Shown: positions 1 to 64,000 of the stretch, in pieces | Position numbering within the stretch: position 1 is the stretch's first letter | Layout: every line of letters begins with the position of its first letter | Origin: Turbatrix aceti | Lineage: Eukaryota > Nematoda > Chromadorea > Rhabditida > Panagrolaimidae | Assembly (NCBI GenBank): GCA_963969345.1 | Contig: OZ017770.1 | Location: 6,271,246 to 6,335,245, forward strand | Direction of reading: 5' to 3' | Length of the DNA stretch: 64,000 bases | Program-made: the position numbers and the translations under genes | Notes under the pieces: model-generated | Database searches by the model: none | Seen by the model: only the letters and a program-made list of their open reading frames with translations | What the model was told of the DNA's origin: nothing

Positions 1-174
1 AAGAAGTTGTTCTGTTTCTGGTCAAACAACTCACAACTTGTTAGTGATTTTGTATAGTAGTACAACATGTCCATGGCACCCGCCCTAATAGTGGTTTAAA
101 GTTCCGAATGTTTAAAACTTATTAGCCTTGCTCATGATAGTCGTGCATTCAGGGATGTACCAGAGCACGATGGC

Positions 175-1419
175 CGTACTCAGGTACATCCCTGAAGGGT
201 CAATCGACGGCGGCACTCGTTTCTTGTTGCCGCAACTTCGTGCGCATCGCCGTGCTTCCTCGACTCGACGACGACACTCGCCCGAATTGTGTATTGAAGT
301 TCCGATTGCTTTAATATTCCAATAGTGAAGGGGTCGAACATTTTTCTAACCAAAAAATGTTTTTAGAGTACCATGAGTAGGAACAGAGGGGTGTGCTTGC
401 GCGCAATTTTACAAAGAAAAACAGTTATCAGCAGCTAACTTTAATATCTCAAGGCGAAATTGCACCAAATTTTCAGGATACCTTCTTCAACACCTTATGC
501 ATCTGTCATAAAAATTTCAGAACTCTGTACAGAACACTTTTTGTGAAATTATCACAAACGTTTTTAAAAATGTCTGTTTTTGGAAATATGCAGCGAGACT
601 CACAATAAATATTTTTTTTCAAAAATGGCATCAAAATGTTCGCAAAAATGTGCTTAATCGATGACAATATCAATCTAAACAAACACTTGCATCTTTATAT
701 TTTTGTTTTGCGATTATCTGGGGTGCACTTTCAAGAAAAACAAGAGTGCGCGCGCACACAGCGTATCGGTAGGCCTATTTTTAGTTCGCGCAAACTGTGA
801 AAAAAAGTGGCCACTCGGCTGAGGAAAATTTTTGCCTGCGCGCGCACTCTTGTTTTTCTTGAAAGTGCACCCCAGATAATCGCAAAACAAAAATATTAAG
901 ATGCAAGTGTTTGTTTAGATTGATATTGTCATCGATTAAGCACATTCTTGCGAACATTTTGATGCCATTTTTGAAAAAAAATATTTATTGTGAGTCTCGC
1001 TGCATATTTCCAAAAACAGACATTTTTAAAAACGTTTGTGATAATTTCACAAAAAGTGTTCTGTACAGAGTTCTGAAATTTTTATGACAGATGCATACGG
1101 TGTTGAAGAAGGTATCCTGAAAATTTGGTGCAATTTCGCCTTGGAATTTTAAAGTTAGCTGCTGATAACTGTTTTTCCTTATAAAGGTGCGCGCAAGCAC
1201 ACCCCTCTGTTCCTACTCATGGTACTCTAAAAACATTTTTTGGTTAGAAAAATGTTCGACCCCTTCACTATTGGAATATTAAAGCAATCGGAACTTCAAT
1301 ACACAATTCGGGCGAGTGTCGTCGTCGAGTCGAGGAAGCACGGCGACGCGCACGAAGTTGCGGCAACAAGAAACGGGTGCCGCCGCCGATTGACCCTTCA
1401 GGGATGTACCTGAGTACAA
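175..1419. repeat. 1.25-kb near-perfect palindrome (foldback element)
   Basis: Positions 175-755 reappear as the reverse complement at about 838-1419; paired positions sum to about 1594, so the centre is near 797. Only scattered mismatches separate the arms. The spacer of about 80 bp is rich in alternating GC (gcgcgc) and holds a motif (gtggccactcggctgagg) that recurs inverted in the tandem repeat at 2047-2203. The outer ends carry gtactcaggtacatccctga, and a further copy of the catccctga motif at 151-163 forms a small hairpin with it. The short open frames inside are the same meaningless sequence in each arm. No transposase is visible. A foldback or MITE-type element is likely; a local inverted duplication or an assembly artefact is possible. 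Confidence 0.85.
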
Positions 1420-1489
1420 CTATCGTGTGCAGTGAACGACTATCATGTGCAAGGCAAAGAAGTTGTTCTGTTTCTGGTCAAACAACTCA

Positions 1490-2046
1490 TTGAAGGGTCA
1501 ATCGGCGGCGGCACCCGTTTCTTGTTGCCGCAACTTCGTGCGCGTCGCCGTGCTTCCTCGACTCGACGACGACACTCCCCCGAATTGTGTATTGAAGTTC
1601 CGATTGCTTTAATATTCCAATAGTGAAGGGGTCGAACATTTTTGTAACCAAAAAAATGTTTTTGGAGTACAATGAGTAGGAACAGAGGGGTGTGCTTGCG
1701 CGCAATTTTACAAGGAAAAACAGTTATCAGCAGCTAACTTTAATATTTCAAGGCGAAATTGCACCAAATTTTCAGGATATCTTCTTCAACACCGTATGCA
1801 ACTGTCATAAAAATTTCAGAACTCTGTACAGAACACTTTTTGTGAAATTATCACAAACGTTTTTAAAAATGTCTGTTTTTGGAAATATGCAGCGAGACTC
1901 ACAATAAATATTTTTTTTCAAAAATGGCATCAAAATGTTCGCAAGAATGTGCTTAATCGATGACAATATCAATCTAAACAAACACTTGCATCTTAATATT
2001 TTTGTTTTGCGATTATCTGGGGTGCACTTTCAAGAAAAACAGGAGT
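1490..2046 (+). repeat. Third copy of the palindrome arm
   Basis: This stretch repeats the left arm (about 190-745) in direct orientation with few differences. It is preceded at 1458-1491 by a repeat of window positions 4-37 (agttgttctgtttctggtca), so a unit of more than 590 bp was duplicated. It carries the same arm end, ggtgcactttcaagaaaaac. Confidence 0.8.
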
Positions 2047-2203
2047 GCGCGCGCAGGCAAAAATTTTCCTCAGCCGAGTGGCCACTTTTTTTCACAGTTT
2101 GCGCGAACTGAGCGATACGCTGTGCGCGCAGGCAAAAATTTTCCTCAGCCGAGTGGCCACTTTTTTTCACAGTTTGCGCGAACTGAGCGATACGCTGTGT
2201 GTA
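2047..2203 (+). repeat. Tandem duplication, period 75 bp
   Basis: Two consecutive copies of a 75-bp unit (gcaggcaaaaattttcctca, then the gtggccac motif, then gcgatacgctgtg). The unit is the reverse complement of much of the palindrome spacer near 760-845, which ties it to the same element family. Confidence 0.8.
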
Positions 2204-2806
2204 CGAGGAACAAATAACAGTTATGAAAAAAAAAGAAAAAAAATAGTTTGCAGTTACAAAATATTTTGAAAAAGGGTAATAAAAGGCCAACCTGTATCAA
2301 ATACGCTATTTAAACGACAAATTGACAAAGTTATCTGAAAGACGGACGTGTATGCGTAAGAATGAAAACAATCTGTAATACGTAAATTTATGTTTATTAT
2401 TTCTCACGTTAAACAGATTAAACAGATACTGCATGAGCATTAACTATAGACATTCCACAAGCCAAAAAACACGGTTATTTCGATGCATTTGACCTATTAC
2501 CAAAGACAAAAAAAAACAAAAACAAGAAATACTTAAGCGTTACAAAGGTGCATGAAACGCGATGATTTGCCATTTAGAATCAGATGTCTTACACAAAAAC
2601 CAAAAATTGTTCCTAGCCGCAGGAGACGAGAACGAAAAAAAACAAACTGTTGAAGTGCGGCAGTCCTCTCAGCAACTTACAAAATCATAAAACCCGATTA
2701 GAAAGGAAAAGCATGTCTCAACAATCAGTGAAGTTTCGAAGCATATTAGAGGCACAGAACCATTCGCATCGAATGAATATTTAGACGCCACGTGAATGAT
2801 GATGCC
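2204..2806. other. Non-coding stretch, likely 3' UTR of Ras
   Basis: A/T-rich sequence with short chance reading frames. The half next to the Ras stop codon is probably Ras 3' UTR, since Ras reads leftward into it. I see no gene or repeat beyond the element ending near 2203. Confidence 0.4.
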
Positions 2807-6843
<4,037 letters not shown>

Positions 6844-9800
6844 TTATCGACAAGCGGCAAGACGGACAAGAAGCGAAGACACCGAGGCAACGTTGACCAT
6901 AAGGCGAAGGTCTGAGAAGTCACATTGCAGCGCATGGGCAACTTTTTCGGACGATAGCGAGTCTTTGAATTTTGCCAGTTCGGCAAAGTGTTCCTTGCAC
7001 CAGTTGTGCAATTTTTCCTGGGCCACGTCCAAGCTGCACGTCGACAACTCATCCAAGTATTGACTGGCACTCGCCATTATGTGCTGGGAGTGGACTATGC
7101 GGTGCAGAACTTCTGACTTTTGGACAATGCATTCGAGACCTTCGGAAAGGATGGTAAAGACGTTGGCGTCATTTCGGGAAGTACTTGCTTCCTTGCGAGC
7201 ACGTTCGAGGAGGCTTTGTACAAATCCGGAGACGTACGTGAAGTCTTCCGTCTGGTTGTTATGAACGTCACCCGAGTGTACCTAAAGCATAAACAATAAA
7301 TGTGACGCGTCAAATCCCTTCCTAAGCCTTACCTGAATTTTGCGAGCGTCCATATCAGCGACTACGATGACAGAAGTCAGCTGGATGACTTCGTATTCGG
7401 GCTTTTCCTTGCGACGCACTTTGGGAATCTTCGGCTTCTTTTTGACATCCTTCTCTTCTTTCTGCACGGTGATGTAGAAGGTCTCTGGATGATGGATTTC
7501 CGTGGCTACGCAGATGCCGACATTCTCAGCACTGCAGCTGTTGGCATCAATGCCCTGGAGTACGAAGTGGGGCTGGAACGAAGGCGTGAGAGCGGCCCCG
7601 ATGTTGAGAGCCAGCATGTCCGCAGGGTGCACGCCTTGCTCGAAATGCACGTTCTCCCAGGCCTTGATGACGTCATCCAACTCGTTGAGCCAATCGATGT
7701 TGCTTCGGTACAACTCCTGGTATTCGTCTGGATTGGTGGGGTTGTACGGAGTTGCATCCAGGTTGGCGTATACCTCAGCCATACTTTCGATGGTTTTGCG
7801 AGACCTTTTCTTCACAACCGTGGGATAGTCGACAGTCAGTAACTCAGTTACACCGGAGGGCTTTGTTTCAGCGTTCGAATTGATCGGCGAACGAGGAGAT
7901 CGAGCGTGCGATGGCGGCGACGTACGACCGTAGCCGGAATCAGCCTCACTGGTGCGGCGACTCGTCTTCTTCGAGTCCTTGGCTTCCTTATAAACCTGAT
8001 AGGCCGACCATTTGGGAATGAACTCGATAAAGTCTTCATCGTGATCATCGTTGTAGCGTTCTTCCGCGATTGCCTCAAATTCCGCGGCGAAGCGTTCAAT
8101 GTTCAAGAAATTGCAGAAACGAGTGTAACGCTGGATCGGAGTCATGAGAGCGACATCCTGGCTCGCAAACGGCAGATCCTGACACGAAGCTACAGGGTTG
8201 GAGTTGGAACGTGGACGCATAATTCTGACGGGTTCCTGTGCAATGTTCAAGGAAGCCATTTCGCTCAGCTCGCTTACGTCGGTGTCAGAACGCGAACGAC
8301 GCCGCATGGCAGTCTCGAAGAACGGGTCGCCGAAGTGGTATTCCCAGTAATTCGTGCGGGAGTAGTCCCGGATGAGAAGTTTGAGTGCCTCAATGCCAGC
8401 GAATTCACCCGTCTGCCAGCGACGACCGATGGTTTCCATCGCCCGGTAGGTGTCGATTACGGCGGTAGGACCGTCTTCCGGTACGAGATTGCTGATCGTG
8501 GGCTCTTCGGATGGGATGAGGATCTTCGTGGAAACCGAACCTTCTTCGCCTTCAGGCTCCGGCTTGTAGGGGAACAAAAGATGGCTGTCTGAAAAGCAGA
8601 AATAAAAACTTGTCAGCAACGCGGAAAAAACAACTTACACTTTGTGCAGGAGCGAAATCGTACAAAAAACGAGATGAACTGAAGAATATTGACCAGCATT
8701 TGGTTGTCTTTACCAACAAATACGACCCTTGCAGTGTGAGAGAGACTGCCCACACAACCGAAGGCATTGAGCAAGACGTTTTCAGAGATCGGATGATTTA
8801 CAGGATACCTGTCAGTCGTCGATACCCACGTCAGATGATACATCAAGACCGCCGATACGACCTGGGATAGGAAGAAACCACGTTCCTTTGTTTCGTAGTA
8901 ATCGTAGGCATCACAGAAGCCTTTGAGCAGAGGAGTCATCTCCGGCAGGGTAACCACCTCCAGGGGCCGTGGGATCACCGAATAGAGCCGGCAGCTGCTG
9001 TGGAACGTCATGAGCTTGTTGAAGAACGTCCGACATGCCTAAAAATACGTTTTTTGAAGATGCATCACACAAAACAACGACAACTTACCCGATAGACAGG
9101 TGGCTGCTTCTCAACGTAAGCGCAACTGGTAAAGATGCTGAAGATCCTCGACTGCAGGTCGACTAACTCGCGTTCAAGCACACAGATATTGTCCCGGAAG
9201 AACTCAAAGAATCTGTACTTGAAAGAGAAGGCGACGCCGATGTAAAAGGGACCAGGCAAGTCGTTTGTCTTTTTACAAGCTCCCAGTCGTTTGTAGCACC
9301 CGACCGCTACGCTGCGTCCTGAAAAAAAGAAACGTGGATTCATAAAACACGTCACAAATGTGGCTTACGATTTGCTGTGATAGGCAGTTCCGACAATTCG
9401 TCAAGTTCTTCCTCAAGAACGCTTGAAAGGAGTCTGGGAGGGTTGACATGAACATAGTTGGAATCAGGCGAGAGTTCGCCTTTGACCCGACGACGCAAAA
9501 AAGTATTCCAAATGCTCATTGCCGACTTGAGATCTTTGTCATGACGCAAATCTCTGAAATTAAGCATGCTCCACGTGTACAAATCAAAAAGAAAGCTTAC
9601 AGTGACTGCATACTACTTTCTGGATGCGTAAAGACGCGGAGCTGGGTTGCAGAGAAGGGAACGAGAAAATTATACCATTTGTAGTTACCCGTCTGAATCA
9701 TGCAATTAGCCAATCCGAAGAGCTCGTTGGATACTGCCTTCGCGGTATCATCCTGTTCTTCGTCTCTTCGAACCTAAAACAAAGCAAAGAAGTGTGAAAC

Positions 9801-10130
9801 AGAACAACGCGTAGAAAACTCACCCAGAATCGCTTGCATTCACTGAGCGACCACACTTTACATCGGTTGTCAACCTTTTCGTGGGCGTAACGCATGCTAG
9901 CGGTATCGCAGACCACATCCTCAGGTCTCTTGCTGCAGATAATCAGACGAATATCATTCAGAGTCAAACGTTGATCGGGATTCCATCTGAAAAAAAACGA
10001 ATTCAAGATCACAAATGACTCACTCGAGCCACATATCAAAAACTTACACGACATTCTGCGCTTCGAGGTTCTTGCCTGCCTTAGACGCACTAAAAGGCTT
10101 TCCCTTTTCCGAATTCAACAATTCAAACAT
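6844..10130 (-). CDS. fnip: Folliculin-interacting protein (FNIP)
   Basis: Eight exons (10130-10048, 9986-9824, 9773-9601, 9553-9369, 9318-9089, 9038-8639, 8588-7333, 7281-6844) join in frame to 975 residues. FNIP partners folliculin in the complex that acts as a GAP for RagC/D and controls mTORC1 and AMPK signalling at lysosomes. The N-terminal longin-like region starts around NPDQRLTLNDIRLIIC. The middle region has RFFEFFRDNICVLERELVDL followed by FFLSQVVSAVLMYHLTWVST, matching FNIP's conserved TAVLTYHLAWVPT block, then ARVVFVGKDNQMLVNIL. A Ser/Arg-rich linker (residues about 480-640) is probably a phosphorylated disordered segment. The C-terminal DENN-like part contains ALTPSFQPHFVLQG and ends DLRLMVNVASVSS. 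The start was chosen at the first ATG in frame with the conserved N-terminus. The gene is head-to-head with STT3. Confidence 0.88.
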
Positions 10131-10408
10131 TAACAATATAGAGTATGTACGACGGCAACAGGTTCCTGTACAAAATCTGTCATTAGCACGCGGATAATCT
10201 TATACGCAGCACAACGCAGAAAAGCGCTGATCATACATTCACAAACTCACTTGGTACTCTCGACACGAAACTTTTTCGCAGAGCCCATTCCGGCCAGTGC
10301 TGCGTTCATTGCCAACGTGTGCTACTTTTATGCTTCTGATACGTTTTCGTCGCGTTGTTCTTCCTTTTTGGTTATTATTAACTGTTTTCATTGGATTTTA
10401 GTGTCATC
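10131..10408. promoter_or_regulatory. Shared FNIP/STT3 divergent promoter region
   Basis: Only 278 bp separate the FNIP start (minus) from the STT3 start (plus), so both promoters must lie here or overlap 5' UTRs. The STT3 start is preceded by ggattttag at 10392-10400 and then TGTCATC before the ATG. This is a 3' splice acceptor that could serve spliced-leader addition or a 5' UTR intron. Confidence 0.55.
10268..10340 (+). repeat. Segment duplicated at 18422-18491
   Basis: This block upstream of STT3 recurs 8 kb away; the core cgttcattgccaacgtgtgc is identical. Both copies follow an acceptor-like tttttcNcag and, read in the same frame, encode a similar peptide (core FIANVCY, then F/I, then YAS). 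That looks like a duplicated exon rather than promoter sequence. Confidence 0.6.
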
Positions 10409-13076
10409 ATGCCTGGTAATTCATCTGAAAAGAGTGAGAATGGTGATGCACATCTGGGAGAACAGGAGAAGGAAAAGTCGGTGGCTCCTGAGGTCTCTGC
10501 GTCCGCCCTCGGTTCGACCAGCCTTCTGACGTTCGTTATCCTGGCTTTGTGCTGGTTGGTTGGCTTTGGATCTCGCCTCTTCGCAATCATTCGATTTGAG
10601 TCTATTATCCACGAATTCGATCCATGGTAAGAGTTTTTTTATGATTTTGGACCGTTCATTCGCCCTAATTGTAGGTTCAACTATCGAGCGACCCACCACA
10701 TGGTCGAAAATGGGTTCTACAACTTTCTGAATTGGTTTGACGAGCGTGCATGGTATCCTCTGGGTCGCATTGTTGGTGGCACGGTGTACCCGGGTCTCAT
10801 GGTTACCTCAGGCTTTATCCACTTCGTTCTCAACACTCTGAACATCACTGTGCACATCCGCGACGTGTGCGTCTTCCTCGCGCCCACGTTCAGCGGTCTG
10901 ACGGCAATTGCTACCTACTTTTTGACGAAAGAACTCTGGAGCGCAGGTGCTGGTTTGTTTGCGGCCTGCTTCATTGCCATTAGCCCCGGCTACACGAGTC
11001 GGTCGGTAGCTGGCTCGTACGACAACGAGGGAATTGCCATTTTTGCGCTGCAGGTAAGTAACAGGGTTTTTTTAAGTTTGTTTTTGCATTCTGTGTTTTA
11101 GTTCACCTATTTCCTCTGGTTGCGCGCCCTGCGTACTGGCTCCGTGTTCTGGGCTGTGCTGACTGCTCTCTCGTACTTCTACATGGTCTCCGCCTGGGGA
11201 GGATACGTCTTCATCATCAACCTCATCCCTCTCCATGCTCTGGTCCTCATCCTCATTGGTTACAACTCATGGCGTCTGTACATCTCCTACTCTGTGTTCT
11301 ACGTCATTGGGCAGCTCCTGGCCATGCAGATTCCCTTCGTCGGCTTCCAGCCAGTCAAGACCTCCGAGCACATGGCAGCTTTCGGCGTTTTCGGTCTCCT
11401 GCAGCTCATCAGCGTCATCCAGTACGTTCTGCACCGTGTCACAAAGCGCCAATCGGTGCTTCTTCTTGCGTCTATCATTGCGGCCGTTTTTGTCGGTGGT
11501 ATTGCTTTCATCTCTCTTCTCACGTACACGGGTTACATTGCTCCCTGGTCCGGTCGTTTCTACTCTCTCTGGGATACGGGCTACGCCAAGATCCACATCC
11601 CCATCATTGCTAGTGTATCCGAGCACCAACCGACTACGTGGATGGCCTTCTTTTTCGATCTCCATATTACGGCTGCTATCTTCCCTGCTGGCTTGTGGCT
11701 GTGCGTCAAGCACGTTAACGACGAGCGCGTCTTTGGTACGGTTTCCCGGACATTATTTTTGTATATTGAATAGGAATATTTTAGTCATTCTCTACGCGGT
11801 CACGGCTGTGTACTTCGCCGGCGTAATGGTTCGTTTGATGCTCACGCTCACGCCTGTTGTATGCGTGCTGTCCGGCATCGCTGTTTCCCATCTCCTGCAA
11901 CAATACTTGGTTGACGACCAGCTCACGAACGAGGACAAGGAAAAGAGTATGTATAAGCCTCGATTTGAGTTAGCTTGTTTTTATGCTTTGCACTTTAGAT
12001 GCTCTCAAGTACGATCTTCCTCCTCCGAAGGAAACCACCGCTGCTGCGAGCAAACCGAACCAGCGTCAGAAAAAGAATGCCGCCCCGTCGACTGAATTCC
12101 AGCCGAGGAAAGTGCAGCCTTCTGAAGTCCAGGAATCCATCGGTCTCAACACTCGTTTCTTCGTCGTGATTCTGTTCCTCTTCTTCATGTTCATGTTTGT
12201 CATTCACTGCACCTACGTCACGTCCAACGCGTACTCGCACCCTTCGGTCGTCCTTCAATCCCACACCGCCCGGGGCCGCATTATCATGGACGACTTCCGT
12301 GAAGCGTACTACTGGCTGCGTCAGAATACCGCTGAAGATGCCCGCGTGATGTCCTGGTGGGACTACGGTTATCAGATTGCCGGTATGGCCAATCGCACGA
12401 CTCTGGTCGACAACAACACGTGGAACAACTCGCACATTGCCCTCGTCGGCATGGCCATGAGCAGCAACGAATCCTTTGCCTTCGAAATCATGCGCGAACT
12501 GGATGTCGACTACGTGCTCGTCATTTTTGGCGGTGTTATTGGCTACAGCGGCGACGACATCAATAAGTTCCTGTGGATGGTTCGGATCGCCGAGGGAGAG
12601 CATCCTCACATCATTCAGGTAAGTTCTCTCAAAATGCACGCTCTCGACTAACTTTGACGAATTTAGGAAGGCAACTACTTCACGGAAAACGGCGACTACA
12701 GCGTGGGTGCCCAAGCTTCGGAGACGATGTTGAACTCGATCATGTACAAGATGTCCTTCTACCGCTTTGCTGATCTCCCGATGGGCTACGGTCAGCCAAC
12801 AGGCTACGATCGCACTCGGGGATACGAAATTGGACGCAAGGACATCAAGCTGACTCACCTCGAAGAAGCCTACACCACGGAAAACTGGCTCGTGCGTATT
12901 TACAAAGTCAAGGATCTGCCCAATCGCCCAGCGGTACGTTACGGAAAGCGACAGATCAAGACTAAGCGTTCGCCGTTCGTGTCTAAAAAGGTATGTTCAG
13001 AGGTTCTATGAAGCACTCATTAATTATTGGACGATTTCAGACCTCTACCAACAAGCAAGGAACCATCAAATCGTAG
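10409..13076 (+). CDS. stt3: Oligosaccharyltransferase catalytic subunit STT3
   Basis: Seven exons (10409-10626, 10675-11053, 11102-11735, 11785-11946, 11999-12618, 12667-12990, 13041-13076) give 790 residues in frame. STT3 transfers the dolichol-linked glycan to Asn in N-X-S/T sequons in the ER membrane. Hallmarks are the first acidic motif in HEFDPWFNYRAT, the [10 protein letters not shown] loop, [19 protein letters not shown], and the catalytic WWDYG in [12 protein letters not shown] (around residues 583-590), followed by the glycosylated-looking loop with NRT, NNT and NNS. It is multi-pass with a luminal C-terminal domain and ends with a short Lys-rich tail. Length lies between STT3A and STT3B of animals. 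The start follows an acceptor (ttttag) by 7 nt. Confidence 0.97.
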
Positions 13077-13211
13077 TCACACAAGCCGAGCTTTCTTTTG
13101 TTTCTTTTGGGTTTTGGATGTATTAGTTGCTTTTACTCTAATTCAAACCGGAAACCCGGGTTTAACGTTAATGGTTATTTATTTTGAGTAAATTATGTTT
13201 GTTTCATCGTT

Positions 13212-13217
13212 AATAAA
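13212..13217 (+). terminator. STT3 polyadenylation signal
   Basis: AATAAA lies 136 bp after the STT3 stop. The rest of 13077-13606 holds the STT3 3' UTR and the CYFIP 5' region, with no other gene visible. Confidence 0.6.
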
Positions 13218-13606
13218 ACATACTGCGTTGATCATTTGTGCGTGATGTATTCATATTTTTTAGTTGTGCCCAGATTTTCGAGAAGGTTTGTACGGGCGGC
13301 AGGCAACTCAGTCAGATGAGAAACAAGCGCGTCCAGTGAGTTCGCAGATACCGCTCGAGACGTGATCGAGCCCAGTGAAGCAATCCAAACTGAGTTGCAT
13401 TTAAAAAGTGCTTAAATCTTGAACTTATGCCATGGAAAATCCATTTCGCCAGAGAGTAAAGCACAAAACAATTTTGCACCCATGAGATGTTTTTTTACAA
13501 GCCGAGACGTCTCGCCGCGATCCGCGTGCGCACATGCAAGACAAAGCAGAGTGAGTGCTTTTATGACCAATCGTTCGGCAGTTAACGGAGTGCTTCATTT
13601 TCCGTG

Positions 13607-16600
13607 ATGGGTGATTCCTGGGATAACGAAACCCAGGAAGTGACTCTCAAAGATGCCGTCACCAATGTTCAGGTAAGAAGGCTTTGCTTGGGGTGGATAT
13701 TGTCTACCTTACATTTTTTTCAGATTCTTGAGGAGTTGCCAATTGTTGACGATCAGCCGATGATTGAGGGCTTTTCGCTCAATCTCTACTACCAAGTTAA
13801 TTTTGACACCAATTTTGAAGACAGAAACGCTTACGTAACCGGATGTTCCAAATACATCGAAGAAGCCACTCGTCATGCCGAATTTGTGAGTTTTTCTGCC
13901 TCTGGCATGTTTTTATACTTACTGCCTGTTTTAGTGCCAAATGCTCGAAGAAGGCTTTGTTCATGCCGGAAACCTGTACACTTGGCGCTGTTGTTCACGC
14001 GCTGTTCCAATGGTAAGATGACTCATTTTACGCTCCGTGATGCACATTTGTTTTGTTTTTTAGCCAAAATCCAACGACCAGCCGAACCGCGGCGAAATCA
14101 ATGACACAGTTGTGAGCGTCTTTCAACCAGAAGTCGATAAGCTCTACGCTTTCATGTATTTTACTGTGCGTAATTTTTTTTTGCACTGAGTCATTGAGGT
14201 TATCTTTTATAGAACAATGCAATGAGCAGATTCTGCGAGGAAATTCGGCGTCTGTGTCACCCCGAAAAGCGCAAGGACTTTGTTTCAGAGTCGTATCTCC
14301 TGATTCTGGGCAAGTTTCTCAACATGTTTGCCATACTGGACGAGTTGAAAAACATGAAAGCGTCGATCAAGAATGATTTCTCGACGTACAGACGCGCAGT
14401 TCAGTCGAATCACAATTCTGTGATTCAGCCTGACCTCCACCAGATGAACAATCTCAGCCTGTTTCTTGCAACGCAGAACAAGATCAAGGAAACCCTGCGC
14501 AGCGAGGTGCACGATATCGAGGGACATGAAGAACTCCTCTCTGACGTCATCAACATTTGCGCCAACTTTTTTGAGACCAAGTTCTACGTTGCGCCGGAGG
14601 AAAAATACCTGTTCGTGAAAGCCATCGCCTTTGCCCTCTTTCTCCTGGACGGAAGCCTGGCCAAGATTGACCAAAAAAAGCGCATCAGCATTTCTCGACT
14701 CGACCGTATTTTCAAGTCGGTTGAAGTCGTCCCGCTCTTCGGCGACATGCAGATTCAGCCTTTTTCTTTCATTCGAAGATCTGCGGTTTATGATTCCTCG
14801 AAATGGCCTCTGTCGAACAATGAGGGAACCGTCTGCCACGTCCACATCGCCGAAAAAGTGCGCACCATCCGTGCCCATCACGACGAGTTTGTTGCTCACG
14901 TTGCCAGAATCAAGAACGAAGTCTCGGTTTACAACAAAGAAGGTCGTTCTGACGCTGAAAACCGCGAGATGACCACGGTTGCTCTCTTCGGGTTGCAACT
15001 GCTTTGCTCGTGGACCAGCGACGTCGTCGAGACTGTCTCTTGGAAGCTGCTCAACCCAACCAACCATCGCGACAACCCCGAATGCCCCGAGTCGGCTGAA
15101 AACTACGAACGCGCGACTCGGTACAATTACTCATCGGAGGAGAAGGCTGCGCTCATTGAGACCATCGCCATGATCAAGGGTGTCCAGGCGCTGCTGGGTC
15201 GCATGGAAGCTGAATTCTCCATGGCCATTCGTCGGCATGTTTACGCTGAGCTGCAGGATTTTGTTCAGCAGACTCTCGCTGAGCCGCTGTACCGCGCTGT
15301 GAAGAACAAGAAGGACGTTCTCAGTGCCATTCTCACAGCCGTCATTGAAACCTGCGTTGACGATTTCTCAGGACAGTTCAAGAGTCTCCATGCCTCTGAT
15401 GTCAGCATGCTCAAGTCACGAAAGAAGAAAGCTGAGATGGGATCCGCCGGAGACCTCCGAGTTGCCCGGCGGCCGGTCGCTCCTAGCAGCACACAGCTGT
15501 ACATGGCGCGGACCATGGTCGAGTGCCTTATCTCCGAGCGCGGCGGCCGCAAGCATCTGCGAAAGGAAATTGATCCCAAGGTTATCGACAAGCTGCAGAA
15601 TTTCCATCGCACTTCGTACTATTGGCCAGCGTTGATGCGCTACGCTGACTCGCTGGAAGCTTGCTGCGACCTTTCTCAGCTGTGGTTCCGCGAGTTCTAT
15701 CTCGAAATGACCATGGGTCAACGGATCCAGTTTCCCATTGAAATGTCGATGCCGTGGATTCTGACCGACCACATTCTTACCACCGAGCAGCCGGGCTTGG
15801 TCGAGTGCATTCTCTACCAGCTGGATCTGTACAACGATGCTGCCAACTATTCCCTGCGCAAGTTCAGAAAACGGTTTCTGTACGACGAGTGCGAAGCGGA
15901 AGTAAATCTCTGCTTTGACCAGTTTATCTTCAAGCTTTCTGAGGCCATATATCGTTACTACAAGCAGACTGCTGCATGGTGAGTTTTTGAGTTGGATTTT
16001 TGATCAAATTCTGTTTTACTACAGCATGCTTCTCGACAAGGGCTTCAAAGCTGAGTGCCTCAAGCTCGGAATCAACATTCGCAAGCCCAGCAGCACTCGT
16101 TATGATGTCCTTCTTCGCCAGCGCCATTTTATGCTCCTCGGTCGGCAAATTGATCTCAACAAGCTGTTGACGCAACGTATCAAGCTCTCGGTTCAGCGTT
16201 CCCTTGATTTTGCGCTATCAAAATTCGAATCAGAAGGACTGCACTGGATCGTCGTTCGTTTTTCTTTGTTTATAAGAGATTCATGTTTTATACCACATTT
16301 TTATTGCAGACTCTGGAAGAACTGCTCAAAATCAACCGTCTAACACATCGGCTTCTCTCAGAACACCTCCCCTCTCTCCCCGAGTTCGATGAAATCTTCC
16401 TCGAGATCAATCACCAGGTGTACTCGAGTAACGGTCGTGTCACTCTTCACGCCTATATGGAAGTTGTCTCAGACCTGATTCCCAATTTCTGTTTCAACTC
16501 TACGACGTGGCGCTTTACCCGCTCGGCCATGGCCGCTCCACGTAATCGCGAAAAACCTCCTCCGCCTAACCCAGCTTTTGAATTCGGTTCCGGTTCGCTT

Positions 16601-17843
16601 AACGCCTCATTCTACAATCTTTGTGCCATGTATTGCAAGTTTGTTGGTCCTCAGCATTTCCAAGCACTGGCTCGCATCATCGGGTATCGCGGCATCGCTG
16701 CTCTCATCGATGACCTTCTTATCTATCTCCGTCGCCTAATCAACATTCAACTCAAGGAACACATTCGGAGTCTCTTCAATCTCGTTCCAAAGGTTTGCAA
16801 GCTTCCTCGCTACGATTACGGATCTGAAGCGGTGCTTCAATACTACGTTCACCATCTGCGAGAAGTTTTTTCCTACACACCTCTGCGGAGTGATTGTTAC
16901 CAAATTCTTCGTGAAATCGGCAATATCCTGCTTTTCATTCTGCAATTGGAACTTGCTCTGGCCAACGATGAGACTGCCGATCTTCATGCTGCCAGTGCTT
17001 ACCTGGGCAGTCCTCCGACTCCTCCTGCAAAATGTCGGTTTTTTTATGTTCAACACAGTTTTTATTTAATTTTTTACAGACGTGGAAGAGCAAGAAAACA
17101 AAGTTCGCTTTCTAACCGAAAAGTTTGCGCGTATAAACATTCCGTACGTGATCGGTGTCATCGGCACTCGCAAACAGGCCGAGATTGCCGACAGCAGCAA
17201 GCTGTTGACCAACGAGCGTCTCTGCTGCGGTTTGAGTATCTTCGAGATGGTGCTGTCGAAGGTTAAGGACATGCTCATCTCTGACACCATCTGGAGAGGC
17301 AGCTTTCCTCCCAACGGCGTCATGTGGGTGGATGAATGCGTCGAATTCCACCGAATCTGGTCCGCAATCCAATTTGTGCTCTCCGTGCCTCAGGTGAATC
17401 AGGAGCAAGGTCTGCTTCCAGAAGCCACGTTCGGCGATGGCTTGAACTTTGCTGGCTGCGCTCTCATTCGGCTTCTCGGTCAGTGGCGGCGATTTGAGGT
17501 CTTTGACTTTACCTATCACTTGCTTCGAGTTCATCGTGCTACCCCTGCCAAAGCTACGCCCTCCGGCAAGAGCAAGGAGGCCAAAAATGCTCAACAGGAC
17601 AGTCTGACTGCTGTAAGCTTACTCTTCCGGTCATTGTGCTTTTATATTTACTGTTATTTTCAGCTTTTGCCACCCATTGTCGAACGCATTCGACGCATCC
17701 AGATGCTGCATAACCAGTTCTTTGCTCTCATTGGTAACTACATGAAAACGCTTGACGATCACGATGAAAACATCAACGTCCGCGAGTTTGCCCCACCTGT
17801 ACATCCCAAGTTCCGACAAAATGTCGCTGTTAACGAACCATAA
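13607..17843 (+). CDS. gex-2: CYFIP/Sra-1, WAVE regulatory complex subunit (GEX-2 type)
   Basis: Nine exons (13607-13672, 13724-13885, 13935-14012, 14064-14165, 14213-15978, 16025-16253, 16310-17033, 17080-17612, 17664-17843) join in frame to 1279 residues, close to the 1253 of human CYFIP1. CYFIP binds Rac-GTP and holds WAVE inactive, so it links Rac to Arp2/3 actin assembly. Near-invariant blocks include NFDTNFEDRNAYVTG, RRLCHPEKRKDFVSE, CDLSQLWFREFYLEMTMG, RIQFPIEMSMPWILTDHI and FGDGLNFAGCALIRLLGQ. The fifth exon alone carries 589 residues. The intron after exon 6 uses a weak donor (gttcgt); it was chosen because it joins ..IV to TLEELLKINR as in the family. A scrambled inverted fragment of this gene lies just downstream. 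Confidence 0.97.
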
Positions 17844-17947
17844 TTTTTTTCGCAACTATTTTTTTTTGCTTTGATTATGTGATAAACGGGAAGTTTACTA
17901 CTGAGTATGAGAATATTTATTTCATTTTTTTTCGCGTATCAAAGTAC

Positions 17948-18165
17948 ACAGGGGGGAATTCAGGCCTACGTGCGATCATCAACCGCAAGTAGAATATATA
18001 TCCAGATGGTGATAAAGATGAGCATGTCATTCACCTTAGACATCACCATCCCAAAGATACTCATCAGACCGCTGCGCCAGAACGGCCTTCTGTGTTGTAT
18101 ACGGAGATTTTGTTCTTTATTCGAGCTTCGAGCGATGTGGGCATCAAACTCATCGTGAAAGTCAC
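17948..18165 (-). pseudogene. Inverted mosaic fragment of CYFIP (exon 5 joined to exon 8)
   Basis: Read on the minus strand, 18157-18090 resembles CYFIP exon 5 around 14877-14955 (peptide HDEFDAHIARS against HDEFVAHVARI in the gene). The sequence then switches to a copy of exon 8 around 17222-17294 (SIFGMVMSKVNDMLI against SIFEMVLSKVKDMLI). The two source pieces are about 730 residues apart in CYFIP and are joined here near a shared tctg. Divergence is roughly 20 percent, and an open frame persists after an acceptor-like ctttttag to a stop near 17967. It is probably a rearranged gene fragment. Read-through of CYFIP would transcribe it as antisense to CYFIP mRNA. Confidence 0.75.
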
Positions 18166-18421
18166 CAATGCTAAAAAGTCATAAAACCATCAATCGTGCG
18201 CAAATAAAAGATGTTATTTGTCGTGTAGCTTCTCAACGATTGTCATGCGACGAGAAGAAAAGCATAAACAAATGTAGTTTTTCTTATCAGTATTGCGCTT
18301 TACAATAAAACTGCATAGCGTTGGCGAGCCACTTTCAACGTTCCGGCCGTTCGGGACAAGATGCGCTAAAGAAGATTCATCTTCACCGCCGTGCAACACA
18401 ATGTGGCATACATTTTGCCTT

Positions 18422-18491
18422 TTTTTCAGCAGAGCATATCCCGGCCGAGACTTCGTTCATTGCCAACGTGTGCTACATTTATGCTTCTGGA
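18422..18491 (+). repeat. Second copy of the STT3-upstream segment
   Basis: Homologous to 10268-10340, with about 39 of 40 identical bases in the core. It is preceded by a good acceptor (ccttttttcag) and its frame closes with TAA at 18491. It may be a terminal exon of an unrecognised plus-strand gene or an exon-derived fragment. Confidence 0.55.
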
Positions 18492-19000
18492 TAAGCATTT
18501 AAACAAACTAAAAATATAATTTTTTAATTTTCTTTAATTTCTATCTATTTTTTCATTTTCTAATTTAATTTTCTATTAACTATTTTTGTAAAATTTTGAA
18601 AAAAAAAGTAATACTATAAAAAAAAAGTAATAATATATCAGTTTTGCAGTCTATGTTTACAAATATAAACTCTAACTTTTATATCCGATCCCAGTTATTT
18701 TATGTCATCGAAGCGTAGTCGTATGCGTACTTTTCTAGTCTCAAAAAATTATGCGCGCAGCTGCGCTGGAACTGAAAACACGATTTTTGTCCGGATGGTT
18801 ACATCTCTCTTACTAGACTCTTAGCAAAGGGAAAGAAAAGGCAGCGTAGGAAAATGCTACCACCTACACTAAAAGAGCCTATGCGAGCGACAAAATGAAT
18901 GCTGCGACTGACTGACTGACTGAAGGATTTGACTAACAAGCATCGCTGACCCCCCAAAAGTACGCGTTTTTACAATTTGTTGCCGATTTTTTCATTTTTT
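18492..19000. other. A/T-rich spacer with ACTG microsatellite
   Basis: Low-complexity T/A-rich DNA (18500-18660) and a short (actg)n run near 18906-18923. No gene is supported. Confidence 0.5.
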
Positions 19001-19206
19001 TTATTTTGTGACATGGCGATGACACATTAACAAAATCAGCACAGCGACTAGGCCATGAATCGAGCCCACAACGCTGTCCAAGGCGCCGTGAATCACCTCG
19101 CTACGCCACGTCACATACACGCTCCTTCTTAACCTCCACCCTGCATAATCGTTCTTATATAAGCCGTCTAGAAAATCATGATAAACATAATACACTTGAA
19201 CGGCCA
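19001..19206 (-). CDS. Possible last exon of an unknown membrane protein
   Basis: After the acceptor tgttttttcag (minus strand) the frame is open for 67 codons to a stop at 19001. It begins VAVQVYYVYHDFLDGLY and ends with a hydrophobic stretch (HGLVAVLILLMCHRH). No upstream exon could be joined with confidence. It might pair with the Cys-rich segment at 19399-19560, but I cannot show the junction. Confidence 0.25.
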
Positions 19207-19398
19207 CCTGAAAAAACAGAACGCGAGCGTTTTTCACACGTCTTATGGAAATTTATTTTCTTCACTCTGAAGCTACCGATTTACCGATGAAAATGCAAGT
19301 CTTGACTCATATTTTCTGAAGAAGAACAGCATTGTCCAAATTTTTTGCCTGTCTACTGGTGCACATTCAAACAATTTGGAGCGGTATCATTGAAGTAC

Positions 19399-19590
19399 GG
19401 CACCGGTAACGGTCCAGGATCAGCGTAATCTCCGAAGAAACAGCAACTGACGTCCGACACAATCATCGTCAATCTGCAACAAGGCGGACCACAGTCTGTT
19501 GTGTTGGTCAACGAAAATAGCTGTACTGACGTTAAATTATCTCGTTCTAATTATCAAAATTATCATGCAGAGATCAGTCTGTCGAATTAT
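19399..19590 (-). repeat. Cys-rich coding-like segment, copy A
   Basis: About 190 bp shared with 21109-21290 on the same strand. The minus-strand frame reads SVQLFSLTNTTDCGPPCCRL, then a SDVSCCFFGDY block, and closes with a stop near 19360. Most differences between the copies change amino acids (S/L, D/N, P/L, F/L, A/T), but the Cys and Gly positions are kept. It could be a secreted or ectodomain exon; family unknown. Confidence 0.5.
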
Positions 19591-19599
19591 TTATTCAAA

Positions 19600-20060
19600 T
19601 GAACAAAATCAACAAAGTCTGCACAATATGCCAAGAAAAAAAGTGCTTCAATAAAAATTGTCTTCGAGAAAGTAGTGAAAAATGTTTCCTTCAATATCAA
19701 ACATTTCTGCTGTCGGGGTCGATCGGGGGGAATAACTCTTCAGGATGAGTGAGGTAGAAGTAACCGCTTCGCTCGAGACCTTCGGATAAATACTTTACTT
19801 TATTTTACTTTACTTTATTACTCTTACTCGTGCATAAATAATATATAATCCAAGTTTATTGTCGCTTAACACACAGAGACTCAGATGAGCCCTCAGCAAG
19901 GGTGTCAACGGGCCAAATTTTTGTCGACCCGGCCCTCTTTTTTTGTTTCAAAAAACGTCACTTTTACAAACTAAAATACACAATTGTATTAATATAACAA
20001 TATTAAAGTAATCACCGGTTCTATCCTTTAGATCCCACCGACACACAAGTACCAATGATT
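19600..20060. other. Intergenic, TTTAC-rich
   Basis: Contains a short tttac-type simple repeat at about 19793-19828. A polyadenylation signal on the minus strand lies near 20060-20070 and may belong to the gene to its right. No coding sequence is supported. Confidence 0.35.
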
Positions 20061-20134
20061 TTTATTCAAAACAATTAAACAACAACAAATGTAGAACTGC
20101 CAATAAAGGTTCCGCAGCCTCGCCGCTGTCGCCT

Positions 20135-20703
20135 TAAGTATCCGGCGATAGGGGCGGGCAGGGGGCTCTTTTCCTAGCGGGGGGCGGGGTGATGGACCCT
20201 TGGTGACCACCACGGAGGGAGTTGTTGTGGTGACCTGCTGGCCGGTAGTCTGGCACGATCGTGTTGACCCTCACTGATAACAGCGATGGTTGACACGATC
20301 CCATGCCAGGTCACCGTGCCAGCCGGCACTGTCACAACACATACGTTGCGAAGCGGAACGGCCGCAGTGGGGGTGGAAGCGGGGCCTGGCGGCGAGGAAC
20401 TGCGTAGCCTCCGTTTTCTTCGTCAAGGAGAGCTGGGGAACCCACGTCGGGCATTTCGGACACTGACCATATTGATTAGGCGGGAGAAGGTAATGTCAAA
20501 AATGACGAGAGGTGAGCCCGATCCAGGATCATCCATATGGAGCGGACGGCATACGATGTAAAGGGGGGCGTTGCGGTTGAAGGACAGGAGTTTCATGACT
20601 GTGGCCAGTTTTTCTGTTCGGGGGGTTTCCATGAATTGGAACGGTCTGGGATCGAACGGGCCGGGCACGTATGGTTCAGGGGATACGGGAGCGAAGTCTA
20701 GCT
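20135..20703 (-). CDS. Unidentified multi-exon gene, partial model
   Basis: Tentative minus-strand exons are about 20703-20486 (LDFAPVSPEPYVPGP, then a hydrophilic to mixed stretch with NAPLYIVCRPLHMDDPGSG), a short exon ending at a gtatgt donor near 20343, and a last exon after gctgttatcag (20279) reading LRVNTIVPDYRPAGHHNNSL to a stop near 20135. An AATAAA lies downstream near 20065. Codon-like GC content is higher than the flanks. The first exons were not found and some splice sites are weak. No family recognised. Confidence 0.3.
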
Positions 20704-21108
20704 GAATGATTTATTCTGTCATTCTAAAAGAGAAAAGTATAAGAGAGGGAAGGTTGAAGGAAGCGCAATTGTTGGACGGAATGAAGAATGAAGCTGACGG
20801 GGGGGTATTTATGGAAGTGGAGTTGTAGGAGGTGCTTCGGTGGCATACTGATAATAATGCCGAAAAACTATCAGTCTGAGAAAAACGGTTTTAAAACCGA
20901 TTACGACGCGTTTTTAGGTCGTCTCTGTGGACAGAGTGTTGTTTGCCATCAAAGTTGTCGACTCGACGACGGCGTAGATAACCGTTATCTACGGTTGCTG
21001 GGATCCAGTGTTTGTTTGGATAGCGCAGTTTCCATACAGTATGTGTGATAATATTAATGCGCATAGAAAAAACATCATTTGAGAACAGGTAGCAATCTCA
21101 TTGACGCG

Positions 21109-21290
21109 CGGCACTGGTGAAGGTCCAGGATCAGTGTAATCTCCGAAGAGACAACAACTAACGTCCGACACAATCATCGTCAATCTGCAACAAAGCGGAC
21201 CACAGTTTGTTGTGTTGGTCAACAAAAATAGCTGTACCGATGTTAAATTATCGTTAAAATTATCGAAATTATCATTATTCTTTGAGCAGT
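21109..21290 (-). repeat. Cys-rich coding-like segment, copy B
   Basis: Paralogue of 19399-19590. The frame contains LTNTTNCGPLCCRLTMIVSD followed by SCCLFGDYTDPGPS and runs on past the homology to a stop at 20989, adding a hydrophobic stretch (MMFFLCALILSHIL). Copies A and B are open in the same frame, which argues against random sequence. Confidence 0.5.
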
Positions 21291-21471
21291 AGTTCACCGG
21301 ATTCGCCCCAGAGTTTGGTTGATCCCGGTCGGCATCAGTTGTTCACCTTTTGTGCTACGCGTTCGAATACAAAGTGAAGGCAAACATTGCGACCGAGTGA
21401 GTTCACAGATCGTTGGTCTGTGCGCGCAGCCTGCAGGACAAAATTTTTTTTCGTAGAGCAAAAACAGTTGT

Positions 21472-22597
21472 TTAGTAATATTCATCGTAGTCATAATCAT
21501 CGAAATCGAACACGACCAATGAAAAAACAAAAGCCATTATAACTGAAAAAATAACGTAGTACAGACAAAGATACAATCCAAGCGGAATTGCCATTAGCAA
21601 ACGCTTAACTTTTGAAACAAAGCAATTCGAAGATGGTTTGGATAAAAAAGAGGTCAACCAAAAAGTAGAAAAAATTACTTTTCTCCACGATTTGCAAAAT
21701 ATAAATGGAAAAATGACAGATATCACTGCGAATTCCTGTGCAAAATACACAAAGGAAGTGCAAAGGGTTTGAATCGGCTGTTCGAAAAAATTTGATGATG
21801 AATTCAAATTCCAGAAGTCTAAGTATTTGACTATGCTGCAAACCGTATAAAGCGCATAAAACGTTACAAACAAACAAGTTTGAATGAGAAGATTGTTTTC
21901 TGCTTTTCTGCGTTGTTCGGAAACTTTTTGGCCGACCGCTGAATTTTTGCGACATCGACTTGTCAAACTTGCTAACAGGCAAAAAATGGCTGATAATGTC
22001 GTGGTGCAAATGTTGGATATGAGAGGCATTTTGGTGTGAAACACGTCCAAATTGCTTGTAAATCGGTCACTGCATGAAGGCGAAATGAATACGCATGGAT
22101 AAGTTGGATCGTGAAAGAGCATAATAAGAATTGGGTAGATGAGTATAAAAATAATGTATACGGTTGTCAGTTTCTTACTCCATAGGGTATTCATTTGGCG
22201 CCACAAAATTGCAGCTGCAAAAAACGGAAAATATTGCGTTACATGCAAAAAAAACCGTTTTACCTGTAAATCTGTTAAACGACATAAGAGCAACCCAAAT
22301 GCCAATAAAACTCTTACGATGTTCAAGCATCCCCCATGCAATGCCGTTGAACAGCGGCACAGTTATGATTATGTCGTTGATTATGTCCAAAATAACAACA
22401 ACAACGTAGTGCATGCTGCCGGCAAGAAAAACGGCAAAAAATGGTGTTCTCAGAATGCTTTTCTTTGAAACCATATTACGTATTACAAAAAACATAACAA
22501 ATACAGTAATGGTCATGTTGCATATCTTCACGGCAGAGTACGAAGCCGTTAATGAAAGCGATACAACATACAAAAAATTTGTCAACAAAGAAACCAT
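21472..22597 (-). CDS. Serpentine chemoreceptor (7TM, Srg/Srv-like)
   Basis: Two exons (22597-22264 and 22214-21472) with a phase-1 intron give 358 residues. Seven hydrophobic segments can be counted. The end of TM3 reads ALMSFNRFTAAILWRQ; an NRF(T/S) motif at this place is typical of the Srg superfamily of nematode chemosensory GPCRs. The intracellular loop before TM6 is basic (SEQRRKAENN), and the tail is acidic and Tyr-rich (FDFDDYDYDEYY). The start is the first ATG before TM1; an extra upstream exon cannot be excluded. Such receptors act in the cilia of sensory neurons. Confidence 0.75.
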
Positions 22598-23592
22598 TTG
22601 ATAAATTACTGCACGGACTGTTTAGTGTCTGTGAGCCTTCAAGTTTTGTTGTTCGGGGGGTTTTACTATATTGTTTCGTAAGATGTTTACCTGTGAAAGT
22701 TATCAATATGCAGGTGATGTTATGATTAGGGGCCAAACGTTTACTAAAAACCTTTTTGCAAAAGTGTATCTAGACCAACGAGATTAACCTGGTTTCTCCA
22801 TCGTCTGTATCTCGGTTTACAGCGTGGATGACGAGCCTGATTTCATTCACACCTTCCTCATTGATTTCACGGAGCTCATAGCATCAGAACCACAACAAAC
22901 AGATCATCTCAGCTGCGTACCAAAAGCACAGCTTCCGCCTTTTCAGATTGTCTTCGGATAAAGCAAAGTCGACAAAAACAAAGCCAAAAGCTATATGCCA
23001 GGGAGAAAAGTGATAAACCCCCCGAATCAAATCAACCAAGAATATAGATTGGCGTATAGCATCAAAACCAATCACAGCAGAAGTATCTGGTGCCACAAGC
23101 ACCAGATACGAAAGATCCGTCCGCAATCATCTGCGGTACTGCCAGAAAAATAGTTTTAACGTAGGCAAATGGATTATCAAAGCGTCCGACATTTACTGTT
23201 AGCTTTTTTTAATTCTTGCATTTTGAAAACATTTTCGTTATTTTATCTTTTTTTTCTGGATGAAGGAACCCCTTCATCCTTGTCCAAAAATTGTTAAACC
23301 AAACACATGCATTTCTGCCGGGTTCGGATGTTATATTTACCTTGAATTTTTCAAGGTACGATAACTGACGAAAGAACGGTGCGAACACTTTACGTGGAAA
23401 ACCAGTCGATTGTTCAGTTTTCCTGCAGAAAATACACAGAGAAACGAAAGAAAATACTATTTCTCTCTTTCAAATGCGCACTGTGCATTTTTTCATCAAG
23501 GTCTGTACAGATGCGGCCAAGTAAAAAAAAAATAAAGTTGCACCTGAAGTCTAGAAAAATAAGACTGATGTGAGCATGAATGCGCAATTGTT
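22598..23592. other. Intergenic between chemoreceptor loci
   Basis: A minus-strand frame at 22884-23126 looks somewhat protein-like (FLVDLIRGVYHFSPW) but has no start, splice or family support, and may be a gene relic. The rest is A/T-rich with nothing recognisable. Confidence 0.3.
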
Positions 23593-25261
23593 TTACAACG
23601 TTTGTACAATAGAAGCAGCAGGACCGATTTTTGGGCCGCTAATGAAGGCCACAGTAGGAAATTTTGGGACGAAACCGATAATGATTTTACGTATTTGTGC
23701 ATTGAATATCAGAACCATGATGCTTCGACCTATACGAACCATAAGAAGCAGAATCCTGGATGCATCAAAAAACAAGCCAAAGTTGTGGTTTACACTCATC
23801 GTCGGAAATATTACCCGGAGATCCATCGGAGTCATCACTGAAGCTAAAATAATGATTGAATGAGATTATTACTGCACGAAATATACATTACCTTCTAAAT
23901 ATTCAATAAACAGCGTAGCTCCATTTTCAAAAGCAAGCGCAACAAAAATGATAAGGCATTGGTAAAGAATATTTATGTCTCGTCGACGACCGGTCGACGG
24001 CATCGCTGCTGGTGGAGCATCACCGGTACATTTGATAGACTTTATTAATTGTTCAAAATTCATTTTTAAAAATATTGCAGCATAAAACATTGAATCAACA
24101 TCAAACCAATGTGAAAATATTTCATGACCTGGAAAACTAACATTTTTTATTCTGGTTTGGGAACCCAATTTGAACCAATTCGCCTTATTTGACCACGTGC
24201 ATTTTGCGTAACTTCCAATCTCACTTAGTCGTCTTATAAAGTATGCAAGGTAACTAATATCCATGTTGCACATCATGACGGCGTAAAAAACAATTCCCCA
24301 GGCAATACCAGCTGTCCAAATTGTTAGGTTAGAAATTATCAATCCGGTTGAGGAAAACAGTGAGCTGTTTAGGCGGCCGTTAAAAAATATGAGAAGTCTG
24401 TTGAATGCCAACAAGATTGAAAACAGTACATTTATTTTGTTCGAAGCCGTTAGAACTATTGTTTGAACCATAAATAAATAATGGATTCTGAAAAATCAAA
24501 AAACATTGAGTTCAAAAATCCAGAATTGAATATGACCAACTCCGTTTCTGTTAGAATTTTCTCACGGAGTAAAAATAATTCGTTGTTGTGACCGTACACA
24601 AAGACGATGTACACAAAACACTGCAAACCCAACTGATACAAAATGTTGCATGCCATAATAGAAACCATAATGACCGCAAACGGAGAGTCAAAGAACTTTG
24701 ACAAGTTGTTGTATTGCTAAAGTTATGCATATTTTTATCACTTTTAATTTTGTTTATATTTATTTATACCTTACTGATGTAACCACATCCTCAACAGTGG
24801 CTTGGTGCCACCCGACTCCTTACAACGACTGTTATCAGTGATCGTAAAACTGTATAGTTTTACGACCACGAGCAAGCAGTAGCCCTTCTGGGCCTGATCT
24901 GTCTAGCTCCGCCTAGGGAGTGCTCCGATGGCTACTGATAAAGAAGCCATACTTAAGGAGTCCGGAAGATCGGTAAGGGGGTCGTCTACATCCACAATTC
25001 CACAGCTGTGCTCTTCACCTCCACTGCCACTTCGCCACTACCAGCCCGCAGATCCGACTCGATACTAACATCGGATTGTTGTAACCCCCAACTATTTGTA
25101 CTCTCCCTTATTGCCTGGAGTACAATAAACTAATTGTTCATTTACTTGAGCGAGTCATCCTTATAGAGAGGACTGGGGTTATCACACTTACAAATAGCAT
25201 TTATCACTAAAACGGATAAAATTTGGCCAACAAAAAGTAACAGTAAAAATGTTGAACACAT
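23593..25261 (-). pseudogene. Serpentine receptor (Srx-like), possibly disrupted
   Basis: Pieces in order on the minus strand: TM1 exon 25261-25192 (TFLLLLFVGQILSVLVINAI); TM2 exon from 24709 (FDSPFAVIMVSIMACNILYQ); a TM3-TM6 exon ending at 23892 (NVLFSILLAFNRLLIFF, long extracellular loop, LYQCLIIFVALAFENGATLF); last exon 23843-23593 with MVLIFNAQIRKIIIGF, the Srx-type end of TM7. The junction 23892/23843 is in frame. The first junction is not (phase 1 donor, phase 0 acceptor), and a shift is needed near 24470 between the TM2 and TM3 parts. Either I have missed unusual splice sites or the gene is decaying. A solo LTR sits exactly at the first splice donor. Confidence 0.6.
24775..25186 (+). 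mobile_element. Solo LTR (412 bp) with 5-bp target duplication
   Basis: The element begins TGATGTAACC and ends GGTTATCACA, the TG...CA ends expected of LTRs. It is flanked by identical CTTAC at 24770-24774 and 25187-25191. A plus-strand AATAAA lies at 25124-25129, about 60 bp before the right end. No primer-binding site or polyprotein follows, so it is a solo LTR left by recombination. It lies in the first intron of the Srx-like locus, in antisense orientation to it. Confidence 0.85.
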
Positions 25262-25438
25262 GATGCTTCGAACTGCGAACGAAATATGGGACTGACTGAG
25301 AACATGAATACGGTATCCTAGAGGATAACAGTTGGAATTGTTAAGGAGAAAGTGACAGTCGTGAATAGTTAGCGGATTGAGTCACTCTTATCTTGCATCG
25401 AAGAGTTCATCCGTGTCCTCACAGTGCAGCCATACACG

Positions 25439-25826
25439 CAGGGTTGCGAAATTCCCCGGGGAATGAAAAATGGGGGAATATTCCCGGGGGATTCCCGGAG
25501 ATTCCCCAGGGAATCCCCCTCCAAATTCCCCGCATCCAAATAAAGCCATGCGTCTAAAACGAGGTCTAAAATAAAAAAAACACACCAAAAACGGTCTATT
25601 TATTAACGTGCATTAAAATTGCAAGCTAACTTTCACATTAAAGCGAGATTTGAAGCCTAATTGGCAAACTTCAAAAAAAATAATCACATCCCTTTACTTT
25701 TCTTAATTTTTTCGGCAGTTTCCCGGGGAATTTTAGGGGGAATTTGGCAAAGGTGGGGGAATCCCCGGGGATTCCCGGGAATATTCCCCGGGGAATCTCC
25801 CGGGGAATCCCATCTTCGCAACCCTG
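25439..25826. mobile_element. Non-autonomous hAT element (MITE, 388 bp)
   Basis: Perfect 12-bp terminal inverted repeats, CAGGGTTGCGAA and TTCGCAACCCTG, are flanked by the 8-bp duplication CATACACG (25431-25438 and 25827-25834). CAGGG-type ends with 8-bp duplications are the signature of the hAT superfamily. Subterminal regions are packed with attccccggggaat palindromes; the centre is A/T-rich with no transposase frame. Confidence 0.9.
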
Positions 25827-26079
25827 CATACACGGCACGATGCCATGTCAAACAAAGTTATCTATAGATGTTGCAGAATAACATCAAATGCGATGTACAA
25901 TTGCCAACATTGAAGCTGACAGCTGGAAAAGGTGTTCACAACACGGTTTTTCTGATACTGACCCAGTAAGACTTTACTCAAACAACAAATTTACTAATTG
26001 ATTGTGTATTTTTGCATCTGGTTGTTCGTGAAACTTTAGTTCTCAAGATACAAAACATTGCAAGCCCAGCAGTAGGGTT

Positions 26080-26475
26080 TAAACCCCCCTACCGGGTCAG
26101 GAACGAGGGCAGTCGGGGGCAGAGATTGTCGGGGGGGGGACCCGGACGGGGACAAAAGTCCTCGAGACGGGAAAAATTTCCCCGTCCATAAAAACTCATA
26201 AAAATGCGTAAAAAAACTTATCAATTTGTCAAAAAGCAAAAAAATGATTTTTTAAAATGATTTTTTACCCATTGCAATGTTTTTTGTCTGTTTGCGTCGT
26301 TTTTGAACGATTTTGTTCAAAGTCGGAGACACAAAACGTCGGGGCGGCGATTTTTTTTCCCGTTGGGGGACAGGAACTCACGGGGACGGGAATCTGTCGA
26401 GGACGGGGAGTCGGGGGAGCTCCCCCCGGGTGAATTCCCCGAGGAATTATCCCCTCCCCTCCCCCCGGTTACACT
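26080..26475. other. GC-rich block, possible second hAT-like MITE
   Basis: Both ends are rich in gggg/cccc and share loosely inverted motifs (cctcgagacggg on the left against gtcgaggacgggg on the right) around an A/T-rich core. It resembles the 25439-25826 element in style but not sequence. I could not define exact ends or a target duplication. Confidence 0.35.
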
Positions 26476-26479
26476 TCGT

Positions 26480-27487
26480 ATATATTTTACTTAATTACTG
26501 TCGAAAAAAAGTGTCCAGTTGGGATAAACTAGTGATGACAACAAATTTATTTGGTATTTTGATTGGTCGTTTTCTCGTTGGAATTCATATCGTTGGAGCA
26601 TAAAGGACCGACAAAAAAGGCACGTTTTGTTATATTTTGGTCATGATGCTAAAAAAAATTTGCATTATGATTTCAACATGTCGGTAAAAAAAAAAGATTC
26701 GTTTGGGATTGAAAGCTATAGAAACATTACGAGCGAGCATTTTTTTTCTGATTTCTGGCAGCGGATAAAATGCCCGCCAAAACCGCGCGTCTCGTGGTTC
26801 CGTAGCGATCGCGCTGACAACAACACGCATAGTGTTAAGCGCACCGATCGCCTCATTCCTCCCTTTCCGACTTGTTGTCATCGTTTTTTGCGCGATCGCC
26901 GTGATTCTTCTTTCTCTCTGTTTAGATAACTTTCCACCCGTTACCTCGCTTATTGTATCATCTTATAGGACACACCGTAAGTTTACTGGTCCAAATTCAG
27001 AGTAGTAAGCAACCCCAAACGCCGGTTGGGGTATCTCTCATTGTTGTGTGACTGTGTGTATCCTCTGGTGCCGAATATTTTTGCCTTGGACTCGAATCAA
27101 CTCACTTCTGATTCTTGCGGGAGCGTGTAACTCATTGTTGCCTTACTTGCATGCACGGAATATCGTTTTGGACTTGATCTCCCAAAGCAGCTTGCGCAAA
27201 AAAAAGACTATGTGCGTACTCTTTTTTATGCCAATGACGTGCGTCGACATATGCTCGAGTTTTTTTCGTTCAGAGCGCGTCTGATGGTTTCTCATAGCGA
27301 AAAAGATAATTTTAACTTTTTGAACGTTGCCTTCTTCTTTGCTACGCGATTTTTCTCATTTGATATTATTTTACTGTTGATCTGGTTTGCTTGTTTTTTG
27401 TAGCTATTCAAACGCGCTCGGTTTTTTTGGAGCATTCAATTACTTGTACGAAGACACTCATTACGATTGTGATTTCAAGAACTCACC
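26480..27487. other. Unassigned stretch before the 27.5-kb gene
   Basis: No recognisable protein. A frame after a gcttgttttttgtag acceptor (27403) runs SNALGFFGAFNYLYED up to the ATG region at 27488 and may be an upstream exon, but it is out of frame with the next gene. Confidence 0.3.
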
Positions 27488-29610
27488 ATGCGCGCCTACG
27501 CTCAGGCCCTTGACCGTGGCGACAACATAGTTGTCGCTTGGCTAGACAGCATCAAAGGTTTGTTTTACTTTTAATTGCTCCAATTTTTTTGCATTTGTTT
27601 TTTGTAGGCAACGAGACCATCGAGCATCCTTATGCTGCCGTAGCCGGTGATCGTGATATCGGACCCACCCAGACCCATCTCGAGGTTGAGGTTAATGTTC
27701 GTGAAGTTGGCGTCGGAACCGAGAGTGCTGACCGTAACGTCAATCCTGAAAATGACCACGCGGATGTATGTTTTTGTTTTACTAGCTGAACTCACTGAGT
27801 AATTTGACTATTTGCAGACGGTGTCGGTGGTTTCGTCTCCTCTGCCGGCAATGTCCCGGGATGGCACCGGAGCAGGCGATGCTTCGTTGCTCAATGTCAA
27901 TGGCAGTCGCGGTGTCAGTGGGTCGCACGTCAATCGAGGCTACAACACTGGCTCGTCCCGCGTGTACCGCACTCGAGGTGACATTCACTTTTGATGTGCA
28001 TTAATGCTTTTTTTGTTTGTTTTTTAGGCATGGACGCCTTCCAACGCGTTTATCCTGTTGTCCGGGGACAACAACATCCACATCGTGGTGTCCGTCGTGG
28101 TTTTCATGTCAACGATTTACTCACCACAAACTACCATCAGCACCGTCGTGGCAATCGCGGCGACTTTCTCAACAGCGGTGCGTTTGGATCCCGCTTTCGC
28201 GGACGCGACCGTAATTTTGCTCCTCAGCGTAACGCCGGTCCCAACACTCGTTTTCTCGATTTCGACGATCCTGATGCATACACCACACACTACCATCAGC
28301 ATCGTCGTGGCAATCGCGGCGACTTTGGAAACAACGTTGCGCTTCGCGGTCGCGACCGTGGATATGCCGATCGTGTTCGCACTATTCCAAACGAACGCAC
28401 TGGAGCCGGTGATGTTCGTGGAACCGAAAATGCCAACCGCAAAAGCGATTCTGCAGACCAAAATGGTGATGTATGTTTTTGTTTTTCTTGCAGAACTCAC
28501 TGAGTAATTTGAGTATTTGCAGACTGCTTCGGTGGTTTCTTCTCCACTACCGGCAATCTACATGTCAAGTGAGAGCACCGGAACCCATGATCCTTCACTT
28601 GCCATTCATAACCTCGCCATCAAGGACGAGGTCGCCACTGACGGCTACGGTGCTTCATCGTCTCGCAATGGCCCCGAACGTCTTCACAACCCACCGGCGC
28701 AAGTCGCCCAGAACAACAACGGTCACAACGGAATGTGTTGGGGAACATTTTGGAAATTCTAGTCGAAATTTTGCCAAAAAGTTGCTTTCTCTACGAAAAG
28801 TTTGTATCGTAAAATTCACCTGTCTGAGTCATTTACAGGCGGAGCTACGAACCCTTAAAACGCGTTTTTGCCATTTTCGACGCTTTTTGGCACGTTGTAG
28901 CAAAAAAAATACGGCATTTCAAATGCAGAGGTCCAAATTAAATCGACGTAGTTTTTGATGAAGAATCCGATAAAAATATAAAAATATAGTTTTGCCACCT
29001 TGAAAAATGCCTTACCAATGTTGCCACTGTGACCCCATATTAAATGTAATTTTTGGCATTTTTCAAGGTGGTAAACCATTATTTTTATCAGATTCTCCAT
29101 CAAAAACTACGTCGATCAATATGTACCTCGGCTTTGGAAATGCCGTAATCTTTTAGCTATAACGTGCCAAAAATCGTCAAAAATGGCAAAAACGCGATTT
29201 TTGGAGATCGTAACTTCGCGATTTTTGGCGATAGTTCAGGCAGGTGAATTTTACGGTACAAACTTTTTATAGTAAAAGCAACTTTTTGGCAAAATTTCGT
29301 AGAAATTCCACAACGTTCCCTAACCCTTTCCTTTTCAGGTGCCGCTCGGCCACGCTTCAAATTCGGTTGGTTTTACTTTTAGTTTGCTTCAATTTTCTTG
29401 CGTTCGTTTTTAGTCCGACCCGTTCCGCGTCCTCTACCTCCCGAGTGTTGGGCCTACCCTTGGTCATGGCGTCCAGATCCAGACTCGGAGTAGCTGGCGA
29501 CTCCCATCTCTCCATTAATGTATGTTTTTGTTTTTCGTGCTGAACTCACTGAGTAACGTTGCTATTTACAGGATGAATTTTCTTTCAACAACGCTCAGCG
29601 GCATCTCTAA
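27488..29610 (+). CDS. Unknown Arg/Gly/Asn-rich repeat protein, split by a MITE intron
   Basis: Exons 27488-27557, 27608-27765, 27818-27977, 28028-28470, 28523-28734, 29339-29365, 29414-29519 and 29572-29610 give 404 residues with every junction in phase. The product is polar and probably disordered: a YHQHRRGNRGDF motif occurs twice in exon 4, with many RGRDR and GN repeats. The opening SVVSSPLP is shared by exons 3 and 5. No signal peptide, domain or family is recognised; RNA binding by the RG-rich part is only a guess. The gene grew by repetition of an exon-intron unit, since three 52-nt introns are nearly identical. The fifth intron (28735-29338) is almost entirely a foldback transposon. 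If that intron is not removed, the protein ends 13 codons into the element. Confidence 0.6.
27766..27817 (+). repeat. Repeated 52-nt intron, copy 1
   Basis: Begins gtatgtttttgtttt, contains aactcactgagtaa and ends tatttgcag. It is the same length as, and close in sequence to, the introns at 28471-28522 and 29520-29571. Confidence 0.8.
28471..28522 (+). repeat. Repeated 52-nt intron, copy 2
   Basis: Differs from copy 1 mainly in the segment just before aactcactgag. The exon start that follows (SVVSSPLPA) also matches the exon after copy 1. Confidence 0.8.
28726..29334 (+). mobile_element. Foldback MITE, copy 1, functioning as an intron
   Basis: The two halves of this 609-bp element are long inverted repeats (for example gtttgtatcgtaaaattcac near 28800 and its complement near 29245). 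It is flanked by TCA at 28723-28725 and 29335-29337, a TNA-type duplication. A homologous copy lies at 62106-62719. Nine element bases stay in the upstream exon, a GT at 28735 acts as donor, and TSD bases CA plus the next host G form the acceptor CAG after a CCCTTTCCTTT tract. Splicing there restores the frame. Confidence 0.75.
29520..29571 (+). repeat. Repeated 52-nt intron, copy 3
   Basis: Same gtatgtttttgtttttc start and aactcactgagtaa core as copies 1 and 2, ending tatttacag. It precedes the final short exon. Confidence 0.75.
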
Positions 29611-30349
29611 CTTGACCCTTACCGTTGCAGCCGGACAAGTTATTGTTTTCTCCTCTTGTTTTTAGAACTGTTGTTTTTTTCACTTTTTTACTCACTTCTA
29701 GTTTTATTACTGTTTACGTTTTACATTTACGTTAAGTACTGTTACTCTTTCCTAGTATGTTACTTTAGTTTACTTGTGTGTTATAAAATTATTGGAAGGA
29801 AGACTTTTTCACGGTACTGGTAAGAAAAGTGGGGGGAAAAATTGAGTGGAAAACGTACATTTTGTAAAAAAATTAAAATCCTGAATGCCTGATAGTAATA
29901 ATTCAACAGACCTTTACGGAAAATGATGTTAATTGTATTGCTGACAAGATGTTAAGGTAGCATACATTGACAAAACCATTTACAACCTAGCCCACTATCT
30001 GGTATGTGGAATATTTTTTTACAGTCCATTTAGAAAAAAAAAATATGACAAAAAAAGTATCTTTTCGGGAATATGGTAACTTTATATGCATTTTACTGCT
30101 GTGATGATTAAATGTACTGCTAAATGATGAAAAAACGTAATTTTTGTCAGTATTTTTTAAGTTTACCTTTGTCTTAAAAATTAAATTATAAACAAATTTA
30201 TATTGAACCAAACTTTCAAAAACATAAAAAGTGTTTATCCCGCGTAATAAGTCACACTACCAAAAAAAAAGTTTCCATATTTTTTTAAAGAATAGATTTT
30301 TATTTATTCATCGAAAAATGTTTACATTGGTTCATTGCAGTTTAATTTA
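29611..30349. other. Convergent 3' UTR region
   Basis: A/T-rich DNA between the ends of the unknown gene and bestrophin. No coding sequence is seen. Confidence 0.5.
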
Positions 30350-32067
30350 TTACTTGCTTTTTGTGTTTTCATCCTCCTCGGTAACAGTTTCCAAGATATG
30401 CGGAGATGATGCCCGTGTGTCTGTAATTTTTGTTACTTAAAGATTTATTACTGAAATTAATGCTTACCAAAACCATTGTTTTCTATTCCGATAGGGGCTG
30501 GATCGCGTTCAATGTCAGACACAGGCAGTGACTGAGCTCTATAATTAGCCTGTTAAACAGATTCACAAATTAATTTTCACTTACCTCGACACTTGAAGTT
30601 TCTTTTTTAGTCGTTTACTGACGTTTCTGAATGATAATTTAGTGTGTAAATCCATGCTGTCAAGAGAAAGGGTAGATCCTGTATGCGGCACCATTTTAAC
30701 TTTTTCGGACTCTCCAGGCACAACAAAGTTGGTTGCTGATCCTATCAGAGCGTTAACGGTTATTTTCGCTGTTTCTTCCGAATACAGCGGTCTGGCACCG
30801 GCTTTGAATGAATCACGTGTTTGTTTAGGGATGTCCTCGTGCGTCTGCTCGACCATCGAAAGTGCTATTGTAATATTGCGATCTATGATATAGTTACATT
30901 CATAGTCATCGTCATCTTCTCCGAGAGGGTTCAACAACGCCTCCGCAACTTTAAGCCAACCCATAAAAAATATGAATTGAAGCATTGTCATAAGGGGTAC
31001 GTATAAATCAATCTGCAAAAAAGAGACGTCGCTTTTTGTGATGTTTCAAAGATATCTTACAGTTTTTTCCTCGTGGTTTGTATTGTGAATAAGATACTGC
31101 CGGCTGATGAGACAGACCAAAAAATACACCCTTACTGCAAGAAAAACCACTTGAGGGTAAGCCAATGGAACAGGTACCCAGTCATAATTGCACAAAGTAC
31201 GCAAATGTTCATTATACGTCTTGACTTCCTAAAGAGAACTTTTGAACTTTGCAGAGAAACACGGAACTCAGACATACGTTTAAAAGTTGATTGAGCAGCA
31301 CGTCAGCCACGATTTTTTCTTTTCTGCGAAGGTCAATGCAAAGAGCAAAAATCCAATTTATAGGCAGCCAGTATTTGTTAAAATCGTTGTCGACATTATC
31401 CATGATTTCTTTTTCATGCATTTGTAAGAAGCCTAAACTATCATATTTCTGTGGTTGCATGAAAAAAACATTTGCGCAACTCACCAGAGTCCACGACGGC
31501 ATCAAGGTTGGGAAACCTCTTGCGAACTTTTATGCTGATATCTCTCAAAACCAGAACTTGAGTCAGGCATAGGTACCGAAGTATGTTACGTTTTTCAATA
31601 CGCGTTTGTTCGTCATCTCCATTTACGTAATTTGCCACGTAAAACGCGACGCTAAATATTTGGCGAACGTAATGAAAAAAAAACGGTTTGTCATACTCAC
31701 TTGTCTACAAAACCGATATTTGAAAATATCTCGTTCCATCTGTCAAACACCTTGGTAACGAAGAAACCAAGCAGAAAAATAAGTGGGATTTTATCATCCA
31801 ATTTGTCATCCATGTAAGAAGCAAGGGCTTCGAATTGGCTGGAATCCCCGTATTTTAAACAACGCTGCGAAGCATTAAATAGACTTACTACTGCCATGAT
31901 CTCGGCATTGCGTATCTGTACAGTACGGTAATAATGAAGTACAAGATGCACCAGCTGATCAACTCCGTCATAACACTTTTCCAAATGGAACCTCGCCATC
32001 GAAAAATGACTTTGAGAAAGGTCCATGACGAACTGGATGAGACGTCTAAGTTGTATGATATTGTCAT
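30350..32067 (-). CDS. best: Bestrophin (anion channel)
   Basis: Eight exons (32067-31889, 31838-31701, 31651-31485, 31432-31278, 31228-31061, 31012-30585, 30538-30468, 30420-30350) give 458 residues, all in phase. Bestrophins form pentameric, often Ca2+-activated, chloride channels. Diagnostic parts are the N-terminus MTISYNLDVS, FRWRGSIWKSV, PLIFLLGFFVTKVFDRW, RFPNLDAVVDSGF, YDWVPVPLAYPQVV, FFMGWLKVAEALLNPLGE, and the Ca2+-clasp acidic run GEDDDDY (residues 300-306). The tail is variable and hydrophilic, as usual. The exon 1/2 intron (50 nt, GTAAGT donor) was chosen because it gives YRYAMPRSWQ followed by FEALASY as in the family; a longer open frame in another register there is a shadow. 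Confidence 0.93.
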
Positions 32068-33296
32068 TGAGTACTAAGGCAGACTGATGAAAAACAGCTA
32101 CAAGTGATCAACGAATTTCGGGAATAAGACAACCCATCAATGAGGCCTAAATACGTAACGGGAATTGCAAATAACATAAAAACACAACAGTGACATAAAA
32201 CCTAGACGATCTGCAAAGCCTGGCCACAATGCTTAAATACAAAAAAAAGTCATCAAACAAAAAAATCAACAAAGAGAACAACCAGCCAGGGAAGGACAGT
32301 GCGAGTTAAGGAGTTGGCCGTCGGTGGAAAAATATCATGAATTAAAACCTGTTTGGCAGCACAAAAGATAGATGTAGTAGTTTTTTGAATTTAAAGAACA
32401 CTCGAAATTAATTGCGTTTAATTATCGATAAGTTTTGTATCGTATCTGTCAAAGTTGTTATATTCATAATTTTGGAACAAAGAATTTTGTTTTTTCGACC
32501 AACTTGTGTATTTGCAGTGGGCGCCAGATAAACAAACAATGCGTATACTTTGGAACACGCAACAATTAATAGCTATTCCGATCTGGCAACAGCGATAACG
32601 GTTGATTAATTTTTTTCAGCTAAACATATACAGGCAAGTATGAATCGTATATATAAGCATGTCAAAAAAGTTGTTGATTCAGAAAAAACCATGAATCGAG
32701 AAAAGCATTAGTCAGGCCCAAATCAACGCGGGGGTATCATGGGATTTTATAAGCCAATAATGAATAATTTTTAAAAATAAATTTGAAGAAATCGTAGCAT
32801 TTATATATTCAAAAAATCTCGGAGCGCCTTTTATAATAGATTTTTTTACGTTTTCATGTCACGTTTTTCCGCATATGTTTTATATTTTTAAGCTTTTTTA
32901 CAACAAATTGTTTTATGAATAATTTTAAAAATGTAAACGAAAAAAAAATTCGTAATATTTAAGGGTTTCCAAAAAGAACAACTTTTGTATAACTTTTTTT
33001 CGTTTTTTTCTTTTGTTTTTACGTTTTTACGTTTCAAATGTTTAAGCCGTGGCTCTCACAACTTGTATTGTCAAAAAGGTGACAAATCTTGTGACGATGC
33101 TTCAGGCAAGCCAGACAGAAATTAAATGAATCATCCGGGTCTTACAGATGACACCTGAACGACGTGATCTATGAATTTATTTACGAATTAATTAATATCG
33201 TGAACAGTGCTTGCGATCGTGATCGAGAACTCCTACAACCAGCATAGGGTAAAAATTATCCGTCAAACAAGAAGGCAATTTGTGTGTCATTGTTGA
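32068..33296. other. 1.2-kb intergenic region
   Basis: A/T-rich, with no conserved coding sequence. It should hold the bestrophin promoter on its left and the 3' UTR of the coiled-coil gene on its right. Confidence 0.5.
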
Positions 33297-35154
33297 TTAC
33301 TCTAAATTTTCACTTTCCGAGTTTGATACGTCTTTTGTCTTTGTTTGTTCACGATTTAATTCTTGATGTGCAGAGGAATAATTATTATTAGCGTTTGATT
33401 GCCTGCTACCCCTGAAGCAATTATAAAAGTAAATAGATAGCTGATTAAAACACGACAACTTGCTCACCTTGATGCCAAACTAGCACTGCGTCGTTTCGCC
33501 TGCGAACTACCGCTGCGAGACTGATATCCGGAATTTGAGCCATCTGTAGGTCGAGAGCGGAGAGCAGGGATGACTGGGGAGCTGCCACGGATGTCATCAT
33601 AGGCTTTCTTTCTCTCCCACCACTCGTATTTTCTAGCAGGACCGGACATTTCGGCAGACAGACCGCCATCTGAAACCAAAATTCAAATAGAAACCTGACT
33701 TTGTGATAGGATAATAACCATGAGACGATGACGTAGATGCGTTTCGCGCATTCATCAGCGATACTTTGGTTGCTTTTTTCTCTGCCATTATTGCTTTTTC
33801 GCGAGCAACGCGTTTTTCGGCTTCCATTTCCGCCAACTGACGTTGCGCTGCTATTTTGCTTCTTAAAAATTTATTTTGTTTGTAAAAACATAAATCGTGT
33901 TATCCACTGTGATACCTCCATATTTCGCGCTCCTCGAGTTGGCGTTCTTGTAATTTTTCAATTTCTTTGCGCTGCCGATTTTCTTCAATTTGTCGCAGCA
34001 GATCTAATTTGTGCTGATGTTTCTCGAGTCGCTTTAGCTCGTCAGGGTCATACGGGTTGACATAGCGCGTTGTCGTAGCAGAAGGTACGTATGTGTTGCG
34101 TGCAGCAACCGTCGGATCGTTATAGAACGATCCATAGGAGTTGGAAGTGCTGAAGTTGAAAGTCGGAATAGGCGCCGGTGGCGCGGATGACAGACTGTTC
34201 ACATCCGAGTCCTGATAATAATTTTTTCTTGTTTTTTGTTGAAATAACAAAAAAATAATAATTACCTGGTATATAGACTCGATCGAAGGTACCGGAGCAA
34301 GTCCTTGTCCGACATTCCAAGCAGCCGTACCACGTTTTCCAGAACGTGGTTGGGGATTTCCTCGTGCCCATGGCAAATCCGTGTGCATCACAGGAGCATC
34401 CTAAAAGTATCGAGTGTCGTAAAGTTTGCAGTCATTTTGTTTAGTCTAAGCAGTAGTTTTTTTGCCTGTTGCTAGCAGAGACAGAAGAAATATGCATTGG
34501 TTACGAAATCATCTATGGTGTGCAATTTTTTTTTTATACGTAATGGTCAGTTACCTGTTTTTGATTTTCAAATGGGTACGACTTGGATAGCATTTTTTCA
34601 GGAGGATTTGGATAGGTGCTAGTTGCCATTGGTAGCGGGTGAGCATAATTTGCATTGTGACCGTTGGCCATTTGCATCATAGCAAGGGCAACATCGTTTT
34701 GACTGTTTCCGAAGAGCGGTACACTTTGTGAAGATGACTTTTGAATTGCGCCTTTATTGCCTGCACCCATACCGAGCGCAGCAAATTGATTTGTGATGAG
34801 CTGACTGAGCTGTGGGTCAATAGGTTGGTAGAATTGCTGACCGTTGATGACGACAGATCGAATTCCTATGAGCTGTGTGTCGCTGGGGATAAGTTCAAGG
34901 GCTTTTTTCATTGAATTTTGGTTTAGAGGATTTGTGTAATCCATCTGTTGGTTTGAATTGCTGAAGACAGAATATCCGGATAGGGAGTTATCCAGAGGCT
35001 TGTCTTTAAGCTGGGTGAACGCTGCATTGTTCTGGTGGATGGCTTCAAAAGTAGAGTAAGGCGCGTGAGAATCATTTCTGTTAACGTGCTGGGGTCCGCC
35101 GGGCAGGGTTACGGAATTTTGTGTAGAAGGATTAAAAGCGTAGGTTCTTACCAT
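33297..35154 (-). CDS. Coiled-coil protein, possibly CCDC66/CSPP-like
   Basis: Six exons (35154-34555, 34400-34266, 34211-33916, 33861-33719, 33669-33468, 33411-33297) join in frame to 496 residues. The first 260 residues are polar, low-complexity and Gln/Asn/Pro-rich. A charged coiled coil follows at about 310-410 (DELKRLEKHQHKLDLLRQIE, then ENRQRKEIEKLQERQLEERE, then REKAIMAEKK). The pattern of RQIEENRQRKEIE resembles the conserved helical block of centrosomal/ciliary CCDC66-type proteins, but this is a resemblance of composition and I am not sure. The tail is Ser/Asn-rich. The start ATG is followed by GTAAGA, so it could also be read as a splice donor and the true start might lie upstream. 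Confidence 0.6.
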
Positions 35155-35809
35155 GACGCGGCAGCAGCACACACCAATTATAAATATAAACTTTTTTTGT
35201 ACATTTGAACAAAAAAGTCGCAGTGATTAGTGAAAATAAAGTTCAGCGACCGATAGAGGTGTCGAGACTGCGCGCACCCACATTTTGGCACATGAACGTT
35301 TCCATAACAACTTACTCACTGGCTACCTGCAAACTTTATCTTTACCACCATACTGAAATGAGAAGGTGAGAAGGTAAATGGAATTCGTTCCCCACCGCAC
35401 GCTTGTCATATAAGTCAAAATGAATGGACTACTATGACCGCTAGAGGCAACTATTGGGGGATGCTAGGTGGTCATTTCGGGGCGAACCAGGCATTTCAAC
35501 TGACAATCTGTTGCCGGGGTACGCGGCACGGCGGAGAAGATTTCAAATGAATAAAGTACGACTGCCTTGTTGATAGGGCTTCTGCGGCAAACGTAGCTTC
35601 TTTTTAAGACCTTACGCAACACTTACTCAATGAGCAAATCCCATTCAAAAAAATTATCTGTTCATTTATTATTTTTTTTTGCAATGGAATGAAACACGGC
35701 ACACCGTGGCTTGTAACAATAAATAATAATAATTTTTGGCAGGAAGAAGAGCGAAAGAAGCACGTTTTTGCATTTTGCACAGTATGGACGGGTAACGAGA
35801 CCAATTTAT
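35155..35809. other. Intergenic between coiled-coil gene and lipocalin
   Basis: No gene visible. Holds the coiled-coil gene's 5' region and the lipocalin 3' UTR. Confidence 0.45.
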
Positions 35810-37564
35810 TTATCCACTGAACTTGAAGAGGGTCGGGGGGAACGTGCATGACGACACGTCGACGTTCTGCACTGAGTTGAGAAGCCTTGCAAATCCGTTG
35901 ATGATGCCCTTCTGCTCGAGGATTGTATTCACTGCTGTTTCGTATCGCTGAAAGGCAATAATGCATCTTTAAAAATAATTGACAAAAGGTCTGTCTTCTT
36001 ACCTGCTTGTAAACGGTAGGATCGCGAGCCAAAACGTAAACCGGATAATTGCAGTTCAGCGAGAGAATTACAAATTCGTATTCATTGTTGTTGTTGATCG
36101 GACCAGTGTAGATAACGTGAACTGAAAGGTATGTAGCGTGTTATCATCGCACAACATCTTTTCTTCTCACCTTCAACGTCATCTTTGGATGTGCTAGTGC
36201 GGAAGAGAACTTCTCCGGTCTGCTTGTACACGCCGTATCCCGATGTGATCTTGGGCTCGCTGTAGGGTGTGCCGTCGGTGCTGTACTCAAAGACCTCGAA
36301 GATAGTTCCGATTCCATCGCCTCCGACTTCCGACATTTTTTTGTACGACAGCATACTGCAGGGGTTTTTGCTCACAAGTTGCGAGTATACGACCTAAATT
36401 TAGTAATGTGATAAGTTTAGCGTTCAATTTTAACCCTACCTGATACCATTGACCCATAAAGGCGTTGATATCGAAGGTCGACACGGCAACCGGCTTCGGG
36501 TTGCACAGAGGACCGCCGGGTTTCGTGATAAGACCTTCGAGCATTGACAGGTTCTCGTCAATCGACTCTTTTTGGGCTTCGGTCAAAACGATAGGCTTGG
36601 AAGGGTCGGTGTTGTTGATGATCGAGTTCTGCGTGAGAGCCTTGTAGATAACGTTGCTGATCATATCTTTTCCAGGCAGCGGGTTGTTGGGGTTGCCGAG
36701 AATATTGCTCATAGCCTTGGTGAGTTCTTGGGGATCAGCAGGCTTGTTATCCTTGTTAAGTCCAATAAGATCGAAGAGAGTACCGATGAGTCCACCGCCC
36801 GACGAAGGTTCGTCGGAGAGAGAAGTCTGGCCGTATTCTTCGTTACCGGCGCTCGATGAAAGCACTTCTGAGACAGAATAGGGCGAACGACGGTCATCAT
36901 CCAACGCGGGACCAAATCCGCCTTCGGGAACAGGAGGTCGAGACTCGATTTGGGGAACTTCCGGTTTGTGGTCGACAGTGATGGGTTGGCGACGGATTTC
37001 AGGGGCAGGTGCGGAAGGAACGGGGTATTTTGGCAGATTGGGGAAGATGTTCGGGATACCGGCAATGGACGATTTTCCAATGATGTCTTCGATATCAACG
37101 CTCTAAAATGCCCAAATGTGTGATGTCAAATATGTAATTTATTTGCTTACCGCTGGCTTCTGTGTATCATGCGCAGGAGATGCACGTGTGTTTCCGTTCT
37201 GCAGAGAAAAGCCTTGTCCGAAGCCAGGTGGCAAGTCTCCGGGGTTTGAGGGAGCCGGGCCAGAGAAGAAAGACTCAAGCGTCTTTTCAAGCTGGCTAGG
37301 ATTGTGAATCGGACCGCCTGAGGCACCAGAACTAGAGCCAATATCATAGGTCTTTTCCGGGAAGAATCCACCTGGTCGGGGGCCCATGAATGAGTTTACA
37401 AATTCTGCAGCGTGACCATCCAGCTCGAAGTAGTGTCTTAGATCCGGTGCAATTGTCGGCTTCGCACTGAGGTACCTGTTAGCATTGGAAGGGAAGGTGT
37501 CGTACTGCGCGTAGGCAAGGGAAGCAATTGCAACGAACGGCACTAGTCGGAGGACCGCCGTCAT
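35810..37564 (-). CDS. Secreted lipocalin-related protein (LPR type)
   Basis: Five exons (37564-37151, 37102-36440, 36393-36171, 36121-36003, 35947-35810) give 518 residues in frame. A signal peptide (MTAVLRLVPFVAIASLAYAQ) precedes about 330 residues of Pro/Ser/Gly-rich, probably disordered sequence. A C-terminal lipocalin fold starts at FDINAFMGQWYQVVYS, with the GxW motif at about residue 355. Later strands include SGYGVYKQTGEVLFRT and YEFVILSLNCNYPVYVLA. Nematode LPR proteins with this plan act in the apical extracellular matrix and cuticle; that role is inferred. Two Cys residues in the barrel (PCSML and LNCNYP) could form the usual lipocalin disulfide. Confidence 0.8.
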
Positions 37565-38583
37565 GGTGCTTCTAAAAAAGAACACAATCGATGAAAACTG
37601 ACGTTCAAACGCGGCGGACTGGATGAGTGAACAGGACTTATTAAAACAACAGTTTGACCGGTACACCCACAACTGGGCTGAATCCGGTCAGCGATGGTTG
37701 CTGAAAGCAGGAGGGACGACGGGGGATATCTAGGTTAGAGAGGGGGGAATTGGTCACTTGGATCAGCTTTATGCCAATGTATAATCCCTGATCACTACAA
37801 GATTGAGAGTACATATTTAAAAAAACTCAAGTTGAACATGATATTTAAAGAAGATACATGCACTGATAGAAGAAGTATCAGTCAATGAATGACCAAACCG
37901 TTCCCACTCAAATGATGCGACTGTTACATGGATTGCGCCCGATCCCACAGGGGGCACTGACTTCGGAAAAACGAGGGGACTAGGTCACCGGCCTTGAACG
38001 AATTCCATATAGTTGATTCGCGATTTTGCGCATGCTGAACCGTGCGGACGACCTGTTGGTCGTTTTACAGGATGCCTTTTAATTCAAACAATCAGATTGC
38101 TTTTGTCTGCTCGTACGGACTCTCTTTCCTTCACGGGGCGCAGATTTGTGCGATAAATAACTGTGAAAGGATATTTATTAATTTTTCAAATGTTTTTTCT
38201 TCAAACTTTGCGACTTCTTCTGACATTGCGACAACCGATACCTGACTTTAAAACACATTCGTGTTAGTTAAAAGCAAGCATCAAGTGATTTAAAAAAACA
38301 AATGAAAGCAAAGCAAATGTGTTCAATGCAAATAGTGTAAAATCCGTTTTTCGCATGAAGCAATGAATAAAATTTTCTGTGATAAACGGACACCATGCCG
38401 CAAAAGAAAGCACTCACTCAATATAATTTTGACTTGTTGTTCTTTTCCATGCGACGAAGCGGAGCGTACGCGATATGGTTTTAACCCGAAAAGGAATGCA
38501 CAAGTTTTTGTCATTAGTTAATGCTTACATTTTTAACGGTGAGATCCGACTATGTAAAAAGGTTTTTCAACAGTATTAACGTG
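37565..38583. other. Divergent promoter region, lipocalin and O-GlcNAcase
   Basis: About 1 kb between head-to-head genes. No conserved coding sequence is apparent; a plus-strand frame from about 38521 runs into the O-GlcNAcase start and may extend it. Confidence 0.45.
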
Positions 38584-40870
38584 ATGGAGGAAAAAATGAC
38601 ATTCAACGGTGTTGTTGAGGGTAAGTTTGTGAGTGTAAAAATATTGCTGAAGTCAGTATTGCATTGTTCAGGATTTTACGGACCTCCGTATACTCAGAAT
38701 GAGCGATTGGATCTTTTGCAAATGTTAAACACGTGTAATCTGAATACGTACATGTACGCTCCAAAAGATGAGCCAAAACATCGTGATCGATGGCGAGATC
38801 TGTACAATGAAGAGGAGTGTGGTGAGCGAAGCACAAAGCTTGATTTTTTTATGTCACGATCACTTTATCTCTATTTCAGCTGAATTCCGTGTCCTGATTC
38901 AGTCTGCGTCGGCCAAAAACGTCATGTTTGTTTACGCTATTTCGCCGGGTATAAACTATAACTACACCAGTGTTGCGGATCGTGAATTGCTCATTGCAAA
39001 ACTTCGGCAAATGGAATCTCTTGGCTGCTACTATTTTGCTCTTCTCTTTGATGACATTCAGCAGAATCTGAGCGAAGAGGAGATGGCTCAGGCGCACTGC
39101 GAAGTCACAAATATCATCCGGGTAATTTTCCCTGGAACTATATTTTTCTGTCCTACGATCTACTGGGGCGACAATCCAGCCAGTTCAAACTACCTGCGTG
39201 TTCTTGGTCAGCAGTTGCCTTCTGATGTTCATGTGATGTGGACTGGACCGAAGGTCGTCTCCCGCTACATCACTACCGACCATCTCAAGTCACTCAGCGA
39301 AGTTATCAAGCGTAAACCCCTCATTTGGGACAACTTATTTGCCAACGATTACGACAAAAAGCGGGTGTATCTCGGCTCGTTTGTTGGTCGTGATTCTGAA
39401 GTTAAGCAACTCACCACGGGTATTCTCATCAATCCGAATTGCCAGTATGGAGCGAATTTCTGTCCGATTCAGACGATGGGAAAGTGGATTAACAACGACA
39501 ATGAAAGTGAGTCACGCGTCCGTCGCCTATGAGATTTTATTACCGACTGTTCGCGTTTTTTAGTGCCGATCAACGACGACGAATTTTATGCCGGTGCTTT
39601 GGATCTGTGGGCTGCTACTCTTGACGCCGATGACGACGCTATGGTAACAGATGTCGTTCCAAAAATTTGCAACTGTTCAATTGACCGCCCTGGTGCTGCA
39701 TACAATAGACGGGCTTCATTGAAACTGTTTTCTGCCTTCTACTACAACCCTTTCTATCTCGAAGAACGCGCCCAACGATACTTTCATTGCCTGAATCGCG
39801 TGCTCAGAGGGCCCTCTGACGACGCACCTTCTTCCGACTGGCAGGATGCCGTGGAATACATCTCAAAGGTATCACTCAAAATTTCCATGCTTTTTCATGA
39901 AGTTGCCACGGCACCCAATCAGCGCATTATGAATGACCTTGGCTCCATCATTAACGAGACTCAAATTTGTTTCGCTATTTTTGATGGCATTGTTCAGTGG
40001 CTCTCCCACGTTTCTGGAGGCGTGAATCTTCCTCGTAGGTTATGCTACCATGTTTCGCTTCTAGTTTTATATTTTTTAGACATTGTTCACGACAAGTGGG
40101 ACGAAGATTTCTGGAACTTTGAAGATCCATGGCAAATTTCCGGTGGAACTCTCGATCTTTTGTACAAATATATTAATCACTCCCCCAGGCTTCGAAAAAT
40201 CCGCTTTGCCGACATTGTAAATGTTTGGGTCAATGAGGTTTTTATGATCGACCACGTCGAAATGGACTACGAAGTCCGAAAAGTCATCTACGAAAGTCTG
40301 CTGTCAGCCGAAGACAAAAATCACTGGTCGACGCCCTACGCTTATGGAAATCAGTAAGTCACCTTGCAATTTTATAACCCCTTAATTGTTAATTTTTTAG
40401 TATCTCAAAACTGGATTTTGGGAATGACTGGAAATCTTTTCCATGCTTCAAAGTGTATCCGTTATACGGAAATAATATTTTACCCTCATACTTCATTGCT
40501 CAGCCAGATGTTTCTTCTCGCGAAAAAGTATCGGTATGACTTTTTATTTCGATTTCAAAGTAAAAAATCTAAATTTCAGACGGTGCTTGACCTTTTTAAC
40601 ATTGCGTTGACAAACGAGGTTTCTGATTTTCTTGCCCGCCATACGGCTTATTTTGAGCTGTATTATGAACGCCAACAATTTCGCCTTCCCATAAGCGGTT
40701 ATCGTGCTCTGCAAGTCGGTCTTACTGCCTTGACGTACCTCAGTGCTACGGGTTGTTTCACGATCGTGCCCTCCGCTAACGTCGAGAAGCTCAATTTTTT
40801 TTCGGATATTGGCTTTGAATCCTTGGAACATGATAACTTTACAATTTTGACATTTAAGCTCTGTGAGTGA
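38584..40870 (+). CDS. oga-1: Protein O-GlcNAcase (GH84)
   Basis: Seven exons (38584-38620, 38672-38821, 38880-39506, 39564-40034, 40080-40353, 40401-40533, 40580-40870) give 660 residues in frame. OGA removes O-GlcNAc from Ser/Thr of nuclear and cytosolic proteins by substrate-assisted catalysis. Present are GVVEGFYGPPYT, NTYMYAPKDEPKHRDRWR, YAISPGI, the catalytic Asp pair in LLFDDIQ (residues 120-121), MWTGPKVVS, PLIWDNLFANDYDKKR and NPNCQY. The C-terminal part ends in a GNAT-like fragment (YLSATGCFTI, then FSDIGFESL), the remnant or short form of the pseudo-acetyltransferase domain; vertebrate OGA is about 916 residues. The start is the nearest ATG; MTFNGVV four codons later is an alternative. 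Confidence 0.93.
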
Positions 40871-41055
40871 TAATGTACATAGAATAAAACAGACGATATA
40901 TGTTTATGTGTACTCTGTGTCGTTCTTGGTGTATTGTCCATCGGATGTCGTATCTCGTTTTTTTTCGGATTGAGTGTTATCAGGCCGCTGATGGCAAAGT
41001 TTTTGCTGCAGAACTGAATTTTTTTATGATTGTTGCAAAACTTGGTATTTTCCAG
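40871..41055 (+). promoter_or_regulatory. Intercistronic region with poly(A) signal and splice acceptor
   Basis: AATAAA at 40883-40888 follows the O-GlcNAcase stop. The next gene's ATG comes immediately after gtattttccag (acceptor at 41054-41055). The 185-bp spacing and this layout fit a nematode operon with spliced-leader addition to the downstream gene. Confidence 0.5.
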
Positions 41056-42522
41056 ATGGTGGCCGAATTAGATGATCGATTAACAGATCCTCTGCCTGAG
41101 GATGTCTCCGAAGGCGCGACCGACGAATCCATCGATGAAGAAGAAGAAGGAGGCGAACTTTCCTTTCAAACCATTCTTGGATTTTCGCTTGGACATGTTT
41201 TCAACGACATGGCAGCCAGCATGTGGTTTACCTATTTTCTGATTTACTTTGAAAAGGTCCTCATGATGCGTAACTGGCGTGCCGGCATGCTCATGCTGAT
41301 CGGTCAGGTCGCCGACGCTGTTTCCACTTCTGCGATCGGATACATAAGTGACAGGCGACTTTTCTTGCCAACTGCGGCCTATCGATATGGGCAGTACATT
41401 CCATGGCACTTTGTTGGCTTTGTCCTTGTCTTCTTCTCGTTTCCGTTTCTCTTTAACCGATGTCTGGTTTGCTTTAATCACAATGAGCTCATCGAAAACC
41501 TCTACTACATTCCCTTCATTGTCGTCTTTCAAATCGGTTGGGCCAGCATGCAGGTGAATCACCTGTCTCTGATCAACCGGCTTACTCCAAGTAAAGTTTA
41601 TCGCAGGACCCTCGTCAACGCAAGACTGGCGGCATCCGTGATCTCCAACCTAATTGTTTACTTCTTGTTACTGTATTTTTTCAGTGGTGATAGAGATTCC
41701 GTGATTCTGCCAACCGATGCCGGGCACTTTCGTTCTCTTGCATTTTTTGTTGTCGGCATAGGATTCGTAGCTACCGTAATTTTTTATGCGTTGACCAAAG
41801 AACCCCTTCTCGATCAGATCACTGTCACCAACGAATCAGATTCCAACAACGCGCGACGACTTTTCAAAACCTCAGATTTTTACTTATGCGGTCTTTTGTA
41901 TCTTTCGGTCAGACTGTACTACAACTTATCCCAGGTCTATTTCCCCATGTACATTACAATGACGCTACAGCTTCCAAAACACTTTCTCTCCATCTCTCCG
42001 TTGATCATTTATATTTCTGGTTTCATTGTTTTCACATTGCTGACGTCCTCACTTGTTCAGAAGCACGTCGCTGATCGATTTATCGTTCTGCTTATCGGCT
42101 GCTTTATTGGATTCATTAACTGCACACTGCTTTACATCCCTCTGCCGTACTGGATTGTATACGCGGAATCAGTTTTCCTCGGCCTGGCCCAATCATTGCT
42201 TTTGTCAACGTCGTTTTCCTTTATTGAGTCGTTTATTCGAAATCAATCTGTCGGTACGGCGTTTGTTTACGGCTGCATGGGATTTGCCGACAAAGTTGTC
42301 AACGGGCTTTTCTATCAAGGAATCGAAATCATAAATCCCAATTGCCAGTGAGTTTAGCTTTTTTTATTTCACTAAATATTTTTTTTTTGTTTTAGCTTTC
42401 TCATCAACGGTGCAAAGTGCTCGGTTTTCTACCGAAATATTTTGGTCTATGTTCCTGGTGGCTGCCTTCTGCTGTTAGTGATCGTCGCGATTTTTTGCAT
42501 TTTTAAACGGAAGTTTATGTAA
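41056..42522 (+). CDS. mfsd12: MFS transporter, MFSD12-like
   Basis: Two exons (41056-42347, 42396-42522) give 472 residues. An acidic N-terminus with an EEEEGGE run precedes about twelve membrane segments. Conserved MFSD12 blocks include SLGHVFNDMAASMWFTYFLI, GQVADAVSTSAIGYISD, WHFVGFVLVFFSFPF and QIGWASMQVNHLSLI. MFSD12 imports cysteine into lysosomes and melanosomes in vertebrates; the family assignment is firm and the substrate is inferred. The tail ends FKRKFM. It lies 185 bp downstream of O-GlcNAcase on the same strand, so the two may be co-transcribed. Confidence 0.9.
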
Positions 42523-42876
42523 AACTTTTGTATTTATTTTTTTACCCCAAAAAAAGTTCGCAATGATATTTATGGTGCAATGATGTTTTTTGGCTGCAAT
42601 AATTTATTTTCAAATTTTTTATTTGTAAAGATGGATAAATTTGTTATAAACGTTATAATCAGAATCAAGGATTCAAACATGCCAGAGAGACAGTTTCGTG
42701 GTCATGGTTTTTACGCGTTTAAATTTTTGATTGATGTGATTTCTTCCGTAATTAATTAGCGTTGTCTTGTTTTTGTTACATAGGCAAAAAAATAATCCAT
42801 TCATTATTTATATTTCAACTTGGCATTTTTTCGGTGACAACTCATAAAATCAAAACAACCTAGTATAAATCAAGAA

Positions 42877-44085
42877 TCAAACGTTATCATTTTTCAAAAT
42901 GCCAAAAGCGAGAATAGCCTTTCTGATATCCGCATCGTTAACACCCCGATGAACGACGGCGCGCAACCGATGTTCATCAAAATGCATAACCAGGACTCCC
43001 TGAGTTTGGATAACCTTAGCAGCTCGTTCCGGATCATCCACGGTAACCAATACCATGTTGGTGATATTTTTGGCATCGGCTACGACATTCGGAATTTTGA
43101 GGGCGTTAATTCCAGATGCCAGTGTCTGAGCGCGACGGTGATCATCAGCGATGACGGTTTCCGCCTGATCGAGAGCAAAGTGAGCAGCAGCCGCTAAGTG
43201 TCCCGCTTGACGCCAGCCACCGCCGAGCATTTTACGGTCAAGGCGAGCTTGTTTGATAAACTCGTGGCTTCCGGCAATGATAGACCCTACAGGAGCTCCC
43301 AAACCCTGTAAAAAAAATTCGCATTACAGAACACACATTTTTTGACAATTTACCTTAGAAAAGCACATTTGAACGCTATCTGCCTGCTTTACCAGATCAC
43401 CGACCTTGCAGCCCTGTGACAAAGCCGCGTTAAAGATACGTGCTCCATCGACGTGAATTTTGATCCCGTTGCCAGCGATCTGCCTGACCTGTCGCATGTA
43501 ATCCAGGGTCAAAGGCTTTCCACCAGAGAAGTTGTGCGTGTTCTCCAGACATATGACTTTTGTTTCAACGCGATGGCCGTCGCCGTGTGTTATTGCCTGT
43601 TTCACCAGATCCAACGGCAGTGTGCCATCGTTGTTGACGGGAACGGTGACTGCAGAGACGCCGGCTACCCTTGCATAGCCTCCCAGCTCCCATCGTTGGA
43701 TATGTGACTGCAGCTATCTTTTGAACCCAGAAAAAAAAATAAAACAAACTTACCGTCTGTCCAACAATTATTTCGCCTCTTCCTTTTGTGTGTGCCATGA
43801 TGCTTAGCAAGTTGCCCATAGTTCCCGTGACCACGAAGAGTGCTGCTTCTTTGTCAAACAGCTCAGCACACCGTTTTTCGAGGGAGTTGATCGAGGGATC
43901 CTCGTTGTAGACATCATCGCCGACGACTGCCTCGGCCATGACCTTTCTCATGCCCGCGCAGGCTCTGAATCGCCATTTTCGTTCTATTTTAACTCTCGGG
44001 GAGGGAAAACTTACTTCGTGACCGTGTCCGAGCGGAGGTCGACATATTCTTCCGAATTTTCGACGCCGACGTTGTCAGTATACAT
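42877..44085 (-). CDS. L-threonine aldolase (PLP-dependent)
   Basis: Four exons (44085-44015, 43964-43754, 43707-43354, 43305-42877) give 354 residues in frame. The enzyme splits threonine or allo-threonine to glycine and acetaldehyde. Key segments are VDLRSDTVTKACAGMRKVM, GDDVYNEDPSI, LENTHNFSGGKPLTLDY, HVDGARIFNAA with the PLP-contacting Asp, and MCFSKGLGAPVGS, whose Lys (about residue 212) forms the Schiff base. Length and gene layout are complete. It is convergent with the MFSD12-like gene. Confidence 0.95.
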
Positions 44086-44661
44086 TTTCCTTGGCAGCAG
44101 CGACGCTTGATGATTTGAAACCAATACTATCGGCCGTGAAACGCGAAATAAGAAGGCGGGCAGCTTGGGGCGGAACATTTAAACAGTCTACAAAGTATTT
44201 ATCAGTCAGTCAGTCTTTGGACTACTCACGATGTCAATGTATATCAAGTCTGCACGGACCTGCCTAAATCAACCATGACCACTTTTATGACGCAAGTTGC
44301 AAGTGATTGAAGGTAACCACTGCACTTTTCCCCATGTAAAAACCCTTCGGATATTGCAAGCCATTTGTGTTCATCAAGACAACCCCAATTTCTTTTCGAC
44401 AGCTTTATCGGCATGCACACACAATGACACAAAAAAAACATCAAAAAGCAAGAGCGGCGATCCAGTTAGAATACCAGATTCTATCCGGCCACTGTTGCTG
44501 AAACCAAAACGAAAAAGAACAATGTGTGTTGATGGACAGATAAATTAGATACATGGTGGTGCGGTAAAGCATAATCATTGAATAGAGCAAAGGAGAAATG
44601 GAAAAAAATGAGAAATGGAAGTCAAATCTGACAATGGAGAAATGGGGATGATTCCGGCAAC
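44086..44661. other. Intergenic, no gene seen
   Basis: Contains the threonine aldolase 5' region and the HMG gene 3' UTR. No other coding sequence is supported. Confidence 0.5.
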
Positions 44662-46108
44662 TTATTTGTTGCGGTATATCGTGATCTCGCGTTCGTACCG
44701 CTTCTTGTCTTCTTCGGCAAGCTTCTCCCACTTGGATTTGTCGGAGAGTTTGCCCCATTCGACGCCGGCGGCCTTGGCAACATCAGCGACACCCATGCCG
44801 GGCTTCTTCAGACGTTCACGGTTTTCGGTCATCCAGAAGAAGAAAGCGGACATGGCACGCTTCGGGGCGTTGGGGTCCTTGCGCTTGGTGACCTTTCCAC
44901 TTTTCGTCTAAAATGGTGTTTGATTATTTCGTGTCTCTTCACAGCAATGCGCGGCTGCAGGCGAGTTTTCTGTTGTCGCATTTGTTCGCGAGCGCGACAA
45001 CGCACAATTTTTTTTATTCATTTTGGCGCCATTTTTCAGTATCTTGGCGAAACCCCAATTGACAGCATGAAACTGTAATACTTGTTTTTGTCTCTTCGAA
45101 GCTTCTTCTTTTTATCGCATTCCTTATAGACGCAAGTGACGGCTAGCTTTGGCTTTTTTTCTTGCCCCCTTATTCATTTTGCACTGCCTGCACTAAAGCG
45201 AAAGCCAGTGTATGCAATACAAAGAAAATGACATAGTCGCTGGTGCGGCTCAGTGGAAATGCAAGCAAATGCATCGGGCGATGCTCTACGAAAAAGAGGG
45301 AAGCAAAGCAGCGGGCGCTGGCTTGCTTGCCTGTTATTCCGTCCGTTGTCGCTGTGCAATGGTCGCTATCGTGTGGTCGCGTCCGCCCTGACTGGCAAGT
45401 CATACGAAGGGAGAATGCTGTTGTCGCAAGCGATGCTGTGGTGCGGGCGAGAGCGAGTAGGGGAGAGAACGCAGAAAGAGTGCAGGGAAAGCGTTTGCGA
45501 GTAGGAAAACGATGAACACAACTAAGGCGAGGCTGCGACAACGCGCGTTTTGCATTGAAGGTTCGAATCGGAGGTAGCGAGTCCGCACTAAAGCAGCAAA
45601 AACACGAGGGGCAGAGGAAAAACAGCGGGAAAGCAGGACAACCAACGCAACTTGCAGCGAGCACTATGTTTTTGTCAGCTTTTACCCCCCAAAATGCAGG
45701 AAAAAAATTACCCGAATTTTACAAAATTTGCGTTAAAATCGTTTGTGACCGTCCGTGAATGACCGCATTCGGTGAGATACCAGAAAATCATGTGCACGCT
45801 CGCAGCAGCGAGAAGCCCTCAAATTTAGTCATTTGACCAAACATTTGAATACAAAGCAAAAAAATGCTCTCTACTGTTATCCGGATTTGGATGCGTCATT
45901 TGTCTATTTTTTATCGCCAGGATATCAATGAAAAAAACAACGAAAACCTTGCGTTTTCTGTGAACGCCTAATTCCACTCAGCAAGTTTTGCATCGCGGGC
46001 TGACTTTTCAGCGACAACTAAGCGGTACCCCGCGTGCACTACGTGCTCGTATATTTTGTTTTGTATTTCTGAAATAAAATAGTGAAAAAAACTTACTTGT
46101 TTGGCCAT
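44662..46108 (-). CDS. Small HMG-box protein (85 aa)
   Basis: A 4-codon first exon (46108-46097, MAKQ, donor gtaagt) is joined across a 1.19-kb intron to 44907-44662. This yields an 85-residue protein that is almost only one HMG box. After TKSGKVTKRKDPNAPKRAMS come SAFFFWMTENRERLKKPG, the helix VADVAKAAGVEWGKLSDKSK and KKRYEREITIYRNK. This is the HMGB/SSRP1-like, non-sequence-specific DNA-bending class. The second exon is certain; the first is inferred because it gives an ATG in phase and a natural basic N-terminus. The same ATG also opens a separate 48-codon frame (to 45968, LAEWN at the end) if the gtaagt is read through. Confidence 0.8.
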
Positions 46109-47477
46109 TATATTGGAGATTTGAGTTGTTTTAGACGAAAATATTAGAAACCAACACTCACAAAACAATGTTCGGGAGCTCTGTGTGGAAGGCAAAGAGA
46201 GCACTCGCTTGTGACTGAAGGAAGGGGAAAGAGGAGAAGGGAGAGGACGTTCAGTGAACCACCACAGCCAGCACTGCAGTAGAAAAGACCGCCCTTGCAA
46301 AATGCGCGCGCGCGCCCTGCGCACACTCTAACCATAGCGTTGTGGTGATGTTTTTCTACCTTCTTTTGACCATTTTAGTTCCATGATCGTTTGTTTCGAC
46401 GGACGATGCGTACTGCCAACTGGGATACTTTTCGCTCAATTTTTGGCACAAATGCAAATAGAGGTACGAAACAGACCAAGCAAAAGCAAGTGCGTATTTT
46501 CGGTAAAAGCCATTGTAGGGTAGTCGTTCATGATTTTTAAAGATTTGCAAAAGCAGACAGCAATTATGACACCCAATGCTTCTGCTCTACCTGTACATCG
46601 CAAAAAATAGCAGGTGACTCTATGATGAACGCTGTTTTGGTGGTCAATGAGTAATACGGGTCACCAGACGTTTGACAATGCAGTGTGACGTATCATCTGA
46701 TTTTTTCACATAAACATATTTGTAAAGAATGCAAATATTTTATTTTTGGCTTAAATTGAAGCGTATATCCTTCAATGCATGAGCTATGTAAAATACATAT
46801 GAACATGATTAAAAAAATTTGACATGTGTTAAAATCAAAGAATCATGCCTGAGCGTTTTAAAAATATATTATACAAACTGTTTATTACATTAACATGATT
46901 TTGAGAAACATTCATTATGGCATATCTTTGTATATTCTTGCGAGCTAAAAATAATGGGCCACCGAAAATTCCAAAAACACTAAATTCAATATTCTGCGGG
47001 CAGTCGATCAGCGTCCGTAGCCCAACTCGGCTTTAATGTTAGCTTTGTTTTAACATATTAATTGCCAAATGAGTAAATTTGACAGCAGACAGAAAAAAAT
47101 ATATTTTCATCGGACCGGCCGACATGTGACTGACACAAATTTTTAAGCGCACGTGGTGCTCACCAGATATTTTTATTATTTCTGTGAAAATCATAAAAAC
47201 TGTAATTATATCGGTGTTTTGTATACTCAACATTTGTTTGAGAAAAATAAACAGTGTATAAAATGTATTCACCTGGCTAAAAAAGCGACATCGCAAAGCC
47301 TGGGTTTTATATTGCGAATTTTCGCGCAACTTGGCGCAGCGTACCAAATGATTATTTCACCGGGCAGCACCAAACGCATGTGACTTTATATATATTTGTG
47401 TCCGCCGTGGTACATTGATTGCCGAGTGCTAACATCTATCGTGTATTCACTACCCTGTACATTTTGTAGCATTAGTA
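46109..47477. other. 1.4-kb A/T-rich intergenic region
   Basis: Lies between the HMG gene and the WIPI gene, so both promoters should be here. A pyrimidine/GA-rich patch lies near 46190-46260. No coding sequence supported. Confidence 0.45.
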
Positions 47478-48807
47478 ATGTCTCATCCAGCGGTTATTCG
47501 ACATGTCAGCTTCAACCAACATTATGGTATGGTTTTATCACAATCACAACTGGTGTTTTTATGTTGATGAAATCCGTCTTTCAGATTGTTTTGCTCTCGG
47601 GACCGAAGAAGGTATCCGGATTTTCAACACAGATCCGCTCGTGGAGATGATTCATTTGAGTAAGTTATGATACGGAAAGTCTCACGCATACGAACTGGAT
47701 TTGTTTAGAATCCGAAGAAGTTGGCAGTGTGCGATACGTTTCTCTTCTCAACCGGTCGAATTACGTTGCGATGGTTTCGGGTCCACCGCGTGCCAAGTTC
47801 GGTTCAAACGTGGTTATGATTTACGATACAAAGCTTCGAGAATTCATCGCTGAGATCACAATAACGGGCAAAATCAATGGCATTACGATGACGCCGCTCC
47901 GCTTGATTGTCTTGGAGCAAAAGTGTCTTCATATCTTCAACATGGATAAGTTCACTTTTATTAAAAGTGAATACACCGGCCTTAACGAATACGGATTGGT
48001 TGCTTTGAGTCCTGATCCACGCATGGAATATCTCGTGTATCCAGGTACAAATACCGGATCTATCATGGTTTGTTTGTTTGTTGGACGGAATTGTGATAGA
48101 TAAATATTTTTTATCAAAATTTTTAGATTGTCAACATCCAAGACGTAAGCCCAACCCGGTCCCTGGCACCTAACTCTATCAAAGCCCATGACTCAACCGT
48201 TGCTAGGATAGCGATCAACAATCAGGCAACTCGTGTGGCCACCGGTTCGATCAAGGGTACACTCATTCGCATTTTTGACACCAGAACGCGGGATCACGTT
48301 GTCACATTCCGACGAGGATTGGAAAGCGTCATGTTGCACAGGTGAGCTTGTTTTCGAGCTGCGAACTCGTTCTGAAGTGTATTTGTTTTCAGCATGCGAT
48401 TTTCGTTCAACTCCAGCTTTTTGGCTGTTTCCAGCGATGCCGGGACTGTGCATGTCTTTTCTCTGGACAGCAAAGGACACACTCACAATGCCGTGAATAA
48501 ACTGTAGGTTTTTAACGTTTTTTAGATTTTATTTATTATTTTTTTGTTCAGGTTTGACAAAATTGCGGGTGAAGAACGACGCAGTATGATTCAATTTTCA
48601 CTGCCTACTGGCAGTCAAGCAGTGGAATGCGCTTTCATTGATAACTCGGTCTCGTCGGGCACTCCGGGAGGACTCAGCCAGGATATCGTGACTGTTGGCT
48701 ACGATGGTCAGTACTATCGTTTTTCGTCGAGTAATCCTCATACCGCAAGTCAACCCCAACGATTTGAGCTTCTCACCGAAGTAAACACCGATTTCTGGAC
48801 CGTTTAA
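47478..48807 (+). CDS. WIPI/PROPPIN beta-propeller (WDR45/WDR45B type)
   Basis: Six exons (47478-47526, 47585-47659, 47709-48067, 48127-48341, 48393-48503, 48552-48807) give 354 residues in frame. PROPPINs bind PI3P and PI(3,5)P2 on autophagosome precursors. The phosphoinositide-binding motif FRRG is present in DHVVTFRRGLESV (about residue 222), between blades 5 and 6. Other family blocks are FNQHYDCFALGTEEGIRIFN at the start, VEMIHLKSEEVGSVRY, and SDAGTVHVFSL. The size fits WDR45 (360) and WDR45B (344); in C. elegans terms the likely orthologue is EPG-6, though ATG-18 is not excluded. Confidence 0.92.
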
Positions 48808-49049
48808 CAACTTTTCCAAGTGCTCTTTCTTTGTCGCCGTCAAATCAACATGGCCTTTATTCTTTCTTGTCACTGACATTACATATAAAGATTTTTTGTT
48901 CGTGATGTAAAATCCGTTGTCAGTTGCATGGTATCCGTGTCCATTTTTTTATCTCATTGCCTTGTCAAATGAATTGTACATTTTTTATACACCATGAAGT
49001 TTTATTTTAGTTGCAAGGTTATCAGTTGGGTTGTTGAGTGGGACAGAGG
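48808..49049 (+). promoter_or_regulatory. Intercistronic region before MRI1
   Basis: Only 242 bp separate the WIPI stop from the MRI1 ATG. A strong acceptor gttttattttag ends at 49010, 39 nt before the ATG, as expected for trans-splicing. I see no canonical AATAAA. Confidence 0.4.
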
Positions 49050-50287
49050 ATGACTGCTTCCAAGCCAGCAGGCGTTGTGGTCAATTTTGACGAATCTGTC
49101 CATAAATGGGAGTCTATCGTAAATCAGAAAAGAACGGTTTACTCTTTGAAGTATGATCACGAAAAGAAAAAGCTCGAGGTTTGTTAAAACAGTTTTTTTT
49201 GGTTTGCAAACCGTTGTTTTCAGATCCTGGATCAACTACTTCTTCCCCACAAAACCGAGTATAAGCCAGTTGAATCAATCAGCGATGCTTATTCTGTTAT
49301 TAAGAATATGCAGGTTCGCGGAGCTCCGCTGATTGCTACGGTGGCTACGCTTGCCATCGGCATTCAACTTGATACCAGCAAAGCCGAAGTTTTACCGTAC
49401 AACGAGGTGGTGACATTGATTGAGCAGTATTCAGAAAAACTGTTGTCGTCTCGGCCTACTGCCGTCAATCTTCGTAACGCCCTGGATGCGATCCGGGATC
49501 TTGTTTTGAAAGATCAGCGCGAAGAAATCAAAGTTGCTGGCCGCTTGACTCGAAGGTGAGCGTGTTTATAAACAACTGCGTGAGTCAGTGTAGTTTTTTT
49601 AGCATCCAATCGGCAGTGTATCAGTGGTATCTTGATGAAACAGCGGAAAATGACAGATTACTTAGAAACGCAACCATCTGTGTCGAGGGAAACAAAGCGG
49701 AAGGCAAACTAACGGTTATGACCATCTGCAATACTGGTTCCTGCGCTACGAGTTCTCAGGGCACAGCTCTGGGCGTCATTCGTCAGCTGTACCTCCGAAA
49801 CAAGCTGGAGTTGGCTATCGTGCTTGAAACGAGGCCGTACAATCAGGGATCGCGTCTGACGGCATACGAGTTGCTCACTGAAAATGTACCCTTTGTCCTG
49901 ATCAGCGACAGCATGGCAGCGGCCGCGATGAAAAAGTACACGGTAGACGCCGTGCTCGTTGGCGCTGACCAGGTGGCTCTGAACGGGGACACAGCCAATA
50001 AAATCGGCACTTACATGTTGGCTGTTCTGTCAAATTTCCATCGTGTGCCATTCTACGTCGTTACCCCCGTCACCTCGATCAATCGTCACCGCAGCAACGG
50101 CGACAGCATCGAAATCGAGGAACGACCGCCCGCCGAATTGATCACCCTTAACGAGCGGTTAATTGCGCCTGAAAATACGCCTGTCTGGAACCCTGCGTTC
50201 GATGTCACACCTGGAAGCCTGATTACAGGCGTCCTCACTGACCTGGGAAATGCTGAACCCAGCAAAGTCGCATCGCTGTTTGAGTAA
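49050..50287 (+). CDS. mri1: Methylthioribose-1-phosphate isomerase
   Basis: Three exons (49050-49178, 49224-49555, 49603-50287) give 381 residues. The enzyme converts 5-methylthioribose-1-phosphate to the ribulose form in methionine salvage. It shows MQVRGAPLIATVATLAIG, the catalytic-Cys segment TICNTGSCATSSQGTALGV (Cys near residue 196), ETRPYNQGSRLTAYEL, and VGADQVALNGDTANKIGTY with the catalytic Asp. The C-terminus has NPAFDVTPGSLITGVLTD. An AATAAA lies at 50328-50333. Confidence 0.95.
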
Positions 50288-50333
50288 ATTGTGTTGTTTT
50301 TACTTAGTTGCCGTCCAAATCATCGTTAATAAA

Positions 50334-50844
50334 TAGTTTGGTTTTCTACCTCGATGAATCAAGGTGACAGGGATGGTCCAGATCCGATCTGGAGTAAGGC
50401 GGTCAAGATCGGCGAACTTTTTTGTATGGTGCACATTATTTGGTCGCTTTCGGAGGAACTCTTGCTGTGCCGGTGTCTCCATCGGCCTTTACGAGTACGA
50501 CCGGGGGTGACTCAAGGACATTCATCCTCCATGCGTTGTTGCCTGCCTGACCAGAAAACCGCGCAGTATGCCCCCACTTGTCTCATGACTATAACGCCGC
50601 AGAAATTTCAAGTCATCCGCGTTTTTGTTATTGATTGAAACTTGTTTTTTTTTGCACAATGTTGAGTATCGCGCGGCCTACAAATTATATAGCACTCACA
50701 TCAGGACCTACCTTTTTGTCCCCCAACCCAATGAAAAGACATTGTGGTTGAATTAAAGTTGCTGAGGTGCTTTATTCCAAGTTTTTGACACTTGATTACC
50801 CAGAAATACATGAAATGCTGAGGTTGAGTGATTACAGAAGGATA
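50334..50844. other. Intergenic between MRI1 and claudin-like gene
   Basis: No convincing gene. A splice acceptor (gattacag, ending 50837) lies 8 nt before the claudin-like ATG. Confidence 0.4.
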
Positions 50845-51930
50845 ATGACCAATGCTAGCGGAGAGAATACCGGCGGCTTTCTGCAGACTGCAGTAATTAT
50901 TGCGTCGTTAGTATTGCTTATGGCTGGCCTAATTATGAGTATAATTGGTGTGCTCAATCCCAGCTGGCAGGTTGTTGACATCAGGGAGTTCAAAGCTGAG
51001 CATCATGTAAATCCGGTGTACCATGAGCAATTTGAAAAAAAAATGTTTTTTTAACTTTCAGCACGGTCTCTGGCTAGATTGCACCAAAAGCCAAGTGAGA
51101 TCAAGCAGTCTTCCACAGTACAATGACCGCAGCCTGCATTGCACCTACAAATTCGATCTCCAAGCGTCAGAAATCATTGATCAGAACATCGAGGAGGCAG
51201 ATGCGGGCAGCGCAGCCGCGGAAGCAGAGCACCACCAGTTTTTCTGTCAGCTGATTTTTTAATCGCAAACTTGTTTAACAAAAAAAAACACATTTTAGTC
51301 TGGCAGAAAGCGTGTCTCGCCTGCATTGGCATTTCTCTCGCCACCGGGGCACTTGCCCTGACTTCTGGTACCTGCTCACCTTGCTCGCCACCCTGCGCTC
51401 TGATTTTTAGCATTCTGAATTTCATTTCCTGTAAGTTTACACGTTTTTTTTTGTAACCGAACAGTCAAACGTAGTTTGGTTGATTATGGGGAACCAAAAC
51501 AACAACGTATTTATTGCAATCATCGAATTCGTTTAGTTCTCGCGTCAGCAGTTGCCACGATCATCTTCTTCTTTGCCGCCCATCGGGTCGACAACCGCTT
51601 TGTGCAAGGACTCGTCGGCACGTACGAGGTAAGGGACAGTTGAATTTGTGACGCTCAGTATTTTGTTAAGTTTGTCTAGCGAATTTCAACTCTCTTGACT
51701 ATTTTTTTAACCGCCTCGTTTCTGACTACAATGAGTTTCTTCTTTATTTTCAGCAAACAATAGGCTCGTCATTTTACATCTACGGTCTCGGGACCGTGCT
51801 CTTATTGTTATCAACTCTCATTGCCATAGCCGGGGCATATCAGCTGCTCAATCGATCTTCGTCACGGAACGATCTCGATTATCACTTACGAGACTTTCCT
51901 CCCTACTATATGCATCCCACGCGTGTTTAA
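50845..51930 (+). CDS. Claudin-like four-pass membrane protein
   Basis: Five exons (50845-51006, 51062-51245, 51299-51430, 51537-51628, 51754-51930) give 248 residues in frame. It has four membrane segments: AVIIASLVLLMAGLIMSIIG; the CLACIGISLATGALAL region; SAVATIIFFFAA; and YGLGTVLLLLSTLIAIAGAY. The first extracellular loop carries the claudin/PMP22 signature: a Trp (NPSWQVVD), then HGLWLDC and a second Cys (LHCTYKF). The tail ends with Tyr/Pro-rich DFPPYYMHPTRV. Such proteins organise cell junctions; the exact subfamily (claudin or VAB-9/TMEM47) is not resolved. An in-frame ATG at 50815 is an alternative start. Confidence 0.75.
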
Positions 51931-51993
51931 CTGTCTATCCATCGTGCTCGTGCTCGTGCTCATCAGCCTGTTTTTCTCATGACGCATTTGGTT

Positions 51994-51999
51994 AATAAA
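51994..51999 (+). terminator. Polyadenylation signal of the claudin-like gene
   Basis: AATAAA 64 bp after the stop codon. The following 540 bp to 52540 contain no visible gene and should hold the MMADHC promoter. Confidence 0.55.
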
Positions 52000-52540
52000 G
52001 ATCATCGATCCTTCGAAACCGTCGAATCACTCTATCGGACCGAGTTCAGAGTACGCCCGAGGTTCTTCTCTCAAAGAACAACACACCACATCGCGTAACT
52101 CCGACAGTTGCGCGTATGTACATGCCTTGTGATTGATCTTATGATGCTCAAAGTGCTGTCAATATTGATTAAACCCGCTGTTACTGCCTACTGCCAGTAC
52201 CCCTTCATTATCGTTGCGCCGAGAACGTCTAAAAATGATGTGTGGAATGAAAAGTGAGCGCGCACGCGCTTACTTCTTTTTTAGCTCGATGAGTCTTGGC
52301 AAAGTGTTCATAGTGCACTCATTGGGGTGTGTGCTGCCGTATGTTATATTTATCTTTCTTGCTGTCACGCTCGTGTAGTCTCGGATGTTCTCCGCATTTC
52401 TTCGAGTTTTACTGATTCTGCGCGCTTCGTGATCTCTTCGCTGTGATCTTTATCGCGTTCGCCAATGTTGTTGGTTGTGTACATATAAGTGGGAGCGATT
52501 TGCAGACTTCGTCTTCAGTTTTTTTCGTTCGTTCGACGCC

Positions 52541-53617
52541 ATGGCTTTCTCCTCGTCGGTAAGAGCGATTACTTTCTTTTTGTATCGCATTCTCATTTAT
52601 GTTCATTTAGGTGTCTCTCTGCCGTGTTAACGTTGGCACTTTCAACAACAACAAGTTGTCGACTCTCGCACGCGCGGCTCAGGCCCACGCGGTTTTTTCC
52701 GATGGCAACGCTACGCAACGTTCGTTCTCTTATCAGTCTCATTGTGTCATTCATCTCACCGTGCAATCATGATTTCAGGTCGCATTAACAGCCTGCTCGG
52801 ACCCAACAAGCAGTTTCCTCTGCCGGGCGACGTTGCCGTGTCGCAGCTCAACATCTTGCCTTTTGAAGAAGTGAGTTTTTACTCTTTTTTGCACTTGGTC
52901 AATTTACTATTTGAGTTTTTTTGCAGAAGCACGTGCAGCCAGCCAAGCAAGAGAAGACCCCGGTCTCCGACTACAAGACCGTTTCCATCGATGAGGTATT
53001 CAACAACTTCAAGGTCCGTAAGGCTGCTCACTACGAGCCGGCTCCCGTCATTGACAAACTCAAATCAGACGTCAACGTCGAACTGAAAGCGAATAACTGC
53101 CCGCGTCTCCTGAAACGGGAACTCAAATCTCTTTTCCCAGGTCTCGAACTTGCGTCCAAGCAGATCACTGTGTTGAATCTCACCCAGAAGTCAGACTCCG
53201 ACATGTCGGTTTGGTCTGAAGGCATGGAAGACGAGCGCATGAAGCTCACGGCTTCCTTCATCGAGAGCGCCACCGAAATCTGCAATGCTCTTGCTCAGGA
53301 TGGCTACTGGGCCAACTTCATCGATCCCTCCAGTGGACGTCCCGTACGTTTCGAGAGTTTTTACGTACTTTGTTTTGTTTACCCAACGTTTTTTGTAGTA
53401 CCTCGGCGAGTACACCAACTCCACGCTGTTTGAAATGGACGAGCGCTATCGTCAGCTCGGTTTCCAGATTGAAGATCTTGGCTGCTGCTTGGTCATCAAG
53501 CACATGCTCTGGGGCACGCATGCCTTTGTCGGAACGATCTTCACGGATGCCTCCCTTGACTCGGAGTTCGTTCGCGACGTTCTCAAGAGCGTCAACAGCG
53601 ATGAAAAGACTGACTAG
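52541..53617 (+). CDS. mmad-1: Cobalamin trafficking protein MMADHC (CblD)
   Basis: Five exons (52541-52558, 52611-52719, 52779-52870, 52927-53343, 53399-53617) give 284 residues in frame. MMADHC works with MMACHC to direct vitamin B12 to methionine synthase or methylmalonyl-CoA mutase. Conserved stretches are [78 protein letters not shown] and [18 protein letters not shown]. The first exon codes only six residues. AATAAA at 53666-53671. Confidence 0.94.
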
Positions 53618-53813
53618 GTATTTTTGTAATATGAACTGGTTTCGCCGACAATATGTACATGGATGAATAAAATAAAGAGTATTTCGCACTGCATTTTGGC
53701 GAGGGGTTTTCTCTGTCTTCCCATTGCTAACATATCTTTTAACCTTTGCTTATCTCTGCTTTCAGCAACTTTCAGTAACACGCTTTCTTCATCTTTTTTT
53801 TCAGCCTGCAAAA
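53618..53813 (+). promoter_or_regulatory. Intercistronic region with trans-splice-like acceptor
   Basis: The 196-bp gap between MMADHC and the next plus-strand ATG contains a poly(A) signal at 53666 and a strong acceptor (ctttttttttcag-like, ending 53804) nine nt before the ATG. This is operon-like. Confidence 0.45.
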
Positions 53814-54208
53814 ATGGATCTCTCCGACATTCTCATGACCCGTGGTTTTACCATGAAGCAGTTCAGCTTGATCGCGAAAATCCTTGTCTGCCTCGCCATT
53901 CTCATTCCCCTCTTTGGCTTCCTCCTGTACTGTGCCGGCTCGCTGATTTTCAGCGCCTGGGTCAGCATTACGACCTTTGGTAAGCATAAATATTAATTAT
54001 GGATTTTTGCCAGCATTTTAATGGTTTTGCTTCAGTCACCATGGTTGTGAACGGCCTCTTCTGCCTGTTCTCCTACACCGTGACCTGTGTCGGAATCGCC
54101 ATGTCTCTGGCTGTCATCGCCGGACTGCTGAGTCTGATCTTCGAGACTCGCCAGGTCACTCAGGGCCTTGAGACCTTCGAGGCCTCGATGAGCCGTTTCT
54201 ACGTCTAA
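53814..54208 (+). CDS. Small multi-pass membrane protein (112 aa)
   Basis: Two exons (53814-53979, 54036-54208) give 112 residues. After a polar start (MDLSDILMTRGFTMKQFS) come about three hydrophobic segments: ILVCLAILIPLFGFLLYCAG; the GLFCLFSYTVTCVGI region; and MSLAVIAGLLSLIF. The tail is short and soluble, ending MSRFYV. Family not recognised. Its position right behind MMADHC suggests co-transcription rather than a shared function. Confidence 0.75.
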
Positions 54209-54461
54209 AATTCCGGGTTCGCTGCAAAATGACCTTCGATGTTATTACGCGTAGTTCTTTTTGTTGATCCAGGTTTGATTGTTTGTAATTATTGTTAAGT
54301 TTATCAATTCCAAATTCGCTTAATTTTTGGGGTATGCTTGAAACTGAAATTTCACTTTTTGTTTATTTGTCATTTTTCATGCATACATAATAATTGTGAT
54401 AATGGTGTGATAATGGGACATCTGAGGATCTTTTTCAAAATTGAAAAACAGTGGTTGGGAG

Positions 54462-54937
54462 TTAATTGACACAGTCGCGTTCTTCTTCATCAAAAATGAT
54501 CTGCATGTTGACGATGCCGATGTCAAACATCTTGGTAGGCGTGTTGCCGTTGCTGACGTACGAATCAGGGATCGTGAAGGCTACCTTGCGTTGGCAGGGC
54601 ATTAATCCGTCGTCACAGTCGTGGTAGATCTTCAGAACGGGGTCGATGGTGGTTCTGTAAATGAACAATAGACCACGTGGATGAGATTTATAAAAAATAT
54701 GACTTACAACTCGCTGGTATGCCCAGAGAGCTCAAAATAGCCCTTTGAATTGGTGTGCCCTTCTTCCAGAAGGTCATCGAGATCGGGACCGCTGTCATCG
54801 TCCCACAACTTGACAAGTGTATCGGCAAGAGGCTTGTCGCCGCACATGAGGACGCCTCGAACACCGGCACTCTGCGTACGCAGGGCCAGAATCGGCGATA
54901 GGTGAGCGACGAGAGCAAGTACGAATATCGACTTCAT
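54462..54937 (-). CDS. Transthyretin-like (TTR) secreted protein
   Basis: Two exons (54937-54708, 54654-54462) give 140 residues. A signal peptide (MKSIFVLALVAHLSPILAL) is followed by the TTR-52-type beta-sandwich: QSAGVRGVLMCGDKPLADT, VKLWDDDSGPDLDDLL, SKGYFELSGHTSELTTIDP, KIYHDCDDGLMPCQRKV, and a C-terminal Cys in RDCVN. The family is large in nematodes and mostly secreted; TTR-52 bridges phosphatidylserine to engulfment receptors, but most members have no known role. Four Cys suggest two disulfides. Confidence 0.93.
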
Positions 54938-55671
54938 ATCGGTTCTGAAATGAGAAACAAGTTACAAGTAACACTGCAGGGTCGTTCTAAGGTAGGGGTA
55001 TAAATAAATTTCTCCGCGACAGGAGAATTGTTTATCATTATCAACACCAAACACAACGCTCTACCATAACGACTGTGTAAAAATTGACTAGAATGATTGG
55101 TCAAAAACTACTAACCGGTTCTTTTTATATTTTTTTGACACAGACATTGAACTCTTGTATTTTGAATAGTCATATGCTCATATTATGCTGCGATGAGTGA
55201 GTCATCACGTATCATCTTCACAATGCGCATTTACGATACCAGTTGCTGATCTGAGCTTCTTAAGATGCGTCATACTTTGCATATCGGACTATAAGAGCAA
55301 TACGATCTCGAAGTCGGTTGTTTTTTGCCATCACAGTTGCAAAGAAAACCTTACACCGCGCATGTTAATATGCATGCGCGGATTGCAGAGTAAAACAAGA
55401 TCTGAAAGCAAACAAATGACGAAAAATCAAATGATTATCCCCCAGTGCCATATGCATTTCATTTCAGTTTTGAACCGGCTCCTTCGCCAGCCTCTTTAAA
55501 AAGCCTGTCAGTCGGCGTCATCAAATCTATGCGCGACGCATCTGCCTGCACATCCCCTCGTTACTTTGCTTTTTTCGTTATCCTCCGTTGACGTCGACAT
55601 CCTTCGCTCGCATTGTCGTCTTTCGATTGATTTGGCGGCTGGAAGCTTTGTTCGTTTTTTAGGATTGTGTC
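54938..55671. other. Divergent promoter region
   Basis: Between the TTR gene (minus) and the EF-hand gene (plus). The latter's ATG follows an acceptor gttcgttttttag by 9 nt. No other gene seen. Confidence 0.45.
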
Positions 55672-56561
55672 ATGACTTCAAACTCGGTTATTTGGGTGGT
55701 CTTGTTGTCTGCTCTCGTCGTATCCTTGGTTAGCTCACAGTCCTCGAAGCATCTTATTGATACGAGTAAGAAAGCTTTTTTTTGCGTTCAAAAAAAATGG
55801 AAAAAACTCTTCAGCGAACGACTTTGACTCCGTGGACCAGAACAAAAATGGAGAGATATCCATGTCAGAATTTTTGAAATGGCGTGGAAACGAGGAGCAG
55901 AGCAAGAGCATCAGTAAGACCCCAGGATATTCCGGATTTAAATTAATGCGATTTCTTATAGAGCTGTTCAAATCATATGACTCGAACATCGACGGACACC
56001 TTTCCGTCAACGAATTTGTGCCTCTTGTATACAGCCTTAGCCGATCGGCCGCCACCGAAAGCGAGCTTCTGTTTAGCGTAAGTTGACGATTTTTGTCAAT
56101 CAACAATAAGCCAGGATATTTTTAAACAGCGTTTGGACGCGAATAACGACGGAGTTCTGACCCGAGAAGAAGCTCGTTTTTCGAAGGAACGCATTCCCGA
56201 CGAAATCACGACAGGTCTTTTCCTTGTAGCCGACACAAACGGAGATGGAAAAATCTCGCTTCAAGAGTTCAACACTGTTGTGCTGTCCACCGAAACTCTG
56301 CCTCACAATCCGCAGCAGGACGTTGCCCAATCTCTTTTGGCTTCCATGGATGTGAATAACGATCAGCATATCAGCCGCACTGAGCTACGACGCTTCATTC
56401 ACACATTCAACAAAATTGATGACTCCGAAATCGATGCGGCATTTGCGGTTATCGATACTGACAGAAATGGCGTACTGTCAGTCGAGGAACTTAACCGCGT
56501 GCCATCTAAGATTACCGATCTCGCTGGAATTCGTCCCATGCCGAGCATTTCACAGAACTAA
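55672..56561 (+). CDS. Secreted EF-hand calcium-binding protein
   Basis: Four exons (55672-55765, 55815-55913, 55962-56077, 56130-56561) give 246 residues. A hydrophobic signal peptide (VIWVVLLSALVVSLVSS) precedes six EF-hand loops: DQNKNGEISMSE, DSNIDGHLSVNE, DANNDGVLTREE, DTNGDGKISLQE, DVNNDQHISRTE and DTDRNGVLSVEE. Most have acceptable ligand spacing; the fifth has Gln in place of the usual Gly. Six hands after a signal peptide recall calumenin/reticulocalbin (CREC) proteins, but the C-terminus is PSISQN, with no HDEL-type retention signal, so it should be secreted. Confidence 0.85.
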
Positions 56562-57345
56562 GTTGTCATACCGTTGTTAACTTTTTTATTTCAACTAAAA
56601 AGTATTTGTATATATTGCAGTTACTGTTCAAAAAAATATGTTTTTTGATGACCAAGTTAAACATTTTTATATTTACATAAATGTGGTTTTAAATGTTTTT
56701 TGGCTTTTAAAAAACACGACAAACAGATTGCAACTTTGTCACTTTGGTTAACCCATTTTTGCAACATTCATGGATAAGATTCGGGTGAAAATAATATTTT
56801 TGGCTTACGTTACAAAGAAATTATTCAAAAAACAATTGCTTTTATTATTTTACTTTTTTTTTGTAAAATTTCCCTTCGAGCACACCAGAAGCCATCTTCA
56901 ATGGTTATACAACACGATCTGATGTTGTTGTCATTGTCTTCGCTGAACAAGGATGAATCACCTCTTTTCCGGGTGGACATTAATCGGAAGCAAAATTACA
57001 CAAACAACAATTGATCGACGAATTTGGAACACTCAGTTCGCTGATAAGGCTAATACATATAAAAAACTGATCTTGTAATGCCAGCGGACTACAACAATAA
57101 CGTCACAGTTAGACAGTTTTAAACCTTTGTATATCACATCATGTCAGTAAACAAACGGGTTCTGAAGGTTGTATTTGGCAGTGTAACACCCAGCCGCCTG
57201 GGGCCTCGACGTGTACTACAACGCAGTCCTAGAGAGTGACATTGATATCTTCCAGCTAAACTGTCGCAATGCACGTTTTTTTTATTTGTCTAATTTTTTT
57301 ACGTCAAAAATTCACGATGGAGATGATAACTTTGGTGTCATTGAG
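56562..57345. other. Convergent intergenic region
   Basis: A/T-rich 3' flanks of the EF-hand and second TTR genes. No coding sequence is supported. Confidence 0.45.
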
Positions 57346-58144
57346 CTAGTTGAGACAGTCGCGTGATTCGCCAGGATACTTTCCAGCCAACTCCAGGACA
57401 CCAGCGTCATAATAAGTTTTTGGTTTTTCGCCACTCGAGATATACTTGTCAGGAAGCATAATGGAGAATTTGCGTTGGCAAGGCTGCAGAAAAAAACGGA
57501 AAGATAAATATGTGAAAAAAAACAAAGTATCAGGCAAGAAGTTTATTCAGCTTATTAAAGACTTTGCACAAATAAACCGGGCATCCACTGTCAAAAAAAG
57601 CAAAAAAAAATTAGTGAATGCAATCGCGCTCTTCGCCTTTGTAAATGCCGGCAAGCTCGATAACACCGGAGTTGAAGTAGGTTTCTGGTTTTTCGCCGGA
57701 AGAAATGTATTTGTCAGGAAGCATGATAGAAATTTTGCGCTGGCAAGGCTAAGAAAAAAATAAACCTTGCTAAAAAGAAAGAAAAACAATGCAAAGTAGC
57801 TTACCGTAAGACCATCGTTGCAGTCGTGGTAGATGTTGAGCTTGGGGTCAATGGTCGTGAATTCATGGGTGTAGCCGGCAAGCTCAAACTGACCCTGCGA
57901 GTTTGTTTTGCCCTCGTCGAGAAGATCGTCGGCGTCGATGCCTCTGTCGTCGTCATAGAGCTTGACTTTGACTCCGGCGGCAGGCTTACCGTCACAGACC
58001 TGAAAAAAAAGTTGACCGGTCATATCCAATATTACCTGCAATGTTCAATCTTACCAGTTGCCCACGAACTCCGGCGCTCTGCTTGCGACCAATTCCAATG
58101 GCAGTAGCAATGCCGACGACGACAAGTAGAACAATCAACTTCAT
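57346..58144 (-). CDS. Transthyretin-like protein with two alternative last exons
   Basis: Exons 58144-58055 (signal peptide MKLIVLLVVVGIATAIG) and 57999-57805 (VCDGKPAAGVKVKLYDDDRG, then YTHEFTTIDP and KLNIYHDCNDGLT) can join in phase 0 to either of two terminal exons of exactly 138 nt. Exon 3a (57748-57611) encodes PCQRKISIMLPDKYISSGEK, then PETYFNSG, ending RDCIH. Exon 3b (57483-57346) encodes PCQRKFSIMLPDKYISSGEK, then PKTYYDAG, ending RDCLN. Both forms are 140 residues. A minus-strand AATAAA near 57547-57542 lies between them, so choice of exon could be set by alternative polyadenylation. The Cys pattern equals that of the other TTR gene. Confidence 0.9.
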
Positions 58145-61100
58145 GGCTGTTTGTTATTCGCAGACACTAAAATGATTTCAAAAAAATTACTCCGGGGGTC
58201 GTTCAGGTACGCGTAAAAATGGTCGGAAGTTCGCCCGGTGTGTCTGCTTTTATTGTTTCCACAGAAAATTACGCACTAAGGCGTTACCAAGCAAGATCAT
58301 CACCCTTCTAACCTTTAAAACTGGTTGGAAAGCGTGGTTTAACAGTGCTCTGGGCATGCGATTGGAAGCAGTGATAAGTCATCGCCTGTCTTGTCAACAA
58401 AGACCATAACCTATGACTCTGCGCCATGAAAGAAGTTTGTTTCATCCCCAAGAATTTATGTTTTTGGGTTTAATATTTTACGAAAACAATGCATGATACA
58501 CGGAAGTATACACCAAGGCCGTTGTTTGAACACAACGACAAAATCTTCACGCGCATTTACCTCGGTCTTGTTGTTATTAGTCATCCATTACCGGCGCTAA
58601 GTCGTCGTCATTGTTTTGTTTTGTTTTTCTTTTACGGTTTCCCACATAACTGTAAACGGATGCGTAAGGCGTGGAAGTGCAGCTGACCGGTAATATGAAA
58701 AAAATCAACAGATGAAGCGTAACGGCATACAGCCACATCAAAGTTGGCAAGCCGTCTTCATTTGCATACACGACGATATCTTCAATGAATTAAACTAGGT
58801 AAACAGCAAAAATGTCAAACTCATTTTCCTGTCTTCAGTGTAACAGAATCCGGTTCGACGATGAATCCATAACAAGACAATGACAGGTAGCAGTGCTTCT
58901 GTGCTTTTTCGTATTTCTCATTGAACATAAATGAAACATATTACTCATTTCACATGTCGTGTTTTTTAAAACAATAAAAACTGAACAGAAAAACGTTTTA
59001 CATAGCACTACTAAAATTTTTGAGTATGGAAATGCAACTATTGTTTTTTTTCGTATCATTTTTGGCTGACATTTAGCTTTGCCGGTAAGCCTTTACCGTT
59101 GAGAACGTCAGTTGTAGAAAAACTTTTGAAGTTTTTGCACTCGTAGTTGAATGATTAATCTTATCTAATTGTGACAATCCAAGAAGTGAGAGAATAGAAA
59201 TGACCCGCTTGATCAGGGTTTTTTTTTTCAATTGACAAAGTTGTAGGCCAGTTGCTCTGCTAATGGATGCCTTTGATCGGCAGTCAAGTGTTAAAAAAAC
59301 GAGACGGACAAAAAGAGATGCCGTGCGGAAGTGTTCTAACGATCGGCTTTTTTTTGATCGAAATTATACAGTTTGTAATATCTGTCTACCAAAACCACCC
59401 CTTTCTTCGGTGTTAATGAGGTGTTTTTCTTCTTACCGAAAAGTAAGTCGTTAAGCGTGTACTACATGCGCTAGTGGCGCCATCTTTGAAAATTGTCATT
59501 TGTTTCTTCCAAAGATTGCCCATTATGTTGCACAAGGTGTGGTGTAACGATTATGAACAGTGTAACACATTATTTTCACTCCCTTTTCCGTATCAGCCTA
59601 CTTCCTGAACACTCGCTAATTTGCATAGCACGCACGTGCGGTCTTGTGGAACGCCTTAACGTCTTGCATGATTCCGATTTTACAAAGTTTCAAGGTTACT
59701 TGTGTCAGTTTTTTACCCTATGCCCAAACCGTATAATTTCCGTTTTTACGCAGTTCAATCCCTCCTTTGAGTGTCATTAGCAAGAACCATCCAACGGAAG
59801 TTCTAAAAAATTATGCGAACAATGTGGTTGTTTTGTGTGCCGTTCGTCATGCATGTGTTCGCGCAAAAGGTAGGAGGAAGAGAGGACGTCAGTGACAGTC
59901 TAATTTTAATGGAGAAGAGGCATCATCGTCAAGACGGGCACAGGCACGCGACAATGTGTTCACAACAGCATGAGATGTGTCGTGATCTTGTCGGGGACTA
60001 CGTTTTGACTATTTCGGTCCTTCTGTGCCCCCATCTTGATGTGCTTTTATCTGACTCATAGTGCCTTGTGGTTGTCGTTAAAGCGGTAATTTTTTTGAAA
60101 TACCCTCTTTACTGACAAAACGTTGTAATGATGGCACACCGTCAACGGTACGAAAGCTCGTTCGCCGATGAAATCACATTTTCCCGCCGCAGCCCATTGG
60201 TTTCAATTTGCAAAGGCGTCCACCGTCATCGGTGGCGGTGGCGGCAGCATTACACGCTTTCCTCTGTTTGCATACTTATCAAAGATGATCGTACGACGAC
60301 AGTGGTGGTGGGTTGCCACCGGCCGTCTGGCGACGTCTCATCGACTTTGTTCAACGAGCAGAAGGCAGCATAGCCGTTCTGTTTTTTTTTGCTGCCGCTT
60401 AGAAAATGTCCCGTTCAATTTTTTATCTTTGTTGACACAGATTGTCACACGTTATTTTTGATTGCAATTTTTTTTCTAAAAAGTTTACTTGCCATGGGTG
60501 TGTCTGATTTGTCGATAGTTAGCAGGGCTTCTTTTCTCCAAGTTAATACCAGTGTTTTGACTGCGGCAGTGGTTCAAAATTGGATGTTGGTGCTACTCGC
60601 GCTAGCCGCTACCGTATACAGTCTATCTTCCAATGTGATCTGTTGCTGCAACGTGATTATGTTGTTTTGCGATTCCACTCACTTTTTGCCCGTCTGCCAC
60701 CTCTACCCCAACGGGGAAAACACTTTAGAATCCTCTGCGTTATCTGTTATGAGGCTTTCGATCGCGGTGTAAGAGTATTTGCTCACCGATCCATGGCACA
60801 TTCAATAAAGCAACAAACCATGCGTGCAGCTTATCCTTTACTAACTCTTTAGGGGCGTACCGTAACTAAACGATAAAATGCGATTTGTATATTATTCTCA
60901 CACTCCGATACCGCTTTGTCGAAGAAATTTAGAAAAAATCATCAGTGTTGTCTTTTTTGCCCCAGCTTATAGCCTGTGAGCCGCCACGCGATCGCTAAAA
61001 AGTGAGACCGGGCCTTCGTATTTTGGATTTGCAAACCACCGTTGTTTTTGTACAACAGTGTAGTGTAATTCCTTTGAATTTTCCCCGAAGTCGCATTTTC

Positions 61101-61680
61101 GGGGTTTTTCACCCGCCGTTGGCCATGGCCATAGTTCTTGCATCATTACCGTAAACACACGCGTCGGATTGCAATTACGACCGGTTTATGACGGTGGCAG
61201 TATTGCGAAAGCCGGTAATTCAGTAGGACCTTAGACTCCGGCAATTGTAGGATTACGCCTTTTGCTTTTTGAGTAAAAAAAACGTAAGCCGTTGCCTTCG
61301 GTTGTCTGTTTACCTCGATCATGTTTCTGCCGTGTCATTCTCCGGGGTTTGTCTTAGGCTGTCGTCTTCCCTATTTTTCTCTTCAATTATTTGATCGCGG
61401 CACACGACCTTGTCCAAGTGGCCGGATGTCGAGCAAACGGACCGATGCCTCTTTTCATGAACCCGGGTTAAGTGCCGCGGGATAATAATGGTCGTCCTCG
61501 CGCGCCAAAAGAAGGAGAAAGTTGTTGTGTTGACGAACATCGGCGGTTTCTTTTTGGCACCTTGGTGACAAAATTGCCTGATCCAAAATCGGCGAACGTC
61601 GCACACGAATGCCGCATGTCGGAAGTTATAATTAGCGGGTGTGAACTTACAAATGAGGGCCATCGCGCGAGCCTGGCACC
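58145..61680. other. 3.5-kb stretch without recognised genes
   Basis: Left end is the TTR gene promoter. A frame at 59813-60058 starts with a signal-peptide-like MRTMWLFCVPFVMHVFAQ followed by polar residues and could be a small secreted peptide, but it lacks other support. Frames at 60128-60460 and 60389-60772 look like chance. No RNA gene seen. Confidence 0.35.
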
Positions 61681-61684
61681 TTGT

Positions 61685-61750
61685 AGAAGTCAGAGTCAAT
61701 TAACCCCGTCGAAGGAGGTAGGGCTATCCGCTAGGCCACATATTGCAACG
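61685..61750 (-). other. tRNA-like relic (Arg-type A box)
   Basis: On the minus strand gtggcctagcggatagccc resembles the D-arm/A box of arginine tRNAs, and ggttaattgactc downstream resembles a damaged T-arm. Stems do not close properly, so it is at most a pseudo-tRNA or a tRNA-derived SINE head. Confidence 0.2.
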
Positions 61751-62094
61751 TTCAAGTGTCTTTTCGACGAGTTGCACAATGCATTTTTCATAATTGGTAC
61801 TTTGTTGGTCGTATGATAGTCTGTAGACGCCTGAGACCCCATTTCCCAATGTCTTCAGGCGCCGTCCCAATTGTCTATACGTGTGTCGTTAGTACCACAT
61901 CATAATTTGTGCTTGCGCAATACGGACTCGTCGTAATTCACCGTAATACAGAAGCGCAAAATTCAGTACATTTTCCGGTTTTTTTTGTACATTTTGCTGC
62001 GTTGAAAAAAAGCTTGGGCATTATCGGCCGCCTTGGGGACCGGTTGGTTACCGAGTCATTGCGTCTCATCCTTTCGTCGTGTCTTCTGTCTACT

Positions 62095-62842
62095 ATGGCC
62101 TCTTACAAGGAAAGTGTCAGGGTTCATTTTGGAATTTCTTCACGAAACTTTGCCAAAAGTTTGATTTTACTACGAGAAGTTTATACTGAAAAATTCAGTT
62201 CCACCGCTCATGATCTGACAGAGTTACGGTAGTCGAAAATCACGTTTTTGCCATTTTTGACGATTTTTGGCACGTTCTAGCTAACAAACAACGTTATTTT
62301 CAAAATCAGGGTGTGCATCAATCGACGTAGTTTTGCATGGAGAATCAGATAAAAATATAAAAATTTAGGTTTGCCACCTTAAAAAATGCCGAAATTTGCA
62401 TTTGAAAAGAGGTCACAATGCCAACATTGGTTTCGGCATTTTTCAAGGTCACAACCCTACGTTATTATATTTTTATCTGATTCTCCATGCAAAACTACGT
62501 CGAATGATGCACACCCTGATTTTGAAAATAACGTTGTTTGTTAGCTAGAACGTGCCAAAAATCGTCAAAAATGGCAAAAACGTGATTTTCGACTACCGTA
62601 ACTCTGTCAGATCATGAGCGGTGCAACTGAATTTTTCAGTATAAACTTCTCGTAGTAAAATCAAACTTTTGGCAAAGTTTCGTGAAGAAATTCCAAAATG
62701 AACCCTGACACTTTCCTTGTTAGTGGTCCAACGATACCGTCTGTTGGTTGCATCTGTTTTTCTCTTTCTGTACAATTGTTTGTTTTTTAAATTAATACAG
62801 GCGCATGCATTTTGCATTTTGGCAGCGTTGATCGGCGAGTAA
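62095..62842 (+). CDS. Small ORF re-formed if MITE copy 2 is spliced out
   Basis: ATG at 62095, donor at 62114 inside the element and acceptor AG at 62722-62723 give a 45-codon frame. It reads MASYKE, then MVQRYRLLVASVFLFLYNCL, and ends LAALIGE. The frame is also open upstream to about 61909. It has one hydrophobic segment and no family match. The length could arise by chance, so this is a hypothesis tied to the element. Confidence 0.2.
62106..62719. mobile_element. Foldback MITE, copy 2 (614 bp)
   Basis: Ends are CAAGGAAAGTGTCAGGG and its exact complement; the inverted repeats run almost to the centre (cgacgtagttttgcatgg near 62323 and its complement near 62490). Flanked by TTA at 62103-62105 and 62720-62722. 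Same family as 28726-29334, with better preserved termini. No transposase frame. Confidence 0.88.
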
Positions 62843-63504
62843 AAAATGGACATGCTAGTATTCTTTAAAATAAATAATACAGTTTCGTTTGGTCTCTTAT
62901 CAAATCAATAAAAACTTTTCCATAGAAACTCAATTTTAGGATAACATAAAAAAATTGACCGGAAGCATACAGTGTCACTGTGCTGCGATCAAACTATATT
63001 TCAATCAATCCGTTAGCTGATGTATTCGTCATACATGTCTCTCGAGCTTTAAAATATGTTGAGACGTTTTAAATTGAGAAAAAAATTGAAGTACTGTTTT
63101 TTTTGAATTTCACGTACTGTGAGGCCTCTAACTCAAGTATTGTTATGGCCGGACGTAATTGAGCTTTGATTTGCCTTGAGTTTCTTGGTAATAGAGATGG
63201 CGCACTTTATAGCGTCTTTTCTCTCGGTTTTTGAGTGTCTTGGAATTGCTGACCTTGGTCGCCCCAACCGACACGCTTCGTTTCCGTCCCCGCTAGATAA
63301 GTCTTGTACTCATTTCGGCCACTGTTGTTGCACGCCTCCCGCAAAACCGTCAGTCAGCAGCGAGTCATTCGGTCGACCGTGCGGACGACCAATCATTCGC
63401 AAACGTTCATAAAATTTTACTGTAATTTATACGCGCGTGGCCGAGAGACGGGCAATACTCACCCAATTTCCAGTATTTTTTTTAAACCGCAGTCGGTTTT
63501 CAGG
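62843..63504. other. Upstream region of the right-edge gene
   Basis: No supported gene. An acceptor cggttttcag ends at 63503, one base before the ATG that follows. Confidence 0.4.
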
Positions 63505-64000
63505 ATGTCTTCGCTCTGGTTTCCACCGAGTTTGCCTTTTGCATATCCGCAACTCAATCACCCGCTACTCAGTCCTTCCCTAAACGCAGCGCTCTTTTTG
63601 CCGAAACTTCAGAATCTTGCGCTGCAGGCCGGTTTACTGTCCGTAGCGTCCACATCGGTCAACAGCGACGAAGAAAACTCCGGGACCGGCAAGGACAATG
63701 CCAATGAAGACAAAGGCTCTGGCCAGCTTCCGAAGTCTCAAATGTTTCTGATTGAAAGCCTCTTGCATTCAGCAGCTGAAAAAGCAGCAGAAGGATCCAG
63801 CTCTCCTCTTCCAGTGATACCAGATGCTCGGGCTCCTTTTCCGGTCAGTTGAACATTCAGGTTTTAAATCCGAAGATATCACAAAACTGGTCATGTTGCA
63901 GACTTTGCCTCTTTTACCACCCGCAGTCGAATACGTTAACGGGGGTTACGGCCTTAAAAATCCGCTTGTTCAAACAACCGTTGGCGACATTGATCCTACG
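63505..64000 (+). CDS. 5' part of an unrecognised gene, cut by the window end
   Basis: Exons 63505-63843 and 63902-64000 (continuing beyond the window) encode at least 146 residues in one phase. The protein begins MSSLWFPPSLPFAYPQLNHP, with a Pro/Leu-rich segment, a Ser/Asn/Glu/Asp-rich linker, an amphipathic QMFLIESLLHSAAEKAAEG helix and YVNGGYGLKNPL in the second exon. Such a layout is common at the N-terminus of transcription factors, but no DNA-binding domain is visible yet. The start follows a splice acceptor immediately, suggesting a trans-spliced leader. Confidence 0.6.

Follow-up and report, generated by a model that had tools for sequence, protein, structure and literature searches.

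A palindromic MITE inserted into a coding exon of Turbatrix aceti as a candidate intron with an acceptor drawn partly from its target site

Whether a transposable element that has landed in coding sequence can be taken out of the transcript again as an intron, and which of the splice signals needed for this are brought along by the insertion itself, is the question raised by a locus in a 64,000-nucleotide stretch of the genome of the nematode Turbatrix aceti (the window, to which all positions refer unless stated otherwise). A first-pass annotation had noted there a foldback MITE within a predicted coding exon and had proposed that it has become a working intron. The features bearing on this proposal are collected in Table 1.

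Table 1. Features at the insertion locus, given in window positions; a slash marks a proposed boundary of exon and intron.
Feature	Positions	Strand	Basis
Host exon 1 (predicted)	27488..27557	+	reading frame, codon score
Host exon 2 (predicted)	27608..27765	+	reading frame, codon score
Host exon 3 (predicted)	27818..27977	+	reading frame, codon score
Host exon 4 (predicted)	28028..28470	+	reading frame, codon score
Host exon 5 (predicted), last nine bases derived from the element	28523..28734	+	conserved up to 28722 in the paralog on contig C5; dN/dS 0.47 over 66 codons
Target duplication TCA, left copy	28723..28725	.	sequence; family rule TNA
Palindromic (foldback) MITE, subfamily A, old copy	28726..29334	+	arm pairs, identity to the consensus, ends and target duplication as in the family
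Proposed 5' splice site AAT/GTGTTG (weak)	28735..28736	+	score -1.43, 4.5th percentile
TAG ending the unspliced frame	28760..28762	+	sequence, reading frame
CTAAC, candidate branch point upstream of the acceptor	29320..29324	+	sequence; role inferred
Target duplication TCA, right copy	29335..29337	.	sequence and family alignment
Proposed 3' splice site CTTTTCAG/G (strong)	29337..29338	+	score 3.19, 90th percentile
Host exon 6 (predicted)	29339..29365	+	reading frame, codon score
Host exon 7 (predicted), containing the TAA (29516-29518) that ends the empty-site frame	29414..29519	+	codon score, similarity
Host exon 8 (predicted), with stop	29572..29610	+	reading frame; codon score near zero (-0.17)

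The element and its target duplication (TSD) are beyond chance. The ends of the element and the two flanking copies of TCA lie exactly where they had been placed and agree with those of the rest of the family, and the description as a foldback MITE is borne out by a long palindrome with four inverted arm pairs, 86-95% complementary in the window copy (e.g., 91% for 28764-28827/29236-29299 and 86% for 28857-28939/29118-29200), and by an extreme predicted RNA fold energy (MFE -324 kcal/mol, z = -29), which was reached by 0 of 20 shuffled sequences. Relative to a subfamily A consensus built from 18 other copies, from which the window copy was excluded, the window copy has 87.3% identity (12.7% divergence) and the 18 copies have 91-98%, their inclusion in the consensus slightly favouring them in this comparison. 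Judged by its divergence, the window copy goes back to an old insertion or has at the least been changed a great deal. Its left end carries one additional C (CAACGG vs CAAGG in the family), and its last base is a T found in this copy only, as opposed to G in 24 of 25 copies, which turns CCTTG-TCAG into CCTTT-TCAG. Because the copy is old, the present splice signals would in part be the product of such later mutations, e.g., the final G-to-T change and the extra C at the left end.

A BLAST search of the 59.9-Mb genome (28 contigs, the large contigs C1, C2, C4, C5 and C6 together making up 59.6 Mb) gave 40 places from 80 rows, the palindrome matching in both orientations; as scoring covered 40 of 561 candidates, the family occupies at least 40 places. 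With a fuzzy motif, both ends and an identical 3-bp TNA duplication were found in 25 of the 40 places, including the window copy, and about 22 of these are independent: the left end of L030 is truncated, its match looking fortuitous, and L015 to L017 have common flanks. The remaining 15 places are without an end or a matching duplication by this motif. The ends of the family read CAAGGAAARTGTTAGG.. and its complement. The duplications are preceded on the left by C in 23 of the 25 copies (exceptions being the window copy with G and L030 with T) and followed on the right by G, also in 23 (exceptions being L003 and L036); the target of the family is CTNAG, of which TNA is duplicated. As the target's own G comes after the second TNA, the right junction of the family, CCTTG-TNAG, ends in AG (23 of 25), and as the target is palindromic, this AG arises in either orientation of insertion. 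The acceptor at the locus had been described as composed of the end of the element, the duplication and one host G. This stands with respect to the AG junction, whereas the G is not an incidental host base but the last base of the CTNAG target.

Termini were counted genome-wide with two patterns, giving 103 + 108 (211) for the first (controls 2 + 3) and 69 + 62 for that of subfamily B (controls 0 + 0), the two sets overlapping; estimated from these counts, the copies examined are probably less than half of the family. Terminal inverted repeats (TIRs), a constant short TSD and many copies of similar length mark the family as a MITE family. Its 3-bp duplication and CTNAG target are presumably PIF/Harbinger-like, MITEs of that group having a 3-bp TSD inside a palindromic CTNAG-like target, and the identical TNA in 25 of 40 places (about 22 of them independent) is in line with this. 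It differs in that the duplication is TNA and not only TWA, in the TIR sequence CAAGG.., and in that a search of the genome for DDE_Tnp_4 (PF13359), as expected of an autonomous PIF/Harbinger partner, gave 0 matches, for which reason no superfamily is assigned.

With respect to the host gene, the eight exons joined yield 404 codons plus stop (1215 nt) without an internal stop, precisely the spliced frame that had been claimed. Contig C5 contains a fragment that aligns with 28420-28722 at 84%, and a comparison of exon 5 with this paralog over 66 codons gives dS = 0.286, dN = 0.133 and dN/dS = 0.47, both gaps being multiples of three. Each of the five upstream exons has a positive codon score in the frame expected of it; for exons 3 and 4, other frames are positive as well, at lower values (26.2 in a second frame vs 33.1 in the expected one for exon 4). 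Downstream of the element, exons 6 and 7 together score 4.45 in the skip-0 frame, with a single stop at the very end, and 5.32 in skip 1, the frame of the first-pass annotation, the 95th percentile of 324 control values from 29700-34000 being -3.7. Only the latter frame resembles the protein encoded by exons 2-3 (scores of 49 and 52 under two gap costs), a likeness attained in 0 of 1000 residue shuffles for each and, with the best frame chosen out of three, in 1 of 500 base shuffles; when the DNA itself is compared, exons 6-7 are not significantly similar to exons 2-3 (79 of 300 shuffles). The claim of an insertion into a coding exon is thereby upheld in so far as exon 5 appears to be coding up to 28722 and exons 6-7 are coding-like. 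An insertion into a pre-existing intron is unsupported here, the sequence to 28722 being coding and common to the C5 paralog.

For the host protein, no homologue was found at E ≤ 0.001 among 8000 candidates scored, nor any Pfam family at E ≤ 1; on these comparisons the host is an orphan, internally repeated nematode gene. An Rfam search of the window gave 0 matches. Introns 2, 4 and 7 (27766-27817, 28471-28522 and 29520-29571), together with the intron of the C5 paralog (L057, 1973-2023), are more alike than the surrounding exons, and apart from one deletion, intron 4 and the intron of the paralog are identical (51 of 51 bases), the paired exon 5 having a dS of 0.29. This could be due to gene conversion, to constraint on the intron or to rapid change of the exons. 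A genome pattern search for these introns as a dispersed introner found only the three (the C5 copy, with one base deleted, was not returned). In the vicinity of these sequences, L057 2533-2766 (minus strand), just downstream of the partial host-gene copy on C5, resembles what is presumably a Ty3/gypsy integrase fragment, and a minus-strand open reading frame at 30581-31045 of the window reads like what we take to be a piece of a bestrophin.

The splice signals were scored with donor and acceptor matrices trained on 198 introns from 84 gene models in 231,111 bases; these are self-trained and noisy (G at -1 in 90 of 198). By this measure the proposed donor is weak and the proposed acceptor strong (Table 1), the donors of the host's six own introns lying between the 51st and 67th and their acceptors between the 61st and 94th percentile. 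The acceptor score is helped by the final G-to-T change, which is private to the window copy among the 25. Donors at 28650 (56th percentile) and 28722 (24th percentile) outscore 28735, and when joined to 29338 both run into a stop in exon 7. In the predicted fold, G28735 pairs with C29326 and the CTAAC at 29320-29324 with 28737-28741, U28736 and the acceptor AG being open, so that according to the model a hairpin of the two ends would hide the signals within them from the spliceosome; co-transcriptional splicing might precede such folding. If the element is left in place, the TAG is the 13th codon from 28724, as the first-pass annotation had it. The agreement of frames across the proposed junction is weakly beyond chance, as a given pair of donor and acceptor fits one time in three; of the nine GTs between 28631 and 28762, two lead to the same C-terminus when 29338 is the acceptor.

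Entire gene models were compared by the sum of codon and splice scores with a charge of -7 per intron, a measure in which two-unit differences are meaningless. Truncation at the element's TAG scores 70.6, the splice 28735-29413 scores 69.3 and thus lies above the originally proposed pair 28735-29338, which with 68.4 comes third among the 182 donor-acceptor pairs for which a path through the downstream exons was scored. There follow the splice 28722-29338 and the skipping of exon 5 (66.7 each), the skipping of exons 5-7 (28471-29571, 62.8) and the splice 28650-29338 (61.6). The gene with the element cleanly removed scores 71.9; this contains about -6.5 charged to a junction absent from such a gene, so that the corrected value is about 78. 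The C-terminus of the 404-codon frame is also reached from four other junctions, namely 28660-29338, 28735-29413, 28471-29571 and 28631-29571. Because two-unit score differences are meaningless, sequence alone cannot choose among these models. The element may be removed as an intron. The original proposal is supported in part: the coding flanks, the strong acceptor and a downstream frame resembling exons 2-3 speak for a MITE turned intron, and the weak donor, the paired signals and the score of the truncated model speak against it.

A further part of that proposal, that the insertion was neutralised by immediate splicing, fails on the arithmetic of the reading frame. The spliced mRNA keeps TCA and nine bases of the element and loses the acceptor G, which amounts to +8 nt relative to the empty site GGTCAGGTGCC with its one TCA, i.e., a frameshift unless further indels have occurred and not the gain of an intron without a change of frame. 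The empty site GGTCA/GGTGCC that had been suggested and the splice product are thus in different reading frames: clean removal leaves exons 6-7 in the skip-0 frame, which ends at the TAA in exon 7, and splicing places them in skip 1. Had the left end been of the family type, lacking the additional C, this splice would have placed exons 6-7 in skip 2, with a stop in exon 7. Either the ancestral protein would have ended at 29516, or later indels would have mended the frame; the likeness of exons 6-7 to exons 2-3 appears to favour frame repair, and direct scoring of codons gives no preference for either alternative. The C5 paralog fails as a substitute for the empty site, since its match ends at 28722 and is followed by other sequence.

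The simplest competing reading is that the element stays unspliced, so that translation would keep the five upstream exons and end at the TAG after 356 residues, with exons 6-8 as relics or 3' UTR. Under the same model its score is no worse than that of the splice (70.6 vs 68.4), it does without the weak donor at 28735, and in the C5 paralog, where the DNA match stops at 28722, the frame continues for about 70 codons without visible similarity, so that the C-terminus may be dispensable. It sits less well with exons 6-7, which are still coding-like though the element has drifted by 12.7%, and with the unusually good acceptor at 29338, and is regarded as possible and on balance rather unlikely. 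Alternatively, better host sites might be used in the form of exon skipping or of other donors, e.g., a 28470-29572 join, which gives 289 residues with the same C-terminus because introns 4 and 7 are copies that agree in phase, a 28734-29414 join, or donors at 28722 or 28650. The 28471-29571 intron pairs a 67th-percentile donor with a 61st-percentile acceptor, 28722 and 28650 both outscore 28735, and the 28735-29413 splice exceeds the original pair (69.3). Every one of these totals is nevertheless below that of truncation (62.8, 66.7, 61.6 and 69.3 vs 70.6), the joins of 28722 and 28650 to 29338 are those interrupted in exon 7, and skipping would lose a segment under purifying selection, which makes such a solution clearly unlikely.

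Two other readings would dispense with a donor in the element or with splicing as an issue altogether. It would be very unlikely that the prediction does not correspond to a gene, or that the gene has already died; the want of a homologue among the 8000 proteins scored and of a Pfam domain, the odd likeness of introns 2, 4 and 7, greater than that of neighbouring exons, and the near-equality of a second frame in exon 4 (26.2 vs 33.1) would fit this, while the dN/dS of 0.47 and in-frame gaps against the C5 paralog, the positive scores of all five upstream exons in the expected frame and the six ordinary-looking short introns contradict it. Trans-splicing, by which TTTTCAG at 29338 would take a spliced leader, so that the gene is split and exons 6-8 form a separate short transcript, uses acceptors that lack a good upstream donor, and the strong acceptor at 29338 is in this situation. 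An in-frame ATG lies within exon 7, and the genome has SL1-like RNA genes (43 matches, all below the Rfam cut-off), which carry GGTTTAATTACCCAAGTTTGAG, presumably the nematode SL1 leader, followed by GT. The product would, however, comprise only about 30 residues, and this reading appears very improbable indeed. SL1-like RNA genes lie at 3376694-3418638 of contig C6 (G000:C6:3376694-3418638), mostly in 1644-nt steps, apparently as a tandem array, and more of them cluster on C4.

Removal of the element by the junction 28734/29339, at least part of the time, is put forward as a tentative reading, plausible if somewhat short of probable. It starts from a copy, now old, of a multi-copy palindromic MITE family that inserted at GTCAG in coding sequence and duplicated TCA, a step that the sequence shows. 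Almost all insertions of this family (23 of 25 copies) have from the outset an AG directly behind a pyrimidine-rich end (..CCTAACAYTTTCCTTG-TNAG). The acceptor would then have been improved by the change of the last base from G to T (TTTTCAG/G), the change being observed and selection for it presumed, and this ready-made 3' splice site might, at least sometimes, have been joined to the weak donor AAT/GTGTTG of the left terminal repeat at 28735. The element would in this way be removed as a 604-nt intron, with nine of its bases staying in the mRNA of the 404-codon frame. Since the present open frame requires one or more indels in addition to a clean insertion, the insertion was probably not neutral at birth; candidates for having restored the frame are the additional C at the left end or an alteration of the flanking exon, and in the spliced frame exons 6-8 have remained open despite the 12.7% divergence of the element.

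Other copies of the family bear on the question of whether it makes introns in general. In L022, in a gene presumably for a ribonucleotide reductase large subunit-like protein, and L013, in what we take from its translation to be an EGF-like-repeat gene, the MITE lies inside an intron of about 50 nt without it, with the intron's own donor before and own acceptor after the element; since they lie inside pre-existing introns, these copies need no splice site of their own. In a context scan of 26 copies, including the window copy, the strict flag, which requires coding over 120 nt to the left and right of the element, was raised for L022 only; it concerns the strand opposite to that of the gene, the copy being intronic on the gene's strand. 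The scan is weak, as the strict flag missed the window copy, whose downstream 120 nt include intron 6. Consensus and scan left out L016 and L017, which have the flanks of L015, and L030, and the scan added three copies and the second window copy. In L004, a frame of 316 codons spans the site after clean removal and presumably reads like a retroelement protein, so that this copy may well be exonic in another mobile element; the corresponding frames in L003, L020, L025 and L030 have 132-150 codons. A family-wide introner finds no backing in one flag, for the intronic L022, among the 26 copies of this weak scan. That the family is a latent introner in nematodes, supplying a TNAG acceptor and, in its pyrimidine-rich terminus, a branch-point-like YTNAY motif in both orientations and in need of a donor, which the window copy would have found before being tuned by the G-to-T change and an indel, is quite unlikely.

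The splicing of transposons from genes is already known, and the window copy would, if real, be a further transposon-made intron. In C. elegans, Tc1 insertions are reportedly spliced from pre-mRNAs, as Rushforth and Anderson are said to have described in 1996; sites in or beside Tc1 are reportedly used and small sequence changes left behind. Here, too, a DNA transposon in a nematode gene would be removed by splicing; unlike the Tc1 cases, which are mutant alleles with RNA evidence, the insertion in the window is an old one, of a palindromic MITE with a TNA duplication, and its splicing is predicted from DNA. The 'de novo synthesis of an intron' by the maize element Ds, reportedly the title phrase of a 1994 study by Giroux, would likewise concern a TIR element as an intron in a host gene, Ds being a plant hAT element with an 8-bp TSD, in contrast to the 3-bp TNA of the MITE.

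Introners have been described as non-autonomous DNA elements with TIRs and a TSD from which a splice site is partly taken, some of them adding codons (e.g., +12 nt in Aureococcus), and, among animals, were reported from no more than two groups (Gozashti et al. 2022, PMC9860276), the main text of that article not containing the string 'nematod'. The window MITE shares with them the TIRs, the TSD and, as a candidate, a splice site partly from the TSD; introners make many introns per family, in contrast to one candidate among the 26 copies scanned here. What may be new is that, in this nematode MITE family, the target rule would act as a constant supplier of acceptors. Clear introns from identifiable transposons are few in animals, and a copy whose target rule is known and whose age can be measured would reveal the stepwise course from insertion to intron, with a ready-made site, a recruited site and later frame repair. 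The supply of AG at the right junction by a palindromic CTNAG target can be checked in any genome with this MITE family. Within the window itself, a second member of the family (subfamily B) is found at 62106-62719, with a TTA duplication and arms that are about 95% self-complementary, and positions 1-2200 hold another large inverted repeat with main arms of 591 and 470 nt (97%) and a 75-nt unit in two tandem copies.
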